Shown: piece by piece, positions 1-64,000 of the stretch
Layout: each line of letters opens with the position of its first letter
How positions within the stretch are numbered: the stretch's first letter is position 1
Assembly: GCF_002980555.1 (NCBI RefSeq)
Contig: NZ_PVBT01000004.1
Location: 310,001-374,000, forward strand
Origin: Phyllobacterium myrsinacearum
Lineage (GTDB): Bacteria > Pseudomonadota > Alphaproteobacteria > Rhizobiales > Rhizobiaceae
DNA: 64,000 nt
Direction: 5' to 3'
Program-made: the position numbers and the translations under genes
The notes under the pieces: model-generated
Seen by the model: the letters and a program-made list of their open reading frames with translations, nothing else
Told to the model about the DNA's origin: nothing
Databases searched by the model: none

Positions 1-336
1 CCGCATCAATTCTCGGGCGGTCAGCGCCAGCGTATCGCCATCGCCCGCGCCCTGGCCATGCGTCCCGAGGTTATCGTCTGCGACGAACCGGTGGCCTCGC
101 TCGACGTTTCCATCCAGGCGCAGATTCTCAACCTGCTTTTGCAGTTGCGCAAGGAACTGGGCCTGACGCTGCTGTTCATCAGCCACGACCTCTCTGTCGT
201 GCGCCATCTGTGTGACCGGGTTGCCGTCATGTATCGCGGCAAGATCGTGGAGGTGGGGACAGCCGAGGAAATATTCGACGCCCCGCAGGAGCCCTATACG
301 CGCGCGCTCCTCGATGCCATACCAAAGCTTGCCTGA
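1..336 (+). CDS. Peptide/nickel-type ABC transporter ATP-binding protein, C-terminal part
   Basis: Only the C-terminal 111 residues are in the window; the gene enters from the left edge already in frame. The visible part carries the ABC signature [15 protein letters not shown], a Walker B segment ([14 protein letters not shown]) and the H-loop ([14 protein letters not shown]), so it is the end of a nucleotide-binding domain. The terminal [15 protein letters not shown] is typical of the DppF/OppF/GsiA branch, which energises peptide or glutathione uptake at the inner membrane. It stops almost immediately after this point, without the longer C-terminal extension found in many DppD/DppF proteins; this is also seen in the second half of fused double ATPases. 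Substrate cannot be told from this fragment. Confidence 0.9.
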
Positions 337-344
337 TACGCTCA

Positions 345-377
345 CGCATTGATTTGCCAGGGCAGCGTTTCAATGCG
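345..377. terminator. Nested inverted repeat downstream of the ABC ATPase gene
   Basis: CGCATTGA (345-352) pairs with TCAATGCG (370-377), and TGCC (355-358) pairs with GGCA (361-364) inside it. It lies just after the stop codon, so it may end or protect the upstream transcript. No T-run follows, so intrinsic termination is uncertain. Confidence 0.35.
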
Positions 378-438
378 CCTTTGCCATCAAACGGCGCAAA
401 GAAATGCTGGCAATCCGGACAGCTGATGATCCGCTATT

Positions 439-450
439 TGACTTTTGTCA
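439..450. promoter_or_regulatory. Candidate palindromic operator TGAC-N4-GTCA upstream of the SorC regulator
   Basis: TGAC (439-442) and GTCA (447-450) form a perfect hyphenated palindrome about 50 bp before the regulator start. A related TGAC-N5-GTCA (1492-1504) lies before the aldolase/dehydrogenase gene. The two shared half-sites suggest autoregulation plus control of the next gene, but the elements are short and this is inference. Confidence 0.3.
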
Positions 451-497
451 GATCACGTGAATATTGTCTAATCAACGATATTTTGTGAGGAACTTCA

Positions 498-1463
498 ATG
501 CCTGTCCGGTCCGCCGATCAGATAATCCATAAGGCCGCCTGGCTCTATTATACCCATGGTTTGCGGCAAGACGAGGTGGCCAAGCATCTAGATATTTCCC
601 GCGCGTCCGTGGCGATGTATCTGCGCCGTGCACGCGAAATTGGCATTGTCACCATCTCTACATCGACGGAATTGTTTTCCGATGACGTGCTTGCGCGTGA
701 AACCGAGGATGCCCTTGATCTTGAAACCGTATGGATCATTCCGGAAGACAGGCAGGCTTTCAATCCGTCGGTCGAAATGCCCGTGGTTGCTGCCGCAGCG
801 TTCATAGAGCTGATCAACAAGGGTGATCGTGTCGGCGTGGCCTGGGGGCGGACGGTCTATCATATCGCCGACGTCATGCCTTACGCGGACCTGCAGGGCG
901 TTGCGGTCGTGCAGCTCTGCGGCAATCTCGGGGCGCCGTATTCCTATCGCCCGGATCAATGCACGACCGAAATTGCCCGCCGGTTGAATGCGGAAGGCAT
1001 CAATCTTTACGCGCCGCTCGTGCTCAGCTCTGAACGTCTGGCGGAGGAGCTGCGCCGGGAGCCGGTCGTGCGGGAGCAGCTATTGGCAATTACGGATTGT
1101 CAATTGGCGCTTTATTCCGTGGGCGGTATCGAAGATGACAGCCATCTGGTGAAATGCGGTGCGATCACCGCGGCGGAAATGCATGCACTCGGGCAGGCTG
1201 GTGCTGCGGGCGTGATTGCCGGGCAACTGATCGACGCAGACGGACAGTGGCTGGACTGCGCCCATAACCGGCGCTGCATTTCTGCAGACCTCGATTCCAT
1301 CCGCAAAATTCCCAAAAGGATGCTCGTGGTTCAGGAGGACAGCAAGTACGAGCCGCTTGTGGCTGCCATCAAGGGCGGGTTCGCGTCCCATCTCATGGTT
1401 ACGGCATCGATGGCGAAACGCCTGCTCAAGCGCGCCAAAGGCGCCGGGCTCAAACACACATAG
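498..1463 (+). CDS. SorC/DeoR-family sugar-responsive transcriptional regulator
   Basis: The 321-residue protein has an N-terminal winged-helix/HTH (about residues 15-50, GLRQDEVAKHLDISRASV) and a long C-terminal sugar-isomerase-like effector domain. That architecture and length are those of the SorC family, whose effector is usually a phosphorylated sugar. The ATG at 498 follows a GAGG ribosome-binding site. It precedes an aldolase/dehydrogenase gene on the same strand and a ribose-type ABC importer plus kinase/isomerase/aldolase set, so it is the likely local regulator. Its ligand would plausibly be 5-deoxyribose-1-phosphate, methylthioribose-1-phosphate or the matching ribulose phosphate. 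Family assignment is firm; ligand is inference. Confidence 0.88.
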   Translation: MPVRSADQIIHKAAWLYYTHGLRQDEVAKHLDISRASVAMYLRRAREIGIVTISTSTELFSDDVLARETEDALDLETVWIIPEDRQAFNPSVEMPVVAAAAFIELINKGDRVGVAWGRTVYHIADVMPYADLQGVAVVQLCGNLGAPYSYRPDQCTTEIARRLNAEGINLYAPLVLSSERLAEELRREPVVREQLLAITDCQLALYSVGGIEDDSHLVKCGAITAAEMHALGQAGAAGVIAGQLIDADGQWLDCAHNRRCISADLDSIRKIPKRMLVVQEDSKYEPLVAAIKGGFASHLMVTASMAKRLLKRAKGAGLKHT

Positions 1464-1540
1464 GAACAGTTGGAAACATTGGCGGATCGCCTGACCGGTT
1501 GTCAGGCAGCAGGCCCATTTGCCGGACGGGAGGAGTTCGC

Positions 1541-3595
1541 ATGAAAAATTTGTGGAATGACAAAGAGGCGGAAGACATGGCGGTGGCCTATGCCGCCAAG
1601 GGTATCAACCGCGATCTCGCATTGAGAACCTATACCACGCGGCTTCTTGGAAGCGTGCCGCAGCTGGTGTTGCATGGCGGCGGAAACACCTCCGTCAAAA
1701 CCACGGTCAAGGATCTGATCGGTGACGAGTGGGATGTGCTCTGCGTGAAGGGGAGCGGCTGGGACATGGGTGTTATCGAGCCGGCCGGCCTGCCAGCCGT
1801 CAAGATCGCCCCCCTGCTCAAGGCCCGCAAACTGAGCAAATTATCGGACGAGGATATGGTCACCCTGCAACGGGCAAATCTGATTGATCCGGCTTCGCCA
1901 AACCCGTCAGTGGAAGCGCTGCTGCATGCCTTCATCCCACACAAATTTGTGGATCACACCCACTCCACCGCAATTCTCGCCATCGCTGACCAGGCAGAGA
2001 GCAGGACCCTCAGCGAGAAAATCTTTGGCAGCAAAATGGGCTTTGTGCCCTATGTGATGCCCGGTTTTGATCTGGCAAAGCGGGCCGCCGCAGTTTTTGA
2101 TGCGGATTCCACCGTTGATGGTCTCATTCTCGACAAGCACGGCATTTTCACGTTTGGGGCGACGGCTCGGGAAGCCTACGATCGCATGATCCATTATGTC
2201 TCGCTGGCGGAGACCTATGTCCGCGACAAGGGACGGAATCCCTTCACACCGGCGGCGTTGCCGGAAACACTCGCCAAACCCGGTGATATCGCTGCTATCG
2301 TGCGCGGCGCCGTTGCCGTCAATCGGGGCGAAGGCAAGTTTGATCGCATGGTCAGCGAATTCCGCTCGTCGCCGGCGATCCTCGAGTTTGTCAATGCGAC
2401 TGCCGTTCACGAGATGGCGCAGCGCGGCGTGTCGACCCCCGATTTATCCATACGCATCAAGACTGGCCCGATGGTGCTGCCGGCACCCGACAGCGGTGAT
2501 CTTGATGCGTTCAAGGTGGCGGTGGAACGTTCCGTTGCGGCCTATGTCGCGGATTATACCGACTATTTCAAAACGAATGATCAGCGCAGCAGCGGAAAGC
2601 GGATCATGCTCGATCCAATGCCCCGGCTGACGCTGGTGCCGGGTCTCGGCATGTTCGGACACGGCCGCACGCTCAAGGACGCCAGAATTGCCGCGGATGT
2701 CGGGGAGATGTGGATCGAAGCGGCGCGGGATGCGGAATCGATCGGGCAGTTTGAACCGGTGAGCCGGCCTGATTTGTTTGATCTGGAATACTGGTCGCTG
2801 GAGCAGGCCAAGCTTGCCAGCGCGAAGGCAAAGCCGCTCACGGGCCAGGTGGCCCTGGTGACGGGTGGAGCGGGCGCCATCGGGGCCGCAACGGCCAAGC
2901 TGTTCGCCCAGCAGGGCGCCCACGTCGCCGTGCTCGATCTCGATGCGGCAAAGGCAGAGGCCGTCGCCCAGGCCGCTGGCAATGATTCCATCGGTCTGGC
3001 CTGCGATGTGACAGATCCCGTGTCCGTCCGTGCGGCGTTCGAAGCTGTCATTGCTGCCTATGGCGGCGTTGATATCGTTGTTTCCAATGCGGGAGCCGCA
3101 TGGGAAAGCCCGATCGCAACCCTTGACGATGATTTGCTGCGCAGGAGTTTCGAACTCAACTTTTTTGCGCACCAGACCGTGGCGCAATGTGCCGTACGCA
3201 TCATGAAACAACAGCGGACCGGCGGCGCCCTTCTGTTCAATGCGAGCAAGCAGGCGGTCAATCCGGGTGCCAAATTTGGTGCCTATGGCCTGCCCAAGGC
3301 TGCGACCCTCTTCCTGTCGCGCCAGTATGCCCTGGAACATGGTGCGGACGGCATACGCTCCAACGCAGTCAATGCAGACCGCATCCGGTCCGGCCTGTTG
3401 AACGACGAGATGATTGCGAACCGTTCAGCGTCCCGCGGACTTTCGACCGAGGAATACATGGCGGGCAATTTGCTCGGGCTGGAAGTCACCGCCGATGACG
3501 TGGCTCAGGCGTTTTTGCACCATGCACTGGCGGAGCGGACAACAGCCGATGTGACGACCGTTGATGGCGGGAATATCGCAGCGGCTCTGCGCTGA
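1541..3595 (+). CDS. Bifunctional class II aldolase/short-chain dehydrogenase (RhaD-like fusion)
   Basis: A 684-residue fusion. The N-terminal half is a class II (zinc) aldolase: Glu125 in NPSVEALLHAF, the HTH zinc pair His139/His141 and a later KHG histidine. The C-terminal half is an NAD(P)-binding short-chain dehydrogenase with a TGGAGAIG motif near residue 441 and the YxxxK pair Tyr582/Lys586. The family is usually annotated rhamnulose-1-phosphate aldolase/alcohol dehydrogenase, which cleaves a 1-phosphoketose to DHAP plus an aldehyde and oxidises the aldehyde. No rhamnose isomerase, mutarotase or rhamnose kinase is nearby; the neighbours are MtnK- and MtnA-like. I therefore infer cleavage of 5-deoxy- or 5-methylthio-ribulose-1-phosphate. 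The ATG at 1541 is preferred over upstream starts because it follows GGAGG. Confidence 0.85.
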   Translation: MKNLWNDKEAEDMAVAYAAKGINRDLALRTYTTRLLGSVPQLVLHGGGNTSVKTTVKDLIGDEWDVLCVKGSGWDMGVIEPAGLPAVKIAPLLKARKLSKLSDEDMVTLQRANLIDPASPNPSVEALLHAFIPHKFVDHTHSTAILAIADQAESRTLSEKIFGSKMGFVPYVMPGFDLAKRAAAVFDADSTVDGLILDKHGIFTFGATAREAYDRMIHYVSLAETYVRDKGRNPFTPAALPETLAKPGDIAAIVRGAVAVNRGEGKFDRMVSEFRSSPAILEFVNATAVHEMAQRGVSTPDLSIRIKTGPMVLPAPDSGDLDAFKVAVERSVAAYVADYTDYFKTNDQRSSGKRIMLDPMPRLTLVPGLGMFGHGRTLKDARIAADVGEMWIEAARDAESIGQFEPVSRPDLFDLEYWSLEQAKLASAKAKPLTGQVALVTGGAGAIGAATAKLFAQQGAHVAVLDLDAAKAEAVAQAAGNDSIGLACDVTDPVSVRAAFEAVIAAYGGVDIVVSNAGAAWESPIATLDDDLLRRSFELNFFAHQTVAQCAVRIMKQQRTGGALLFNASKQAVNPGAKFGAYGLPKAATLFLSRQYALEHGADGIRSNAVNADRIRSGLLNDEMIANRSASRGLSTEEYMAGNLLGLEVTADDVAQAFLHHALAERTTADVTTVDGGNIAAALR

Positions 3596-3617
3596 TCAGA
3601 GAGCATCGGTGCACAAC

Positions 3618-3645
3618 AAAAAGGCGGCCTTTCGGGCCGCCTTTT
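3618..3645. terminator. Bidirectional intrinsic terminator between convergent genes
   Basis: An 11-bp perfect stem, AAAAGGCGGCC (3619-3629) and GGCCGCCTTTT (3635-3645), encloses a 5-nt loop. A/T tracts on both sides make it a terminator in both directions, serving the aldolase/dehydrogenase gene and the convergent solute-binding protein gene. Confidence 0.85.
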
Positions 3646-3652
3646 ACGTTTG

Positions 3653-4705
3653 TTATTTGCCCTTGGGAAGCGGCATCCATGCCGGCACCGCGACATCCGC
3701 GTGGGCGAATTGCGGCAGTTTGGCCGCCAGTTCTTCCATGTTTTTGATATCGGCGCTGTTAAGCTGGCTTTGCGTGATCAGTGTCGGGGGTACAATGACA
3801 TTGTGACCGGGATTCTGCCCGGCAAGCAACATGGCCAGCGCACGCACCGAAACCTGGCCGACGACGGCCGGATTGGTCGCGGCTGTGGCCGTCCATGCGC
3901 TGCCCGGCTCACGCATGGCCGCAATGTCCGAGGTTGAAATATCCGCCGAATAGATTTTGACGCTGGAGGAAAGTCCGGCTTCGTCAACGGCAATCTTCAC
4001 GCCCTTGGCGAACTCGTCATAGGGTGCAAACATGACGGTGATATCGGGATTGGCGGAGATGACCGAGCGGGCTTGATTGGCTACCGAATTGGCAATTGGA
4101 TTGTCCATCGTTCCGAACATCGCAGCTTCATGGATGCCGGAATATTTCTTCTTGAATTCCTTCCAGGTCTCGTCGCGGCGGTCGAGAGGCGCAATCCCCG
4201 CGACATAGACATAACCGGCTTTCCAGCTTTCGCCATTGTCCTTGACGGCCTGTTCAAGAGCCAGCCGGGCAAGATCGCGATCGGATTGTTCGATCTGCGG
4301 TATCTTGTCGTTGGCGACATTCACATCGAACGCAACCACCTTGATCCCCGCATCGACCGCGCGTTGTGCCGCGTCCTTCATGGACTCCGTCAAACCGTGC
4401 TGGATGATGATACCGTTGACACCAAGCGCAATCGCCTGGTCGACCATGTCGGACTGCAAGGCGGCATCCTGCCGACTGTCCAGTACACGAAGATCCACGC
4501 CAATCGCCTTTGCCTGGGCCTCGACCCCGGAGAGATAGGACTGGAAGAAGTCACCCGTCGAAAGATATCGCACCAGTGCAATCTTGACCTTGCCGGGATT
4601 GTCGAACGGAGCAGGCATGCCATCGGCAAATGCCGTCCCGCCCAACATGGTTGCACCAAGCAAGCCGAACCCCAGCTTGGCAAAAACTCTCCGCGTCACC
4701 TTCAT
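3653..4705 (-). CDS. Ribose-type ABC transporter periplasmic sugar-binding protein
   Basis: This 350-residue protein starts with a twin-Arg-like basic stretch (MKVTRRVFAKLGF) and a hydrophobic segment ending near AFADG, consistent with an export signal. The mature part has the type I periplasmic-binding fold sequence of the RbsB/pentose-hexose family (KVKIALVRYLSTGDFF, GVNGIIIQHG, AFDVNV). It is the last gene of a three-gene minus-strand importer (ATPase, permease, binding protein). The ATG at 4705 is preceded by GGAGG. Given the adjacent kinase, isomerase and aldolases, the ligand is probably a free 5-modified ribose (5-deoxyribose or methylthioribose); ribose itself cannot be excluded. Confidence 0.85.
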   Translation of the reverse strand: MKVTRRVFAKLGFGLLGATMLGGTAFADGMPAPFDNPGKVKIALVRYLSTGDFFQSYLSGVEAQAKAIGVDLRVLDSRQDAALQSDMVDQAIALGVNGIIIQHGLTESMKDAAQRAVDAGIKVVAFDVNVANDKIPQIEQSDRDLARLALEQAVKDNGESWKAGYVYVAGIAPLDRRDETWKEFKKKYSGIHEAAMFGTMDNPIANSVANQARSVISANPDITVMFAPYDEFAKGVKIAVDEAGLSSSVKIYSADISTSDIAAMREPGSAWTATAATNPAVVGQVSVRALAMLLAGQNPGHNVIVPPTLITQSQLNSADIKNMEELAAKLPQFAHADVAVPAWMPLPKGK

Positions 4706-4766
4706 TTCATTTCCTCCATTTTTGATTTTTTATGTTTGTCCCTATCGCCTCGGGGCACCGGCCCGC

Positions 4767-5831
4767 TCAGCGCTTGCCTCTTTTGGAGAGTGCAAATGTA
4801 AACACCAGCGCAACCACCAGCACTGCACCCTTGACGAAATCCTGCGTATAATAGGGGGCGTTCATCATGGTCAGTCCCTGCAACAGCACACCGACAAAGA
4901 GTGCACCGATGCCGGTGCCGAATGCATTGGGCTTTGCCGCGCCCAGCACGGCAAAGCCGATCAGTGCCGCGGCGACGGAATCCAGCAGCAGATTATTGCC
5001 CGAAGCGATATCGCCCCGGCCAAGACGCGCAGCAAGCAGTATGCCGCCAACGGAAGCAAAAACGCCCGATATGATATAGGCGCTGATCTTGTACGCCTTG
5101 ACCGGTGCGCCGGCGAGTTCGGCCGCGCGCTCATTCGAGCCCACGGCATACATCATGCGCCCGAAGCGGGTGTATTCGAGAAAAAACCAGATCAGCACGG
5201 CCAGAACGATCAGCACGACGACCGAGACGGGCAGGAGATTTGGCAGGATGAAATCAAAGCGATGACGGCCAAGCGCAAGGAAAACCGGGCTGAACGTGCC
5301 ATTGGCAACGCTGCCGTCCGGCAAGGTCATTCCCGTGGCGATGGAGCGTCCTTCGGTTGGTATGCGCTGAAGCCCGACCAGCAGAAACATCATGCCCAGG
5401 GTCGCGAGGAGATCAGGGACCCGCATATAGACAATCAATATGCCATTGATCAGCCCAACGATGACGCCGATGGCAAGACAGACGAGCGTCGCGGTCAGGG
5501 CGTCTCCGCCCATCACCACCATGACATAGGACGATGCCATCATGGCGGTGGTCGCCACCGATCCGATGGAAAGGTCGAAACCGCCAACGACCAGCGTTGC
5601 CGTCACGCCAAGTGCCAATATGCCGGTGATTGAGACGGACTGGAGAATGAACACCGCGCTTTGCGGCGATGCAAATCCGTTGGTCACGATGCAGAAATAG
5701 ATGATCAGACCCGCAAGCAGGGACAGAAAACCGTATTTGATTGCCAGATCGCGGACAGGCAGAGTGCTGTTTTTCATTCCCTGCTTTGAAACGGGGGCAA
5801 CAGCGGAGGTTGGTGGTGTATTGGTATTCAT
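4767..5831 (-). CDS. Ribose-type ABC transporter permease
   Basis: The 354-residue polytopic membrane protein belongs to the RbsC/BPD_transp_2 family. It shows the characteristic GFDLSIGSVATTAMM segment and LAGAPVKAYKISAYIISG, the cytoplasmic loop thought to contact the ATPase. Its ATG abuts the ATPase stop codon, showing translational coupling. It would form the inner-membrane channel of the importer completed by the ATPase and the binding protein on either side. Confidence 0.88.
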   Translation of the reverse strand: MNTNTPPTSAVAPVSKQGMKNSTLPVRDLAIKYGFLSLLAGLIIYFCIVTNGFASPQSAVFILQSVSITGILALGVTATLVVGGFDLSIGSVATTAMMASSYVMVVMGGDALTATLVCLAIGVIVGLINGILIVYMRVPDLLATLGMMFLLVGLQRIPTEGRSIATGMTLPDGSVANGTFSPVFLALGRHRFDFILPNLLPVSVVVLIVLAVLIWFFLEYTRFGRMMYAVGSNERAAELAGAPVKAYKISAYIISGVFASVGGILLAARLGRGDIASGNNLLLDSVAAALIGFAVLGAAKPNAFGTGIGALFVGVLLQGLTMMNAPYYTQDFVKGAVLVVALVFTFALSKRGKR

Positions 5832-7340
5832 TCAAATGACCATTCTGTGCTGGCCGGCGATTTCAGCCAGCAGCTTATCGATGTTGACATCGGCGTTGCG
5901 ATGCTCGCCGACAAGGGTGTGTTCCGACATGACGACAATCCGGTCCGCAATCTCGAAGGCTTCGTCGATCTCGGTCAGGAAGACCAGGGTTGCACGCCCA
6001 TCGGCGGAGGCGCGAAGCTTCGAGCCGATATCCCGTCTTGCAGCGATATCGACGCCCTGAAACGGTTCATCGAGGATGAGCATGCGAGATGCCTCGCTCA
6101 ACCAGCGGGCAACCATGACTTTCTGCTGGTTGCCGCCGGACAGCGTGTCCATTTCGTCCCGCTCGGTGCGGCAGACGACACCAAGCGACGCGATCTGCGC
6201 GCGCGCCCTGTTCCTTTCCCGCCGACGGTTGGAAACCGAAAAGAAGCTGCTGCGTTTGAGAAAGGGCAGGCTGATATTCTCGTATATGTTGAAATCCGGC
6301 ACGATACCGCTGTCTGCGCGGTCCTTGGCGACAAGGAAAACACCCTGATTGATGGCCTGTCCGGTTGTGCAGGGCGCATAGGGGCGGCCGTCCAGACGCA
6401 TGCTGCCCGATATCGGCCTTCGGACGCCGAAAAGCGTCTCGGCAAAGGCCGTCTTGCCGACGCCGACGAGACCTGTGACAGCGACGATCTCGCCGTCGCC
6501 CAGCGTGAGCGAGAATGGCCGGCTTCCCGGTGCGATACACAGGTTCTCGATCTGCAGAACCGGTGCGCTGGCCTCTCTGGTGACGACGTTGCCGAGGCTG
6601 ATCTTTTGACCGAGCATGGCGTTGACCGCGCCGCCATAGTCCAGCTCGGGGCCATCAAAAACACCGCTGATCCGGCCGTCGCGCAACGTCACAATAATGT
6701 CGGCGAGCCGGCGTATATCGGACATGCGGTGGGAAATATACAGGATCGCCACGCCACGGGCGCGCAAACGGTCGATCACCTCAAACAGCCGTTCTGCTTC
6801 CACGCTCGACAGGGACGATGTCGGTTCATCGAGAATGAGCACCTTCGGCTCGTGCGCCATGGCCCGGGCAATGGCGACCATCTGCCGTTCCGCCAGCGGC
6901 AGATCGGCGACAGTCGCACCAAGATCGATCTGCAGCCCCATGCGCTCGGCAACGACAGCAGCTTCCCGCCGTACGCGCCGCGGGTTGAAAATTGCCCGTG
7001 CCCCGCGCCCGTTCAATCGATCCAGCGTCAGGTTTGTTGCAACATCCAGATCGGCCACAACGCCGTCATTGATATTCTGGTGAACCGTGACAACGCCTGC
7101 CCGTATGGCTTCTGCGGGCGATGCCGGCGAGAACTCCCTGCCATCAAGGCTGATTGATCCCGACGTTCGCGCATATACACCGCTGATGATCCGGACGAGC
7201 GTGGATTTGCCAGCGCCATTGGCACCCATCAGGATTGTGACAGTTCCTGCGCGCAATTCCAGATCGATCCCATCCAGTACCTGGATTGAGCCAAATGATT
7301 TGCGCAAATTTTCAATACGGAAGACGGTTTCCTCGACCAT
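5832..7340 (-). CDS. Ribose-type ABC transporter dual ATP-binding protein
   Basis: At 502 residues this has two tandem nucleotide-binding domains, as in RbsA. The first has a canonical Walker A (GANGAGKSTLVRI), an LPLAERQMVAIARAM signature and Walker B VLILDEPTSSLSS. The second has a GLVGVGKTAFAE P-loop, an unusually good LSGGNQQKVMVARWL signature and LILDEPFQGVD. It is the first gene of the minus-strand importer operon, with a GGGGAGG site before its ATG, and is divergent from the kinase-isomerase-aldolase operon across a symmetrical promoter region. Confidence 0.9.
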   Translation of the reverse strand: MVEETVFRIENLRKSFGSIQVLDGIDLELRAGTVTILMGANGAGKSTLVRIISGVYARTSGSISLDGREFSPASPAEAIRAGVVTVHQNINDGVVADLDVATNLTLDRLNGRGARAIFNPRRVRREAAVVAERMGLQIDLGATVADLPLAERQMVAIARAMAHEPKVLILDEPTSSLSSVEAERLFEVIDRLRARGVAILYISHRMSDIRRLADIIVTLRDGRISGVFDGPELDYGGAVNAMLGQKISLGNVVTREASAPVLQIENLCIAPGSRPFSLTLGDGEIVAVTGLVGVGKTAFAETLFGVRRPISGSMRLDGRPYAPCTTGQAINQGVFLVAKDRADSGIVPDFNIYENISLPFLKRSSFFSVSNRRRERNRARAQIASLGVVCRTERDEMDTLSGGNQQKVMVARWLSEASRMLILDEPFQGVDIAARRDIGSKLRASADGRATLVFLTEIDEAFEIADRIVVMSEHTLVGEHRNADVNIDKLLAEIAGQHRMVI

Positions 7341-7360
7341 CTGCTCCTCCCCTTGCGAGT

Positions 7361-7424
7361 ATGCTAGGACGCCGCATCATCAAATGTCAAGGCCATTGAC
7401 ATTTGCCAGTTTGCTGTCTTAACA
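7361..7424. promoter_or_regulatory. Divergent promoter pair built on a perfect inverted repeat
   Basis: CAAATGTCAA (7381-7390) and TTGACATTTG (7396-7405) are a perfect 10-bp inverted repeat around GGCCA. Each arm contains a consensus -35 TTGACA, one per strand. Rightward, TTAACA (7419-7424) lies 17 bp downstream; leftward, TAGCAT (7366-7361) lies 18 bp downstream. Transcripts would serve the kinase operon and the importer operon. A regulator bound here would block both, and SorC is the obvious candidate. Confidence 0.6.
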
Positions 7425-7485
7425 AATGGATGGCAAGGGCACAAAAGCTGAGAAATGGTTCTTGTCTGCAGGGAGGAATATCGAA

Positions 7486-8748
7486 ATGCCTGTGTTTGAG
7501 GCCCTGAATGTGGAGACGCTGCCGCTTCGGCTCGGTCAAAATACCATGCTGCTGCAACGGCTCGGTGAAGACTGGGGTAGTTGGAAGGTCCGCGAAGTCG
7601 GCGACGGCAATTTGAACCTGGTTTTCATTGTTGAAGGCAGCGCGGGCAGTGCAATTGTCAAACAGGCGCTGCCCTATGTGCGGCTGGTCGGCGAGAGCTG
7701 GCCATTGCCGTTGAAACGCTCATTCTTCGAATACCACGCATTGACACGACAGGCGGCCCGCGATCCGGGCAGGGTGCCTGAAGTTTTCCATTTCGACGGT
7801 GAGCAGGCCATCATCGTTATGGAATTCCTGGCGCCCCATATTATTTTGCGGCGAGGGCTGATTGAAGGCAATCAATATCCCAATGCGGCCCGTGACCTCG
7901 GCCAGTTTCTCGCCCGTACCCTGTTCCGTGGCTCGGATTTTTCCATGAAAGCGGCGGCGCGCAAAGCTGATGTCGCGCTCTTCGCCGACAATGTCGAACT
8001 CTGCGACATCACCGAGAGCCTGGTTTTTTCGGATCCCTATTTCAACGCCCCGTTGAACAGGCATACCGCGCCGCAGCTGGACGGGCTTGTCGCTGCATTG
8101 CGTGCCGACCGTGACCTCAAGGTGGAAGCGCAGCGGCTCAAGCATCTGTTCGCCACGAAGGCCGAGGCCCTGCTGCACGGCGACCTGCACACCGGGTCGG
8201 TGATGGTCACGCCTGGCGAGACGCGGGTCATCGATCCGGAATTCGCGTTTTACGGGCCCATCGCCTTTGATGTCGGTATGCTGCTTGCCAATTTCTGGAT
8301 GAATTATCTGGCGCAGCAAGGTCACGAACGGGATGACAACCGTCGCGATATGCGCGGTTACCTGCTTGAGGCTGTCGTGACGATTTGGGAAACATTCCGT
8401 TCCGAATTCTCCCACCTCTGGCGTACCGAACGCAGCGGCATCCTGTATCAACGCGCCTTGTTCGAAGATCAGGATGACAGCCTCGGCGCCGAACAGGCAC
8501 TCGACGAAGTGCTGCATGATATCTGGCAGGACATGCTGGGGTTCGCCGGAATTGAAATGCACCGGCGCATTCTCGGCCTTGCCCACAACGCTGATTTTGA
8601 ACTGATCGAGGATCCGGACCTGAGAGCGCGGTGCGAAACCAAAGCGCTTAAGTTCGGCCGTCATCTGGCCTGCAACCGGCGCCATATCCATAGTTTGGCT
8701 GAAGTCAATGGTTTGGTTGAACGGCTTGAAAAGGAGATTACCCTGTGA
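7486..8748 (+). CDS. mtnK: S-methyl-5-thioribose kinase-like protein (5-deoxyribose/methylthioribose kinase)
   Basis: The 420-residue protein belongs to the MtnK branch of the aminoglycoside phosphotransferase/choline kinase fold. The catalytic loop HGDLHTGS begins at His231 and the metal-binding DPEFAFYGP at Asp250; [10 protein letters not shown] marks the N-terminal nucleotide-binding region. Family members phosphorylate C1 of 5-methylthioribose, and relatives act on 5-deoxyribose. I chose the ATG at 7486, after GGGAGGA; an in-frame ATG at 7426 would fall inside the likely promoter. Its stop overlaps the start of the isomerase gene, so both are co-translated. Without mtnB/C/D nearby, deoxyribose salvage is as likely as methylthioribose. 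Confidence 0.85.
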
Positions 8749-9842
8749 AAGTCGCAGACCGTCACTATCACACCATCTGGCTCAATAATGATCGTCGCTC
8801 GGTCGATATTATCGATCAGCGCTGGCTGCCTCACGAATTCAAAGTGGTGACGCTGAAAACGGTCGATGATATCGCCATTGCCATCCGCGATATGTGGGTG
8901 CGCGGCGCACCGTTGATCGGGGTGACGGCTGCCTATGGCGTTGCGATCGCCATGGCGGATGATCCTTCCGATGCCGCGCTGCACGATGTCTGGGACAAGC
9001 TGCATGAAACCCGGCCAACGGCGATCAATCTTCGCTGGGCGCTCGATACGATGCGCCAGTATCTGCTGCCGCTACCGCAGAAGGACCGCATGGCGGCCGC
9101 CTATCGCCGGGCGGCTGACATTGCCGAGGAAGACGTACAGCTCAATCGTCAGATCGGCCTGCACGGCCTCGAAATCATTCGCGATATTGCCGCAAGGAAA
9201 AAGCCGGGCGAGCCGGTCAATATTCTCACCCATTGCAATGCAGGCTGGCTCGCAACCGTCGATTACGGCACTGCAACCGCTCCTATCTATGTTGCGGCGG
9301 AGGAGGGGATCAACGTTCATGTCTATGTTGACGAGACACGTCCGCGCAACCAGGGCGCGCAACTGACGGCATGGGAGTTGAACGGACACGGTGTGCCGCA
9401 TACGCTGATCGTCGACAATGCAGGTGGACATTTGATGCAGCATGGTCAGGTGGACATGGTTATTGTCGGCACCGACCGGACGACGGCCAACGGCGATGTG
9501 TGCAACAAGATCGGCACCTATCTGAAGGCCCTGGCAGCCAAGGACAACAATGTTCCCTTCTATGTGGCCTTGCCTTCTCCGACCATTGATTGGACTGTTC
9601 ATGACGGGATCAGCGAGATTCCGATCGAAGAACGCGCCGGTGCGGAAGTGTCCCATGTGCAGGGGCTGGCAGCCGACGGTAAAATCGCCTCCGTACAGAT
9701 TTCACCGACGGGCAGCCCGACCGCCAATCCGGCTTTCGATGTGACCCCGGCACGTCTCATAACCGGGCTGATTACCGAACGGGGCGTTGCCCAAGCCTCG
9801 GCGGAAGGTCTAAGCGCCTTGTTTCCGCAGAGCAGGCGGTGA
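8745..9842 (+). CDS. mtnA: S-methyl-5-thioribose-1-phosphate isomerase family protein
   Basis: The 365-residue protein is of the eIF2B-related MtnA family. The two catalytic residues are recognisable: Cys164 in [11 protein letters not shown] and Asp244 in [19 protein letters not shown]. MtnA-type enzymes convert the aldose-1-phosphate made by MtnK into the 1-phosphoketose, and relatives (DrdI) act on 5-deoxyribose-1-phosphate. The GTG start lies within the kinase stop in a GTGA overlap. Downstream on the same strand is a class II aldolase rather than the dehydratase MtnB, which points to aldol cleavage of the product. Confidence 0.9.
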
Positions 9843-9883
9843 TAAATCCGTCGAGGGACCCTGAGCAGCGGGAAGATGCGTGA

Positions 9884-10546
9884 ATGACCACACCAGTACA
9901 AGATACCATCGACCTTCGCCGGGAAATGGTGGCGACGTGCCGCTCAATGAACTCGAGCGGCATCAATCAGGGAACGTCGGGAAATCTCTCCGTGCGCACG
10001 GAACGCGGATTTCTGGTGACACCGTCGTCCTTGCCCTATGAGACCATGCAGCCGGACGATCTCGTCGAGATGCATTTCGATGGCAGTTATGTGGGCCGGC
10101 CGCCATCGTCCGAATGGCGCTTTCACCGGGACATCCTGCAGAAGCGTTCCGATATCAATGTCGTTCTGCATTGTCACTCGGTCTATGCGACAACGCTCGC
10201 GTGCCATAACAAGGCAATCCCGAGTTTCCATTACATGACCGGAATTGCCGGGGGAACGACGATCCGCTGCGCCCCCTATGCCACCTTTGGAACCCAGGCG
10301 CTGTCCGACAATGCGATCGTCGCGCTGGAGGACAGACTGGCGTGCCTGCTCAGCCAGCATGGTCAGATATCGCTGGGTGTTACGCTTGAATCCGCCCTTT
10401 GGCTTGCCATCGAAGTCGAAACCCTGTCGCGCATCTATGTCCAGGCGCTCACTTTGGGCGAACCGCCGATCCTGTCAGACGAGGAGATGGAGCGTGTCAT
10501 CACCCAGATGCGTCAGATAAAATACAGCATGAGCCAGCAGGCCTGA
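9884..10546 (+). CDS. Class II aldolase/adducin family protein (putative 5-deoxyribulose-1-phosphate aldolase)
   Basis: At 220 residues it has the length and motifs of FucA/Ald2/DrdA-type zinc aldolases: Glu77 (PSSEWRFH), the zinc pair His96/His98 (LHCHSVYAT) and a third histidine, His159 (SQHGQISLG). Placed last in the kinase-isomerase operon, it should split the 1-phosphoketose into DHAP and a short aldehyde (acetaldehyde from deoxyribose, methylthioacetaldehyde from methylthioribose). MtnB dehydratases share the fold, but the missing rest of methionine salvage makes aldolase more likely. It is the second class II aldolase of the locus besides the fusion at 1541. Confidence 0.8.
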   Translation: MTTPVQDTIDLRREMVATCRSMNSSGINQGTSGNLSVRTERGFLVTPSSLPYETMQPDDLVEMHFDGSYVGRPPSSEWRFHRDILQKRSDINVVLHCHSVYATTLACHNKAIPSFHYMTGIAGGTTIRCAPYATFGTQALSDNAIVALEDRLACLLSQHGQISLGVTLESALWLAIEVETLSRIYVQALTLGEPPILSDEEMERVITQMRQIKYSMSQQA

Positions 10547-10562
10547 GCCTCTTTACGGGATT

Positions 10563-12119
10563 CTACTGGCTCTTTGTCATGTCGAGTGCACTGGTCAGGT
10601 CGCCCAACGGCGGCTGATTGTAGGAGGCCACCGCATCATCACGAACCGTGATCCCGTGTAATGTCGGCAGTTCGAAACGCTTGGTCAGGAAGCGTAGAAT
10701 CGAGGTTGTATCCATTGGCGTGTGATCAACGAAACCACGGCGGGCGAACGGCGAGACAATGATGGCCGGGATCCGGCTGCCCGGTCCCCAGCGGTCGCCT
10801 TTCGGCGGTGCGGCGTGGTCCCATATGCCGCCATTTTCATCATAGGTGACGATGACCAGCATGTGCGGCCATTGCGGGCTTTTTTCCAGATGAGCGATGA
10901 TATCGGCAATGTGCGCATCGCCCGCCTCGATATCCGCATAGCCGGAGTGTTCGTTCAAATCACCCTGCGGTTTGTAGAAGGCAACTTGCGGCAGTGTGCC
11001 CGTATCGATTGCCTTGATGAATTGGGAACCGGCCAGGCCGCCATCGAGCAGATGCTCGGTGCGTGCCGCTGTCCCCGGCGCAAAATTCGCGTAATAGTTG
11101 AACGGCTGATGATGGTACTGAAAATTGGGAACCGGCGTTTTATTGCCGTGGTCCAGCACATCCTGCCACGCGCCACCATACCAGGCCCAGCTGATATGCT
11201 TCAGGCTGAGCATATCGCCGATGGTCGGTTCGGTCTGCGGCGGGAGGGTTGTCGGGTTTGCAGGGTCCGCGGTCGCCGCATCGGCATTCTTTGCAGGCGT
11301 ATTGCCGCTCGGTTGATAGGGCGGTTGCATGGTGTTGACGGCGTAGAAGTCCGGGGTGAGATTGCCATCGCCGGCAAATTTGGGGATGCCGTCAATCGCG
11401 GATTTGGGCGAATTGGCAGCGAGCGTCAATGAGACCCCATCCGGGTCCACCACCGCGACCGATGGTTTCGCCGGGCTGGTGTCGGCATGGGCGTAATAGG
11501 GCGCGCAAGCGCATATCAGCCATTGGTGATTGAAGAACGAGCCGCCAAAGCCGCCCATGAAAAATTCATCGGCGAGCGTATATTTTTGCGCGACCTTCCA
11601 CATCGCCGTCTTCGAGCCGTCCCAAAGCCCCATGACCATCGCGCCGGAATCGGCATAGGCGACGAACTTGTCGTTCTTGCCGCCATCGATCTGCATCTGG
11701 TTCTGATAGAACCGGTGCCACAAATCGTGGGTGATTGTGCCGAGGGGGAGGTTGAACCCCTGGGGATCGTCGACCCGGTAGGGGTGATTTGCCAGATGCT
11801 CGGTTTCTGCCTGCGTGACCGGTGGTGTAACGCCCTTTGCGGTCAATCCGCCCCAAACAGGCGGCAATTCGCGCAAGGGGGTATTGTCGCGGTCAAGCTG
11901 GATAAGCGCTGCATCCGAAACCCCTTGCAGGCCATCTGCTCCGGGGAAACTGCCATAAAGATTATCAAAGCTGCGGTTTTCTGCGTAGATCACCACCACT
12001 GTGTCGATCAGGTTCAGAGCGTTGGGATGACGATCATTGTAGCCGGCCGCCAACGCGGGAGAGAGCCCGCCAATGGCGGCACCGATCACCGAAGCGGTCG
12101 CAATCATATTTATCCGCAT
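10563..12119 (-). CDS. Secreted phosphoesterase family protein (phospholipase C/acid phosphatase type)
   Basis: The 518-residue protein has a Sec-type signal peptide (about residues 1-24, ending SPALA) and the phosphoesterase-family start VVVIYAENRSFDNLYG, in which the Asn is typical of the metal site. Later motifs include FNHQWLICACAP and a C-terminal VTYDENGGIWDH. These are features of the AcpA/PlcC family of periplasmic or secreted acid phosphatases and phospholipases C. The ATG at 12119 is chosen because it begins the signal peptide and follows AAGGAG; the frame is open much further upstream. It is divergent from a di-haem peroxidase-like gene. The exact substrate is not predictable. Confidence 0.85.
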   Translation of the reverse strand: MRINMIATASVIGAAIGGLSPALAAGYNDRHPNALNLIDTVVVIYAENRSFDNLYGSFPGADGLQGVSDAALIQLDRDNTPLRELPPVWGGLTAKGVTPPVTQAETEHLANHPYRVDDPQGFNLPLGTITHDLWHRFYQNQMQIDGGKNDKFVAYADSGAMVMGLWDGSKTAMWKVAQKYTLADEFFMGGFGGSFFNHQWLICACAPYYAHADTSPAKPSVAVVDPDGVSLTLAANSPKSAIDGIPKFAGDGNLTPDFYAVNTMQPPYQPSGNTPAKNADAATADPANPTTLPPQTEPTIGDMLSLKHISWAWYGGAWQDVLDHGNKTPVPNFQYHHQPFNYYANFAPGTAARTEHLLDGGLAGSQFIKAIDTGTLPQVAFYKPQGDLNEHSGYADIEAGDAHIADIIAHLEKSPQWPHMLVIVTYDENGGIWDHAAPPKGDRWGPGSRIPAIIVSPFARRGFVDHTPMDTTSILRFLTKRFELPTLHGITVRDDAVASYNQPPLGDLTSALDMTKSQ

Positions 12120-12264
12120 GCTGGCAGTCTCCTTGTCGGCTATATGTTGATAACTTTTCAAGTTTACTCCACCATATCCCCAAGCCGTCCAAACGTGCCC
12201 GGGGATCTGACGGAGGAAGCTAATCATAAAGCCTCTTGGATACACAAGCACAAAGCACCGGACG

Positions 12265-13500
12265 GTGATCCTTTGCATCGTCGCGACGATTGGCGCTGCC
12301 GCGGCAGCGCACAGTGCGGTTACGGAACGTTCAGGCAGAGCTGCGCCGGAACCATCGCGCGCGCAGGTGCGCCAGCAGGTGAAAGCGCTCGGAGCGCTCG
12401 GTCAGGCCTTGTTTTTCGATCCTGCCTTGTCAGGCTCCGGCAAGCTCTCCTGTGCGTCCTGCCATGATCCGGCCCACGGCTTTGCCGCCGCCAGTGACCT
12501 TGCCGTTCAGCTTGGCGGCGGCGATCTGCAGCAGCCTGGGGTGAGGGCGGTGCCATCGCTCAAATATTTGCAGGCTGTCCCGCCGTTCACCGAACACTTT
12601 TTTGAATCGGAAGATGATGCGGACGAAAGCATCGACAATGGCCCGACCGGCGGGCTGACATGGGATGGCCGGGTCGATCGCGGCCAGCAACAAGCCAAAA
12701 TACCGCTGTTTTCCGATTTTGAAATGGGTAACAAAAGCGATGAGGACATTGCCCGGCGGCTGATCGCAGCAGACTACGGTGCCCGGATTGCCGCCATCGC
12801 CGGTGTACAAGGCACGCCGGACACATCTGTGCTGGTCAATACCGCCCTCAAGGCGCTGGAGGTGTTCGAACAGGATTACGGCACCTTTTACCCCTATACG
12901 AGCAAGTACGATGCGGTGCTCGCCGGAAAAGCCGTGCTGACCCCGCAGGAAGCCCGGGGCTTGGACCTCTTCAATGCACCCGCTAAGGGCAATTGCGCAT
13001 CATGCCATGTAAGCCAGCGCGGCAATGACGGAACACCGCCGCAATTCACCGATTACGGTTTGATTGCCTTGGGTGCGCCGCGCAATCCCGAGATCCCAGC
13101 AAACAAGGATTCTCACTACGTCGATCTGGGCCTTTGTGGCCCGTTGCGGACGGACTTCCTGAATCGCACAGACTATTGCGGTCTTTTCCGCACGCCCACA
13201 CTGCGCAATGTGGCACTTCGAAAGACATTCTTTCACAACGGCGTCTTTCACTCCCTGCAGCAAGCCGTGGAATTTTATGTCGAGCGGGAAACCAGACCAG
13301 AGCGTTGGTATTCGCACAAGCCTGATGGCAGCGTTGATAAATATGATGACCTGCCACAGGCCGCCAAAGCCAATGTGAACATGGACCCGCCCTTCGACCG
13401 GCATGCCGGGGAAGCACCGGCTCTCACGCCTGACGAGATCCAGGATGTCATCAGCTTTCTCGGTACGCTGACCGACGGTTACAGCCAGCCCGAACAATAA
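12265..13500 (+). CDS. Di-haem cytochrome c peroxidase/MauG-family protein
   Basis: Two c-type haem sites are present, CASCH at Cys63-His67 and CASCH at Cys244-His248, as in bacterial cytochrome c peroxidase and MauG. The segment FRTPTLRNVALRKTFFHNG is also family-typical. It should act in the periplasm. The 411 residues start at a GTG at 12265 with no ribosome-binding site. The reading frame continues upstream into a better signal sequence (positively charged KHRT before the hydrophobic run) and GGAGGA at 12213-12218, but the only codons at the right distance are ATC (12223) and ATA (12226). The true start is therefore doubtful. Confidence 0.8.
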   Translation: MILCIVATIGAAAAAHSAVTERSGRAAPEPSRAQVRQQVKALGALGQALFFDPALSGSGKLSCASCHDPAHGFAAASDLAVQLGGGDLQQPGVRAVPSLKYLQAVPPFTEHFFESEDDADESIDNGPTGGLTWDGRVDRGQQQAKIPLFSDFEMGNKSDEDIARRLIAADYGARIAAIAGVQGTPDTSVLVNTALKALEVFEQDYGTFYPYTSKYDAVLAGKAVLTPQEARGLDLFNAPAKGNCASCHVSQRGNDGTPPQFTDYGLIALGAPRNPEIPANKDSHYVDLGLCGPLRTDFLNRTDYCGLFRTPTLRNVALRKTFFHNGVFHSLQQAVEFYVERETRPERWYSHKPDGSVDKYDDLPQAAKANVNMDPPFDRHAGEAPALTPDEIQDVISFLGTLTDGYSQPEQ

Positions 13501-13543
13501 CGCTGCAGGCTGTCAGAGCCTTCTTCGTTTAAACCGCAAAGCT

Positions 13544-13747
13544 CTAGGATTGTCCTGGCAGGTCAAGCAGCCTTGCCACCTCGGCAGCTCCGTTGCCGGA
13601 TGCGGACAGCACACCGCTGTCCTTCACATCGACAATAGACCCGTTGGCAAAGCTCAAAGACCAGCCGTCATTGCGGGCATTTCGGCGGCGATCGGTGAGT
13701 TCGATGCCAGACGCGGAGATCAGTGCAATGGCTTCATCGGCATCCAT
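13544..13747 (-). CDS. Small conserved-looking hypothetical protein
   Basis: A 67-residue protein with no signal peptide or membrane segment. ATG at 13747 is preceded by a GGAG-like site. The composition (DGWSLSFANGSIVDVKDSG) looks like a genuine small beta-rich protein rather than a shadow, and nothing else plausible occupies this interval. Function unknown; it stands alone between the peroxidase-like gene and the flavoprotein gene. Confidence 0.5.
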   Translation of the reverse strand: MDADEAIALISASGIELTDRRRNARNDGWSLSFANGSIVDVKDSGVLSASGNGAAEVARLLDLPGQS

Positions 13748-13853
13748 GATCGTCGCTCCATCTTAGCGGTTTCCTCATCTTAGTTGAGTCTGCGCGCGCA
13801 GCCGAGTCAAGCGGAAACCGGCGCAGTGTTGAGGCGCAATAAGCGTCCATCGT

Positions 13854-14753
13854 TTATGCTGCAAAGACGAGCGACTGATGTGCGCCAACCCCTGCTTTGA
13901 CACCAGCCGCTGCGGCCATCGTTGCATTGGCCATGGGGCTGGCAGCGTCGCCGGCCGCATAAACGCCCTTGACCGTTGTCTGCATCCAGTCGTCCACACG
14001 AATGAATGCGCCAAGCGGACCGTCATCGAAAGCACAGCCGAGCTGTTGCGCCAGCGGGCTGGCCATGCTGGTTTTGGGTGCGGTGAATACGGCGTCGACA
14101 GGTACAACCCTGCCATCAGCGAGCCTGACCGCCTCAAGCCGGGGCGCATTGCCCAGAAGCTCGGCAACCGGTGTCCGTTCGATCCGCACATTCCTCACCG
14201 CCAGATTGGAAAGCTGTTCCGCATCCGGCTCAAACGCATTTTGAGTGAAGTATGTGGTCGGCCCCCAATCCGATATCAGCAGTGCCTGGTGTGCCGACAT
14301 GGGTGTATTGGCAAGGACGCCCAGTGCCTGTCCGCCCACTTCATAACCGTGGCAATAGGGGCAGTGAAGAACCGATTGCCCCCATCGTTCCGGCAGGCCA
14401 GGGATTGCAGGCAGATCATCTTTCACGCCGGTTGCCAGAATGAGACGCATGGCCCGTTTTTCGCTGCCATCGGCCAGTGTAACGGCAAAATCGCCATCGG
14501 TTTTGCTGGCCGATACAGCCTCGCTGTCGATAAACTCCACTGTCGGGTAAAGGGAAAGCTGCCGCCGCGCGTCGCCAATGATATCTTGGGGCCGTCTGCC
14601 GTCCTGGCCCAGAAAGCCATGCGATGCGTCGGCGAAGCGGTTTCGGGGCAAGCCCGCGTCGATCAGGAGCACGCGCCGGCGGGCGCGGGCAATCTGGATA
14701 GCGGCGGAAAGACCGGCAAAACTGCCGCCGATAACAATGGCATCATATGTCAT
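13854..14753 (-). CDS. Thioredoxin-reductase-like NAD(P)/FAD-dependent oxidoreductase
   Basis: The 299-residue flavoprotein has an N-terminal FAD-binding motif (YDAIVIGGSFAGLSAAI), a redox-active CPYC pair at Cys131/Cys134 and the C-terminal GVYAAGDAAS motif of thioredoxin reductases. The size fits the short TrxR-like family often found beside redox regulators. I use the ATG at 14753 after AAGGAGC; the frame is open upstream into the operator, which is unlikely to be coding. Its natural partner (thioredoxin or another disulfide protein) is unknown. It is divergent from an Rrf2 regulator across a perfect inverted repeat. Confidence 0.85.
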   Translation of the reverse strand: MTYDAIVIGGSFAGLSAAIQIARARRRVLLIDAGLPRNRFADASHGFLGQDGRRPQDIIGDARRQLSLYPTVEFIDSEAVSASKTDGDFAVTLADGSEKRAMRLILATGVKDDLPAIPGLPERWGQSVLHCPYCHGYEVGGQALGVLANTPMSAHQALLISDWGPTTYFTQNAFEPDAEQLSNLAVRNVRIERTPVAELLGNAPRLEAVRLADGRVVPVDAVFTAPKTSMASPLAQQLGCAFDDGPLGAFIRVDDWMQTTVKGVYAAGDAASPMANATMAAAAGVKAGVGAHQSLVFAA

Positions 14754-14826
14754 GGAAGCTCCTTCATTGCGGGAGGCAAGATATTTCCGATGCCGGGTCG
14801 CATCGGAACTGGTATTAAATAACAGC

Positions 14827-14868
14827 ATAAGTTACATGAAAATTGCCGTCAATAGTCATGTAACTTAT
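14827..14868. promoter_or_regulatory. 13-bp perfect inverted repeat operator between flavoprotein and Rrf2 genes
   Basis: ATAAGTTACATGA (14827-14839) and TCATGTAACTTAT (14856-14868) are perfect reverse complements, about 29 bp centre to centre, in the divergent intergenic region. Two dimers of the adjacent regulator on one DNA face is the simplest reading. Confidence 0.65.
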
Positions 14869-14911
14869 TCTATTACGTATCATTTACGTGTGCTATGCTT
14901 GGATGGGGAGA

Positions 14912-15373
14912 ATGATCAGTATGAGACATGACAGCCGCCTATCGAGAATGCTCCACGTTCTGATCCATATGGATCGGCACGACGGTTCGATCACATCGGA
15001 CAACATCGCAAAGATGCTGAACACCAATCCGGTTGTGGTGCGACGAACCATGGCGGGCTTAAGAAATGCCGGTTATGTCCGCTCCGACAAGGGACATGGC
15101 GGCGGCTGGATACTGGCGCGTCCGCTGGAGGAAATATCGCTGCTTGACGTGCACCAGGCACTGGGGCGCCCGGAAATGTTTGCAATCGGCATAGCCATCG
15201 ACCATCCGGATTGTCTCGTGGAGCAATCGGTCAATGCAGCTTTGACGGATGCCTTCGATGCCGCGGAACAAATGCTCCTGTCGCGTTTTGCCGAGGTGAC
15301 ACTGTCCGATATCGCGCGCGATTTCGACCTTCGATTCCGGAACTTGACCGAGAGGCCAGCACGAACGGTTTGA
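14912..15373 (+). CDS. Rrf2-family transcriptional regulator
   Basis: The 153-residue protein has an N-terminal winged helix (SRMLHVLIHM, ITSDNIAKMLNTNPVVVRRTMAGL, GHGGGWIL) typical of Rrf2. It lacks the three-cysteine cluster of iron-sulfur members such as IscR and NsrR; a single Cys sits in HPDCLVE. It therefore resembles the cysteine-oxidation or ligand-sensing members (YwnA/HypR-like). ATG 14912 follows GGGGAG; ATG 14921 is an alternative. It probably regulates the divergent thioredoxin-reductase-like gene through the inverted repeat between them. Confidence 0.85.
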   Translation: MISMRHDSRLSRMLHVLIHMDRHDGSITSDNIAKMLNTNPVVVRRTMAGLRNAGYVRSDKGHGGGWILARPLEEISLLDVHQALGRPEMFAIGIAIDHPDCLVEQSVNAALTDAFDAAEQMLLSRFAEVTLSDIARDFDLRFRNLTERPARTV

Positions 15374-15522
15374 TTGATCGAGGCGGCTTCAGGAGGCAAT
15401 GGCTTGCCCAATATCCGCTCGATCTCATGCAGGCTGCATGGGGATGCTGGCACTTGTGGCCATAGGCCATTTGTGCCAGAAGGCTATGAGTTCAGCGTCA
15501 CTTTGGAAAGTTATAGCCCGTT

Positions 15523-17001
15523 ATGGAATTGGCATATCGCGAATTGAATGGAGAGGTCACTCCGGAGAACGCCGGTGTCCAGTTGAAGCGGTATCCCATT
15601 GTCGTTGATCTGGATAAGACGCTTATCCTGACTGACACACTGCACGAACAAGTGGTTGCAGCTCTTTTCACGCAGCCAGCAACGCTTCTTCATGCGGCTC
15701 CCAGCATGCTGCGCGGCCGTGCTGCTTTGAAGGCTGCTTTGGCGTCAAAGGTCGACCTGGCATCAACGGTCCTGCCGCTTCGCGAAGATCTTGTGAAGTG
15801 GTTGCGCGAGCAAGCTGCCGCCGGCCGCGAAATTCATCTCTGTTCTGCGGCAAATCAGGCCGTGGTGGACAATATTTCGCGGCGTATCGGCATTTTTTCG
15901 AGCGCCATCGGCTCCGATACCGCAAATCTGAAGGGACGTGTGAAGGCGGAGCATCTGGCGCGTACATTCCCCGATGGCTTTGTCTATGTCGGCGACAGCA
16001 GGGCGGATTTGGCGGTGTGGAAACTGGCCGCAGGAATAGTCCTGGCAGGCGTTTCCACGGGCGTGGCAAAGGCAGCGCGTGAGCTGGGCAAGCCGATTGA
16101 AGCGGAGTTCAGCAACCATCCTCTGACTTTGAAGGATAGTCTCAAAGCCCTGCGCGTGCATCATTGGTCGAAGAACGCTCTGATTTTCGTTCCGCTCATT
16201 CTGGCGCATGCCTGGGGCGATATGGCCGTCCTTCGCGATACGGTTCTGGGTCTTTTCTGTCTCCTGGTCGTCACGTCTTCAACCTATCTTCTCAATGATC
16301 TGGCCGATCTCAGCGCCGATCGGCAGCATTGGTCGAAGCGCAACCGTGCGCTGGCAAGCGGACGGCTTCCGATTGCCGCCGGCCTGGCGATGGCCGGCAT
16401 CGGTCTCGTCGCGGCATTTGTCGGCTCTCTCCTGCTAACGCCTTATTTTACCCTCGCATTGGCAAGCTATCTGGTGCTGACACTGGCATACTCCTTTGGC
16501 CTCAAGCGCGTGCCTATCCTCGATACGCTGATCATCGGCATTTTGTTTACGACCCGTCTCATCATGGGGATCACGCTGCTCCGGCTGCCCGCATCCGCAT
16601 GGCTTTTGACCTTTTCAGTGTTCTTCTTCTTCTCTCTGGCGGTCGCCAAGCGCCACACTGAAATTATTCGCGCCGCCTCCACGGGGTCTCACAGCCTCGC
16701 CAGCCGGGGCTATATGCTTGAGGACGCACCGCTAACCCTGGCGTTTGGCATAGCTTCCGCCGTGGCGTCTTTGCTGGTCATGGTCCTGTTCATCGTTGAG
16801 GAGATGCTTCCGGGTTCGGTTTATTCTCATCCGAATCTGCTCGGTGGGATTCCCGTTTTCCTTGCGATCTGGGTTGGCCGGATTTGGCTGCTGGCGCATC
16901 GGGGGCGCATGAATGACGATCCGGTCAGTTTCGCTCTGCGCGACAAGCCCAGTGTCCTGCTCGGCTTTTTGGTCGCGGTGCTGTTCGTGGCCGCTCTATG
17001 A
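15523..17001 (+). CDS. HAD phosphatase-UbiA prenyltransferase fusion (putative polyprenyl-phosphate phosphoribosyltransferase/phosphatase)
   Basis: The 492-residue protein has two parts. Residues about 25-190 are a HAD phosphatase with the nucleophile motif DLDKT (Asp29, Asp31) and VGDSRADLAVW. Residues about 200-492 are a UbiA-type polytopic membrane domain with the polyprenyl-diphosphate/Mg motif NDLADLSAD from residue 258 and a second DTL motif after GLKRVPI. The mycobacterial relative Rv3806c transfers phosphoribose from PRPP to decaprenyl phosphate; the HAD part would remove the 5-phosphate. Stop and start overlap with the DprE1-like gene, so it is one operon. Family is firm; the PRPP reaction is inferred from context. 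Confidence 0.82.
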   Translation: MELAYRELNGEVTPENAGVQLKRYPIVVDLDKTLILTDTLHEQVVAALFTQPATLLHAAPSMLRGRAALKAALASKVDLASTVLPLREDLVKWLREQAAAGREIHLCSAANQAVVDNISRRIGIFSSAIGSDTANLKGRVKAEHLARTFPDGFVYVGDSRADLAVWKLAAGIVLAGVSTGVAKAARELGKPIEAEFSNHPLTLKDSLKALRVHHWSKNALIFVPLILAHAWGDMAVLRDTVLGLFCLLVVTSSTYLLNDLADLSADRQHWSKRNRALASGRLPIAAGLAMAGIGLVAAFVGSLLLTPYFTLALASYLVLTLAYSFGLKRVPILDTLIIGILFTTRLIMGITLLRLPASAWLLTFSVFFFFSLAVAKRHTEIIRAASTGSHSLASRGYMLEDAPLTLAFGIASAVASLLVMVLFIVEEMLPGSVYSHPNLLGGIPVFLAIWVGRIWLLAHRGRMNDDPVSFALRDKPSVLLGFLVAVLFVAAL

Positions 17002-18332
17002 GATCATTTGTCTCGACAGACGATATCCGCTCTTGGGGGGGAATCCTGCAGGGGCAGCATTTTGTCAGCCAGCCGAATTGGCGGGACCAACTGCCCCGCA
17101 GCATTGCAGAGGCACGTGATGCTGGCCAGAGTCTTCTCGCCATAGGCCTTGGCCGCTCTTACGGTGACAGCGGACTGAATCCCGGCGGGGCAATTGTCGA
17201 CATGACTGCGCTCGACCGGATTATTTCGTTTGACCCGGCAACGGGATTGTTGCGTGCGGAAGCCGGACTCTCTTTTGCCGATATCCTCGATCTGTTTGTT
17301 CGGCGCGGGTTTTTTTTGCCGGTCACCCCGGGGACGCGCTTTGTAACCCTGGGCGGGGCCATTGCAAATGACGTGCATGGCAAGAACCATCATCGTGCTG
17401 GAACGATAGGCAGATGGGTGCGTCGCATCGGGCTGCTTCGGTCGGATGGCACCGAGATCGAGCTGAGAGATGATGATCAAACCGGATTGTTCGCTGCGAC
17501 GATCGGCGGGCTCGGGCTGACGGGACTGATCACATGGGCTGAAATTGAGCTGATGCGCATTCCCAGTGCACTCATGGACGTCGAAACACTGCCCTTTGCC
17601 AATGTGGACGAATTCTTTGCCGTGGCCGCCGAGAGCGAAGACAGTGCCGATTACACGGTGGCGTGGGTGGATTGTCTGGCGAAGGGAAATGCTCTCGGGA
17701 GAGGGTTGTTCACACGTGGACGGCATGCACCCGGAGGAACAAAGCTGGCAAGGGTGGGGAAACCGAAACTAACCGTACCCTTTTCCATGCCGTCGTTTGT
17801 CCTGAACAACCTGTCAATCGGCCTGTTCAACAGCCTGTATTTTTACAGGGGCCGTCGCGCGGCCGGCAAGGCGACCACCCCTTATCTGCCGTATTTCTAC
17901 CCGCTGGACAGCATCGGCCATTGGAACAGGATATACGGCCGCCGGGGGATGTATCAATACCAGTCCGTTGTGCCGCCCGTCGTGGCAAGGGATGCAACCA
18001 CGGAAATGCTCAAAGCCATCTCGAAAGCGGGCGAAGGCTCGTTCCTTGCGGTGCTCAAGACGTTCGGCGAGAAGACATCGCCCGGCCTCCTGTCCTTTCC
18101 ACAGGCTGGTACAACGCTCGCCCTTGATTTTCCCAACCGTGGCCAGTTGACTCTTGATTTGCTGAGCCGTCTCGATGACATCGTGCGCGAAGCTGGAGGG
18201 CGGCTGTACCCTGCCAAGGACGGGCGCATTTCCGCAGCGATGTTTCGCGCTGGCTATCCCGCTTGGGAAGCGTTTGCACAGCATGTCGATCCAGTATTCT
18301 CGTCCGCCTTTTGGCGCCGGATAAGCGAGTAA
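16998..18332 (+). CDS. DprE1-like FAD-dependent polyprenylphosphoryl-ribose 2'-oxidase
   Basis: At 444 residues this is an FAD/PCMH-type oxidase with the DprE1-typical LGGAIANDVHGKNHHRAGT and IGLGRSYGDSGLN. DprE1 oxidises decaprenylphosphoryl-ribose at C2', the first half of epimerisation to arabinose. The C-terminal part preserves VLKTFGE...SFP...LDFP, and the residue matching the benzothiazinone-reactive cysteine of mycobacterial DprE1 appears to be Ala375. It overlaps the UbiA fusion by 4 bp (ATGA) and is followed by a DprE2-like gene 17 bp downstream, the same pairing as in actinobacteria. Rhizobial NoeO-type Nod-factor arabinosylation proteins belong to the same family. Confidence 0.85.
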   Translation: MRSFVSTDDIRSWGGILQGQHFVSQPNWRDQLPRSIAEARDAGQSLLAIGLGRSYGDSGLNPGGAIVDMTALDRIISFDPATGLLRAEAGLSFADILDLFVRRGFFLPVTPGTRFVTLGGAIANDVHGKNHHRAGTIGRWVRRIGLLRSDGTEIELRDDDQTGLFAATIGGLGLTGLITWAEIELMRIPSALMDVETLPFANVDEFFAVAAESEDSADYTVAWVDCLAKGNALGRGLFTRGRHAPGGTKLARVGKPKLTVPFSMPSFVLNNLSIGLFNSLYFYRGRRAAGKATTPYLPYFYPLDSIGHWNRIYGRRGMYQYQSVVPPVVARDATTEMLKAISKAGEGSFLAVLKTFGEKTSPGLLSFPQAGTTLALDFPNRGQLTLDLLSRLDDIVREAGGRLYPAKDGRISAAMFRAGYPAWEAFAQHVDPVFSSAFWRRISE

Positions 18333-18349
18333 AGAAGAGGAATAATTTC

Positions 18350-19087
18350 GTGCGTGTCATCATATTGGGAGCGACGTCGGCGATTGCCGAAGCGACGGCT
18401 CGCCTCTACGCAAGCGAAGGTGCCGATCTGTTGCTGGTCGGGCGGCAACAAGCCAAGCTCGAGGCCATCGCCGCTGACTTGAAGGTGCGGGGCGCCGCCC
18501 GCGCCGAGACTGCCGTTTGTGATCTGGCAGCGCCAAAGGATGCACGTTCTGCGCTCGCGCAATTCTGTGCGACGCTCGGCGGCGTGGACCATGTGCTTAT
18601 CGCCTATGGTGTGCTGGGCGAGCAGGATGAGGCGGAGCAGTCCACGGACGTTGCCGAGGAGATATTGCAGGTCAATTTCAATTCAGTTGCCGCTTGGTGC
18701 CTCGCTGTCGCCGATATATTCGAGGCGCAGGCGAGGGGTTCGCTTGTCGTTCTGGGGTCCGTGGCTGGCGATCGGGGGCGGCGCGCCAATTATGTCTATG
18801 GCGCGGCCAAGGCTGGGCTTGCCACACTGGTTGAAGGTATCTCTCATCGCTTTGCCAGCAACGGCCCGCGCGCTGCCATCGTCAAACCGGGGCCAACCAT
18901 TACGCCCATGACGGAGGGTATGAACCGCAAAGGCGCCCTGTGGGCAACTCCCGAACAGATTGCCAGAGTGGCGCGTCGCGCCGCGGATCGTACTGGCCCA
19001 GTTTTCTACGCCCCCGGCCGCTGGCGTTTGATCATGCTGATCATCCGCAATCTGCCGACGGTGATTTTCAATCGGATGAGCATATGA
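18350..19087 (+). CDS. DprE2-like short-chain dehydrogenase (ketoribose reductase)
   Basis: A 245-residue SDR with the cofactor motif VIILGATSAIAEATARLY at the very N-terminus, LGSVAGDRG carrying the catalytic Ser, and YGAAK (Tyr-x3-Lys). DprE2 enzymes reduce the 2'-keto intermediate of DprE1 to give polyprenylphosphoryl-arabinose; its position directly after the DprE1-like gene supports this. The GTG at 18350 is preferred because AAGAAGAGG precedes it and because the SDR motif starts there. Its stop overlaps the next gene's ATG. Confidence 0.82.
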   Translation: MRVIILGATSAIAEATARLYASEGADLLLVGRQQAKLEAIAADLKVRGAARAETAVCDLAAPKDARSALAQFCATLGGVDHVLIAYGVLGEQDEAEQSTDVAEEILQVNFNSVAAWCLAVADIFEAQARGSLVVLGSVAGDRGRRANYVYGAAKAGLATLVEGISHRFASNGPRAAIVKPGPTITPMTEGMNRKGALWATPEQIARVARRAADRTGPVFYAPGRWRLIMLIIRNLPTVIFNRMSI

Positions 19088-20019
19088 CACGGCGGATTAT
19101 CATAACTGGTGCAGCAGGACTTGTCGGTCAGAATCTGATCGCCAGGCTGAAGACGAATCCGGATATCAAGATCGTAGGGATCGACAAGCATCCGACGAAT
19201 ACCGCCTTGCTGCGGCGGATGCATCCGGAAATCGAGACAATCGAGGCTGATCTTGCCAAACCGGGCCCGTGGATGGATGCGCTGGCTGGTGCCGATGCCC
19301 TGGTGCTCAACCAGGCGCAGATTGGCGGTCTCCACGAACAGGAATTCACCGACAACAATGTCACGGCCACTGAAAATATTGTCGCGGCCATGCGAAAGCA
19401 CAATACCCCGTATTTCGTGCAGATTTCTTCTTCGGTCGTGCACTCGCAGGCCGATGATTTCTACACACGTTCCAAGACGGCCCAGGAGAAATTCATCGAT
19501 ACCGTCGGCGATATTCCGCATCTGATATTGCGCCCGACGCTGATGTTTGGCTGGTTTGATCGCAAACATCTGGGCTGGTTGCGCAGATTTATGGACCGGA
19601 CCGCCATCTTTCCCATTCCCGGTGATGGCAAGTTTATCCGTCAGCCACTTTATGTCGGCGATTTCGCCGCAATCATCGCGTCAGGTTTGGCCAGTCGCGC
19701 GACAGGAACCTATGACATATCGGGCCTGGAACAGGTTCACTATGGCGATCTCATCCAACTGATACATGACACGGTCAAGCCGAAAGCCAGGATCATTCAT
19801 CTGCCCTATCACCTGTTCTGGGCGCTGTTGTTCGTGTATGGCAAGTTCAACAGCAATCCGCCGTTCACCACCCGGCAGCTCGAAGCGCTGGTCATACCGG
19901 AAACATTTCCGGTGATCGATTGGCCGGAGATATTCGGCATCAAAGCAACACCGCTGCGCACTGCGCTGGAAGAAACATATCTTGATGCCCGCTATTCCGG
20001 CATCGTTCTGGATTTCTGA
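19084..20019 (+). CDS. NAD-dependent epimerase/dehydratase family protein
   Basis: The 311-residue extended SDR starts with IIITGAAGLVGQNLIARL (GxxGxxG). The expected YxxxK is at YTRSKTAQE, after the serine-rich ISSSVVHS. LRPTLMFGW is typical of nucleotide-sugar epimerases and related enzymes. The start ATG overlaps the previous stop (ATGA), so it is translationally coupled to the DprE-like genes. Its substrate could be a nucleotide sugar or a lipid-linked sugar; I cannot tell which. It is within a polysaccharide or glycan operon. Confidence 0.75.
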   Translation: MTRRIIITGAAGLVGQNLIARLKTNPDIKIVGIDKHPTNTALLRRMHPEIETIEADLAKPGPWMDALAGADALVLNQAQIGGLHEQEFTDNNVTATENIVAAMRKHNTPYFVQISSSVVHSQADDFYTRSKTAQEKFIDTVGDIPHLILRPTLMFGWFDRKHLGWLRRFMDRTAIFPIPGDGKFIRQPLYVGDFAAIIASGLASRATGTYDISGLEQVHYGDLIQLIHDTVKPKARIIHLPYHLFWALLFVYGKFNSNPPFTTRQLEALVIPETFPVIDWPEIFGIKATPLRTALEETYLDARYSGIVLDF

Positions 20020-20028
20020 GGATTTTAC

Positions 20029-21309
20029 ATGAGCAGGATCATTGTCATAGGTGCTGGCCCGATGGGGCTTGCCGCGGCGCACCGGGCCGTAACACTTGGT
20101 CATGAAGTTGATTTGATCGAGGCGGACAGCAAGCCGGGCGGCATGGCCGCGCACTTTGACTTTGGCGGGTTGTCGATCGAGAGATATTATCATTTCGTCT
20201 GCAAGACCGACAAGCCGACCTTCGCCTTGATGGACGAGCTTGGTATTGGCGGCAAGATGCGGTGGACGCCAACCTCCATGGCCTATTACATGAAAGACAA
20301 GGTCCATCCTTGGGGAAGCCCGATTTCACTGCTGATGTTCCCGCATCTGAGCTTCATTGCAAAGTTGCGCACTGGTGTGCAGATGTTTTTGACGACGAAG
20401 GCAAAGGTCTTCGACAGCATTGAAAAATTGACTGCCAAACAATGGATTGAGCGCGGATCCGGCAAGGAGGTCTATGAGACGCTTTGGCGCCGGTTGATGC
20501 AGCTCAAGTTCTACGAGCTGTCGGACGATATCTCCGCGTCCTGGATCGCCACGCGCATCAAGCGCATCGGCAATTCCCGCCGTTCGATATTTCAGGAGGA
20601 ACTGGGCTATATCGAGGGAGGAAGCGAGACCCTCGTCAAGGCGCTGGTATCCGCGTTCGAAGCAAAGGGCGGCCGGCTGCATCTCGCAGCGCCGGCCGAA
20701 AAGATAGAAACCGAGAACGGGAGGGTCACCGGTGTGACAGCAGGCGGGCGGTTTTTTCCCGGCGATGCGGTGATTTCCACGGTGCCGACGCCGTTGGTGT
20801 CCAGGCTTGCTCCCGATCTTCCGCAGTCTTGGCGGGACCGGTACGACGCCATCCGCAACATCGGCGTTGTCTGCCTGCTGTTCAAGCTCAAACGGTCGGT
20901 GACGAAGAATTTCTGGCTCAACATCGTTGATGAGAACATTGATATTCCCGGTATCATCGAGTTTTCGAACCTGCGTCCGGTGGATGACACGATTGTGTAC
21001 GTGCCCTACTATATGCCGACCAGCCAGCCGAAATGGCAGTGGACAGACCAGCAGTTCATCGACGAGGCGTTCGGTTATATCCGGCGCATCAATCCGGCAA
21101 TTACCCAAACCGATCTCATCGATGCAACGGTGGGCCGTCTTCGGTATGCCCAGCCGGTGTGTGAGCCCAATTTTTACGAAAAACTGCCGGAGGTTCAGAC
21201 ACCGATCTCTGGCCTGCAGATTGCCGATACCTGCTTCTACTATCCCGAAGACCGGGGTGTGTCGGAAAGCATCCGTTTTGGCAGGGCCATGGCCGAGGCG
21301 GTCGTCTGA
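20029..21309 (+). CDS. FAD-dependent amine oxidase/protoporphyrinogen oxidase-like protein
   Basis: This 426-residue protein has an N-terminal dinucleotide-binding motif (IIVIGAGPMGLAAAHRA) followed by EADSKPGGMAAHF, and ends with a cofactor-binding segment ADTCFYYPEDRGVSESIRFG. The family (COG1232-like) includes desaturases and is common in glycan loci beside UbiA and glycosyltransferase genes; UDP-galactopyranose mutase is a distant alternative. It lies 9 bp after the epimerase gene and its stop overlaps the GtrA start. Reaction unknown. Confidence 0.75.
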   Translation: MSRIIVIGAGPMGLAAAHRAVTLGHEVDLIEADSKPGGMAAHFDFGGLSIERYYHFVCKTDKPTFALMDELGIGGKMRWTPTSMAYYMKDKVHPWGSPISLLMFPHLSFIAKLRTGVQMFLTTKAKVFDSIEKLTAKQWIERGSGKEVYETLWRRLMQLKFYELSDDISASWIATRIKRIGNSRRSIFQEELGYIEGGSETLVKALVSAFEAKGGRLHLAAPAEKIETENGRVTGVTAGGRFFPGDAVISTVPTPLVSRLAPDLPQSWRDRYDAIRNIGVVCLLFKLKRSVTKNFWLNIVDENIDIPGIIEFSNLRPVDDTIVYVPYYMPTSQPKWQWTDQQFIDEAFGYIRRINPAITQTDLIDATVGRLRYAQPVCEPNFYEKLPEVQTPISGLQIADTCFYYPEDRGVSESIRFGRAMAEAVV

Positions 21310-21734
21310 TGCGTGAACGAGCGACTGCCATCGTCGCCTCGCCATTTCTACGTTTTGTCATTTCGGGCGGTATTGCCGCTGCGGTGAATATTGTCTCGCG
21401 CATTGCCCTGTCGCAGATCATGCCGTTCAGCGCGGCAATCGTACTGGCTTACCTCGCCGGAATGACAACAGCCTATATATTGATGAAGCTGTTCGTCTTC
21501 GATCAGTCGGGCAGTTCCGTGCGCCGGGAATACATACGATTTGGCCTGGTGAATCTGGTGTCACTCCTGCAGGTGTGGCTGGTCAGCGTCGGTCTGGCCC
21601 GCTGGTTTTTCCCCCTGATCAATTACACGTGGAACGCGGACACGACGGCCCATATTATCGGCGTCCTGAGCCCCGTCATCACCAGCTACCTCGCGCATAA
21701 ATCATTTACTTTCGCTCGCAAGGATGGACAATAA
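21309..21734 (+). CDS. GtrA family membrane protein
   Basis: A small 141-residue membrane protein with about four hydrophobic segments and the GtrA start FLRFVISGGIAAAVNIVSRIALS and a late SYLAHKSFTF. GtrA proteins are thought to flip or escort polyprenyl-phosphate-linked sugars across the inner membrane. The mycobacterial homologue Rv3789 lies next to DprE1/DprE2 and has been linked to arabinan assembly, so the same partnership is likely here. It starts inside the preceding stop codon. Confidence 0.85.
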   Translation: MRERATAIVASPFLRFVISGGIAAAVNIVSRIALSQIMPFSAAIVLAYLAGMTTAYILMKLFVFDQSGSSVRREYIRFGLVNLVSLLQVWLVSVGLARWFFPLINYTWNADTTAHIIGVLSPVITSYLAHKSFTFARKDGQ

Positions 21735-21737
21735 TCA

Positions 21738-23900
21738 ATGTATAGAATGGTCACAAGGAACGCTATATTTCTGGCGCTGGTCTGTTTACTCTCCTTGGTT
21801 CTCATAGTTTATTCAATTTTATTCGTACGTGAAAACTATATGATCCCCCTTTTTTGGGATCAGTGGGAATTTGCAATTGACCTGGCAAAATCAAAGCAAG
21901 ACGCCCTCTCGCTCCAGTATTTTTTTAAAGCGCATAACGAGCATGTCATCGCAACAACAAAGCTGCTTTTCTTCCTCGATTATTATTTTTTCAGCCTGAC
22001 GAATGGTCCCCTCGTTGTTTCAATTGGAATTGCAACATTTTGTGTTGCTTGGCTCTTGGCCAAGCTGTTGTTCATCAATGACAAAGAGAGCCGGTATTTC
22101 TATCCCTTCTTTCTGCTTTTCTCTGCATCCGGATTTTCGCTGGCCCAGTGGGAAAACTTGCTCTGGGGTTTCCAGCCGCAATTTTATCTCGTGCTGATCT
22201 TCACGCTGATGAGCTGTCTTATCGGATTGAAGATAAGCGATCGTGAACAAGTCACGCCCTCTTGGTGGTTCACAGTTTTGATCGTCACAACAGGTTTGGG
22301 TGTGTTTTCAATGGGCAACGGCATCGCATTGCCTGTTTCCATCGTCATCCTGTTTGTTCTGCGGCGCTACCGGCCTGTCAAAACGGTTCTGTATGCATTC
22401 ATTGCGGCGTTGTTCATTGGTGCTCTCGTCGCCCTGACGAGAGGTGCTCCTACCGTTGGAGATCCAGCACTAAAGACACTTGGCAATCTCATGTCTTTCT
22501 TCTTCGGCATGCTTGGAAGCCCCATCAGTAGTCGAGGGGTTTTTGCCGCAATATGTGGCGTGATATTGTTTGGCGCTTTCGGCATTCTATTTTTGTTTCA
22601 TATTCTGATGCCGTTTCTGCGCAGACGACCACTTGATGAAGCCTTGGTAGGGCTTTTTGCCTTTGCTAGTTTTCTCTTCGCAACGGCTGTTGGCGCAACC
22701 TGGGGGAGAACGGCGCTGGGCACAGGTGCAGCGCTGGCATCGCGCTACTCGACACCCATGCTTGTTTTGTGGATGACACTCTTCGCGATACTGTTTCGAG
22801 TGACAGTGATATCCGATCGCCGGCCGTCACATCGTCAGCTTCGATCAGGATTGTGGATTATTCTTGCTTTAGGTGTCGCGGCGTGGACCAGCTTCAGGCC
22901 CGGCAATATTGCAGGGGCAGGTCAGGCCAACGCAGCAAACCAGGCTGGATACTTTCTGTCTTCCGGTGTGGGTCTTGATGAGCAATTGCTGAAATTGTAC
23001 CCCTCACCAAGCCGAATAAGGCCGGCCATTGATTATCTGCGTAACGCCAAACTGAACCTATTCGCCGAGAGCCCGGATTTATCGGCCTCGAGTTGGAAGC
23101 AATGGACGGATAAACCGGCCCAAGCTTGTGAACTTGAATACGTCGATAAAGTCCAGCGCCTTTCTGCTTCGGCGTGGCAGGCGGTCGGCTGGGTGACAAA
23201 TGCTGCACGGCAAACTCCGAGTTGGATAGTTGCCGTCGACTCCAGTCAGAATGTTCTGGGATACACGGTCCCACTTCAACCTCGTTCCGATGTTGTCAAA
23301 GCTGTTGGCCTAAGCGACAGCTATCGGGGGTTTACCGTGCCCATAAACATGACTTCTGCCAACACAGCTTTCCCCATATCTCTATTGGCTATTTTTGGTG
23401 AAGACGAATCGCCTTGCCGCATAAATTTGCCGCCTTTACCCAATGGACCTTTTCTGATTCAACCGGGCGAGCTCGCACCGCTTCGAACAGAGGTCGTACA
23501 TTCGGGAGCAACGGCCAGTCCAGGAATACCGCCAGTGCTTTCAATCGGTGCCCCATATGAGGGGTCCGAAATCAGCGGCACTTGGGTTTCTTCCGACGAG
23601 AACGTTGGCAAAATAACTTACAATGTTCTCGATACCAGCTGTCAATCGGTCATTCTTCCAATTTTACGCGGACCCTCAGCAGAAGGGTTAAGTCTTGTCA
23701 TCAAATCCAATGGCAAAATGATATCTGATGACACAAAGGTGTTCGATTCACTCCAACCCCATTTATGGCAATATTTGCAGATAAGTGCGTTTGATGCCTG
23801 CAAGGAAGGCGAAAAATTAAACCTGAGTATAACGCTGGAAGATAACGGACGGGGATGGGGAGCGTGGGGTGCCATGGCAACTCCAGGTTTGCAACGGTAG
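21738..23900 (+). CDS. Large polytopic membrane protein, putative GT-C glycosyltransferase
   Basis: The 720-residue protein has many hydrophobic segments over about residues 1-390 and a soluble C-terminal region (about 390-720). Near the first loop is PLFWDQWEF, then KAHNEHVI and WENLLWGFQPQF; an acidic residue in the first extracytoplasmic loop is typical of GT-C glycosyltransferases that use lipid-phosphate sugars. Membrane half plus soluble beta-rich tail is also the layout of mycobacterial Emb/Aft arabinosyltransferases, though I see no direct sequence signature. Being 4 bp after gtrA, it is the candidate user of the lipid-linked arabinose. DNA is clearly more AT-rich than the genes before it. 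Confidence 0.6.
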   Translation: MYRMVTRNAIFLALVCLLSLVLIVYSILFVRENYMIPLFWDQWEFAIDLAKSKQDALSLQYFFKAHNEHVIATTKLLFFLDYYFFSLTNGPLVVSIGIATFCVAWLLAKLLFINDKESRYFYPFFLLFSASGFSLAQWENLLWGFQPQFYLVLIFTLMSCLIGLKISDREQVTPSWWFTVLIVTTGLGVFSMGNGIALPVSIVILFVLRRYRPVKTVLYAFIAALFIGALVALTRGAPTVGDPALKTLGNLMSFFFGMLGSPISSRGVFAAICGVILFGAFGILFLFHILMPFLRRRPLDEALVGLFAFASFLFATAVGATWGRTALGTGAALASRYSTPMLVLWMTLFAILFRVTVISDRRPSHRQLRSGLWIILALGVAAWTSFRPGNIAGAGQANAANQAGYFLSSGVGLDEQLLKLYPSPSRIRPAIDYLRNAKLNLFAESPDLSASSWKQWTDKPAQACELEYVDKVQRLSASAWQAVGWVTNAARQTPSWIVAVDSSQNVLGYTVPLQPRSDVVKAVGLSDSYRGFTVPINMTSANTAFPISLLAIFGEDESPCRINLPPLPNGPFLIQPGELAPLRTEVVHSGATASPGIPPVLSIGAPYEGSEISGTWVSSDENVGKITYNVLDTSCQSVILPILRGPSAEGLSLVIKSNGKMISDDTKVFDSLQPHLWQYLQISAFDACKEGEKLNLSITLEDNGRGWGAWGAMATPGLQR

Positions 23901-23995
23901 TAATCTAATATGCTCAAATTAGGCGTGATCGTGTTGCTGTCCAGACATGAGCCACTGAGCTAGAGAATAGTCGTCTTGTGAAGGAAACAACGTTG

Positions 23996-26900
23996 ATGAA
24001 TCATGATTCTAGCGAGAATACCCCCGCTTCGGGCGAAGTCGCCTCGCAATGCCTGAGCAAAGCACTTTCTCGGGCTTCGTTCTGGCCGATGAACCATATC
24101 GCGCCAGAATCCGCATGGCTGGAGCACGGTCCTTTTGCATTCTGGCTCATTGATGCACTCAGGCCTCGAGTTGTTGTCGAGCTGGGAACGCATGCCGGGT
24201 TCTCTTATTTTGCATTTTGCCAGGCGGTGCAAAGGCTTGAAATCGACACGCGATGTTACGCGGTCGATACATGGAAGGGTGATGAGCATTCCGGAGAATA
24301 TTCAGATGCGGTCTATGAACTGGTAAAGACCTACAACGACAAAAATTACTCGGTCTTTTCCGATCTTGTACGATCAACCTTTGATGAAGCTTGTTTGCAT
24401 TTCAGTGATGGGACGATTGATTTGCTTCATATCGATGGCCGCCATTTTATCGAGGATGTGAAACACGACTTTGAAACTTGGAAGCCCAAGTTGTCCGATC
24501 GGGCAGTTGTGGTTTTCCATGATACCAACGTCAGGGAACGAAGCTTTGGCGTCTATAAATTATGGGAAACGTTACGCACATCCTATCCGTCCTTTGAGTT
24601 TTTTCACGGGCATGGGCTCGGCGTTCTTGGAATTGGTAAAGAGTTACCAACTGCCATTCGTGCCATGTTTGAGCTCATGGGATCTGAAGCAGGCACTGTC
24701 AGAGAATCTTATGCACGTCTTGGCGCTGTTGTTAAAGCTGAAGCCATCGCGCATCTTAAACAAGAAGCTTTAGACGTGAAAATCACTGAACTCAACCAGC
24801 ATTCTCAGCACATTCGGGACTTGGAAAGTGAAATACGGGATAAGCATGATTTGAATGGCAGCCTGAAACATGAAAATGAGAGTTTGAAACGCGCAAACGA
24901 TAGTCTGAAACATGAAAATGAGAGTTCCAAGCTTGAAAATGATAGCCTGCAGCATGAAAACGAAGGCCTGAAGCGTGAAAATGAGAGTTCCAAGCGTGAG
25001 AACGATAGACTGAAGCATGAAAATGAGAGTTCCAAGCTTGAAAATGATAGCCTGCAGCATGAAAACGAAGACCTGAAGCGTGAAAATGAGAGTTCCAAGC
25101 GTGAGAACGATAGGCTGAAGCATGAAAATGAGAGTCTGCAGCATGAGATTGGCGGTCTGATTCACAAGAATGACGGCCTAAAAAATGGGGTTGTAGAGCT
25201 GGAGTCGAAGTCCGTTGGAATAAGCCAGTCTGTGAATGAACTTCAAAATCAAATATCCCAGAAAACTCAGGAAATTCTGGCGTACAAGCATTCGACGAGT
25301 TGGAAAATGACCTCGCCCTATCGATTTCTTGGCAATCGAATGCGTAACATATTGAGAAAACTCTTCTTTCTTTCAAAAACTATACAGCGCAGTGGCGGTG
25401 TTAAACCATCTATGGGCCATGCTTTGAAAATAATTCAGCAAGAGGGTGTGCATGGTTTAGCGCACCGGATCAAAGCTGCGGATAGCACAAATCCTAAGGG
25501 TATCGTGTCTGGCAATGATTACTCAGAGTGGCTGGATCGTTACGCGATGCTGGACGGGCTGGCGGCAGAAGAAGTACACGCGCATTTAGAGCGATCCAAG
25601 AAAACCCCTCTGATATCCATTGTGATGCCTGTTTATAATCCTAATCTGGAGTGGCTTGAGGAAGCAATACAATCAGTCCGAAACCAGCTCTATCCGCACT
25701 GGCAGCTTTGCATTGCTGATGACAAGTCTGCGGATCCAAATGTTCGTCAAGCGCTTCTTAACTATCAGGCTTTGGATGAGCGAATAAAAGTCACTTTTCG
25801 TGCGGCCAACGGCCATATTTCTGCGGCCTCCAATAGCGCGCTTGAACTCGCAACGGGTGAGTGGATTGCACTGATGGATCAGGATGATCTGCTTGCACTA
25901 GAGGCGCTTTATCGCGTTTTTGAAGCCATTGAGTGCAATCCGGACGCCGCATTGATTTACTCGGACGAGGATAAAATTGACGAAGCCGGAAACCGGTTCA
26001 GTCCTTACTTCAAATCTGACTGGAATCCGGATCTGTTCCTATCGCACAATATGATCTCTCATTTGGGCGTCTATAAATCAGACTTGGTGAAGAGTCTTGG
26101 CGGATTTAGAGAAGGCAGAGAGGGCTCTCAGGACTATGATCTTGCTTTGCGCTGCATTGAGGTGTTGAAAGCCGATCAAATCTTGCATATTCCGCGCGTG
26201 CTCTACCATTGGCGCAGCCACGCAGATAGCACCGCTCAGTCAGGAAGCAACAAAGGATATGCGCTCCGAGTAGGACAGCAAGTACTCAACGAACATTTCC
26301 AACGTGTGGGAATCAAAGCCACATCGGAACTGCTCGACTTTGGCATGTACAGAACTCGATACGATTTGCCTGATGCACTTCCTCTCGTGAGTCTTATAAT
26401 TCCGACGCGAAATGGATTGAACCTGTTGCGGCAATGTATAGACAGCATTGTCGCAAAGACAGAATACACGAATTACGAGATAATCGTTATTGATAACAAT
26501 TCGGATGATGAGGATACTCTGAAGTATCTCGATGAGATTTCTCGCGAAAAGAAGATTCGTGTTATTCGTGATACGAGACCATTTAACTATTCTGCGTTGA
26601 ATAATAGTGCGGTGGCGGAAGCCAGAGGTGAGTTCATCGGTCTGATCAATAACGATATTGAAGTTATATCGGTTAATTGGTTGAGTGAGATGGTTAGCAT
26701 AGCCAGCCAGCCTGGTGTGGGAGCGGTCGGTGCGCGTCTGTGGTATCCGGACGACACGCTTCAACATGCAGGCGTAATATTGGGTCTATTGGGTGCTGCT
26801 GGCCACGCCCACAAGGGATTGCCGCGCGGTGCACCGGGTTATTTTGGGCGGGCGCAACTAACTCAAACCCTTAGCGCTGTTACCGCTGCCTGTTTGATCG

Positions 26901-27241
26901 TCCGAAAGGATATTTTTGAGCAAGTTGGCGGATTGGACGAAGAGAACCTCAAGGTAGCCTTTAACGATGTCGACTTCTGCATTCGCGTTCGTGAGGCAGG
27001 GTACCGTAATGTTTGGACGCCATATGCGGAGCTTTATCATCATGAATCTGCTTCGCGCGGGCTTGAGGACACGCCGGAAAAACAGGCAAGGTTCCTGGGG
27101 GAAGTGAAGTTTCTAAAAGAACGTTGGGGTAAAGTGCTGCAAGAAGATCCCGCTTATAGTCCGAATTTAACTCTCGATCGAGATGACTATTCGCTCAGTT
27201 GGCCGCCAAGAATTAAGACGAGGGCTGCGGTGCGGGAATGA
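23996..27241 (+). CDS. Methyltransferase / coiled coil / tandem GT2 glycosyltransferase
   Basis: A 1081-residue multi-domain protein. Residues about 40-230 are a class I SAM methyltransferase-like domain (VVVELGTHAGFSYF, LLHIDGRHFIEDV, VVFHDTNV). Residues about 288-398 are a long heptad coiled coil built of KHENES/KRENDS repeats. Two GT2 domains follow: one from about 537 (LISIVMPVYNP, MDQDD, QDYDLALR) and one from about 796 (VSLIIPTRNG, INNDIE, NDVDFCIRVREAG). It probably polymerises and caps a cell-surface glycan in the cytoplasm. ATG 23996 is preferred over GTG 23978 because AAGGAAA precedes it. The gene is AT-richer than the flanking kdp region, suggesting transfer. Confidence 0.82.
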   Translation: MNHDSSENTPASGEVASQCLSKALSRASFWPMNHIAPESAWLEHGPFAFWLIDALRPRVVVELGTHAGFSYFAFCQAVQRLEIDTRCYAVDTWKGDEHSGEYSDAVYELVKTYNDKNYSVFSDLVRSTFDEACLHFSDGTIDLLHIDGRHFIEDVKHDFETWKPKLSDRAVVVFHDTNVRERSFGVYKLWETLRTSYPSFEFFHGHGLGVLGIGKELPTAIRAMFELMGSEAGTVRESYARLGAVVKAEAIAHLKQEALDVKITELNQHSQHIRDLESEIRDKHDLNGSLKHENESLKRANDSLKHENESSKLENDSLQHENEGLKRENESSKRENDRLKHENESSKLENDSLQHENEDLKRENESSKRENDRLKHENESLQHEIGGLIHKNDGLKNGVVELESKSVGISQSVNELQNQISQKTQEILAYKHSTSWKMTSPYRFLGNRMRNILRKLFFLSKTIQRSGGVKPSMGHALKIIQQEGVHGLAHRIKAADSTNPKGIVSGNDYSEWLDRYAMLDGLAAEEVHAHLERSKKTPLISIVMPVYNPNLEWLEEAIQSVRNQLYPHWQLCIADDKSADPNVRQALLNYQALDERIKVTFRAANGHISAASNSALELATGEWIALMDQDDLLALEALYRVFEAIECNPDAALIYSDEDKIDEAGNRFSPYFKSDWNPDLFLSHNMISHLGVYKSDLVKSLGGFREGREGSQDYDLALRCIEVLKADQILHIPRVLYHWRSHADSTAQSGSNKGYALRVGQQVLNEHFQRVGIKATSELLDFGMYRTRYDLPDALPLVSLIIPTRNGLNLLRQCIDSIVAKTEYTNYEIIVIDNNSDDEDTLKYLDEISREKKIRVIRDTRPFNYSALNNSAVAEARGEFIGLINNDIEVISVNWLSEMVSIASQPGVGAVGARLWYPDDTLQHAGVILGLLGAAGHAHKGLPRGAPGYFGRAQLTQTLSAVTAACLIVRKDIFEQVGGLDEENLKVAFNDVDFCIRVREAGYRNVWTPYAELYHHESASRGLEDTPEKQARFLGEVKFLKERWGKVLQEDPAYSPNLTLDRDDYSLSWPPRIKTRAAVRE
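24911..25120 (+). repeat. Two tandem 105-bp repeats encoding five heptads each
   Basis: Positions 24911-25015 and 25016-25120 are identical except for two bases; a third, diverging copy begins at 25121. The 105-bp period equals 35 codons or five heptads, itself built from a 21-bp unit encoding variants of LKHENES. Such DNA can expand or contract in frame by slippage. Confidence 0.95.
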
Positions 27242-27979
27242 TGTGTGGCGAGTGAGTGCGAGATATGACGGTTTTCACGTCGCAGTTTCGTGACCTGCCG
27301 GATTGACGCTATGAAGTAATCCCGCGCTGAATAGTCTCGGCTCGCATCAGGGCCGAGACCGCTTCGGCTGGTTAACCTATGCACCCAATCCAATACGCTT
27401 AAGAGTTGCTTATTTCTCTGCGGAGATATCGGCTCAAATCTCGACAACAGCTTGGTTTTCCCGAGCTGGCCGCACCGTCAAAAAAGGACACACAACAGAT
27501 ACTCCTTGCGCTTCGGAATGATTATGTGGTCGTCCACCTGCAGGATGGTCAACGTACTGAACTGACGCCGAAGAAGGCGATTGACCCAAAACTCGAATTT
27601 GCGGACTATCGTGAGGAGTTGGGCATTTTTCTGCGGTTTTGACTTGTGATTCTCGCTGTTGCTGCCGTCATTTTTCCAGCGTAGTTGGCTGACGAGCGGT
27701 TCAGGTATCCTGGCTGGTGAATTTGAGCCCGATGGCCCCTTGTTGCTGATACGCTCTTCGCAGGTCGGACAGCCTCTGTCTGGCACGAGGGCCGGTTACC
27801 GCATGGTACGGGCCAAATCCCGCTCAAATCCTTATAGTTTCTTTACATCCCCACACAGTGTGCCGTCTCGAATTCTTATGTCCAGGAGGTCATAACTCTC
27901 CTGCTCATCCTGCTTGTCTGAAAACACCTCCGGGTAATGTTCAGAAGTATTGATGTTTTTTACATAAGGAGTTCTCCAA
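27242..27979. other. Intergenic stretch between glycan locus and kdp operon
   Basis: No recognisable gene. A 78-codon frame starting with TTG at 27406 and ending at 27642 has no convincing ribosome-binding site or family, and could be a decayed remnant. The right part holds the kdp control region: a KdpE-like box (27832-27847), a further TTTTTTACA stretch at about 27950-27964 and the AAGGAG site for the first small kdp gene. Confidence 0.6.
27832..27847 (+). promoter_or_regulatory. Candidate KdpE-binding site
   Basis: TTATAGTTTCTTTACA differs by only two bases from the core of the E. coli kdpFABC KdpE box as I recall it (TTATACTTTTTTTACA). It lies 132 bp before the first small ORF of the operon. 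The kdpE gene is in the same operon. Confidence 0.55.
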
Positions 27980-28060
27980 ATGGACTTTATTGTTCTTGGG
28001 ATAGGCGTTTTGTTCTTTCTCATCTCGCTGGCTTATACAAAAGCCTGCGAGAATTTGTGA
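27980..28060 (+). CDS. 26-residue membrane peptide upstream of kdpF
   Basis: Starts MDFIVLGIGVLFFLISLAYT and ends KACENL: a single hydrophobic helix followed by a short polar tail. AAGGAG is positioned 13 bp before the ATG. It is the first cistron of the kdp operon and resembles KdpF in size and shape without being KdpF itself, which follows 16 bp later. It is probably an accessory or regulatory micropeptide of the pump, or a duplicated KdpF. Confidence 0.65.
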   Translation: MDFIVLGIGVLFFLISLAYTKACENL

Positions 28061-28076
28061 TCGAAGGGACCAGAAA

Positions 28077-28166
28077 ATGACTATCGACTACATTCTCGGA
28101 GGTGCAGTGACCTTGTTCCTTCTTGCCTATCTCACTTACGCGCTGGTTCGCCCAGAGCGTTTCTGA
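28077..28166 (+). CDS. kdpF: Potassium-transporting ATPase subunit KdpF
   Basis: A 29-residue peptide, MTIDYILGGAVTLFLLAYLT followed by YALVRPERF. One transmembrane helix with the conserved LxYALxRPERF-type end is diagnostic of KdpF, which stabilises the KdpFABC complex in the inner membrane. It lies 34 bp before kdpA. Confidence 0.9.
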   Translation: MTIDYILGGAVTLFLLAYLTYALVRPERF

Positions 28167-28200
28167 TCGCCTCTGACGCCAGGCTTGGAAAGCTACACCT

Positions 28201-29904
28201 ATGACTCTCAATGGCTGGATACAGATTCTCGTTTACTGCGGGATCATCATCTTACTTGTCAAACCGCTCGGCGGTTACATGACGCGCGTTTTTAACGGCG
28301 AACGTACATTTCTTTCGCCCGTCCTCGTTCCGGTGGAGCGGGGCCTTTATCGTATTGCCGGGACAAGCGAGCGCGACGAGCAGCACTGGACCACCTATAC
28401 GGCTGCGCTGCTGCTCTTCAGCTTGGGCGGCCTCATCGTGCTTTATGCATTGCAGCGGTTCCAGGGAATCCTTCCCTATAATCCCGCTGGCATGACGGCA
28501 ACGGAACCTGGTCTTGCCTTCAACAGTGCCGTCAGTTTTGTCACCAATACCAACTGGCAGAACTATGGCGGCGAAAGCTCCATGTCCTATCTCGTCCAGA
28601 TGGCCGGTTTCACGGTTCAGAACTTCGTATCGGCAGCCACGGGCATTGCGATTGCCATCGCCCTCATTCGCGGGTTTGCCCGCACCTCAGGCAAATCCGT
28701 CGGCAATTTCTGGGTCGATCTGACAAGAAGCACGCTCTATATACTGCTTCCCATCTGCATCGTTCTGACGCTCGTCTATGTGTATCTCGGGGTTCCACAG
28801 ACGCTCGGAACCTATGTCGATGCCACGACGCTCGAAGGCGCAAAGCAGACCATTGCCGTCGGCCCCGTCGCATCCCAGCTTGCGATCAAGATGCTCGGCA
28901 CGAATGGCGGCGGCTTCTTCAATGCCAACTCGGCACATCCCTTTGAAAATCCGGATGCCATTTCGAATTTCATCCAGATGGTTTCGATCTTTGCCATCGG
29001 TGCCGCGCTGACCAATGTCTTTGGCCGGATGGTTGGAAATCAACGGCAAGGCTGGGCGCTTTTTGCCGCCATGGGCGTTCTCTTTCTCGCTGGCGTTACC
29101 GCCTGCTATTGGTCGGAAGCCGCCGGCAATCCGCTGGTGCATGCGCTCGGGCTTGATGGCGGCAATATGGAAGGCAAGGAGACCCGTTTCGGCATTGCTT
29201 TGTCGGCGCTCTTTGCCGTGATCACGACGGCCGCATCCTGCGGCGGCGTCAACGCCATGCATGACAGTTTCATGGCCATTGGCGGCATGCTGCCCATGAT
29301 CAACATGATGCTGGGTGAGGTCATCATCGGTGGCGTTGGTGCCGGTCTCTACGGCATTCTGCTCTATGTTGTCATCGCGGTTTTCGTCGCCGGACTAATG
29401 GTCGGCCGCACGCCGGAATATCTCGGCAAGAAGATCGAAGCCAAGGAAGTGAAGATGGCCATGCTCGGCGTGCTTTGCCTGCCGCTTGCCATGCTTGGGT
29501 TCACGGCGATTGCATGCGTGCTGCCATCGGCGGTCGCTGCGACCGGCAATTCCGGCCCGCACGGCTTCTCCGAAATCCTCTATGCCTATACGTCAGCGGC
29601 CGCCAACAACGGTTCGGCATTCGGCGGCCTCGGCGGGAACACCACCTGGTATAACCTGACGCTTGCCATCGGCATGCTTATGGGCCGGTTCTTGGTGATC
29701 ATCCCGGTCATGGCGATTGCCGGGTCGCTGGTCGTCAAGAAGACCGTTCCAGAATCCGCAGGCACCTTCCCAACGCATGGCGGCTTGTTTGTCGGACTTC
29801 TTATTGGCGTCATCCTGATCGTCGGCGGCCTCACATTCTTCCCGGCGCTGGCTGTCGGACCGATTGTCGAGCACCTCGCCATCGGTCTTGGCCAGACCTT
29901 CTGA
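28201..29904 (+). CDS. kdpA: Potassium-transporting ATPase subunit KdpA
   Basis: The 567-residue length and sequence match KdpA, the K+-selective channel-like subunit related to Ktr/Trk. The selectivity loop segments [34 protein letters not shown] and [12 protein letters not shown] are present. The ATG at 28201 follows GGAAAG. Its stop codon overlaps the ATG of the extra small ORF at 29904. Confidence 0.97.
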
Positions 29905-30083
29905 TGGAGCCTGTCATGCGTCACGGTTACCTGCAATTCAACCTCCATCCTCGCGCCGGCAAGCTGGCGCGAGGGGCAGCCAAGCGCGTGCGCGCCTCCG
30001 ACATCATCCTTGGCATGACGCTGGTGATGCTGATCGTCTGGCTTGCGGCATACGCCGGTCTTCACACGGTCATAGCGTCATGA
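29904..30083 (+). CDS. Small single-pass membrane protein between kdpA and kdpB
   Basis: The 59-residue frame has an ATG overlapping the kdpA TGA (TGATG), with an internal ATG at 29916. It has a basic N-terminal half ([14 protein letters not shown]) and one hydrophobic helix ([19 protein letters not shown]). Tight coupling on both sides and the classic positive-inside charge pattern argue that it is translated. KdpFABC as known has no subunit here, so it may be an accessory peptide. No family recognised. Confidence 0.6.
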
Positions 30084-30126
30084 TCGCCGCTGTGCAGTTA
30101 CAAGAATTTCAAAACTGGAGTCTCAA

Positions 30127-32199
30127 ATGAGCCAGTCCAAATCCGCGAGCCTCATGGACTCTCGCATACTCATACCGGCCATCGGAGGAGCTTTTAAAAA
30201 GCTTGATCCGCGCAGCCTTATCAAAAATCCCGTCATGTTCGTGGTTGCAGTCGTCTCCTTCCTGACGACGGTGCTGTTCCTGAAAGACCTGGCGACCGGC
30301 GGGCGCGATCTCGGATTCTCACTCCAGATCATCATCTGGCTCTGGTTCACCGTGCTTTTCGCCAATTTTGCGGAAGCCGTTGCCGAGGGGCGCGGCAAGG
30401 CACAGGCGGATTCGCTGCGCAAGGCACGCACGGAAACACAGGCCAAGCTTCTCACTGGGGATGACCGTGCCAGCTTCAAACTGGTGCCCGGCACCAAGCT
30501 GAAGGTCGGCGATGTCGTGCTGGTCGAGGCGGGGGATATCATCCCCTCGGACGGCGAAGTCATCGAAGGCATCGCCTCGGTCAATGAATCTGCCATCACC
30601 GGCGAATCCGCTCCGGTCATCCGCGAGTCCGGCGGCGACCGTTCGGCTGTCACCGGCGGGACCCAGGTTCTGTCGGACTGGCTGCGCGTGCGTATCACTG
30701 CCGCAGCCGGCTCCACATTCATCGACCGGATGATTGCTCTCGTCGAAGGCGCGGAACGGCAGAAGACACCCAACGAAATTGCGCTCAATATTCTGCTTGC
30801 CGGCATGACCCTGATCTTCGTGCTGGCAACGGCAACGATCCCGAGTTTTGCAACCTATGCGGGCGGCGCCATTCCCGTGGTTGTTCTGGTCGCACTGTTT
30901 GTCACGCTGATCCCGACCACGATCGGCGCTCTTCTGTCGGCAATCGGCATTGCCGGCATGGACCGGCTGATCCAGTTCAATGTTCTTGCCATGTCCGGAC
31001 GCGCCGTCGAGGCTGCCGGTGACGTCGATACTTTGCTTCTCGACAAGACCGGGACGATCACATTCGGCAATCGCCAGGCAACCGAATTCAGTCCCGTGAC
31101 GGGCGTGACCGAGCAGGAACTGGCGGATGCGGCACAGCTTGCCTCTCTGGCCGATGAAACGCCGGAAGGCCGCTCGATCGTCGTCCTGGCCAAGGAAAAA
31201 TATGGCATTCGTGCGCGTGACATGGCGACATTGCATGCCACATTCGTGCCCTTCACCGCGCAAAGCCGTATGAGCGGCGTGGATATCGACGGCTCGTCTA
31301 TCCGCAAGGGGGCTGTCGACGCGGTTCTCGCCTATGTCAATTCCACAACCGTTGCAACGGGAACCGTCCGGGCAGGCGCCGAGCTGGTGCGTGAACTGCA
31401 GTCCATTGCCGATCAGATAGCCAAGGCAGGCGGGACACCGCTTGCCGTGGTGCGCGACGGCAAGCTGCTTGGCGTCATTCATCTGAAGGACATCGTCAAG
31501 GGCGGGATTCGTGAACGCTTCTCTGAATTGCGCCGCATGGGCATCAAGACTGTGATGATCACGGGTGATAACCCGCTGACGGCAGCGGCAATTGCGGCAG
31601 AGGCCGGCGTTGACGATTTCCTCGCTCAGGCCACACCTGAAAACAAGCTCTCGCTCATCCGCGACGAACAGGCCAAGGGGAAACTCGTGGCAATGTGCGG
31701 CGACGGAACCAACGACGCGCCCGCGCTTGCGCAGGCCGACGTCGGTGTTGCCATGAACACAGGCACGGTGGCGGCGCGCGAAGCGGGCAACATGGTCGAT
31801 CTCGACAGCGATCCGACCAAGCTCATTGAAATCGTCGGCATCGGCAAGCAACTGCTGATGACGCGCGGTGCATTGACGACGTTTTCGATTGCCAATGATA
31901 TCGCCAAATACTTCGCCATTATCCCGGCAATGTTTCTAGCGTTCTACCCGCAGCTCGCTGCGCTCAACATCATGGGCTTGCAGACGCCGCAGAGCGCCAT
32001 CCTGTCGGCAATTATCTTCAATGCCCTGATTATCGTTGCGCTTATTCCGCTGTCGCTCAAAGGCGTCAAGTACCGGGCGGTCGGTGCAGGGGCTCTCTTG
32101 AGCCGCAACCTTCTGATTTACGGCCTGGGCGGTGTCATCGTGCCATTCATCGGCATCAAAGCGATCGACATGGTCATCACCAGCCTTGGGCTCGCATAA
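30127..32199 (+). CDS. kdpB: Potassium-transporting P-type ATPase subunit KdpB
   Basis: At 690 residues it is a full-length KdpB. The phosphorylated aspartate is Asp306 in [13 protein letters not shown]; the TGES-like actuator motif is [16 protein letters not shown] and the hinge motif is [18 protein letters not shown]. It hydrolyses ATP to drive K+ uptake by KdpA. CTGGAG precedes the ATG. It is separated from kdpA by the extra small membrane ORF, an unusual arrangement. Confidence 0.97.
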
Positions 32200-32211
32200 A
32201 GGATCATTCCA

Positions 32212-32775
32212 ATGTTAAAGCAACTCAAACCCGCGATAGTCATGGTTATCGCTCTTACAGTGATCACGGGTCTCATCTATCCTCTGGGTATGACTGGGCT
32301 CTCGCAGCTGCTGTTTCCGCACCAGGCCAATGGCAGTCTGATCGAGAAGAACGGGACTGTTATCGGATCCGAACTGATCGGTCAGGCGTTTGCAGCCGAC
32401 AAGTACTTTCATGGCAGGCCATCGGCAGCCGGAGACGGATACAATGCGAGTTCTTCCGGCGGCTCCAATCTCGGACCAACAAATCCGAAATTGATCGACC
32501 GCATCAAGACAGATGCAGCGGCACTGAAGGAAACGAATAGCGCTGCTCCCGTCCCCATTGATCTGGTTACGGCGTCGGGCAGCGGGCTGGACCCGCATCT
32601 TTCTCCGGCCGCCGCCTACTTCCAGATACCGCGCGTGGCAAAAGCACGAGGTGTCGACGAGGCACGTATCCGCCAGCTGGTGGACCAGAACATACAGGCG
32701 CGCGAGCTTGGGTTCATGGGTGAGCCGGTTATCAATGTGCTGGCGTTGAATCAGGCACTCGACGGTCTGAAATAA
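32212..32775 (+). CDS. kdpC: Potassium-transporting ATPase subunit KdpC
   Basis: The 187-residue subunit has one N-terminal membrane anchor ([20 protein letters not shown]) and the periplasmic KdpC motifs [21 protein letters not shown], split here as FHGRPSA and [12 protein letters not shown], plus [13 protein letters not shown]. It stabilises or modulates the KdpFABC complex. It starts 12 bp after kdpB with AAAGGA before the ATG, and is followed by a strong hairpin before kdpD. Confidence 0.96.
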
Positions 32776-32788
32776 GCCGGTTAGCCTG

Positions 32789-32825
32789 AAATACCGGGAA
32801 CGTGCGATGCGGGTTCCCGGTATTT
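32789..32825 (+). terminator. Strong hairpin between kdpC and kdpD
   Basis: AAATACCGGGAAC (32789-32801) pairs perfectly with GTTCCCGGTATTT (32813-32825) over an 11-nt loop, ending in a short T tract. It may act as a partial terminator or mRNA stabiliser, lowering kdpDE output relative to the pump genes. Confidence 0.65.
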
Positions 32826-32843
32826 TCAAAGGGGTCATGACAC

Positions 32844-35549
32844 ATGCCTGATGACGGCCGCGATACTGAACGGAGACCATCGCCCGAGGCGCTCCTGGAA
32901 AATGCCGAGCGAGAGACCCGTGGCCGGTTGAAGATTTTTCTGGGGGCGGCACCGGGGGTCGGAAAGACCTACGAGATGCTGATGTCGGGACGGGCGGCGA
33001 TTGCCGAGGGCATCGATGTTGTCATCGGGGTGGTCGAGACACATGGGCGCAAGGAAACGGAAGCCCTCGTCAAAGGTTTCGAGGTCCTCCCGAAAACCCG
33101 GATCAATTACAAGGACCACCAGCTTGAAGAGATGGACATTGACGCGATTCTGGCGCGCCGTCCGGCTCTTGTCCTCGTGGACGAACTGGCACACACGAAT
33201 GCGCCCGGTTCACGCCATCCGAAGCGCTATCTGGATGTCCAGGAGATTTTGAGACACGACATTGACGTTTATTCCACCCTCAACATCCAGCACGTGGAAA
33301 GCCTGAATGATGTCGTGGCCCAGATTACCCATGTGCGCGTGCGGGAAACCGTGCCCGATTCCATCATCGATGAGGCCGACGACGTTGAAATCATCGATCT
33401 CACACCGGCAGATCTGATCAAGCGCCTGCATGAAGGCAAAGTATATGTTCCCGATACTGCCAAACGCGCCATAGAGAACTATTTTTCTCCGGGGAATTTG
33501 ACCGCTTTGCGTGAGCTTGCCCTGCGCCGCACGGCGCAGCGGGTCGATGACCAGCTTCTCTCGCACATGCAGGCAAACGCGATATCAGGACCATGGGCTG
33601 CTGGCGATCGCGTGGTCGTGTGCATCGATGATCATCAGGGAGGAACGTCGCTCGTTCGCTATGCCCGGCGGCTTGCTGACCGCTTGCGTGCGCCGTGGAC
33701 GGCACTCTATGTGGAAACGCCCGGGTCAACCCGGCTCTCGGAGGACGACAAGGACCGCATTGCCTCCACCTTGCGGCTGGCAAGCCAATTGGGGGGAGAT
33801 GCGATCACGACGCCCGGCCGCGATCCCGCGGAAGAGATTGCGCGCTATGCGCGGGAAAACAATGTGACCCACATTGTGACGGGCAAGCCGACAAAGCCGC
33901 GCTGGCGCGAGTTTTTTGAAGGGTCGGTGTCGCATGATCTTATCCGGCATGCCGGAAATATCAGCGTGCACGTGATTTCCGGGAATGAGCAGAACGGCGA
34001 GCCGGCCCGTCAGAAGGCGCCGGAAATTCCGGAAGGACATTTTCAGCTCAGGGCCTATCTCCTGAGCACGGCATATGTCGCCGGGGCGCTGGCGGTGGGG
34101 CTGCTGATCTCGCGCGTGCTGGATGTACGCAATATCGCTCTCGTTTTTCTGATGGCTGTACTGGCATCGGCAGTGACCGTCGGGCTCTGGCCAGCTCTGT
34201 TCGCCTCAGTGTTAAGCGCTGTTGTGCTGAACTTCTTTTTCCTCGATCCCCTTTACACCCTGGTTATCAGTGACCCCGAAAGCGTGATTGCGCTTGGCTT
34301 CTTTTTCGGTGTTGCAGTGATCGCCAGCAATTTGACGGCGAGGGTGCAGCGGCAGGCGGCGGCAGCGCGGCAACGGGCCAGAACAACGGAAGATCTCTAT
34401 CTCTTCAGCAAGAAGCTGGCGGGAACTGGCACGCTTGATGATGTCCTGTGGGCTACGGCTTTTCAGATCGCGTCCATGTTGAAACTGCGCGTCGTGCTTC
34501 TCCTGCCGGAGAAGGGCTCGATTGAAGTGAAGGCAGGCTATCCACCCGATGACACATTGGACGACGCCGACATTGCGGCAGCGCGGTGGGCATGGGAAAA
34601 CAACCGGGCCGCGGGCAGGGGCGCCGATACGTTGCCAGGTGCAAAACGGCTCTATCTGCCCTTGCGAACGGGCCGCATGGCTGTTGGTGTGATTGGTCTC
34701 GACAGCGACAAGAAAGGGCCTTTGCTGACACCTGAACAGCAGCGTTTGCTTGACGCTCTGGCCGACCAGGCGGCGGTTGGCATTGAGCGAACACAGCTGG
34801 CGGCCGATGTGGACAAGGCAAAGCTGGCAGCAGAAGCGGATCGTCTTCGCTCGGCCCTGCTGACATCCATTTCGCATGATCTGAAGACTCCGTTGGCTGC
34901 GATCATGGGGGCCGCCGGTACATTGAAAGAGTTCGCTCCGGCGCTTGCCGCCGCCGAGCGCTCGGATCTTCTCTCGACCGTTATTGACGAATCCGAACGC
35001 CTCAACCGGTTCATTGCCAATCTGCTTGACATGACCCGGATTGAGTCCGGGGCAATGGAACCGAATTTTGCCTATCACTATGTGGGTGACATCGTCGGTT
35101 CGGCGCTGAACCGGGCAAAGAAGATCATTGGAACCCATAAGACCGAGGTCTCCATTCCGGATGACCTGCCCATGCTGAGGATTGATCCGGTCCTGTTTGA
35201 GCAGGTGCTTTTCAATCTGCTGGACAATGCCGCGAAGTACGCCCCCGACGGTTCGGCTCTGCGGATTCAAGCCTGGTCGGATGATGGGTCGGTCACGCTT
35301 CAGGTGATGGACGAAGGTCCGGGAATTCCGGTTGAAGACCTCGAACGGGTCTTCGACAGTTTCTATCGGGTGAGCAAGGGCGATCAGGTCAAGGCGGGTA
35401 CCGGACTGGGGCTTTCCATTTCCCGCGGATTTATTGAAGCGATGGGCGGCACGATTGCGGCAGGACAAAGGACCGATCGGTCAGGAGCAGTTTTCACCAT
35501 CAGAATGCCGGCCTCCCGGAGTGTTCCCGGCATGGATACCAGGCCATGA
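32844..35549 (+). CDS. kdpD: Potassium sensor histidine kinase KdpD
   Basis: A 901-residue membrane kinase in the standard order: N-terminal KdpD domain with Walker A (GAAPGVGKTYEML) and Walker B-like LVLVDELAHTNAPGSRHPKR, a USP-like domain (DRVVVCIDDHQGGTSLVRY), about four membrane helices near residues 400-500, a GAF-like region, phospho-acceptor His678 (SISHDLKTPLAAIMG) and an HATPase domain (NLLDNAAKYAP, GTGLGLSI). It senses low K+ or ionic strength and phosphorylates KdpE. Its stop overlaps kdpE by 4 bp. Confidence 0.96.
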   Translation: MPDDGRDTERRPSPEALLENAERETRGRLKIFLGAAPGVGKTYEMLMSGRAAIAEGIDVVIGVVETHGRKETEALVKGFEVLPKTRINYKDHQLEEMDIDAILARRPALVLVDELAHTNAPGSRHPKRYLDVQEILRHDIDVYSTLNIQHVESLNDVVAQITHVRVRETVPDSIIDEADDVEIIDLTPADLIKRLHEGKVYVPDTAKRAIENYFSPGNLTALRELALRRTAQRVDDQLLSHMQANAISGPWAAGDRVVVCIDDHQGGTSLVRYARRLADRLRAPWTALYVETPGSTRLSEDDKDRIASTLRLASQLGGDAITTPGRDPAEEIARYARENNVTHIVTGKPTKPRWREFFEGSVSHDLIRHAGNISVHVISGNEQNGEPARQKAPEIPEGHFQLRAYLLSTAYVAGALAVGLLISRVLDVRNIALVFLMAVLASAVTVGLWPALFASVLSAVVLNFFFLDPLYTLVISDPESVIALGFFFGVAVIASNLTARVQRQAAAARQRARTTEDLYLFSKKLAGTGTLDDVLWATAFQIASMLKLRVVLLLPEKGSIEVKAGYPPDDTLDDADIAAARWAWENNRAAGRGADTLPGAKRLYLPLRTGRMAVGVIGLDSDKKGPLLTPEQQRLLDALADQAAVGIERTQLAADVDKAKLAAEADRLRSALLTSISHDLKTPLAAIMGAAGTLKEFAPALAAAERSDLLSTVIDESERLNRFIANLLDMTRIESGAMEPNFAYHYVGDIVGSALNRAKKIIGTHKTEVSIPDDLPMLRIDPVLFEQVLFNLLDNAAKYAPDGSALRIQAWSDDGSVTLQVMDEGPGIPVEDLERVFDSFYRVSKGDQVKAGTGLGLSISRGFIEAMGGTIAAGQRTDRSGAVFTIRMPASRSVPGMDTRP

Positions 35550-36238
35550 CGAACACCAGCGTCAAGATTCTTGTCGTGGACGACGAGCAACCCATTCGGA
35601 AGCTGCTTCGGGTCGGTCTTGGTACGCAAGGGTACAATGTTCTGGAGGCGGGGAATGCCACAAGCGCGGTCGAGCAGGTGGAAGCCCATCAGCCCGACCT
35701 GATTTTGCTCGACCTCGGTCTTCCCGGTGTTTCCGGCTGTGATCTTCTGCGCCAGTGGCGCGAGGAGGGTTCGGATATCCCGGTGGTCATATTGTCAAGC
35801 CGCACCGATGAACGGGGAATAGTGGAGGCGCTGGAGCTTGGAGCTGATGATTATGTCGTCAAGCCGTTTGGGATGAACGAGCTGGTCGCACGCATTCGGG
35901 TTGCCCTGCGGCATCGCCTGCAGCAGCAGGGAGAACTGCCCGTTTTTGAAACCGGGGGTCTCTCCGTCGATCTGGTGAAGCGGATTGTGAAGGTCGATGG
36001 CAGGGAGGTGAAGCTGTCGCCCAAGGAGTACGATATTCTCCGCGTCCTGGTCCAGCATGCCGGCAAGGTGCTCACCCACCGCTTTCTCCTGTCACGGGTG
36101 TGGGGCGGCTCTGCGGATGTCCAGTATCTGCGCGTCTACGTCCGGCAGCTCCGGCAGAAGCTGGAGCAACTGCCGGATCATCCGCGATACATTGTGACGG
36201 AGACCGGCGTGGGGTATCGCCTGAAAGAAGCTGACTAG
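35546..36238 (+). CDS. kdpE: Response regulator KdpE
   Basis: The 230-residue OmpR-family regulator has a receiver domain with Asp56 (LILLDLGLPGVSG), the KPFGMNEL switch segment and a C-terminal winged helix (KLSPKEYDILRVL, YLRVYVRQLRQKLE, ETGVGYRL). It is translationally coupled to kdpD (ATGA). Expected target: the KdpE-like box ahead of the operon. Confidence 0.96.
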   Translation: MTNTSVKILVVDDEQPIRKLLRVGLGTQGYNVLEAGNATSAVEQVEAHQPDLILLDLGLPGVSGCDLLRQWREEGSDIPVVILSSRTDERGIVEALELGADDYVVKPFGMNELVARIRVALRHRLQQQGELPVFETGGLSVDLVKRIVKVDGREVKLSPKEYDILRVLVQHAGKVLTHRFLLSRVWGGSADVQYLRVYVRQLRQKLEQLPDHPRYIVTETGVGYRLKEAD

Positions 36239-36275
36239 GACTGCCGTGCCTTTGCGCCGGGATTTGCAATTGGAA

Positions 36276-36731
36276 ATGAGAATGAAATTGGCCGATTATC
36301 TCAAGCTTGATGATGTGATGTGTGATCTGGAGGTGTCATCCAAGACGCAAGCACTGCATGCCATGGCGGATGTTGTGAGCAGGGACGGGGGCGTTCCAGC
36401 GGCGGCCCTCTTGGCTGCGCTGCAAAAGCGCGAGCGCCTTGGCTCCACCGGCATAGGACAGGGCGTTGCCATTCCGCATACGCGGATCGAAGGGGTCGAG
36501 ACGCCGAGGGCCTGCCTGGCAAGGCTGAAGAAGCCCGTCGAGTTCGCGGCCATTGACGATCTGCCGGTGGATATCATTCTCATGCTGATCACCCCGGACG
36601 CCGAGGTAAACAGGCATTTGAATGTCTTGGCGCAGTTTACGCGAAGGCTGAGATTTCCGGGTGTCCTAGAAGGCATGCGCACTGCCGCAGATGCCAGGAC
36701 GCTTTGTGCGCATCTGACAGACAAAGCATGA
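36276..36731 (+). CDS. PtsN-like EIIA-Ntr family protein in the kdp operon
   Basis: A 151-residue PTS IIA fructose/nitrogen-type domain with the phosphorylatable His68 in GVAIPHTRIEGV and the family start MKLADYLKLDDVM. EIIA-Ntr (PtsN) of the PTS-Ntr cascade is known to bind KdpD or otherwise control potassium uptake in E. coli and rhizobia, so a copy as last gene of kdpFABCDE probably feeds PTS phosphorylation state into KdpD. Starts at 36246 (GTG), 36276 or 36282 are possible; I chose 36276 on homology of the N-terminus. The main ptsN is normally beside rpoN, so this is a paralogue. Confidence 0.8.
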   Translation: MRMKLADYLKLDDVMCDLEVSSKTQALHAMADVVSRDGGVPAAALLAALQKRERLGSTGIGQGVAIPHTRIEGVETPRACLARLKKPVEFAAIDDLPVDIILMLITPDAEVNRHLNVLAQFTRRLRFPGVLEGMRTAADARTLCAHLTDKA

Positions 36732-36755
36732 CAGGCGGCCGGGAGACCGCCTGTC
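36730..36755. terminator. Hairpin at the end of the kdp operon
   Basis: GACAGGCGG (36730-36738) pairs with CCGCCTGTC (36747-36755) over an 8-nt loop between convergent genes. No T-run follows. Confidence 0.5.
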
Positions 36756-36776
36756 CATCCTATCCAGAAAATCGAT

Positions 36777-37079
36777 CTAGGCTGATCTGCGATAGCGGCC
36801 CTGTCGATGCGACGAGGCGTCAACGGGTGTGACATGGACTGAAAGATCGGTCCAGGGATCAGCGATGAGACAATCGCTGTCCTGCGCGCACCAGACGGCC
36901 CCAGCTTCATGTTCACTTTCACTCACGGCGAAATGGATGGCGGACTCTCTGTCGGCAAAGAGGCCGCCGACAAGGCGTTGCCTGTCGCAAACGACCCAGC
37001 AGCCATCCAGATTGCGGCCAACGATGAAACGGCAACGGCTATTGGAATTGCATGGATATTGCATACTGCTTCCCATCAT
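36777..37079 (-). CDS. Conserved hypothetical protein
   Basis: About 100 residues. The core CRFIVGRNLDGCWVVCDRQR and LVGGLFADRESAIHFAVSES reads like a widespread small rhizobial family of unknown function in which a short beta-sheet domain carries a VxxGxxGxWVVxD pattern. The minus strand is chosen because its reading has this family look, whereas the plus-strand frame is compositionally odd. Starts at 37133, 37079 and 37064 are possible. Convergent with the kdp operon. Confidence 0.65.
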   Translation of the reverse strand: MMGSSMQYPCNSNSRCRFIVGRNLDGCWVVCDRQRLVGGLFADRESAIHFAVSESEHEAGAVWCAQDSDCLIADPWTDLSVHVTPVDASSHRQGRYRRSA

Positions 37080-37120
37080 GTCTTGCTTCCGGGTTGGTAT
37101 GATTTCATTGGGAAAAGGCT

Positions 37121-38101
37121 CTAAACGCGCCAAGCGAGTGGAGCAGGATGAATCGCGGGTTTTTCCCGGAGATTGAACGCAGCATCATGATCAGGATCGC
37201 TAACACCTCCGAGGTTATCGAGGGCGGATGCAATCTGTGCCGCGACATCATCGGCAACGGTGACGAGGGGCAGGCGGACCTCGTCGCGCATGCCGCGCCG
37301 GTGTTTCAGTGCAGCCTTGACGGGGCAGGGGTTCGTATCCAGCTCGAAGGCCTCGAGGACGGGTTTCAGTCTCTGGTGAATATACTTCGCCGTTGGCCAA
37401 TCACCTTTGATGCAGGCATTTTGCAGCGCGACAAAAACGTGGGGCAGGACATTGGCCATGACCGAAATCATTCCGTCGCCGCCCAAAAGGTTGAAGGCGT
37501 GGGCTGAAGCATCATGCCCCGACAGAAGAATGAAGCGATCTCCGAATGTGTTGCGCATCTCTTCGACCCGTCTCACGTCACCGGTTGCATCCTTGATGCC
37601 CAGGATCGACGGCATCTGCGACAACCGGTCGAGGGCCTGCAAGGAGATATCGACGCCGGTCCGGGATGGTACGTTGTAGACAATGACCGGCATTGGAACG
37701 CGTGCGGCGATCGCTTCGAAATGACGAACGATGCCGTCCTGATTGGGTCTGTTGTAGTAGGGCGTGACGATCAAAGCCGCGTCCGCGCCGCAGGAATGGG
37801 CAGCGGATGTGTAGGCAATGGTCAGTTCGGTACTGCTCGTGCCGGTCCCGGCAATGATGGGTACGCGGCCGTTCGATACCTTCAGACACGTTCTGATGAT
37901 CCTCAGCCGTTCATCCCAGGTAAGTGTGGAGGCTTCTCCGGTGGTTCCGCACGCGACCAGAGCGCTTATGCCGGACTGAATGTGCCACTCCGCCAGTTCG
38001 CCGATCGCGCCGTAGTCGACATTCCCGTTTTTGAACGGTGTGACGAGCGCTGTCATCACGCCCGTTAGGCGTGATCGTTCAACTTGACTGTCGCTGTTCA
38101 T
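37121..38101 (-). CDS. Dihydrodipicolinate synthase/N-acetylneuraminate lyase family protein
   Basis: The 326-residue TIM-barrel lyase has GVMTALVTPFKNG at the start, ACGTTGEASTLTWDERL (the GTTGE motif), VYNVPSRTGVD with the conserved Tyr, and the Schiff-base lysine in ILGIKDATGD. DapA itself condenses pyruvate with aspartate semialdehyde, but stand-alone paralogues often act on sugar acids, so this may not be the lysine enzyme. The ATG at 38101 follows AGAGGA; an open frame extends further upstream but lacks family sequence. No clear operon partner. Confidence 0.85.
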   Translation of the reverse strand: MNSDSQVERSRLTGVMTALVTPFKNGNVDYGAIGELAEWHIQSGISALVACGTTGEASTLTWDERLRIIRTCLKVSNGRVPIIAGTGTSSTELTIAYTSAAHSCGADAALIVTPYYNRPNQDGIVRHFEAIAARVPMPVIVYNVPSRTGVDISLQALDRLSQMPSILGIKDATGDVRRVEEMRNTFGDRFILLSGHDASAHAFNLLGGDGMISVMANVLPHVFVALQNACIKGDWPTAKYIHQRLKPVLEAFELDTNPCPVKAALKHRRGMRDEVRLPLVTVADDVAAQIASALDNLGGVSDPDHDAAFNLREKPAIHPAPLAWRV

Positions 38102-38487
38102 GATGTCCTCTTCTGCATTCCATTCGCGCATGGACAGGAACTGGCTCTGCCGGGCGGCAAACGGACGCGGCGGCATTGAAAGCACGTCCCCTGGAGGCGG
38201 GCTTTGCCGGCATCTTGTTCGTATCGCTGTCATCTCGCGCAATTCTCGTGTTGAGTACGGCTCATACGTATCAACGCTTCCGATAGGAATTCCATTGCGT
38301 GTTCGCAGCAATCATATCAAAAAAGTATAAGGATCAGGGGGCGAGGCTGTACCCAGTCGAGCATAGAAATTTCAGGGCATCAAAACTTATATGAGATTTT
38401 TATATTCTGGCTGTGGCGTTGCAATGGATTTCATATGCCGAGTTTATTATTTTATACAGGAATATGAACTAGATATAGTTGAATAGA
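38102..38487. other. Intergenic region upstream of the DapA-family gene
   Basis: No gene recognised. The right half (38380-38480) is AT-rich with several TATA-like stretches and could hold promoters for both directions. Confidence 0.5.
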
Positions 38488-38673
38488 ATGCGCGATCTTA
38501 CCTATGTTCTGGCCATTATAGCCGTCATGCTTCTCGCCTGTCAGGCCAAGCCAAGGTCGGGAATGTCGCCTTTACGGGCGACAAAGGTCAGACTCAGCGA
38601 TGCAGATGTGGCGGTTCTCGTTTTCACGCTCGCTCTGGCCGTACTCATCGTCGCCATGGCTGTTTCAATCTGA
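38488..38673 (+). CDS. Possible small membrane protein
   Basis: A 61-residue frame with two hydrophobic stretches (YVLAIIAVMLLACQAK and VAVLVFTLALAVLIVAMAVSI) separated by a basic stretch. There is no clear ribosome-binding site and no family I recognise. Listed because the membrane pattern is not random, but it may not be translated. Confidence 0.3.
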   Translation: MRDLTYVLAIIAVMLLACQAKPRSGMSPLRATKVRLSDADVAVLVFTLALAVLIVAMAVSI

Positions 38674-38817
38674 ACGCCCGGCAGACGTCTCAATAGGTAC
38701 AAGTACGGATACATTGTCATGTGAGTCTGTGATCGTGTGGCGGTGTATTCCCCGCCTGCGCGACGGCAGGGTTTGGGTTTGCCCATTGCTGCCGCCGCCA
38801 GACAAGGTCACGTTTTG

Positions 38818-39411
38818 ATGCGCTATCCAGTCTACCTCGTCGACGATGATGCTGCCGTTCGGGAGGGTCTCTGTCTGCTCTTCGAAGCCTACAAGATCAG
38901 TGTCATTGCCTTCGACGGCCCATTGACCTTTCTTCGGGAAGTCAGCCTGTTGCCGCCAGGATACCTGCTTCTCGATTTGCAAATGCCGGAGCTGAATGGG
39001 CTGGAACTGCAAAGGGAGCTGATCGGCAAAGGTATTGACTGGCCCATCATCATTATTACCGGTTATGGGGACCTGAGCAGCTGCCGCACGGCGTTTCAAT
39101 CTCGGGTCGTTGATTTCCTGGCCAAGCCGGTCGATCCGGAGCAGCTTTTTGAAGCGCTTGGGAAAGCTGAAGAGCTTCTCGGGACTGTCTTGGAAAAGCA
39201 AGAGACCGAGGCATTGTTCGCGACGTTGACTCCGCGCGAAAATGAAATCATCAATCTCGTCTGCCGGGGATGGGGATCGAAGGAAATCGCAACCTCATTG
39301 AATATTTCACTGCGGACGGTCGATGCGCACCGGGCCAATATTTCCGAAAAACTGGGCACGACGTCCGTGGCTGAATTTGTGCAGATGAAAATGAAGATTC
39401 AGCAGGGGTAA
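38818..39411 (+). CDS. FixJ/NarL-type response regulator
   Basis: At 197 residues it has a receiver domain (YLVDDDAAVREGL, phospho-acceptor Asp53 in LLLDLQMPELNG, FLAKPVDPEQLF) and a LuxR-type helix-turn-helix (LTPRENEIINLVCRGWGSKEIATSL, split as LTPRENEII and GSKEIATSLNIS; TVDAHRANISEKLG). It is the FixJ/TodT layout. The ATG at 38818 matches the start of the receiver. It is convergent with the histidine kinase at 39428-41134, its likely partner. Confidence 0.88.
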   Translation: MRYPVYLVDDDAAVREGLCLLFEAYKISVIAFDGPLTFLREVSLLPPGYLLLDLQMPELNGLELQRELIGKGIDWPIIIITGYGDLSSCRTAFQSRVVDFLAKPVDPEQLFEALGKAEELLGTVLEKQETEALFATLTPRENEIINLVCRGWGSKEIATSLNISLRTVDAHRANISEKLGTTSVAEFVQMKMKIQQG

Positions 39412-39427
39412 CGAGGCGCTTCGCTTC

Positions 39428-41134
39428 TTATCCTGCAAACCGTTTGCTGGCGGTGAAATGGTTGATGGCGTGTTCGAGCTGCCTGTCACGGGCTGCATCG
39501 ACAGCGAGCACCATTCGGTGAGGCTCTGTTGCAGGAACAGGCTCCACTTTTGGCAGGGTAATGGTGAAGACTGCGCCGTCCTTGTTGGATGCGGTAAGCA
39601 ATCCGCCAACGCGTTGCACGATTCTCTGTGACAAAGAGAGCCCCAATCCCATACCGCTGTTCTTGGTTGTGAAAAAAGGCTGGAAGAGTTGCGCAAGCGT
39701 ATCCTGGCTCAACCCAGGTCCGTTGTCCGATACTTGGATAATATTGGCGGTGTGATCTGCGATGGTTTGGATGGTGATCCGCTTTTGAGGCTGCTCCAAT
39801 GTGCCGAGTGCTTCAATCGAGTTGCGGACCAGGTTGTGGATGACCTGTTCAAGCTCTATCCGATTGATGTTGGCAACGGGCGACGGCTCGGCAAGACAAA
39901 GCACCAGTGAAACGTTGCGTTGTTTGATTTCCAAATTGAGGATATCAACAATCTCCAGGATGGCACTGTTAAGGGTGGTGATTTCCGGGACGGCGACGGT
40001 ATTTACAATGTAGTCGCGGATCTTACCAAGTATTCGGCCGGCCCGCTTGGCATCCCGGACATTGGCATCCATTGCCCGTTTCAGGAAGTCGACATGCGTC
40101 TGGTTCTCTTCGAGTGTCTTAAGACTCGCCTGGCTTTGGCTAAGCAGTGATGTGAGGGGTTGTGCCAGTTCGTGGATAATGCCGGCGGCAAGTTCGCCGA
40201 TCGCGTTGACCCGCGCGGCATGCTCAAGCCGGTTCTCCTTTTCCAGTCTTGCGGCGCGGCCCAGTGCTTCTTCCTCGGATTGCCGCAAGCGCTGGGAGAG
40301 CCGGCGCTGGTGCAAGGAATAATAGGCTGCCGCTACTGCCGCGGCGGACAGGCTGCAATATGCTGCAAGCCCCAATGGGTTAAACAGTTCGCTCAGATCG
40401 ACCGTTTCGCTGATGCGAAACACCGTCCCTTCGGGGAAGTTGGTGACGTCCTCCGATGCGGTCTTGTGCAGACCGGGAACGATGGTCCTTTCGAGCCGAA
40501 GCCATGGCGAGAAAAACGAATCCTGTTCATCATTCAACAGGATGGCGGGTACGCTGCCGATGATCCACTCCACCTCCGGTGCGCCGGATTGCAGGATTGG
40601 CTTGATCATTTCTGCCACATCCAGAAGCATGATAATGGCGTAATGTGCATTGCCATTTTCGATATGCGTTGTCGTGAAATAGCGCCCGGGAAAGCGGGGA
40701 TCAGCGAATCCGCGGATCATACCGCGAGGCTGGTTGATGACGGTCGGCAGTACAGCCGGGATCGCGGCGACGTCCGTGGCAGATGGGAAACTGGCCACGA
40801 GGGCGGCATGGGAGAGGCCGTCGCCTTTAGGCAGCTCGTACAGATGGATCAGGTGTATGCGGGGACAGGCGTCCATTATGTGCTGAACCAGTGAGCCGAA
40901 TACCTTCATGGACTCGACACCGGATATGGTTGAGAAAACCTCCAGGGATTTGACGAAAGCAAAATTCTGGGCAATGCGGCGATCAAGGCTGGTTGTGATT
41001 TCGGCGGCTTTTGCCGCGAACATGTCCGACTTGTCCCGGAAAATCATGACTGCCGAGATGCACACATACACCAGCAGGGCAATGCACCAGATGGATACCG
41101 CAAATACCAGGGAGGGTTTCAGGTCTTTTTGCAC
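39428..41134 (-). CDS. Membrane sensor histidine kinase (HPK4-like)
   Basis: The 568-residue kinase has an N-terminal membrane helix, a periplasmic sensor region of about 230 residues, a second helix (LAAYCSLSAAAVAAAYYSL), then the H-box GIIHELAQPLTSLLSQ with His321 and an ATPase domain (RNSIEALG, DNGPGL, NSGMGLGLSLS). The HELxQPL H-box is typical of kinases paired with FixJ-type regulators, and the convergent regulator ends 16 bp away. The signal is unknown; the neighbouring peptide-binding protein and peptidase T make peptides one possibility. Confidence 0.85.
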   Translation of the reverse strand: MQKDLKPSLVFAVSIWCIALLVYVCISAVMIFRDKSDMFAAKAAEITTSLDRRIAQNFAFVKSLEVFSTISGVESMKVFGSLVQHIMDACPRIHLIHLYELPKGDGLSHAALVASFPSATDVAAIPAVLPTVINQPRGMIRGFADPRFPGRYFTTTHIENGNAHYAIIMLLDVAEMIKPILQSGAPEVEWIIGSVPAILLNDEQDSFFSPWLRLERTIVPGLHKTASEDVTNFPEGTVFRISETVDLSELFNPLGLAAYCSLSAAAVAAAYYSLHQRRLSQRLRQSEEEALGRAARLEKENRLEHAARVNAIGELAAGIIHELAQPLTSLLSQSQASLKTLEENQTHVDFLKRAMDANVRDAKRAGRILGKIRDYIVNTVAVPEITTLNSAILEIVDILNLEIKQRNVSLVLCLAEPSPVANINRIELEQVIHNLVRNSIEALGTLEQPQKRITIQTIADHTANIIQVSDNGPGLSQDTLAQLFQPFFTTKNSGMGLGLSLSQRIVQRVGGLLTASNKDGAVFTITLPKVEPVPATEPHRMVLAVDAARDRQLEHAINHFTASKRFAG

Positions 41135-41464
41135 GTCTTTGCAACTTATAAATTTGTTTATGTGTAAAATACATCGTGCGGATTTCTGATTATCTCAGAC
41201 GTCCAAAATGGAGATGCAGTTTATGCGCTCTACATGGCACAAAGAGCATCTCAATCATAAAAATGCTTACCGATATTAGGTTGCGTTCCATCGCAAAAGC
41301 CCAATATCAGGAGAACGTAACTTATATTCAGCCGTATTTCAATGATGTTGCTGAAACGCAATCATTGTCGCATAGACGCCGGCAAAACGCCGCTCGGATA
41401 CTATCATGAATTGCGAAGGGGCCAGCGCGTTATTGCGGCCCCTTCGCCGAGGGGTTTTCAAGGT
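41135..41464. other. Intergenic region between histidine kinase and peptide-binding protein genes
   Basis: No gene recognised. It holds the kinase promoter region on the left and, at 41413-41447, an 11-bp perfect hairpin (GCGAAGGGGCC/GGCCCCTTCGC) that probably ends the peptide-binding protein transcript. Confidence 0.55.
41413..41447 (-). terminator. Hairpin after the peptide-binding protein gene
   Basis: GCGAAGGGGCC (41413-41423) and GGCCCCTTCGC (41437-41447) form a perfect 11-bp stem over a 13-nt loop, 17 bp past the stop codon. The T-run is weak. Confidence 0.6.
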
Positions 41465-43063
41465 TTATTCGTCGATATCAACGTCTTCAAACAGATTGCC
41501 GCCGAACGGATCAACGCGGAAATCCTTCACCTTGGAACTAACCGGTTGCTGGACGATCTGATGGGCAATCGTCAGCCAGGGCGCCTGCTCCTTGAACACG
41601 ACCTGAGCCTGTTCATACAGCTTTGTTCTCTCCGCCTGATCCGTGGTCAGCTTGGCTGCCTGAATCAGTTTTTCAAAGTCTTCGTTGCACCAGTTGGCGC
41701 GATTGCCGCTGCCGATGGCCTGGCAGCCCAGAAGCGCTGCAAGAAAATTGTCCGGATCGGCAATCCCGCCTGTCCATCCGAGAATGACCGCGCCGTCCCG
41801 GTCCTTTTCCAGTGACCGCTTCAGATATTCGGTCCAATCGTAGGAAATGATTTCAGCCTTGATGCCAACTTTTGCCATGTCCGACTGCATCATTTCAGCG
41901 GTACGGCGTGCATTGGGCATGTAAGGACGCTGAACGGGCATCGCCCATATCTTCATCGAAAGGTCTTTTACGCCGGCCTCTGCCAGTAGCTTCTGCGATT
42001 GCGCCGGATCATAGGCATCGTCCTTGACGGCTGCATTGTATGACCAGACACCCGGAGGGATGGCATTAACGGCAACCATACCGGTCGAGCCGTAGACCGC
42101 ATCGATGATCGCCTGCTTGTTGACGGCCATATTGATGGCCTTGCGCACGCGAACGTCATTGAAGGGAGCCACCAGCGTGTTGTAGGCCATAAACGCAATG
42201 TTCAAGCCTTCCTTTTGCAGGAGGTTGATCGCCGGGTCGGTTTTCATCTCGGCAAGATCGGCCGGGTTCGGGTAAGCCATCACATGGCATTCGCCAGCCT
42301 TGAGTTTCTGGTAGCGGACGGAGGCATCCGGGGTAACGGCGATGATCAGATTATCGATCTTCTGTTTTCCGCCCCAGTAATCGGGATTGGCGGTGTAGCG
42401 GATGGCCGTATCCGGCTGATAGTCGACAAACTGGTAAGGACCGGTTCCGATGGGCTGCTGGCCAAATTCGTCCTGCTTGCCCTCTGCCAGAAGCTTGTCG
42501 GCATATTCCTTGGATTGAATGACTGCAAATGTAAGGGAGAGGGAGGCGATCATTGTCGCTTCCGGCCGGGTCAGGATGAATTTGACGGTGTGATCGTCAA
42601 TTTTCTCGATTTTGCTGATGAGGCTCGGGAACGAATAGGAATTGTATTGGGGCCAGACCCCCTTGCCATTATACGGATTGGCCTTGTTTCCCTGGCGGTC
42701 GAAGGTAAAGATGACGTCATCGGCATTGAAATCGCGCGTCGGGGTAAAATAGCTCGTTGTCTGGAATTTCACGCCCTTGCGCAGATGGAATGTATATTCT
42801 TTGCCATCGGCGGAAATATCCCAGCTTTCGGCGAGGCCCGGCTCCAGTTCGGTCGATCCGCGTTTGATCTTGATGAGACCATTGGAAACGTTGCGCGCCG
42901 AGGCGTCGTAGGTTGCACCCGACGTGGTGCTCGCAGCGTCAAAACCGTCTGGCGCGGCTTCCGAGCAATAGATCAATGTCTTTGCGGACGCGACAGCCAT
43001 TGTCGATCCGCTCAATCCGAGTGCAAGGATAGTCGCTGAAAGAATTTTCTCGGGAAGTTTCAT
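41465..43063 (-). CDS. Peptide ABC transporter substrate-binding protein (family 5, DppA-like)
   Basis: The 532-residue protein has a signal peptide (MKLPEKILSATILALGLSGS to about residue 30) and the SBP family 5 sequence: YCSEAAPDGFDAA, DDVIFTFDRQ, GTGPYQFVDY and the C-terminal DPDNFLAALLGC. It is DppA-like and should bind di- or oligopeptides in the periplasm. No permease or ATPase genes are adjacent, so it is an orphan that must use a transporter elsewhere. The ATG at 43063 follows AGGACG. Divergent from peptidase T, suggesting linked peptide use. Confidence 0.88.
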   Translation of the reverse strand: MKLPEKILSATILALGLSGSTMAVASAKTLIYCSEAAPDGFDAASTTSGATYDASARNVSNGLIKIKRGSTELEPGLAESWDISADGKEYTFHLRKGVKFQTTSYFTPTRDFNADDVIFTFDRQGNKANPYNGKGVWPQYNSYSFPSLISKIEKIDDHTVKFILTRPEATMIASLSLTFAVIQSKEYADKLLAEGKQDEFGQQPIGTGPYQFVDYQPDTAIRYTANPDYWGGKQKIDNLIIAVTPDASVRYQKLKAGECHVMAYPNPADLAEMKTDPAINLLQKEGLNIAFMAYNTLVAPFNDVRVRKAINMAVNKQAIIDAVYGSTGMVAVNAIPPGVWSYNAAVKDDAYDPAQSQKLLAEAGVKDLSMKIWAMPVQRPYMPNARRTAEMMQSDMAKVGIKAEIISYDWTEYLKRSLEKDRDGAVILGWTGGIADPDNFLAALLGCQAIGSGNRANWCNEDFEKLIQAAKLTTDQAERTKLYEQAQVVFKEQAPWLTIAHQIVQQPVSSKVKDFRVDPFGGNLFEDVDIDE

Positions 43064-43222
43064 ATCGTCCTGTCTTTTCTGGGAATCAACGTGCCGCATT
43101 GATGGGATCAGAATTTATCGGCGAGGGTTCGGGCCAATGCAATACAAATATGTCACCTACGCGCTTGTCCTGAAAAGTGGAATCATCGAAACCGGCATCT
43201 TTGATCAGAGGCAGAGAACGCA

Positions 43223-44461
43223 ATGGACATTGTTGAACGATTTCTGAACTACACGCGCATCAATACCACGACGGTCCCCGGGGTTGGCCATTTGCCTTCG
43301 AGCGCCGGTCAATCGGTGTTGGCACGCCTGCTGGCTGGCGAGTTGCGTGAACTGGGGCTGTATGTCGAAGAACGGGATCATTCGATCGTGGTCGGGACGC
43401 TGCGGAGCAATGTAGCCGGCAAGGACCGCGCGATTCCGACGGTGGCCTGGGTCGCCCATCTCGACACCAGCAGCGAGTACAACACGGATACCAAGGCTCA
43501 GGTCGTGCAGTATGAAGGGGGCGACATCGTCTTGAACGAACAGCTTCAGGTGGTCATGCGTTCGAGCGATTTCCCAGAGCTTTCGCGTTACGCCGGTGAC
43601 AGGATCATCGTTACCGATGGGACCAGCTTGCTCGGCGCGGATAACAAGTCGGCGATCGCCGAGATCATGCATGCGATGCAGACGCTTCAGTTGAACCCCG
43701 GGATTGAACATGGCGACGTGAAGGTTGTGTTTGTCCCGGATGAGGAAATTGGCCTCCTGGGAGCCAAGGCACTCGACGTTAAGTCCCTCAATGCCGATTT
43801 TGCCTATACGCTGGATTGCTGTGAGATTGGCGAGATTGTGCACGAGAATTGGAACGCGGGTGAATTCCATATCACCTTCCACGGGCAGACCGCGCACCCG
43901 ATGTCGGCCAAGGGCAAGCTGCGCAATGCGGTGCTCTTTGCCCAGCAATTCATCGCCATGCTGCCCGCCGGTGAAAGACCGGAATATACGGAAAACCGCG
44001 AAGGCTACTATTGGGTCAAATCCATCCAGGGCACGGTTGCCGAAACGCGGACCGTTCTCGACATTCGTGATTTTACCCAGGCCGGGTTTGACCATCGGCA
44101 TCGCTTTGTCGATACCCTCGTCGAGAGTTTTAACCAACTCCATGGCGCCCAGACTGTGACGGCGGCATATCAGCCCATGTATCGCAATGTCGCTGACAGC
44201 TTGCAGGGGCCCAATCACTATCCGGTACAGCTGGCGCTGGAGGCGATGCAAGCGATTGGTGTGTCGCCAAAATCCATCCCGATGCGCGGCGGCTATGACG
44301 GCGCAGTGCTGTCGGAAAAGGGCCTGCCTTGCCCCAACCTGTTTTGCGGCGCCCATAATTTTCATTCGATCTACGAGTTTCTGCCTGTGCGTTCGCTTGA
44401 AAAGGCCTCCGAGATGGTGGTCGAAATCCTGCAGCGCGCAGCGCGCGCGCCGCAGGATTGA
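43223..44461 (+). CDS. pepT: Peptidase T (tripeptide aminopeptidase)
   Basis: A 412-residue M20 metallopeptidase. Zinc-site motifs are visible: His79 in AHLDTSSEY, LLGADNKSAIAE, the catalytic-Glu segment VPDEEIGLLG, and HGQTAHPMSAKGK. Length and motifs match PepT, a cytoplasmic enzyme that removes N-terminal residues from tripeptides. Followed by a perfect hairpin and convergent with a DUF2239 gene; divergent from the orphan DppA-like protein. Confidence 0.95.
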   Translation: MDIVERFLNYTRINTTTVPGVGHLPSSAGQSVLARLLAGELRELGLYVEERDHSIVVGTLRSNVAGKDRAIPTVAWVAHLDTSSEYNTDTKAQVVQYEGGDIVLNEQLQVVMRSSDFPELSRYAGDRIIVTDGTSLLGADNKSAIAEIMHAMQTLQLNPGIEHGDVKVVFVPDEEIGLLGAKALDVKSLNADFAYTLDCCEIGEIVHENWNAGEFHITFHGQTAHPMSAKGKLRNAVLFAQQFIAMLPAGERPEYTENREGYYWVKSIQGTVAETRTVLDIRDFTQAGFDHRHRFVDTLVESFNQLHGAQTVTAAYQPMYRNVADSLQGPNHYPVQLALEAMQAIGVSPKSIPMRGGYDGAVLSEKGLPCPNLFCGAHNFHSIYEFLPVRSLEKASEMVVEILQRAARAPQD

Positions 44462-44466
44462 CATCA

Positions 44467-44497
44467 GCCAGCAATCCATCGTTGATGGATTGCTGGC
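44467..44497. terminator. Hairpin between convergent pepT and DUF2239 genes
   Basis: GCCAGCAATCCATC (44467-44480) and GATGGATTGCTGGC (44484-44497) make a 14-bp perfect stem with a 3-nt GTT loop. Likely shared by both convergent transcripts, although no long T tract follows. Confidence 0.7.
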
Positions 44498-44526
44498 CCG
44501 CTATTCGCTGGCGCGCATCTTCCCCG

Positions 44527-45177
44527 CTAAGAGGCGAGTTGTGTTGCCTCGCCGTATGCCAGCTTTATCGCATACTGGCGCACGTCGGTTGGCCATTCGC
44601 TGATCCGTTCGACAAAGGCGCTCTGATTACCGGCAAACAAAGCCCGCATCGCCTCTTCGAAGCCGGGCATATTACCCGCCATCGCCAATGCAAAGTGGTA
44701 GGCCGCTTCCCGGGCGGCCCGTGTCCTGCGTTCACTGCCGCCCGTCTTTCTGGCTTCATCGATCAACCGCCTGAGAGCGACGGATGCACCGCCGCTTTGC
44801 GCAGCCAGCCACTCCCAATGCCGCGGCAGTAGGGTGACTTCACGGGCAACGACGCCCAGTTTCGGCCGTCCGCGCCCACGCGGTACAGGTGCAGCGGGCG
44901 GGCTGTCCTCAATATCCCGCGGCGCCTGGCCTGCATTTTGCGAACCGCTATCCTCCTTTGATAACTGCAACAACCGCGCAATGATGTCGGTCTTTGTCCC
45001 GCGCAGATCGAAATCCACGACGCGGCCGGTTGCATCGTCAAAGACGAGGGGCGGTGCAGAGGCGTCCTTTTCTTCGGAAGCATTCTTTACGGCCAAGGCC
45101 ACTTCGACCAGGGGGCCAGAGATGAGAAGGCGCATGCCGTCGAAAGCGGTACAGGGTCGGGAAAGATGGTCGGTCAT
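44527..45177 (-). CDS. DUF2239 family protein
   Basis: The 216-residue protein shows the DUF2239 features: an N-terminal CTAFDGMRLLISGPL, FDDATGRVVDFDLRGT, a GRGRPKLGVVAREVTLLPRHWEWLA centre (split as RGRGRPKLGVVARE and TLLPRHWEWLA) and a C-terminal helical part (RRLIDEARK, AAYHFALAMAGNMPGFEEA). Function of the family is unknown; the middle segment looks DNA-related. ATG 45177 is used, though an upstream TTG at 45201 is possible. Divergent from a GIY-YIG nuclease-like gene with two repeated sites between them. Confidence 0.8.
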   Translation of the reverse strand: MTDHLSRPCTAFDGMRLLISGPLVEVALAVKNASEEKDASAPPLVFDDATGRVVDFDLRGTKTDIIARLLQLSKEDSGSQNAGQAPRDIEDSPPAAPVPRGRGRPKLGVVAREVTLLPRHWEWLAAQSGGASVALRRLIDEARKTGGSERRTRAAREAAYHFALAMAGNMPGFEEAMRALFAGNQSAFVERISEWPTDVRQYAIKLAYGEATQLAS

Positions 45178-45202
45178 TACAAGCACTCGGTTGGTCTTCA
45201 AT

Positions 45203-45249
45203 TTATATCCGGGTTATAAGATGAAAAGTCAATATCATCCGGGTAATAA
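45203..45249. promoter_or_regulatory. Repeated ATCCGGGT[T/A]ATAA elements between DUF2239 and GIY-YIG genes
   Basis: ATCCGGGTTATAA (45207-45219) and ATCCGGGTAATAA (45237-45249) are direct repeats 30 bp apart. The first sits in an imperfect 17-bp palindrome (45203-45219). They look like two operator sites for one repressor controlling one or both divergent genes; the regulator is not known. Confidence 0.55.
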
Positions 45250-45316
45250 ATTGACGGAATGCCGATTGGCTGCTATGCGGTCCTTGGATTGAAAACGCGT
45301 GTGAACGGAATGACGG

Positions 45317-45652
45317 ATGAAGACCGAGGATAAAAAGGCGGCGATAGTGGCCTATAAGGAACGAAAAGCGGTGATCGGCATTTATGCCGTCCGCTGCCTC
45401 GCGTCGGGCAAGATCTGGATTGGCCAGAGCACCAGCCTCGATACGATCCAGAACCGTCTGTGGTTTACCCTTCGCCTCGGCAATCATCCTTGCCGGGAAC
45501 TGCAACTGGCTTGGAACAACGGGACATCGGACGATTTCATGTTCGAGGAGCTGGAGCGAATGGACGACGAGGATCTGGCCTATGTCCGTCAGGCCCGTCT
45601 CAAGGAGCGCGTTGCGCATTGGCGTTCTTCGCTTGGCGGCCTGGCTATTTAA
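45317..45652 (+). CDS. GIY-YIG nuclease family protein
   Basis: A 111-residue stand-alone GIY-YIG domain: GIYAVRC at the first motif, GKIWIGQSTSL at the second (the YIG variant is WIG), and conserved NRLWFTLRLGNHP following. Such small proteins are usually uncharacterised; UvrC-, endonuclease- or repair-like roles are guesses. Its pairing with DUF2239 in a divergent, repeat-controlled unit suggests a shared regulon. Confidence 0.85.
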   Translation: MKTEDKKAAIVAYKERKAVIGIYAVRCLASGKIWIGQSTSLDTIQNRLWFTLRLGNHPCRELQLAWNNGTSDDFMFEELERMDDEDLAYVRQARLKERVAHWRSSLGGLAI

Positions 45653-45735
45653 CCGGCGGCAGGGCTCGCCGGTATTGCCAGCCAAACGCTCAAAATCTTG
45701 CTGGTCATGCCAGATTGTCACAATGTTTGCGCGCG

Positions 45736-45768
45736 CACATGGGTGGAACCCTCAACGTTCCCCATGTG
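45736..45768 (+). promoter_or_regulatory. Bulged hairpin before the pmtA start codon
   Basis: CACATGGGTGGAAC (45736-45749) pairs with GTTCCCCATGTG (45757-45768) if a 2-nt TG bulge is allowed. It ends 9 nt before the pmtA ATG, so it may overlap the ribosome-binding site and affect translation. Confidence 0.4.
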
Positions 45769-45777
45769 AGATTTTGA

Positions 45778-46371
45778 ATGGCCCAAACAGATATTCTCCG
45801 CTTCTTCAGCGCCTGGCTGCGCGCACCTTTGCGTGTCGCGTCGGTGACACCGTCCAGCAACCATCTGTCGGCTTTGATGACAGAACATATATCGCCGTCT
45901 CATGGTCCTGTTCTTGAACTTGGCCCCGGGACAGGTGTGTTCACATCGGCCCTGCTGAAACGCGGGATTGCGCAGCGCGACATCACGCTGATTGAGTATG
46001 GCGCAGAGTTCGTACCCCTTCTCAAGTTAAGGTTCCCCGACACCAAACTCTACCAGATGGATGCGCGGCATATCGGGGAGCGCGGTCTCTTAGAAGACGC
46101 GGTTTTCGGCAATGTCATCAGCGGGTTGCCGCTTCTGTCGATGAAACCCGCCGTCGTGCTGGCGATCCTTGCAGGATGTTTTTCCCGGTTGCGCCGGGAC
46201 GGCGGATTTTACCAGTTCACCTACGGCCCCAAATGCCCGGTATCACCGCTGCTTCTGCGCAAGCTCGATCTCAAGGCGGAGAAGACCGGCTGGACGTTTC
46301 GCAATTTTCCGCCGGCTTCGGTCTACCGCATCACCCGCCATCAGGTTCCCACACTCGGAAATGCGCGCTGA
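45778..46371 (+). CDS. pmtA: Rhizobial-type phosphatidylethanolamine N-methyltransferase-like protein
   Basis: The 197-residue class I SAM methyltransferase has ASVTPSSNHLSALM, the motif I VLELGPGTGVFTSALL, ISGLPLLS and FYQFTYGPKCPVS. These match the Sinorhizobium-type PmtA family that makes phosphatidylcholine by three methylations of phosphatidylethanolamine at the membrane. An RNA-adenine dimethylase (KsgA-like) paralogue is a weaker alternative. The stop overlaps the dedA-like start (TGATG), so both are in one operon. A bulged hairpin precedes the ATG. Confidence 0.75.
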   Translation: MAQTDILRFFSAWLRAPLRVASVTPSSNHLSALMTEHISPSHGPVLELGPGTGVFTSALLKRGIAQRDITLIEYGAEFVPLLKLRFPDTKLYQMDARHIGERGLLEDAVFGNVISGLPLLSMKPAVVLAILAGCFSRLRRDGGFYQFTYGPKCPVSPLLLRKLDLKAEKTGWTFRNFPPASVYRITRHQVPTLGNAR

Positions 46372-46961
46372 TGGATTCTCCGCTTTACGCATCGCTGCTG
46401 GACATGGGATTGCTTGGCATTGTTGTCCTTGCCTTCGCGGAAAAGCTGATCCCGGTTCTTCCGTCTTATCTCATGCTGGTGTTTCTCGGTGCAACTTATG
46501 TGTCGGATGTCCCGGATCTGATTGTTCTCGTGCTCGCCACTGTGTGCGGGTCTACGCTGGGTGCCCTGTTCTGGTATGGTGTTGGCCGGTTGGCGGGAAA
46601 GGAACGCACGGATGCGCTTGTCGCCCGTTTCGGCCGCTATATTTTCCTGCCCGTTACCCGGTACCGCGCCATGGCCAATGCCTATGAGACAAACCAGTTC
46701 TGGGTTACGCTCGTCGCCCAGACCATTCCCACTATCCGGATATTCCTGGCAATGCCAGCCGGTGTCTTGCGATTGAAACTGCAAGGCTTTCTGCCGGCAA
46801 CCATTCTCGGCATCTTTGTCTGGAACGCGCCTTTGGTCGGTCTCGGCTTCCTGTTGCGTCAGTCGGAACGTGATCCGCTGCAGATGGGAGTAGCTGTTGT
46901 TGGCGCTATTCTTCTGGGTGAACTGGCCGTTGGATTGATCTTTCGCCGCGTGCGTGGATGA
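46371..46961 (+). CDS. DedA/VTT family membrane protein
   Basis: A 196-residue polytopic protein with DedA hallmarks: a PVLPSYLMLVFLG early segment, the GxxxG-type GALFWYGVGRLAGKE and TIPTIRIFLAMPAGVLRL. DedA proteins are thought to flip phospholipids or polyprenyl phosphates and affect envelope integrity. Coupling with a phospholipid methyltransferase gene fits that role. The ATG at 46371 is inside the previous stop codon. Confidence 0.85.
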   Translation: MDSPLYASLLDMGLLGIVVLAFAEKLIPVLPSYLMLVFLGATYVSDVPDLIVLVLATVCGSTLGALFWYGVGRLAGKERTDALVARFGRYIFLPVTRYRAMANAYETNQFWVTLVAQTIPTIRIFLAMPAGVLRLKLQGFLPATILGIFVWNAPLVGLGFLLRQSERDPLQMGVAVVGAILLGELAVGLIFRRVRG

Positions 46962-47024
46962 GTGGCTCCTTCCGCATGCAAGGGCATGGCGATAAAGTCG
47001 GGTGAATCTGGGGCGGAGTGGTGG

Positions 47025-47699
47025 ATGCGCATATTGTTGGTCGAGGACGAACCGCAGCTGGTCGCGGCGCTGAGAGCGGCGTTCGCGCGCCACAATCTGG
47101 TTATGGACCATGTTGGCAGTCTCTTTGATGCCGAGCTTATTCTCAATGACGGAGTCTACGACGCGCTGCTGCTCGATCGCCAACTTCCGGATGGTGATGG
47201 GTTGAGCCTCATTCCAAAGTTGCGCAGCAATGGCCTTACCTTGCCGATTATTGTGCTGACGGCGAAGGGACGGGTACCAGAGCGTATCAGCGGCCTTGAG
47301 ACCGGTGCGGACGATTATATGGCCAAGCCATTCGATTTCGATGAGCTTCTGGCCCGGTTGCGGGCGGTTCTGCGCCGTCCGGGGCTGGCGCAGTCGCAAA
47401 TCATCACCATCGGGCGATTGAGCTTCGACATGGCCTATCGCGATGTTCTGGTCGGCAATTGCCGGCTCGAGATGCCGCGGCGTGAAATGCTGGTGCTTGA
47501 AAGCCTGGTGCGCCGCGTCGGCCGCATGGTTCCGCGGCCCGCGCTGATGGAAGCTGTCTTCGGCTTTGACGATGAGATTCAGTCGAACGCCCTCGATTCC
47601 CATGTCTCAAGACTTCGCCGCAAACTGGCCGATGCGAAGGCGGGGGTTGTGATCAATGTCATTCGCGGCGTGGGTTATCTCCTGCGCGAAGAATCATGA
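47025..47699 (+). CDS. OmpR-family response regulator
   Basis: 224 residues: receiver (MRILLVEDEPQLV, Asp51 in LLLDRQLPDGDG, MAKPFDFDELL) and winged helix (LEMPRREMLVLESLV, SHVSRLRRKLADA, RGVGYLLREE). The PmrA/QseB subgroup is the closest in style. ATG 47025 starts the receiver. It overlaps the kinase gene by 4 bp. Sitting behind pmtA-dedA, it may govern envelope lipid genes. Confidence 0.9.
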   Translation: MRILLVEDEPQLVAALRAAFARHNLVMDHVGSLFDAELILNDGVYDALLLDRQLPDGDGLSLIPKLRSNGLTLPIIVLTAKGRVPERISGLETGADDYMAKPFDFDELLARLRAVLRRPGLAQSQIITIGRLSFDMAYRDVLVGNCRLEMPRREMLVLESLVRRVGRMVPRPALMEAVFGFDDEIQSNALDSHVSRLRRKLADAKAGVVINVIRGVGYLLREES

Positions 47700-49063
47700 C
47701 GGAGCAGCCCCCGCAATCCCTCAGGCGGCGATTGTTCTGGCGGCTGCTGGCGGTTCAGTCCGTTGTGCTTATCCTCGTCATCGCGGTGCTTTTCGGTTCC
47801 GGGCAGTTGTTCGACTTCCGATCGACGGAAAATACCGTTGAAATTCTCGAAGCGGGCATTGGAAGAGACCCGCAGGGTGGTTTGATGCTGAAGGATACGG
47901 ATGCAATAAGGGCGCTGCGAAAAGATGTACCGGACCTTTGGTACACCATTCGGGATGGACAGGGGCGTCAGCTGACGGAAGGCGATATCCCGGAGGAATA
48001 TGCCGGCATAGGAAATGCCCTTGACCGGATCGGTCAGGCGCGTTTCGGATGGAACATTGGTGACCGGGAAAGGCCTACGGCCAGAATGCGCTGGGTCGAA
48101 ACCGAAGCTGGCCGCGTGCAGATACTGACGGGATCGTCGGCGCTTGCACCATTCTTCCTGGTGTTTCTGGGAATTTCCCTGATCCTGCTGAAACTTGTCG
48201 TTCCGATACTCGGCATCATCGCGCTCGGCGCGTTCGTGGCAACGCCCCTTGTCGTGCGGCGATCGCTGCGGGGATTGGAACAGGCTGCCGCGCAAGCGGA
48301 TTCAATCGACATTGAAAAACGCGGGGTTCGATTGACGTCGGCCGGCATGCCCTCGGAGGTCACGCCCTTCGTGCGCGCCGTCAATGGAGCGCTGGGCCGT
48401 CTGGACGAAGGCTATGACCGTCAGGAACGTTTTCTCGCCGATGCGGCCCACGAACTGCGCACGCCCATAGCGATCCTGAAGACAAGGGTCGCTTCGCTGC
48501 CGCAGGGCATGACCAAAGCGCTTTTGGCGGAGGATACGGCAAGGCTGGCGGTTCTGGCGGAACAAATGCTTGACCTGCAGCGATTGAAGCAGGACGCGCG
48601 CCATTTCATCGATGTTGATCTCATCCAGCTCGCGCAGCGTGTCGTTCTCGATATGGGTCCGTTGGCATTCACCGCTGGGTATGAAGTCCGTTTCGAAACA
48701 GCCGCCGCCAACGCGGTCGTGACGGGCGATCCCGTTGCCTTGGAAAGAGTGGTGACCAATCTCGTGCAGAATGCCGTCGATCATGGCGGCCGCGCAGGTA
48801 CCATTTCGGTGATTGTCGGACGGAACTGGATTGAAGTTGCCGATGAAGGGCAGGGCGTCCCCGCGGAGCTGCGGGAGCGGGTTTTCGAGCCGTTTTTCAA
48901 GCGGCATCACGGCACGAAAGGCTCCGGGCTTGGCCTCAAGCTGGTCCAGGAGATCATTAACCTGCATGGCGGAACGATCGCCGTGGTGCCGAGATCGCTG
49001 GGCGCCTGCTTTCGCGTCGAATTTATCCCGTCCATGCCGGAGTCCGGCCAGCCAGCAAAATGA
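47696..49063 (+). CDS. Two-component sensor histidine kinase
   Basis: The 455-residue kinase has an N-terminal helix (LAVQSVVLILVIAVLF), a periplasmic region, a second helix (VVPILGIIALGAFVATPLVV), a HAMP-like linker, the H-box His252 in DAAHELRTPIAILKT and the ATPase motifs NLVQNAVDHGG and GSGLGLKLVQ. Partner of the upstream OmpR-type regulator (4-bp overlap). QseC/PmrB-like; signal unknown. Confidence 0.9.
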   Translation: MTEQPPQSLRRRLFWRLLAVQSVVLILVIAVLFGSGQLFDFRSTENTVEILEAGIGRDPQGGLMLKDTDAIRALRKDVPDLWYTIRDGQGRQLTEGDIPEEYAGIGNALDRIGQARFGWNIGDRERPTARMRWVETEAGRVQILTGSSALAPFFLVFLGISLILLKLVVPILGIIALGAFVATPLVVRRSLRGLEQAAAQADSIDIEKRGVRLTSAGMPSEVTPFVRAVNGALGRLDEGYDRQERFLADAAHELRTPIAILKTRVASLPQGMTKALLAEDTARLAVLAEQMLDLQRLKQDARHFIDVDLIQLAQRVVLDMGPLAFTAGYEVRFETAAANAVVTGDPVALERVVTNLVQNAVDHGGRAGTISVIVGRNWIEVADEGQGVPAELRERVFEPFFKRHHGTKGSGLGLKLVQEIINLHGGTIAVVPRSLGACFRVEFIPSMPESGQPAK

Positions 49064-49198
49064 CTGGCGCGAGACTGCGCTTTTCCCGCATCTCTCCACA
49101 ATAGATTGCGTGCAGGAGCGCAACCGTAATTTCGTTGCAATGAAAGGCGATTATCAGAGCAATTCAAGCACAATACAATGCGGAGAACGGAATTACGC

Positions 49199-49498
49199 AT
49201 GGACGGTACTACCGAGCCACTATTCATGGCACTTCTGCCGCTCATCGTCGGTGTGGCTGCTGTCCTCATTGGCATTGCAGCCATGGCAGGCAGTTGCCGG
49301 TTTAACGTGAGCACGGAGCGTTCGGCCCTCATCGCTCTTCTGGCATTGTTCGTTCTGTTTGCTGTTTTCTATTCATTGGTCGGCCCACAGATGTCTGTCA
49401 TCGTCGTGCTTGGTGTCGTGGGGCTGGGTTTTGTGGCGGCGCTGGTCATCAAGCGCGTCTGCGGCGAATCCAAGAGGCACATGACCGAAGGGATATGA
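49199..49498 (+). CDS. Small hypothetical membrane protein
   Basis: 99 residues with about three membrane helices (LLPLIVGVAAVLIGIAAMAG, LIALLALFVLFAVFYSL, VIVVLGVVGLGFVAALVI) and a basic C-terminus. ATG 49199 follows GGAGA. No family recognised; located between a two-component operon and an ECF sigma operon. Confidence 0.6.
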   Translation: MDGTTEPLFMALLPLIVGVAAVLIGIAAMAGSCRFNVSTERSALIALLALFVLFAVFYSLVGPQMSVIVVLGVVGLGFVAALVIKRVCGESKRHMTEGI

Positions 49499-49603
49499 CG
49501 TCTCGCCTGTGATGCGCCATTCCTGGCCGGACCGTATCCCGGCTTCGTTCGTACCGGCCCAAACAGGTCATCCCTGTGCTACAATAAATAATTCCGCGCA
49601 GCG

Positions 49604-49629
49604 GGAATAAAACCGCATGGGCTGCGTAT
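49604..49629 (+). promoter_or_regulatory. Possible ECF-type promoter upstream of the sigma gene
   Basis: GGAAT (49604-49608) and CGTAT (49625-49629) are spaced 16 bp, resembling the GGAAC...CGTY pattern used by many ECF sigma factors. It lies just before the sigma-factor ATG, as expected for autoregulation, but the match is weak and would leave almost no leader. Confidence 0.25.
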
Positions 49630-49636
49630 ACACCAT

Positions 49637-50182
49637 ATGAAACCGCCGAAACCACGTTTTGATGTTGTTGGACAGCTTGGCTCTCTTCGCCGTTACGCCC
49701 GATCGCTGACCCGGAACGATGCCGACGCCGAGGACCTTGTCCAGGATACGCTTCTGCGCGCCTATGAACGGCGCAGCGGGTTTCGCCATGGCAACACGCT
49801 TCGGGGCTGGCTGCTGTCGATCCTCCACAACCGGTTCATCGACGTCAAGCGGTCGAGCGCCGTGGAGACCCGGACGCTGGAAGCCGCCTATTCCCTTGCC
49901 GATACGGCCATTGACGCCCCACAGGAACATTCCGTCCGGCTTGGCCAGGTGAAGGACGCATTCTTCGCTCTTCCCGAAGAGCAGAGGTCGGCGCTTCATC
50001 TGGTTGCGATCGAAGGCCTCTCCTATGAAGAAGCGGCGAGCACATTGAACATCCCGGTCGGTACCCTGATGTCGCGGATCAGCCGGGCCCGTACGGCCCT
50101 TCGTTCCCACGAAAGCGACCGGCAATCGGGGAAGGCTGGTCATTTGAAAATTGTAGGAGGTCGCGATGACCGAAACGATTGA
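49637..50182 (+). CDS. ECF-type RNA polymerase sigma factor
   Basis: The 181-residue protein has sigma region 2 (LVQDTLLRAYERRSGF) and region 4 (LPEEQRSALHLVAIEGLSYEEAA, split as LPEEQRSALHLVA and GLSYEEAAS; GTLMSRISRAR), and no extra domains. It overlaps its likely anti-sigma factor gene by 17 bp. The target regulon, possibly including the Bax inhibitor-like gene downstream, is unknown. Confidence 0.88.
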   Translation: MKPPKPRFDVVGQLGSLRRYARSLTRNDADAEDLVQDTLLRAYERRSGFRHGNTLRGWLLSILHNRFIDVKRSSAVETRTLEAAYSLADTAIDAPQEHSVRLGQVKDAFFALPEEQRSALHLVAIEGLSYEEAASTLNIPVGTLMSRISRARTALRSHESDRQSGKAGHLKIVGGRDDRND

Positions 50183-50939
50183 TCCCGTCGTCGAAGCGGA
50201 TCTCGACGCCTATATAGATGACCAGCTCGACGCTCTTCGCCGGATTGAGGTTGCGCGCCACCTGTCGCAGCATCCGGAACAGGCGGCCCGCGTCATGTCC
50301 GATCTGCAGTCGCGCGACGAGCTTCGTCTTGCGTTGGCGCAGGGGCATACGGCGGGTTCTCCCCAAACCTCCGAACTCGCGCACCGGCTTGAACGAGGTC
50401 TCGCACGCGACCGGCTGTTTGGCAGTTTGCAGCGCATCGCGGCGGTCGGAGTGCTGTTGGCCCTGGGCTGGATGGCCCATGCGGGCTTCGGCCCTTTGAC
50501 GGTCTCCAAAGTTGTGGCTGCAACGCCGCCGCCAGCCTATGTTTCCGATGCCATCATGGCACACAAGACCTCATCGCTTCGTGCCGAAATGGTATCGCAG
50601 CCGGAAACCCGCAGCTACGACCCTGCGGAGATACGCGCATCCACCGGAATTGTCATTCCGGCAATGCCCGAGAAGTGGACGGTGCGTGACGTTCAACTGT
50701 TTCCGTCCAATTTTGGACCGAGTGTTGAAATGGAAGTCGGGTCCGACAGCCTTGGGCCGGTTTCACTCTTTGCTGTGCGTCCCGGCACCTTCGATGTTGT
50801 CAAACCGCGCGCTGTCCGCGTGAACGGCACGTCCGCTGCCTATTTTCAAATTGGCGATGTTGCCTATGCGCTCGTTTCGGATGCTGCGACGGCAGATCTG
50901 GAAAAGGCTGCGGCGGGCCTTGCCAAAACCCTTTACTGA
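50166..50939 (+). CDS. Membrane anti-sigma factor
   Basis: A 257-residue protein with a cytoplasmic N-terminal helical region (LDAYIDDQLDALRRIEVARHL), one membrane helix near residue 95 (VGVLLALGWMAHAGF) and a periplasmic C-terminal domain. The HxxxCxxC zinc motif of ZAS anti-sigmas is absent. Position and overlap with the ECF gene support the assignment. Confidence 0.8.
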   Translation: MTETIDPVVEADLDAYIDDQLDALRRIEVARHLSQHPEQAARVMSDLQSRDELRLALAQGHTAGSPQTSELAHRLERGLARDRLFGSLQRIAAVGVLLALGWMAHAGFGPLTVSKVVAATPPPAYVSDAIMAHKTSSLRAEMVSQPETRSYDPAEIRASTGIVIPAMPEKWTVRDVQLFPSNFGPSVEMEVGSDSLGPVSLFAVRPGTFDVVKPRAVRVNGTSAAYFQIGDVAYALVSDAATADLEKAAAGLAKTLY

Positions 50940-50966
50940 TCCAACGAACCGAAAGGAACCGAGTTT

Positions 50967-51686
50967 ATGAATACACCTCTCCGCTATGGGATGGACACGG
51001 CACGCGGCCAGTCATCCGCGGTCTTTGACGAAGGCCTGCGCCAGCATATGCTGCGCATCTACAACTACATGGGCCTTGGTCTGGTTGTGACCGGTCTTGT
51101 AGCCTTTGTCGTCGCGTCTACCCCGGCTCTCTACGTGCCGATCTTTTCGACGCCATTGAAATGGGTCGTGATGCTGGCTCCGCTGGCCTTCGTCATGTTT
51201 TTCTCGTTCAAGATGCAGTCCATGTCCGCATCCTCGGCACAGGCCATGTTCTGGGCCTTCTGCGCGGTCATGGGCCTGTCCCTGGCATCCGTATTCCTTG
51301 TTTTCACCGGAACCAGCATCGCCCGCACATTCTTCATCGCGGCAACGATGTTTGGCGCAACCAGCCTGTACGGATACACGACGAAGCGTGATCTTTCGCA
51401 GTTCAGCTCCTTCCTGATGATGGGCCTGATCGGCGTGGTCATCGCGAGCCTGGTCAACCTTTTCCTCGGCTCGTCGATGCTGCAGTTCATCGTATCGGTG
51501 GCCGGCGTTCTCGTGTTCATCGGGCTGACCGCCTGGGATACCCAGTCGATCAAGGAACAGTATGCCGAGAGCTATGATTCGGAATCGCAGCAGAAGCTGG
51601 CGGTCTTCGGCGCTTTCTCGCTTTACCTGAATTTCGTCAACATCTTCCAGCTGCTGCTCAGCCTGACGGGTCAGCGCCAGGAATAG
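50967..51686 (+). CDS. Bax inhibitor-1/YccA family membrane protein
   Basis: 239 residues with seven or so membrane helices and the family motifs YNYMGLGLVVTGLVAFV, FAPLAFVMF-like LAPLAFVMFFSFK and LTAWDTQSIKEQY. Bacterial BI-1 proteins are linked to membrane stress and Ca2+ leakage or FtsH interaction. GGAACCGAG precedes the ATG; an intrinsic terminator follows. Confidence 0.93.
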   Translation: MNTPLRYGMDTARGQSSAVFDEGLRQHMLRIYNYMGLGLVVTGLVAFVVASTPALYVPIFSTPLKWVVMLAPLAFVMFFSFKMQSMSASSAQAMFWAFCAVMGLSLASVFLVFTGTSIARTFFIAATMFGATSLYGYTTKRDLSQFSSFLMMGLIGVVIASLVNLFLGSSMLQFIVSVAGVLVFIGLTAWDTQSIKEQYAESYDSESQQKLAVFGAFSLYLNFVNIFQLLLSLTGQRQE

Positions 51687-51719
51687 CCGAACCGGAACGA
51701 ACCGCCGGCAATGCATTCG

Positions 51720-51752
51720 AACCCGTGCTGAAGAACGCAGCACGGGTTTTTA
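51720..51752 (+). terminator. Intrinsic terminator after the Bax inhibitor-like gene
   Basis: ACCCGTGCTG (51721-51730) and CAGCACGGGT (51738-51747) form a 10-bp stem over a 7-nt loop followed by a T-run. Confidence 0.9.
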
Positions 51753-51810
51753 ATGTCAGCCTTCCCTGGCAGCGATCAGATGGGGCTCAGAAGATCGGCA
51801 TCGGTGGATG

Positions 51811-52560
51811 TCAGAACAACGGCTTCACAACCAGCTCCAGTCCCAGCAGCAGCAGACAGACCAGGAACCAGCGGCGGAAGGTTGCAGGGCTGATGGCGTT
51901 GCGCACCTTCTGACCGCACCACATGCCGAGCAGCGCGGGTGCCAATGCAAGGGCTGACGTGCTCATGCTGTCGAACTGCAACGCGCCTCCTGACGACAGT
52001 CCGATTGCGAGTGCGACGGTCGATACGGTGAAGGACAGGCCAAGCGCCTGGATCAAATCGTCCTTGGTTAGACCCAGCGCCTGCAGGTAGGGAACGGCCG
52101 GTATGACGAAAACGCCCGTAGCGCCGGTTATAACGCCCGTGACGATGCCAATAAGGGGTGACAGAAAGGGCTCCAGGCTGCGCGGAACCGACAGCTGGCG
52201 CGCTGCGAGACTGAAACCTGCATAAAGCATCAAGGCAGCGCCGAGACCCATCGTGGTCCATCCGGCCGTGTCATTGGCCATAAGCCAGGCGCCTGCAATG
52301 GTTCCCAGGAGGATGGTCAGCATCATGGCCCATAGCCGCAATGCAAGAGCCGTAAAGCTTGGCCCGGACAGCAATTGCAGGAGATTGGTGACGAAAGAGG
52401 GCACGAGCAGCAACGCCGCCGCACCCGCCGGAGGCATGATGGTCCCGAGAATACCCATGGCGACGGTCGGCAGCCCCATTCCGGTTACACCCTTGACCAT
52501 ACCGGCAAGGAAGAACGTCAGGGCAATCATGAGAAGGGAAGCAGCGGATAGGTCAAGCAT
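51811..52560 (-). CDS. TauE/SafE family sulfite/organic-acid exporter
   Basis: 249-residue polytopic protein with the two TauE halves: GMVKGVTGMGLPTVAMGIL and GIVTGVITGATGVFVIPAVPYLQAL. The family includes exporters or permeases of sulfite, sulfoacetate and related anions. Divergent from a LysR regulator 98 bp away that probably controls it. Substrate not predictable. Confidence 0.88.
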   Translation of the reverse strand: MLDLSAASLLMIALTFFLAGMVKGVTGMGLPTVAMGILGTIMPPAGAAALLLVPSFVTNLLQLLSGPSFTALALRLWAMMLTILLGTIAGAWLMANDTAGWTTMGLGAALMLYAGFSLAARQLSVPRSLEPFLSPLIGIVTGVITGATGVFVIPAVPYLQALGLTKDDLIQALGLSFTVSTVALAIGLSSGGALQFDSMSTSALALAPALLGMWCGQKVRNAISPATFRRWFLVCLLLLGLELVVKPLF

Positions 52561-52658
52561 GCTCCAGCATTGCGCGGGATGGTATTGTTCACAATGCGGA
52601 AGAACCGAACTCTGCCTAAGGCTATGCCGAAGGCAGATTGAGTGCTACACCCCCATGC

Positions 52659-53570
52659 ATGCGCTTCGACCTGACTGATCTGCGTCTCTTTCTTCTGGTT
52701 GTGGAAGCCGGCAGCATCACCCATGGTGCCACGCAGGCCAACATGACGTTGCCATCGGCCAGTGCCCGCCTGCGCGGTATGGAGGATGTCATTGGTCTCC
52801 CGCTGCTCGAACGCGGCCGGCGCGGCGTCGCAACCACACCGGCTGGCGATGCGGTTGCACATCATGCCCGTATTGTCCTGCGGCAGATCGAGCAGATGCG
52901 CGGGGAGCTGGGCGAATTCTCAAAGGGTCTGAAAAGTCATATTCGCCTGATGGCGAATACTGCGGCCATGACGGAATTCCTGCCGGAAAGGCTTGCGGCC
53001 TTTCTCGCCGTCCGTCCGAATGTCGATATCGATTTGAAGGAGCGCCTCAGCACCGAGATCGTCAAAGCGGTGGCAGGCGGTTCCGCCGATATCGGTGTGA
53101 TCACGGATGCCGTGGATCACGGCAATCTGGAATTGCGGCCCTTCGCCATTGACCGCCTGGTCCTTGTTGTTGCCCGCTCAAGCCAATGGGCCGGCCACCG
53201 CCATATTGCATTCGCCGATGTCGCCGGGCAGGAATTTGTCGGATTGAGCGCCGGCAGTCCGCTGCAGGATTATCTCGGTGATCACGCGGCACGCGCGGGC
53301 CATGCTCTTGCGTTCCGTATCCGCCTGCGGACCTTTGAAGGCATTTGCCGTATGGTTGCCCAGAATGTCGGGTTGGGGATTGTCCCGGAGACTGCAGCGA
53401 AGAGATACCGCCGGTCGATGCCCATTCATTCGGTTCGTCTGACCGATAGCTGGGCCACGCGGCATCTGGCCATCTGTGCACGCAGGTTTGAGGATTTGCA
53501 TCCTCATGCGCGCGAGCTGGTTGAGCAATTGGCGATGCTCGCGCCGGCGCACGGTTCCGGTCGGGTGTAA
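52659..53570 (+). CDS. LysR-family transcriptional regulator
   Basis: The 303-residue protein has an N-terminal winged HTH (LRLFLLVVEAGSITHGA, PSASARLRGMED) and a periplasmic-binding-like effector domain (VRPNVDIDLKERL, GLGIVPETAAKR). ATG 52659 is used because LysR proteins begin at this point; an upstream in-frame start at 52638 exists. Likely regulator of the divergent TauE/SafE gene. Confidence 0.9.
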   Translation: MRFDLTDLRLFLLVVEAGSITHGATQANMTLPSASARLRGMEDVIGLPLLERGRRGVATTPAGDAVAHHARIVLRQIEQMRGELGEFSKGLKSHIRLMANTAAMTEFLPERLAAFLAVRPNVDIDLKERLSTEIVKAVAGGSADIGVITDAVDHGNLELRPFAIDRLVLVVARSSQWAGHRHIAFADVAGQEFVGLSAGSPLQDYLGDHAARAGHALAFRIRLRTFEGICRMVAQNVGLGIVPETAAKRYRRSMPIHSVRLTDSWATRHLAICARRFEDLHPHARELVEQLAMLAPAHGSGRV

Positions 53571-53620
53571 AAGCCAATCGCCGGACCTTGAATTTGCGCG
53601 GATCAAATTTATGATCGGCT

Positions 53621-54772
53621 ATGCCTTCAGATCAAGCGGCCCCTCCCATATCTGTAAACGACGCGGATGCTCCCTCGGGTCAGCACGATGCGCGCGCGCT
53701 GTTGAAGGCCGATATCGTCGTGATCGGTGCCGGGCAGGCAGGTCTTTCCTCCGCCTACCACCTGCAACAGCTCGGCCTGACATCCTGGAAGAACTATCTG
53801 GTTCTAGACAAGTCGCCAGGCGCTGGTGGTGCCTGGCAGTACCGCTGGCCATCCCTGACTTTAACGACGGTCAATCGTGTGCACGACCTGCCTGGCCTGC
53901 GGTTTACCGAGGCGGTTGATGCCGGTGACGAAGTCAAGGCATCGGTAGCGGTGCCGCAATACTACGCCGCCTATGAACGCAAGTTCCAATTGCCGGTCTA
54001 TCGGCCGCAGACGGTCAAGGTTGTGTGCGAGCGCAACGGGCGCTTTCGTATCGAGACCGAAGAGGGTGGTTTTTCCGCGCGCGGCATCATCAATGCGACG
54101 GGAACCTGGGAAACGCCCTATATTCCGGCCTATCCGGGGGCGGAAAGTTTTGAGGGGCGGCAGCTTCATACCCATGACTACAAGACAGCCGATGCGTTTA
54201 CCGGAAAGCATGTCGTTGTTGTGGGTGGCGGTATTTCCGCACTGCAGTTGCTGGACGAAATTTCCCAGGTCACGTCGACAACCTGGGTGACGCGCCAGGA
54301 ACCGCAGTTTCGCGATACACCGTTTACACCGGAAGACGGGCGGGCGGCGGTGGCGATTGTGGAAGACCGGGTGCGGCGCGGGCTGGTGCCGGGGTCGGTG
54401 GTCTCAGTCACCGGGATTCCATGGACGCCGGCACTGCGCGCAGCGCAGGCGCGTGGGGTGCTCAAACGGCTGCCCATGTTTGCCGGGATTACCCGTAATG
54501 GCATACGCTGGTCCGATGGCCGGGAACAGCGCGCCGACGTCATCTTGTGGTGCACGGGGTTCCGCAGTTCGCTTGATCATCTTGCCCCGCTCCAGATCCG
54601 CGAGGAGAATGGCGGCATTGTCATGTCGGGCAGGCTGGCGACACAGGTTGCCAAGGACCCGCGCATTCATCTGGTCGGTTACGGTCCTTCGGCGTCCACC
54701 ATCGGTGCAAATCGCGCTGGCGGGGCCGCGGCGCGCGAACTCACGGATTATCTCGGATTGCAGAAAGAGTAA
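53621..54772 (+). CDS. FAD/NAD(P)-binding flavin monooxygenase-like protein (CzcO type)
   Basis: 383 residues with an N-terminal FAD motif (IVVIGAGQAGLSSAYHL), GGAWQYRWPSL, the linker GTWETPYIPAYPG and a second dinucleotide motif for NADPH (VVVVGGGISALQLLD). This is the family of flavin-containing monooxygenases and CzcO-like proteins. The ATG at 53621 is the only good start. It is convergent with the tetR gene, only 6 bp apart. Substrate unknown. Confidence 0.85.
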   Translation: MPSDQAAPPISVNDADAPSGQHDARALLKADIVVIGAGQAGLSSAYHLQQLGLTSWKNYLVLDKSPGAGGAWQYRWPSLTLTTVNRVHDLPGLRFTEAVDAGDEVKASVAVPQYYAAYERKFQLPVYRPQTVKVVCERNGRFRIETEEGGFSARGIINATGTWETPYIPAYPGAESFEGRQLHTHDYKTADAFTGKHVVVVGGGISALQLLDEISQVTSTTWVTRQEPQFRDTPFTPEDGRAAVAIVEDRVRRGLVPGSVVSVTGIPWTPALRAAQARGVLKRLPMFAGITRNGIRWSDGREQRADVILWCTGFRSSLDHLAPLQIREENGGIVMSGRLATQVAKDPRIHLVGYGPSASTIGANRAGGAAARELTDYLGLQKE

Positions 54773-54778
54773 GCTAAA

Positions 54779-55549
54779 CTACCTGGAATTGGCTGACCTG
54801 ATGCTGCATCCCTCAAGGAACAACGCCGCTGCCATGGCCACGCGTTCTTCGATCTCCCGGTCCTCGGGAACGCTGGCCAGCCCCAGTGTCGCGATGCGGA
54901 AGGGTTCTGCGGTCACCATGCCGAGCAGCATCGTTGCCGCAATCTTTGAATCATCGAGCTTGATCAGCCCGCGCTTTTCCTGCTGTTCCAAAAACCGGGC
55001 AACCATGGCCGAGCTTCGCGACGGGCCTTCCCGGTAGAAGGCTCTGGCCACTTCCGGAAAGTTCAGGGCTTCGGCCGTCACCAGACGATAGAATGCGACG
55101 GTCTGGTCGGACAGGACGAGGTGCGCAAATTCGCTCAGGATATGTTCGAGCGCGTGTTTCAATCCCAAATGGTCCAGCGATTCCGGATGAATCGTCTGCA
55201 GGAAAGCGTCGACCCTGCTGGCAATCTGCTCGCCGCGTTCTGCCACGATGGCCGCGAGCAGTTCGGATTTCGTTGTCCAGAAACGGTAAATGGTCCGTTT
55301 CGCAACGCCCGCCTCCCGGGCAACCGTCTCCATCCGGGTCGCGGTGTAGCCGTTTTCCAGCAGCACCTGGGTGGCGGTCTGCAGGATCAGGTGTTTCGTC
55401 TCCGCGTCAGACCGGTTTTGCGGCCGTCCGCGCGGACGTTTGATCTCTGGTGTGTTTTCGTCCTGATTGTCCCGCTCGATCTCGATTGTATCCGTTGGTT
55501 TTGTCACCAGTCTTCTGCTTTCGGTCTTCAAAAATAGTTGCTTGAGCAT
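54779..55549 (-). CDS. TetR/AcrR-family transcriptional regulator
   Basis: 256 residues. The TetR HTH is clear after a basic N-terminal tail (ILQTATQVLLENGYTATRM, REAGVAKRTIYRFWTTK), followed by a variable ligand domain. It is divergent from an EmrA/EmrB-type efflux operon, so it is the expected repressor of that pump and of itself. The N-terminal 40 residues (RPRGRPQNRSD) are longer than usual; a later start is possible. Confidence 0.9.
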   Translation of the reverse strand: MLKQLFLKTESRRLVTKPTDTIEIERDNQDENTPEIKRPRGRPQNRSDAETKHLILQTATQVLLENGYTATRMETVAREAGVAKRTIYRFWTTKSELLAAIVAERGEQIASRVDAFLQTIHPESLDHLGLKHALEHILSEFAHLVLSDQTVAFYRLVTAEALNFPEVARAFYREGPSRSSAMVARFLEQQEKRGLIKLDDSKIAATMLLGMVTAEPFRIATLGLASVPEDREIEERVAMAAALFLEGCSIRSANSR

Positions 55550-55570
55550 TTTCTGTCTTGCAAACCGAAT

Positions 55571-55580
55571 TGTCCAGACA
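55571..55580. promoter_or_regulatory. Candidate TetR operator in the efflux-operon promoter
   Basis: TGTC-CA-GACA (55571-55580) is a perfect hyphenated palindrome within AT-rich flanks, midway in the divergent tetR/emrA region. A second inverted repeat, GGAAC (55588-55592) and GTTCC (55599-55603), lies beside it. Either could bind the TetR protein. Confidence 0.4.
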
Positions 55581-55673
55581 TAATTAGGGAACTGCTGGGT
55601 TCCTTATTTATCCCCGACCCGAGTTCTCCCAATGAACCGTGCCGATCTAGTTCCTCAACTAAGGGCATTCGCC

Positions 55674-56867
55674 ATGACCAAAAACACGCAACCCCTCGAT
55701 CTCAAGGTTGAAAAGACACTCAGTGCCGACGAAGCCATGCCGGCACCGCACGAAGGCAAGACAGAGCAGCCGCATAAGCCGCAGCCGCGCAATGTTCGAA
55801 AATTGCTGCTGATTGGCGCGGCCGTGATCGTTGTGGGGCTGGGAGCAAAGGTCGGCTGGCACTATTGGACCGTCGGACGGTTCCAGGAATCAACCGATGA
55901 TGCCTATGTGAAGGCCGATTCCACGATCGTTGCCCCGAAGGTGTCAGGCTATGTGCGCGAAGTGCTTGTGGCTGACAATCAACCCGTCCGTGCCAACCAG
56001 CCCCTCGCCAAAATCGATGATCGGGATTACCTCGTTGCGCTTGAGCAGGCGAAGGCTGACGTTGCGGCGGCACAGGCCGACATTGAGAACATCGTGGCGA
56101 GCCTTGACCAGCAGCAGGCAGCGATCGCCCAGGCGCAGTCGACCGTATCGGTCGATCAGGCCAGCCTGAAATTTGCCCAGCAGGACAATGACCGTTACGG
56201 CGCCCTCGCAACACAAGGGGCAGGAAGCGTGCAGAACGCCCAGCAGGCCGTTTCCAAGCTGGATATCGCCAAGGCGACACTCCAGCGTGATGAAGGCGCG
56301 GTTGTTTCGGCGCAGAAACAGATGGGCGTGCTGCAAGCACAATTGGCCAAGATGAACGCCGCCCTTGCGCGCGACAAGGCCGTTCAGGATCAGGCCGAAC
56401 TCAATCTGGGTTACACGACGATCGTCTCGCCCGTGGATGGCGTGGTCGGTAACCGCACCCTGCGCGTCGGCCAGTATGTCCAGTCCGGAACCCAGCTGAT
56501 GGCGGTCGTTCCGGTCGACAATGTCTACGTCGTCGCCAACTTCAAGGAAACCCAGCTCACGGATGTGAAAAAAGGCCAGCCCGTCGATATCGCGGTCGAC
56601 ACCTTCCCAGGTGTAGCCCTGAAAGGGCGTGTCGACAGCATTGCGCCGGCCAGCGGCCAGGAATTTGCCTTGCTGCCGCCCGACAATGCAACGGGCAATT
56701 TCACCAAGATCGTGCAGCGTATCCCGGTGAAGGTGGTTCTCGACAATGACAGCAAGCTCGCGGGCCTGTTGCGTCCCGGCATGTCGGTGACCCCGACCAT
56801 CAATCTCAAGGATTCGGACAGCGCGGCCAGTTGCGGCGAAACCGCCTGCTTCAAGGCCGCCAACTAA
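55674..56867 (+). CDS. HlyD/EmrA-family efflux membrane-fusion protein
   Basis: 397 residues: one N-terminal helix (KLLLIGAAVIVVGLGAKVGW), biotinyl-lipoyl halves (DDAYVKADSTIVAPKVSGYV; TTIVSPVDGVVGNRTLRVG, split as IVSPVDGVVGNRT) and a coiled-coil hairpin between. This is the EmrA/HlyD membrane-fusion type that links the MFS pump to an outer-membrane channel. Starts at 55632 and 55674 are possible; AAGGGC precedes 55674. Followed 23 bp later by the EmrB-type pump. Confidence 0.9.
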   Translation: MTKNTQPLDLKVEKTLSADEAMPAPHEGKTEQPHKPQPRNVRKLLLIGAAVIVVGLGAKVGWHYWTVGRFQESTDDAYVKADSTIVAPKVSGYVREVLVADNQPVRANQPLAKIDDRDYLVALEQAKADVAAAQADIENIVASLDQQQAAIAQAQSTVSVDQASLKFAQQDNDRYGALATQGAGSVQNAQQAVSKLDIAKATLQRDEGAVVSAQKQMGVLQAQLAKMNAALARDKAVQDQAELNLGYTTIVSPVDGVVGNRTLRVGQYVQSGTQLMAVVPVDNVYVVANFKETQLTDVKKGQPVDIAVDTFPGVALKGRVDSIAPASGQEFALLPPDNATGNFTKIVQRIPVKVVLDNDSKLAGLLRPGMSVTPTINLKDSDSAASCGETACFKAAN

Positions 56868-56890
56868 CAAATCCAGACAGGACGACGAAA

Positions 56891-58468
56891 ATGTCCGCTG
56901 CTGCTACACCTGTTGCCGATCAGGAACGCCCCGCAAGCCTCAAGACGTGGATTACCGTCTTTGCCGGCCTGATCGGCGCTTTCATGGCCGTGCTGAATAT
57001 CCAGATCACCAATGCCTCGCTCCTCAATATCGAGGGCGGTATCGGCACTGGCGTCGACAATGGCGCGTGGATTTCGACGGCCTATCTCATCGGCGAAATC
57101 ATCGTCATCCCTTTGACCGACTATCTCAGCCGGGTGTTCTCCTTCCGGCGTTTCCTGCTGGTCAATGCGCTGCTGTTCCTGGCGTTCTCGGTGGCCTGCG
57201 CCTTTGCGCGCAATCTCGAAGAGATGATCATTCTGCGGGCCATTCAGGGTTTTACCGGCGGCGTGCTCATTCCGATGGCGTTCACGCTGATCCTGACCAA
57301 GCTGCCGCGGTCACAGCATTCCGTCGGTATGGCTCTTTTTGCAATCACCGCGACGTTTGCACCGGCGATCGGTCCGACCATCGGCGGGTACCTCACCGAG
57401 AATTACGGCTGGCAGTACATATTCTTTATCAATCTCGTTCCCGGTGCCTTCATGGTCACCGCGCTCTATCTCAATCTTGAGCGCCAGCCGATGAATCTTG
57501 GCCTCTTGAAGGAAGGCGACTGGTTCGGCATTCTGGCCATGGCCATCGGCCTCGGTGCGCTTCAGACCGTGCTTGAGGAAGGCAACAAGAACGATTGGCT
57601 GGGTTCGCCCTTCATCGTCCGTCTGACGATCATTGCCGTGGTGTTTCTGGCGCTGTTTGTCTGGATCGAACTGACGGTGAAAAACCCGGCCGTCAATCTG
57701 CGCCTGTTGAAACGGCGCAATTTCGGCCTCGGCACCGTTGCCAACATGCTTGTCGGTTTCGGCCTCTACGGGTCGGTGTATCTGCTGCCGCAATATCTTG
57801 GCCAGGTCCAGGGCTACAATTCTGAACAGATTGGCTCGGTCATGGCCTGGACAGGCTTGCCGCAGCTTTTGATCATTCCGTTCGTTCCGATGCTGATGGG
57901 CCGGTTTGATACGCGCATCATCGTCTTTCTCGGCCTGTGCGTGTTCGGTGGCAGCTGCTTCATGAATATTCACATGTCGGCCAATTATTCCGGCGATCAG
58001 CTCTGGCTGCCCAACATCGTCCGCGCTATCGGGCAGGCGGTGGTGATGGCACCGCTGACGGCCATTGCCATGGTCGGCGTTGCCCGCCACGAATCCGCTG
58101 CGGCGTCCGGTGTCTTCAACATGCTGCGAAATCTCGGCGGTGCATTCGGCACGGCGATGCTGGCTACGATTGTCACCAAACGGGAACAGTTTCATTCCAA
58201 TACCATCGGTAACTCGGTCAATCTGTTCAGTGAAACGGTTCGCGGCAGACTTGATCAGATGACGGCCTATTTCATGGCACATGGCGTGACAGACCCGGTT
58301 GCCGCGCGTGAACAGGCAATCGTTGCGCTCGGCCAGACGGTCAAGCGGCAATCGCTGATCATGGGCTACAGCGACACGTTCGTTGTGCTGGGCGCAATGC
58401 TGATCATTGCCGCTTTCTTTGTGCTTCTGACCAAGAAAGGCCAGGCGAGCGGCGCTCCGGCCCATTGA
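56891..58468 (+). CDS. DHA2-family MFS multidrug efflux transporter (EmrB/QacA type)
   Basis: 525 residues with about 14 membrane helices, the length of DHA2 transporters. Motifs include GAWISTAYLIGEIIVIPLTD (motif D1-like), LSRVFSFRRFLLVNALLF and TFAPAIGPTIGGYLTENYGW (motif C). Expected to export drugs or toxic organics with the fusion protein upstream. ATG 56891 follows AGGACG. Confidence 0.92.
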   Translation: MSAAATPVADQERPASLKTWITVFAGLIGAFMAVLNIQITNASLLNIEGGIGTGVDNGAWISTAYLIGEIIVIPLTDYLSRVFSFRRFLLVNALLFLAFSVACAFARNLEEMIILRAIQGFTGGVLIPMAFTLILTKLPRSQHSVGMALFAITATFAPAIGPTIGGYLTENYGWQYIFFINLVPGAFMVTALYLNLERQPMNLGLLKEGDWFGILAMAIGLGALQTVLEEGNKNDWLGSPFIVRLTIIAVVFLALFVWIELTVKNPAVNLRLLKRRNFGLGTVANMLVGFGLYGSVYLLPQYLGQVQGYNSEQIGSVMAWTGLPQLLIIPFVPMLMGRFDTRIIVFLGLCVFGGSCFMNIHMSANYSGDQLWLPNIVRAIGQAVVMAPLTAIAMVGVARHESAAASGVFNMLRNLGGAFGTAMLATIVTKREQFHSNTIGNSVNLFSETVRGRLDQMTAYFMAHGVTDPVAAREQAIVALGQTVKRQSLIMGYSDTFVVLGAMLIIAAFFVLLTKKGQASGAPAH

Positions 58469-58572
58469 ATGTGTCATGGGCTGACAGCAGCGTTCTGCCG
58501 GTGCAAGAAACGGGTTGAATTCAGAGGCCGCCGGCATGATGTTCATGACATATGAAAGATGGAGGCCATGTC

Positions 58573-59136
58573 ATGGGTCAGACAGTGCACAATTATCATG
58601 TTTTTGAAACCGAAGGCGGTTTTTGCGGGATTGCCTGGAATATGCGAGGTGTTACGCGATTCCAGCTTCCGACAAAGAGCGCTGAAGGAACGGAGCGGCT
58701 CTTGCTCCGGCGCCTGCCAGTCGCCGAACCCGCAACGCCCACTCCGGCAATTGCCGAAGCGGTTGCGGCGGTCAAACGCTATTTCAAAGGCGAAGAGACC
58801 GATTTTTCCGGAATCGTGCTGGACCTTGATGGGCAGGATGAGTTCTTCAAACGCATATATGACGCTGTCCGGCGGGTTGAATGGGGCCATACGGTCACCT
58901 ATGGCGGACTGGCAAAGGAGCTTGGCGCCGGGCCGGAAGCGGCGCGCGACGTGGGGCAGGCGATGGCGAAGAATCCGGTTGCCCTGATCATTCCCTGTCA
59001 CCGGGTGCTGGCAGCGGGCGGCAAGGTTGGCGGTTTCTCGGCGCCGGGCGGCTCAACCTCCAAAATCCGCATGCTGGAACTTGAAGGCGTGCATGTCGGC
59101 GCGCCTGAACCTGCCCAGCAAACACTGGGCTTTTAG
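58573..59136 (+). CDS. ogt: Methylated-DNA-[protein]-cysteine S-methyltransferase
   Basis: 187-residue Ogt/AGT-type suicide DNA-repair enzyme with the active-site cysteine Cys142 in IPCHRV, followed by GGKVGGFSAPGG. It removes alkyl groups from O6-alkylguanine. ATG 58573 is chosen because ATGGAGG lies upstream; an earlier in-frame ATG at 58552 exists. Monocistronic. Confidence 0.9.
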   Translation: MGQTVHNYHVFETEGGFCGIAWNMRGVTRFQLPTKSAEGTERLLLRRLPVAEPATPTPAIAEAVAAVKRYFKGEETDFSGIVLDLDGQDEFFKRIYDAVRRVEWGHTVTYGGLAKELGAGPEAARDVGQAMAKNPVALIIPCHRVLAAGGKVGGFSAPGGSTSKIRMLELEGVHVGAPEPAQQTLGF

Positions 59137-59359
59137 CCCAACGCGACCTGAGCAGACCCTGTTGCGCGGATTCACGATCGTGTGATCCGCGCCATTCCTC
59201 CTGTGAAATGGCCAAAAAGCCTTTGAAAAAGGTGAGTTGGCTTCTCAATTATTGCTGCGGCACCTAGAAACTCCGCCTGGATCGTATAATCTGGTGCGCG
59301 AACGTCCGGCCGCGCGCCCCGAATGATGATGGCGGGCGGACTTTCGGTAAGACCAATGA

Positions 59360-60220
59360 ATGATTGGGATGATCGTGACTGACAGAACCTTGAAAGACTC
59401 AGCTTCGGGACAATTGCAAACTGGAAATGCGGATCAAACCTTCGAGACGGCCGGCATCGCACCAATGGATCGCCCGAGCCGGATCACGCGCTTTTTCATG
59501 AGCATTGTCTCATGGGCCGAAGGGCTCAATCTCAAATATGCCAAATTCGGCAATCCTCCCGTCTACGACAATGCAACTTTTCCCTGGTCGAGCGAGATCG
59601 AGAAGGCCTGGCCGGAAATCCGTACGGAACTCGACCGTGTTCTTCTCCGGCAGAGTGAACTGCCGGCGTTCCAGGAGATTTCCACGGACGTTAAAACCAT
59701 CTCGACCGACAAGAACTGGAAGACCTTCTTCCTGATCGGCTTCGGGGTGAAATCGGAACAGAATATTCAGGCCTGTCCGAAGACATGGGCGGCCGTGCAG
59801 AAGATTCCCAATCTGAAGACGGCCATGTTCTCGATTTTCGAGCCCGGCAAGCATTTGCCGCCGCATCGCGGTCCCTACAATGGCGTGCTGCGTCTGCATG
59901 TCGGCATGATTGTTCCCGAACAGTCAGACAGGCTGGCCATTCGCGTCAAAGACCAGATTTGCCATTGGCATGAAGGCAAGGCGCTGATTTTCGACGATGC
60001 CTACGAGCATGAGGCCTGGAATCATACGGACAAGACACGCGTCGTTCTCTTTGTCGACTTTGTGAAACCCACGCGGTTTCCCGCCAATTTCGTCAACTGG
60101 ATGTTGATGAACCTGGCAGTGTTTACGCCGTTCATCCGGGAAGGGCTCGATAATCACAAGGAATGGGAAAAGCGCTTTTATGCGGAAGCGGAAAAGCTGC
60201 GAAACCAGCCCGGCCGATAG
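59360..60220 (+). CDS. Aspartyl/asparaginyl beta-hydroxylase family protein (LpxO-like)
   Basis: 286 residues. The family signature is FEPGKHLPPHRGPYNGVLRLH with the first iron-binding His (split as GKHLPPHRGPYN), then HWHEGKALIFDDAYEHEAWN and VVLFVDFVKPTRFP. These Fe(II)/2-oxoglutarate oxygenases include LpxO, which 2-hydroxylates lipid A acyl chains at the inner membrane; the C-terminal hydrophobic stretch (NWMLMNLAVFTPF) fits membrane contact. Protein hydroxylation is an alternative. The start codon near 59360 is uncertain. Confidence 0.78.
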   Translation: MIGMIVTDRTLKDSASGQLQTGNADQTFETAGIAPMDRPSRITRFFMSIVSWAEGLNLKYAKFGNPPVYDNATFPWSSEIEKAWPEIRTELDRVLLRQSELPAFQEISTDVKTISTDKNWKTFFLIGFGVKSEQNIQACPKTWAAVQKIPNLKTAMFSIFEPGKHLPPHRGPYNGVLRLHVGMIVPEQSDRLAIRVKDQICHWHEGKALIFDDAYEHEAWNHTDKTRVVLFVDFVKPTRFPANFVNWMLMNLAVFTPFIREGLDNHKEWEKRFYAEAEKLRNQPGR

Positions 60221-60231
60221 CTAAAGAGCAG

Positions 60232-60258
60232 CGCCGGGTCAATTCACCCGGCGTTTTT
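60232..60258 (+). terminator. Intrinsic terminator overlapping the regA 3' end
   Basis: CGCCGGGT (60232-60239) and ACCCGGCG (60246-60253) form an 8-bp stem, followed by TTTTT (60254-60258). It terminates the plus-strand LpxO-like gene, while the same bases encode the last residues of the convergent RegA-like protein. Confidence 0.8.
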
Positions 60259-60772
60259 CCAGTTTGCGGGCGAGGGTGCGGCGGTGCATGCCAAGCCGCC
60301 GGGCTGCTTCCGAAATGTTGAAATCTGTTTCCACCAGCATCTGGTGGATACGCTCCCATTCCAGTGTTTTGATCGATGTCGGGCGTGCGGTCAGATCGAT
60401 CTCCGTATTGCCTGCGGCCTTGCTGAAAGCGGCTTCAATATCATCTGAATTGGAGGGTTTGGCGAGGTAGTGACAGGCGCCGAGCTTGATCGCTTCCACG
60501 GCGGTGGCGATGCTGGCGAATCCGGTCAGCACAACGATCAGCATCTCCGAATTATGGGCATGCAGCGCCTCGACGCAGGTAAGGCCTGACGCGCCGGAAA
60601 GTTTCAGATCAACAATGGCGTAGTGGGGGGACTGGGTTTGCAGGATGTCCCGCAGTTCTTCCAGTCCGCTTGCCAGCACCACACGGTATTCGCGCCGTTC
60701 AAAAGAACGTTTTAGCGTCCGGGCAAACGCCGTATCGTCCTCGACGATAACCAGCAGCCGATCATGTGTCAT
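60239..60772 (-). CDS. regA: RegA/PrrA/ActR-type redox response regulator
   Basis: 177 residues: receiver domain (LLVIVEDDTAFARTLKRSF, HYAIVDLKLSGASG) and a short Fis-type HTH (NISEAARRLGMHRRTLARKL) after a proline-poor linker. This two-part, small layout is the ActR/RegA/PrrA family, which controls respiration, nitrogen metabolism and redox genes. Translation starts inside the regB 3' end (11-bp overlap). It is downstream of regB and the cyo/surf1 genes. Confidence 0.9.
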   Translation of the reverse strand: MTHDRLLVIVEDDTAFARTLKRSFERREYRVVLASGLEELRDILQTQSPHYAIVDLKLSGASGLTCVEALHAHNSEMLIVVLTGFASIATAVEAIKLGACHYLAKPSNSDDIEAAFSKAAGNTEIDLTARPTSIKTLEWERIHQMLVETDFNISEAARRLGMHRRTLARKLEKRRVN

Positions 60773-62153
60773 GTTCGCGCACTCCGATGGCCAGCGAGGC
60801 AAGTGGCAGTTCCAGCGTCACGGACGCGCCGCCCTGCGGCAGGTTGCGGGCATGCACGGCGCCGCCAAGCTTGCGCACTGCATTGACGACCAGAAACAGT
60901 CCAAGACCGCCGCCGAGACGGCCCTTGCTTGACTGATAGGGCTTGCCGAACTTTGCCAGTATGTCCGGCTGGAAGCCAGGCCCGGCATCGTTGACACGCA
61001 GTACCAGCATATCACCCTCGCGTTCCGCCAGAAATCCGACCCATCCCGGCGATGCGTCGAACGCATTGTCGAGAACGTTGAAGATAACCTGTTTGAGCGC
61101 TGAGTCGGAAACAATCGTGAGATTGAGCCCGAAGGCATTTCCGTAGGAAAGCGTCGTGGCGGACCGCGCTGCCCGCCATTCGGCAACCAGTTCATCCAGG
61201 AAAGCATTGACGGTGGTCACCGTGGGTGCTTCGCCGCGCGCCTCGCCTGCCGCCAGCAGAATGCCCGTGACGATGGCCTTGCAGCGCTGCACTTCGGCCT
61301 GCATTTCATCGATTTCCTGAACGAGATCGGGATCGGCGGCAAGCGCCGGAACCCGGCGCCAGTCTCCGAGGATGACCGACAGGGAGGAAAGAGGCGTGCC
61401 CAGCTCGTGTGCTGCACCGGAGGCAAGCAGGCCCATGCGGACGATATGATCTTCTTCCGCCGCATGCTGTTTCAGGGCGGCAAGGTTCGCGTCGCGTTCG
61501 CGCAGGTTGCGGTTGATGCGGGCAACAAAGACAACGAGCAAGGCGGCATCGAGCACGAAACAGATGAGCATGCCGATGATGTGAAGGCGGAAAAGTTCGT
61601 CAGGGCCCTGACCGGGCAGTATGATCGGCTCGTAGAAAACCGTCAGGCCGGCAAAACTTATGCCGGCAATGGCGACGATTGCCGAGGTCAGGCGTGCGTC
61701 AAGCAGGACGGCGCTGAGTGTGACTTGCAGCAAATACAGAAAGATAAACGGGTTGGTCGCGCCACCACTCAAATAGAGCTGTGCCGTCAGTGCCGCGACG
61801 TCGAAAACAAGGACAATGAACAGGGAAGCCTGTGTGGTGATCTGGTCGTTGCGAAGCCAGACGATGCTGGCGAGGTTCAGCCCGATGAGGCCCGCGAGAA
61901 CCAGGAACATTGGCAGCAATGGCAATTCAAGATTGAGCCATTCATGCACAACGGCGATTGTCACGACCTGCCCGATGACAGCGATCCAGCGCAACTGGAT
62001 CAGCAGGTTCATGTTCTTCCAGTTGGCGGTATAGTCAGCCGGAGGCGTTACGGGACCTTGCCAGGCGCCCGCGCCGTTCCCGGTTTGGGAGTCTGGCTTC
62101 AGGTCTACGCGTTCAATTTGGGTATCGCGACTTGGGTTCAATGGCTCACTCAA
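60762..62153 (-). CDS. regB: RegB/PrrB/ActS-type redox sensor kinase
   Basis: About 463 residues, with six membrane helices. The heptapeptide GGATNPF, the quinone-binding motif of RegB, follows YLS. The H-box is HELGTPLSSL (His249 here), and a cysteine 42 residues later (EVQRCKAIV) corresponds to the redox-active Cys of RegB. ATPase motifs are NVLDNAFDA and GGLGLFLV. The start is uncertain: TTG 62153 avoids overlapping surf1, while an ATG at 62219 would overlap it by 62 bp. Confidence 0.9.
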   Translation of the reverse strand: MSEPLNPSRDTQIERVDLKPDSQTGNGAGAWQGPVTPPADYTANWKNMNLLIQLRWIAVIGQVVTIAVVHEWLNLELPLLPMFLVLAGLIGLNLASIVWLRNDQITTQASLFIVLVFDVAALTAQLYLSGGATNPFIFLYLLQVTLSAVLLDARLTSAIVAIAGISFAGLTVFYEPIILPGQGPDELFRLHIIGMLICFVLDAALLVVFVARINRNLRERDANLAALKQHAAEEDHIVRMGLLASGAAHELGTPLSSLSVILGDWRRVPALAADPDLVQEIDEMQAEVQRCKAIVTGILLAAGEARGEAPTVTTVNAFLDELVAEWRAARSATTLSYGNAFGLNLTIVSDSALKQVIFNVLDNAFDASPGWVGFLAEREGDMLVLRVNDAGPGFQPDILAKFGKPYQSSKGRLGGGLGLFLVVNAVRKLGGAVHARNLPQGGASVTLELPLASLAIGVREHDT

Positions 62154-62157
62154 TATG

Positions 62158-62970
62158 TCAGGCCCGCATTCCCTGATCGTGCGTTGTCTTGGTTTGCGAT
62201 GCCGAACCGGCTTTGTCAAACCGTATGGAGCTGCGCATTCGCCATTCGTACCGTCCGACGTAGAGCATCGCGGCGATCAGCATCAGCGCCAGGCTGAACC
62301 AGGTGAGCGCATAGACGAGGTGATTATTGGGGAAATGGAGAACGGTCAAACCGCCGATCGGAAGGTCCCGCGCATTGGCACCGGCATCCTGGTCGATGAA
62401 ATAGGGTGCCGTGGTCCCAATGGCTTTTGCCGCAGCGATGGCGGCGACATCGCGCGAATACCAGCGGCCGGCAGCGGGGTCGTTGTGCCGCAGAAAGCCG
62501 CCCCTGGGCTCGGTCATGCGAAGAAGACCGGTCACGGTTCGCGCCGGCACATCGCTCACCTGCCATGAAGCCTGTGCAGCATCGTCCGGTACAAAACCGC
62601 GATTGATCAGGACGGTAAAACCATCATCTGTCTGGAACGGTGAGATGACCCAGGAACCGCTGCCGCGTTCGGTAACGGCCTTTACAAGCGTGTCGCGGCC
62701 GGCCCGGAAATGCCCGCTGACCTCAACATGACGGTAGCTGTCCCTGTCACCGATCCCGTGCCATTGAGACGGACCGGGTGCGGCAACTGCCGGTGCGTGG
62801 GCTTGCTGTTCAACGCGCTGGATGAGGTCGAGTTTCCAGACACGCCGCTCCAGCTGCCAGACGCCGAGACCAGTCAACAGAAGCACGCCCGAAAGACCGA
62901 TCAGACCGAAGAGGCCGAGTTGCCACAGAGCTCTGGGCCGGGAGCGCGGAGAGTGGCCATCGTCATCCAT
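62158..62970 (-). CDS. SURF1 family cytochrome oxidase biogenesis protein
   Basis: 270 residues, with helices at both ends (LGLFGLIGLSGVLLLTGLGVWQLERR, split as LLLTGLGVWQLERR; LVYALTWFSLALMLIAAML). The internal motifs are those of SURF1: GSWVISPFQTDDGFTVLINRGFV (split as VISPFQTDDGFTVLINRGFV) and AVGTTAPYFIDQD-like IGTTAPYFIDQDAG. SURF1 helps haem insertion into terminal oxidases. It is in the cyo operon and precedes regB. Confidence 0.92.
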   Translation of the reverse strand: MDDDGHSPRSRPRALWQLGLFGLIGLSGVLLLTGLGVWQLERRVWKLDLIQRVEQQAHAPAVAAPGPSQWHGIGDRDSYRHVEVSGHFRAGRDTLVKAVTERGSGSWVISPFQTDDGFTVLINRGFVPDDAAQASWQVSDVPARTVTGLLRMTEPRGGFLRHNDPAAGRWYSRDVAAIAAAKAIGTTAPYFIDQDAGANARDLPIGGLTVLHFPNNHLVYALTWFSLALMLIAAMLYVGRYEWRMRSSIRFDKAGSASQTKTTHDQGMRA

Positions 62971-62996
62971 TGCTTCGTCCTGGAATTATTCTGCCA

Positions 62997-63371
62997 TCAC
63001 GGTATCTGGCTCATGTCATGGCCGGGCATCATGTTGGTATTGAGGTGATACATGACCCATAGGGAGCCGGTCAGGGTGATGACGACGAGAACGAGCGTGA
63101 AGATCAGCGCCAGCATGTTCCAGCCGTTTTCCGACCGGACATTCATGTGCAGGAAAAACACCATATGGACCACGATCTGGATCACGGCCAATGCCATGAT
63201 TGCAAATGCGGTTGCCTGTTTGGAGTCGAGCGCGCCGGTCATGACCAGCCAGAAAGGAATGGCCGTCAGGATGACCGAAAGGCCAAAACCGATCAGATAG
63301 GATCGCAGGGAACCATGGGCATGCCCATCGTCTTGCGCGTGGCCGTGATCATCCGTATGTGCTGGTGTCAT
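62997..63371 (-). CDS. cyoD: Cytochrome o ubiquinol oxidase subunit IV (CyoD)
   Basis: 124 residues with three membrane helices and the CyoD motif [19 protein letters not shown]. His-rich N-terminus ([17 protein letters not shown]) is common in this family. It overlaps cyoC by 4 bp (ATGA). It completes the bo3-type quinol oxidase. Confidence 0.93.
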
Positions 63372-64000
63372 CGCAACATTCCCATCAGATAGACAAAGGT
63401 GAAAACGCCAATCCAGATGACGTCGAGGAAGTGCCAGAACAGGCTGAGGCACATCAACCGGCGCCTGTTTGCCTGGATAAGGCCATAGCGCTTGACCTGG
63501 ATCATCAGCGTGACCAGCCAGACCAGGCCCACGGTGACGTGCAGGCCGTGTGTCCCGACGAGCGTAAAGAACGATGACAGGAAGGCGCTCCGCTGCGGTG
63601 TTGCGCCTTCATGGATCATGTGCGCGAATTCGTAGAGCTCGATACCAAGGAATGCCAGGCCGAACAGACCGGTCAGTGCCAGCCATCCCTGTGTCGCGGC
63701 AATGCGTCCCTTGTCCATCGTCAGCATGGCAAAGCCATAGGTGATGGACGAAAAAAGCAGCATCGACGTATTGATTGCCACGAGCGGCAGATCGAAGAGA
63801 TCCTTGGGTGAGGGACCTGCCGCATAATTGCTGCCAAGCACGCCGTAGGTTGCAAACAGCACGGCGAAGATGAGGCAGTCGCTCATCAGGTAAACCCAGA
63901 AGCCGAACATGGTGCTGCCGCCTTCGGCGTGATCATGCTCATCCACCAGATAGAATGTCGGCGCGGCTCCGTCCCCGTGCACTGCGGAAGCTGGTGAACT
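63368..64000 (-). CDS. cyoC: Cytochrome o ubiquinol oxidase subunit III (CyoC), 5' end outside the window
   Basis: At least 210 residues are visible; the reading frame stays open to the window edge, so the true start lies beyond. Haem-copper oxidase subunit III features are [30 protein letters not shown] and [14 protein letters not shown], with five helices. Partner of CyoD and of CyoA/B expected further right. Confidence 0.93.

What the first reader, a model, noticed from the sequence alone, without database searches (positions are those of the whole stretch)
15523..23900. A complete polyprenyl-phosphoryl-D-arabinose pathway in a Gram-negative genome
One same-strand run encodes a UbiA-type phosphoribosyltransferase, DprE1-like oxidase, DprE2-like reductase, GtrA protein and a large GT-C-like membrane protein. 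This is the content of the mycobacterial Rv3789-Rv3792 plus Rv3806c set used for arabinan. Start/stop overlaps at 16998, 19084 and 21309 show one transcript. It implies D-arabinofuranose on a surface glycan, pilin, LPS or another acceptor of this bacterium. The rhizobial noe genes for Nod-factor arabinosylation are the nearest known precedent.
Basis: partly seen in the sequence, partly recalled or inferred. Interest (0 to 1): 0.85.

Follow-up and report, generated by a model that had tools for sequence, protein, structure and literature searches.

The report
Arabinose-lipid pathway with two extra enzymes
A soil bacterium carries genes that look able to make a lipid-bound arabinose like that of the tuberculosis cell wall, together with two further enzymes, found almost only in company with such genes, that may turn this arabinose into a different, still unidentified sugar before it is put on the cell surface.

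Summary
The operon is real (15523-23900, + strand, Phyllobacterium). By homology and motifs g1-g3 (HAD-UbiA, DprE1-like, DprE2-like) lead from PRPP to polyprenyl-P-D-arabinofuranose. Such routes in Gram-negatives are already in print (Kelly 2024, PMC11127046; rhizobial noe operons). New here: g4 and g5 are an extension that hardly occurs without DprE1. Of 80 named g4 loci, 79 have g5, 69 have DprE1 and 65 have g1-g6 in the stretch held; of the 11 without DprE1 there, 7 were searched genome-wide and 7 have it. 19 of 19 loci fetched for g4 from two further families have g1-g6. A noe operon lacks g4 and g5; Corynebacterium glutamicum lacks PRK07233. So D-Araf is probably an intermediate. Best reading: g4 and g5 convert polyprenyl-P-Araf into another pentose, GtrA flips it, the GT-C-like g7 attaches it. 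Boldest reading: g5 expands the ring and g4 inverts C4, giving L-xylopyranose, a known O-antigen side sugar. The product is unproven; D-Araf, D-lyxofuranose or a lipid-tail role of g5 remain open.

The parts
15523..17001 (+). g1: HAD phosphatase-UbiA fusion, predicted polyprenyl-P phosphoribosyltransferase plus 5-phosphatase
   Evidence: Pfam UbiA 1.3e-20 and HAD 3.1e-06; solved DPPR synthase 8j8j 2.5e-22; motifs DLDKT at residue 29 and NDLADLSAD at 258
16998..18332 (+). g2: DprE1-like FAD oxidase
   Evidence: solved DprE1 chain 21gq_A 1e-73, HGKNHH and AKD conserved
18350..19087 (+). g3: DprE2-like SDR; GTG start at 18350 preferred (searches were run from 18347)
   Evidence: NCBIfam DprE2 4.7e-50, under its cut-off; YGAAK motif and junction sequence
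   Evidence: Pfam Epimerase 3.2e-19; GAAGLVG and YTRSK motifs; alignment A1
   Evidence: NCBIfam 507 bits, cut-off 252; model mean pLDDT 95.1; amine-oxidase/phytoene-desaturase fold
21309..21734 (+). g6: GtrA-family membrane protein, predicted flippase
   Evidence: Pfam GtrA_DPMS_TM 1e-16
21738..23900 (+). g7: multi-TM GT-C-like protein with a C-terminal beta-rich region, predicted pentosyltransferase
   Evidence: no Pfam match for it; invariant D41, H66, H69, R324, R336, Y337 in 17 aligned proteins; Foldseek best match EmbA-EmbB 9.3e-06, low TM
23978..27241 (+). g8: methyltransferase plus two GT2 domains; neighbouring glycan gene, membership uncertain
   Evidence: Pfam Methyltransf_24 and Glycos_transf_2

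Best explanation
This is an extracytoplasmic pentose-glycosylation operon. g1 transfers ribose-5-phosphate from PRPP to polyprenyl phosphate and removes the 5-phosphate; g2 oxidises C2 and g3 reduces it, giving polyprenyl-P-D-arabinofuranose (inferred from homology and motifs). g4 and g5 then convert this lipid-linked arabinose into another sugar (inferred from their dependence on DprE1 and their absence from arabinose systems). g6 (GtrA) flips the lipid sugar and g7 (GT-C-like) attaches it to a surface glycan, perhaps a rhamnan (inferred, weak). The most likely chemistry is a change of ring form by g5 and inversion of a secondary OH by g4; this step has no direct evidence.
For: Homology and motifs of g1-g3. 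Prototype with biochemistry: HAD-UbiA ORF15 makes polyprenyl-P-Ribf and the SDR ORF13 changes the pentose (PMC11127046). Linkage: of 80 named g4 loci, 79 have g5, 69 have DprE1 and 65 have g1-g6; of the 11 without DprE1 in the locus 7 genomes were searched and 7 of 7 have it (4 loci on short contigs not tested). Three family searches found g4 in 38 genomes (7 of 298, 26 of 294, 5 of 250); for 19 of these I fetched the g4 region afresh and 19 of 19 have g1-g6. For comparison, 45 of 299 Pseudomonadota genomes have DprE1 at 1e-30. Controls: a noe operon has UbiA, GtrA, DprE1, DprE2 and a 401-aa protein but no g4 or g5; C. glutamicum has no PRK07233 match. The two gene orders 123456 and 456123 suggest two modules that are kept together.
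Against: No sugar analysis of a cassette-bearing strain was found. g5's best structural matches are phytoene desaturase and protoporphyrinogen oxidases, not a sugar mutase. g1-g3 miss the equivalog cut-offs. g7 is not conserved: 19 of 80 loci have a relative at 60 bits or more, and its fold match is weak. The 80 loci are the best of 496 relatives in a capped list, so they lean towards close relatives of the query; overlap between them and the 19 was not checked. One distant g4 match (G118, 27 %) was not checked for DprE1. The rest of the noe strain's genome was not searched for g4 or g5 beyond the plasmid records.
Confidence: 0.6

Rival explanations
1. One reading: the operon makes and attaches D-arabinofuranose, and g4 and g5 have an auxiliary role that does not change the sugar.
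For: g1-g3, GtrA and a GT-C-like protein are all there; DprE1 with and without the cassette are interleaved in the tree.
Against: A noe operon and, for PRK07233, C. glutamicum do without them. Of 19 loci fetched for DprE1, 13 show no g4 in the stretch held, so DprE1 does not need it.
Confidence: 0.17
2. g4 inverts C3 of polyprenyl-P-D-Araf, giving polyprenyl-P-D-lyxofuranose; g5 has a supporting redox role.
For: ORF13, an SDR, gives xylofuranose in place of ribofuranose in C. youngae; such a step after DprE1/E2 would give Lyxf.
Against: Kelly et al. state that Lyxf is in no solved carbohydrate structure, yet the cassette is not rare. It leaves g5 unexplained. ORF13 itself was not on hand for comparison.
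Confidence: 0.12
3. g5 acts on the polyprenyl chain (saturation or desaturation), as its phytoene-desaturase-like fold suggests, and g4 acts on the sugar or on the same lipid.
For: Foldseek top match 5mog phytoene desaturase, TMq 0.82; profile match 6.7e-17; weaker NCBIfam matches HpnE and CrtI family.
Against: The fold is shared by amine oxidases, protoporphyrinogen oxidases and UDP-galactopyranose mutase (3ukh, rank 45, TMq 0.73), so it does not point to one substrate. A change of the lipid would not explain the tie to DprE1.
Confidence: 0.15

Closest known systems
Three-component pentofuranose systems, Citrobacter youngae O1/O2 (Kelly et al. 2024, PMC11127046)
   Same: HAD-UbiA polyprenyl-P-ribose synthase, tailoring SDR (O2), flippase and GT-C acting outside the cytoplasm
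   Different: Prototype uses a MATE flippase and GT136, with ORF13 as its only epimerase; here GtrA, DprE1, DprE2, a further SDR and the FAD enzyme g5. The paper mentions 'multiple candidate epimerases or GT-Cs' in Xanthomonas and Bacillus without details in the text I read.
Rhizobial noe operon (noeC/N/H/O/P), Nod-factor arabinosylation
   Same: UbiA, GtrA, DprE1-like, DprE2-like and a further protein in one run, in the same order Hyphomicrobiales (L239)
   Different: No HAD match in the UbiA protein at 0.01, no g4, no g5; the 401-aa NoeP-like protein shows no relation to g7 (hhalign probability 0.1 %)
Mycobacterial Rv3789-Rv3792 and Rv3806c
   Same: DPPR synthase, DprE1, DprE2, GtrA-type protein, GT-C (set named by the finding and recalled)
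   Different: Separate, non-HAD phosphatase; no g4/g5 counterparts known to me (recalled; only C. glutamicum and only PRK07233 were tested)

Membership tests
Three-component pentofuranose system (Kelly 2024) | UbiA-type polyprenyl-P phosphoribosyltransferase with NDxxDxxxD | tested here: met
   NDLADLSAD aligned to the solved DPPR synthase; PRK08238 545 bits, cut-off 351, but DPPR synthase NF008977 134 bits, cut-off 234
Three-component pentofuranose system (Kelly 2024) | HAD phosphoribose phosphatase domain with nucleophile Asp | tested here: met
   Pfam HAD 28.2 bits, cut-off 27, and DLDKT
Three-component pentofuranose system (Kelly 2024) | MATE-family flippase | tested here: not met
   the operon has GtrA instead
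Three-component pentofuranose system (Kelly 2024) | GT136 transferase | not testable with these tools
   no GT136 model on hand; Pfam finds nothing for g7
DprE1 equivalog NF053785 | score over the curated cut-off | tested here: not met
   375.1 bits, cut-off 500
DprE1 equivalog NF053785 | similarity over most of the protein and HGKNHH and AKD motifs of a solved DprE1 | tested here: met
   residues 30-442, 1e-73
DprE2 equivalog NF053786 | score over the curated cut-off | tested here: not met
   170.6 bits, cut-off 250
Emb/Aft arabinosyltransferases (g7) | sequence family match | tested here: not met
   no Pfam match at 1e-3 for g7; 0 PDB sequences at 0.1 with profile A5; of 17 relatives one matches GtrII at 0.0033
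Emb/Aft arabinosyltransferases (g7) | GT-C fold | tested here: inconclusive
   EmbA-EmbB 9.3e-06, the one match under 0.001; AftA, PimE, ArnT and OST also in the top 20 (TMq 0.21-0.29), beside unrelated chains; model mean pLDDT 76.1
UDP-galactopyranose mutase (g5) | sequence family membership | tested here: not met
   Pfam gives Amino_oxidase and lists no mutase domain at 1e-3; mutase chain 1i8t at 4.2e-08 with profile A2, behind many oxidases
noe arabinosylation operon | gene content UbiA-GtrA-DprE1-DprE2-NoeP without further sugar enzymes | tested here: not met
   g4 and g5 present here, absent there

The most novel reading that the evidence does not exclude
The cassette makes polyprenyl-phosphoryl-L-xylopyranose. 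In a furanose the C4 oxygen is in the ring, so a C4 epimerase needs the pyranose form. g5 would expand polyprenyl-P-D-arabinofuranose to the pyranose, as a mutase, and g4, a GalE-like SDR, would invert C4; the C4 epimer of D-arabinose is L-xylose. All six genes then have a role, and it would give a donor for the L-xylose side groups of O-antigens.
Probability: 0.22. Interest if true: 0.82.

Novelty: new variant of a known kind. Interest (0 to 1): 0.6.

Why it matters
DprE1/E2 homologues in Gram-negatives can now be read as a sign of D-arabinose. If g4 and g5 change the sugar, that reading is wrong for the loci that carry them, and a lipid-linked pentose pathway has been overlooked. It is directly testable in vitro with farnesyl phosphate, PRPP and five proteins. 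It could also supply the donor for L-xylose on O-antigens, such as the terminal beta-L-xylose of Ralstonia solanacearum (PMC10450222, passages); no pathway for it showed in the listings of my searches.

Tried and rejected
Tried without result: a Ralstonia test of the L-xylose idea (searches found no record; no Ralstonia row among the 60 of 64 listed or the 60 of 571; the families are unnamed); E. coli genomes for g4-g5 DNA (no match, nucleotide search only); phage records for DprE1 (no match at 1e-20); Phyllobacterium O-polysaccharide data (only a reference title on 3-C-methyl-D-rhamnose in P. trifolii); promoter- and terminator-like sites (13 against a shuffle mean of 9.1, sd 2.9; 14 against 14.5); PADLOC (only a desaturase-type match for g5). 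Rejected: chance or misassembly (conserved in many genomes); a plain copy of the noe operon (gene content differs); g5 as a shown relative of galactopyranose mutase (sequence and fold do not single it out); g7 as an Emb/Aft member (no family match). A count of multi-TM proteins beside the cassette, 60 of 67 loci with g1-g5, has no control and is not used as evidence.
Full report
What is there. The window lies in a 5.4-Mb genome (G000). Seven + strand genes run from 15523 to 23900 with overlaps or gaps of at most 17 bases: g1 HAD-UbiA, g2 DprE1-like, g3 DprE2-like SDR, g4 extended SDR, g5 FAD enzyme PRK07233, g6 GtrA, g7 a large membrane protein. g8 (23978-27241) is a methyltransferase plus two GT2 domains. 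G+C falls from about 58 % in g1-g4 to 47-50 % over g7-g8.

g1 to g3. g1 matches a solved decaprenyl-phosphate phosphoribosyltransferase (8j8j, 2.5e-22), keeps the NDxxDxxxD motif and has an N-terminal HAD domain with DLDKT. It resembles ORF15 of Citrobacter youngae, which was shown to make farnesyl-P-ribofuranose (PMC11127046, section 7 read). g2 aligns with a solved DprE1 over residues 30-442 at 1e-73 with HGKNHH and AKD conserved. g3 is closest in NCBIfam to PRK07102 (252 bits, cut-off 267) and then DprE2 (171, cut-off 250). g1 and g2 are also under the cut-offs for DPPR synthase (134 of 234) and DprE1 (375 of 500). By homology these three give polyprenyl-P-D-arabinofuranose; nothing here shows it biochemically.

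g4 and g5. g4 has GAAGLVG and YTRSK, and D34 is invariant in 8 aligned proteins; an acid at that place usually means NAD (recalled), which suits an epimerase. g5 has the FAD motif and invariant E51-R52, Y54-H55-F56, Y404-Y405-P406 and D408-R409 in 53 proteins. Its model is good (mean pLDDT 95.1). Foldseek ranks phytoene desaturase first (TMq 0.82), then protoporphyrinogen and amine oxidases; UDP-galactopyranose mutase 3ukh is at rank 45 with TMq 0.73. The fold does not fix the substrate.

Linkage. In these loci g5 is present in 79 (L119 ends just after g4), DprE1 in 69, and all of g1-g6 in 65. Of the 11 without DprE1 in the locus, 7 genomes were searched and 7 of 7 have DprE1 elsewhere, three of them Acidobacteria records; L112, L113, L119 and L138, on short contigs, were not tested. 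In three unnamed families g4 was found in 7 of 298, 26 of 294 and 5 of 250 genomes, 38 in all. I fetched the g4 region of 19 of them afresh (5 from the first family, 14 from the second): 19 of 19 have g1-g6. Three more of the 38 (G440, G598, G531) had been found through their DprE1 and also have g1-g6; G455 has g1-g3 and g4 on different contigs; 15 were not fetched. Whether some of these genomes are also among the 80 was not checked. The G464 stretch was fetched for g5, not g4: it has a 33 % g5 relative alone. In 289 genomes of the class g4 was found in 3, counting the window's own; one of them (G118) is at 27 % and was not checked for DprE1.

The reverse does not hold. Of 20 loci fetched, L084 was picked for g4. 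Of the other 19, picked from the best DprE1 matches, 5 have g4 in the stretch, 1 (G455) on another contig, and 13 do not in the stretch held, some of it short. So DprE1 does without g4, but g4 hardly occurs without DprE1. PRK07233 was found in 6 of 200 Pseudomonadota genomes at 1e-40, 5 of them cassette genomes. Of 14 control genomes only Haloferax volcanii and Methanosarcina acetivorans ring, not Corynebacterium glutamicum.

Arabinose control. The nod plasmid of Sinorhizobium alkalisoli YIC4027 holds UbiA, GtrA, DprE1-like, DprE2-like and a 401-aa protein near nodABC. tblastn finds relatives of g1, g2, g3 and g6 there and none of g4 or g5 at 1e-3; a g4 search of all plasmid records did not list this one. 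The chromosome of that strain was not searched. In Rhizobium sp. IRBG74, deleting noeP abolished Nod-factor arabinosylation (PMC5080398, passages). That YIC4027 itself arabinosylates Nod factors I did not read.

Phylogeny. In a tree of 98 DprE1 (75 labelled cassette, from loci with g4 or, for G455, g4 on another contig; 12 without g4 in the stretch; 11 'type B') the window sits in a 19-row set of cassette rows (SH-aLRT 98), mostly Hyphomicrobiales. The cassette label is clustered (10 changes, shuffled mean 20.9, none of 500 as low) but not one clade: well-supported branches force at least 4 changes (quick method, midpoint root, no mycobacterial row). The extension thus seems to be gained or lost on similar DprE1, which suggests a common arabinose intermediate.

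g6 and g7. GtrA is a proposed flippase for lipid-P-sugars; direct evidence is lacking (PMC11127046). g7 has no Pfam match, but 17 aligned proteins share D41 after the first helix (WDQW in the window), H66 and H69 (HNEH), and R324, R336, Y337. The model (pLDDT 76.1) matches EmbA-EmbB at 9.3e-06, the only match under 0.001. AftA, PimE, ArnT and OST chains follow with TMq 0.21-0.29, mixed with unrelated chains; a CBM61 chain is at 1.6e-02. GT-C is likely; membership in a named family is not shown. g7 differs more between the two Phyllobacterium genomes (78 %) than g1-g6 (96-99 %), as a part that fits a variable acceptor might.

Acceptor. One conjugative plasmid carries the cassette near 'rhamnan synthesis F' and glycosyltransferase genes: weak support for a rhamnan acceptor.

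Product. Plain D-Araf leaves g4 and g5 without a task. D-lyxofuranose explains g4 but not g5, and no Lyxf is known in solved structures. A lipid-tail role fits g5's fold but not its tie to DprE1. The L-xylopyranose route explains both: a mutase frees O4, a GalE-type SDR inverts C4, and D-arabinose becomes L-xylose. L-xylose occurs as a terminal, non-stoichiometric, pyranosidic side residue in the O-polysaccharide of Ralstonia solanacearum (PMC10450222, passages), and 3-O-methylxylose (configuration not given) in the S. maltophilia O8 antigen (PMC5932162, passages). I could not test whether those genomes carry the cassette, so this stays a hypothesis.

Novelty. That pentofuranose donors are made this way in Gram-negatives is known. 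Kelly et al. mention multiple candidate epimerases or GT-Cs in Xanthomonas and Bacillus; their supplement was not readable here, so part of this cassette may be drawn there. In the listings of my searches I saw no paper on the g4-g5 extension; the library lacks most subscription journals.

Noticed in passing
L029:3752-11282 (and L027, L028, L030-L036): 'Type B' locus in 9 same-genus genomes (of 15 there with a 48-52 % DprE1; 6 not fetched) and 1 of the family: HAD-UbiA, DprE1-like, EamA-like protein, extended SDR, class III aminotransferase and, in 9 of 10, a convergent large gene without Pfam match; no DprE2 match at 1e-8. L085 has the same without the aminotransferase. The keto sugar made by DprE1 may be transaminated instead of reduced, giving an amino-pentose. 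These 11 DprE1 form one clade, support 100.
   Followed up: partly
window 16998-18332, residue A375: The DprE1-like protein has Ala where the solved DprE1 has Cys in its NICVDFP block (the benzothiazinone target, recalled); Ala is invariant in the 11 rows of A3.
   Followed up: no
window 14888-15373: An Rrf2-family regulator gene lies just upstream on the same strand; whether it controls the operon is unknown.
   Followed up: no
L240 (pDG3-1a, Agrobacterium salinitolerans): The six-gene cassette sits on a 110-kb plasmid typed as conjugative, near an IS3 transposase, so it may move between hosts.
   Followed up: no
L221: Genome G720 has two g4 copies 12.9 kb apart, each in a g3-g6 run; the second run reaches the end of the stretch held.
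   Followed up: no
L107 (Streptomyces sp. AcH 505 record): A cassette in a Streptomyces record groups with Rhodopseudomonas; contamination of the assembly is likely.
   Followed up: no
Haloferax volcanii, Methanosarcina acetivorans control genomes: Both have PRK07233 matches over the cut-off; what the family does in archaea could tell what g5 does.
   Followed up: no
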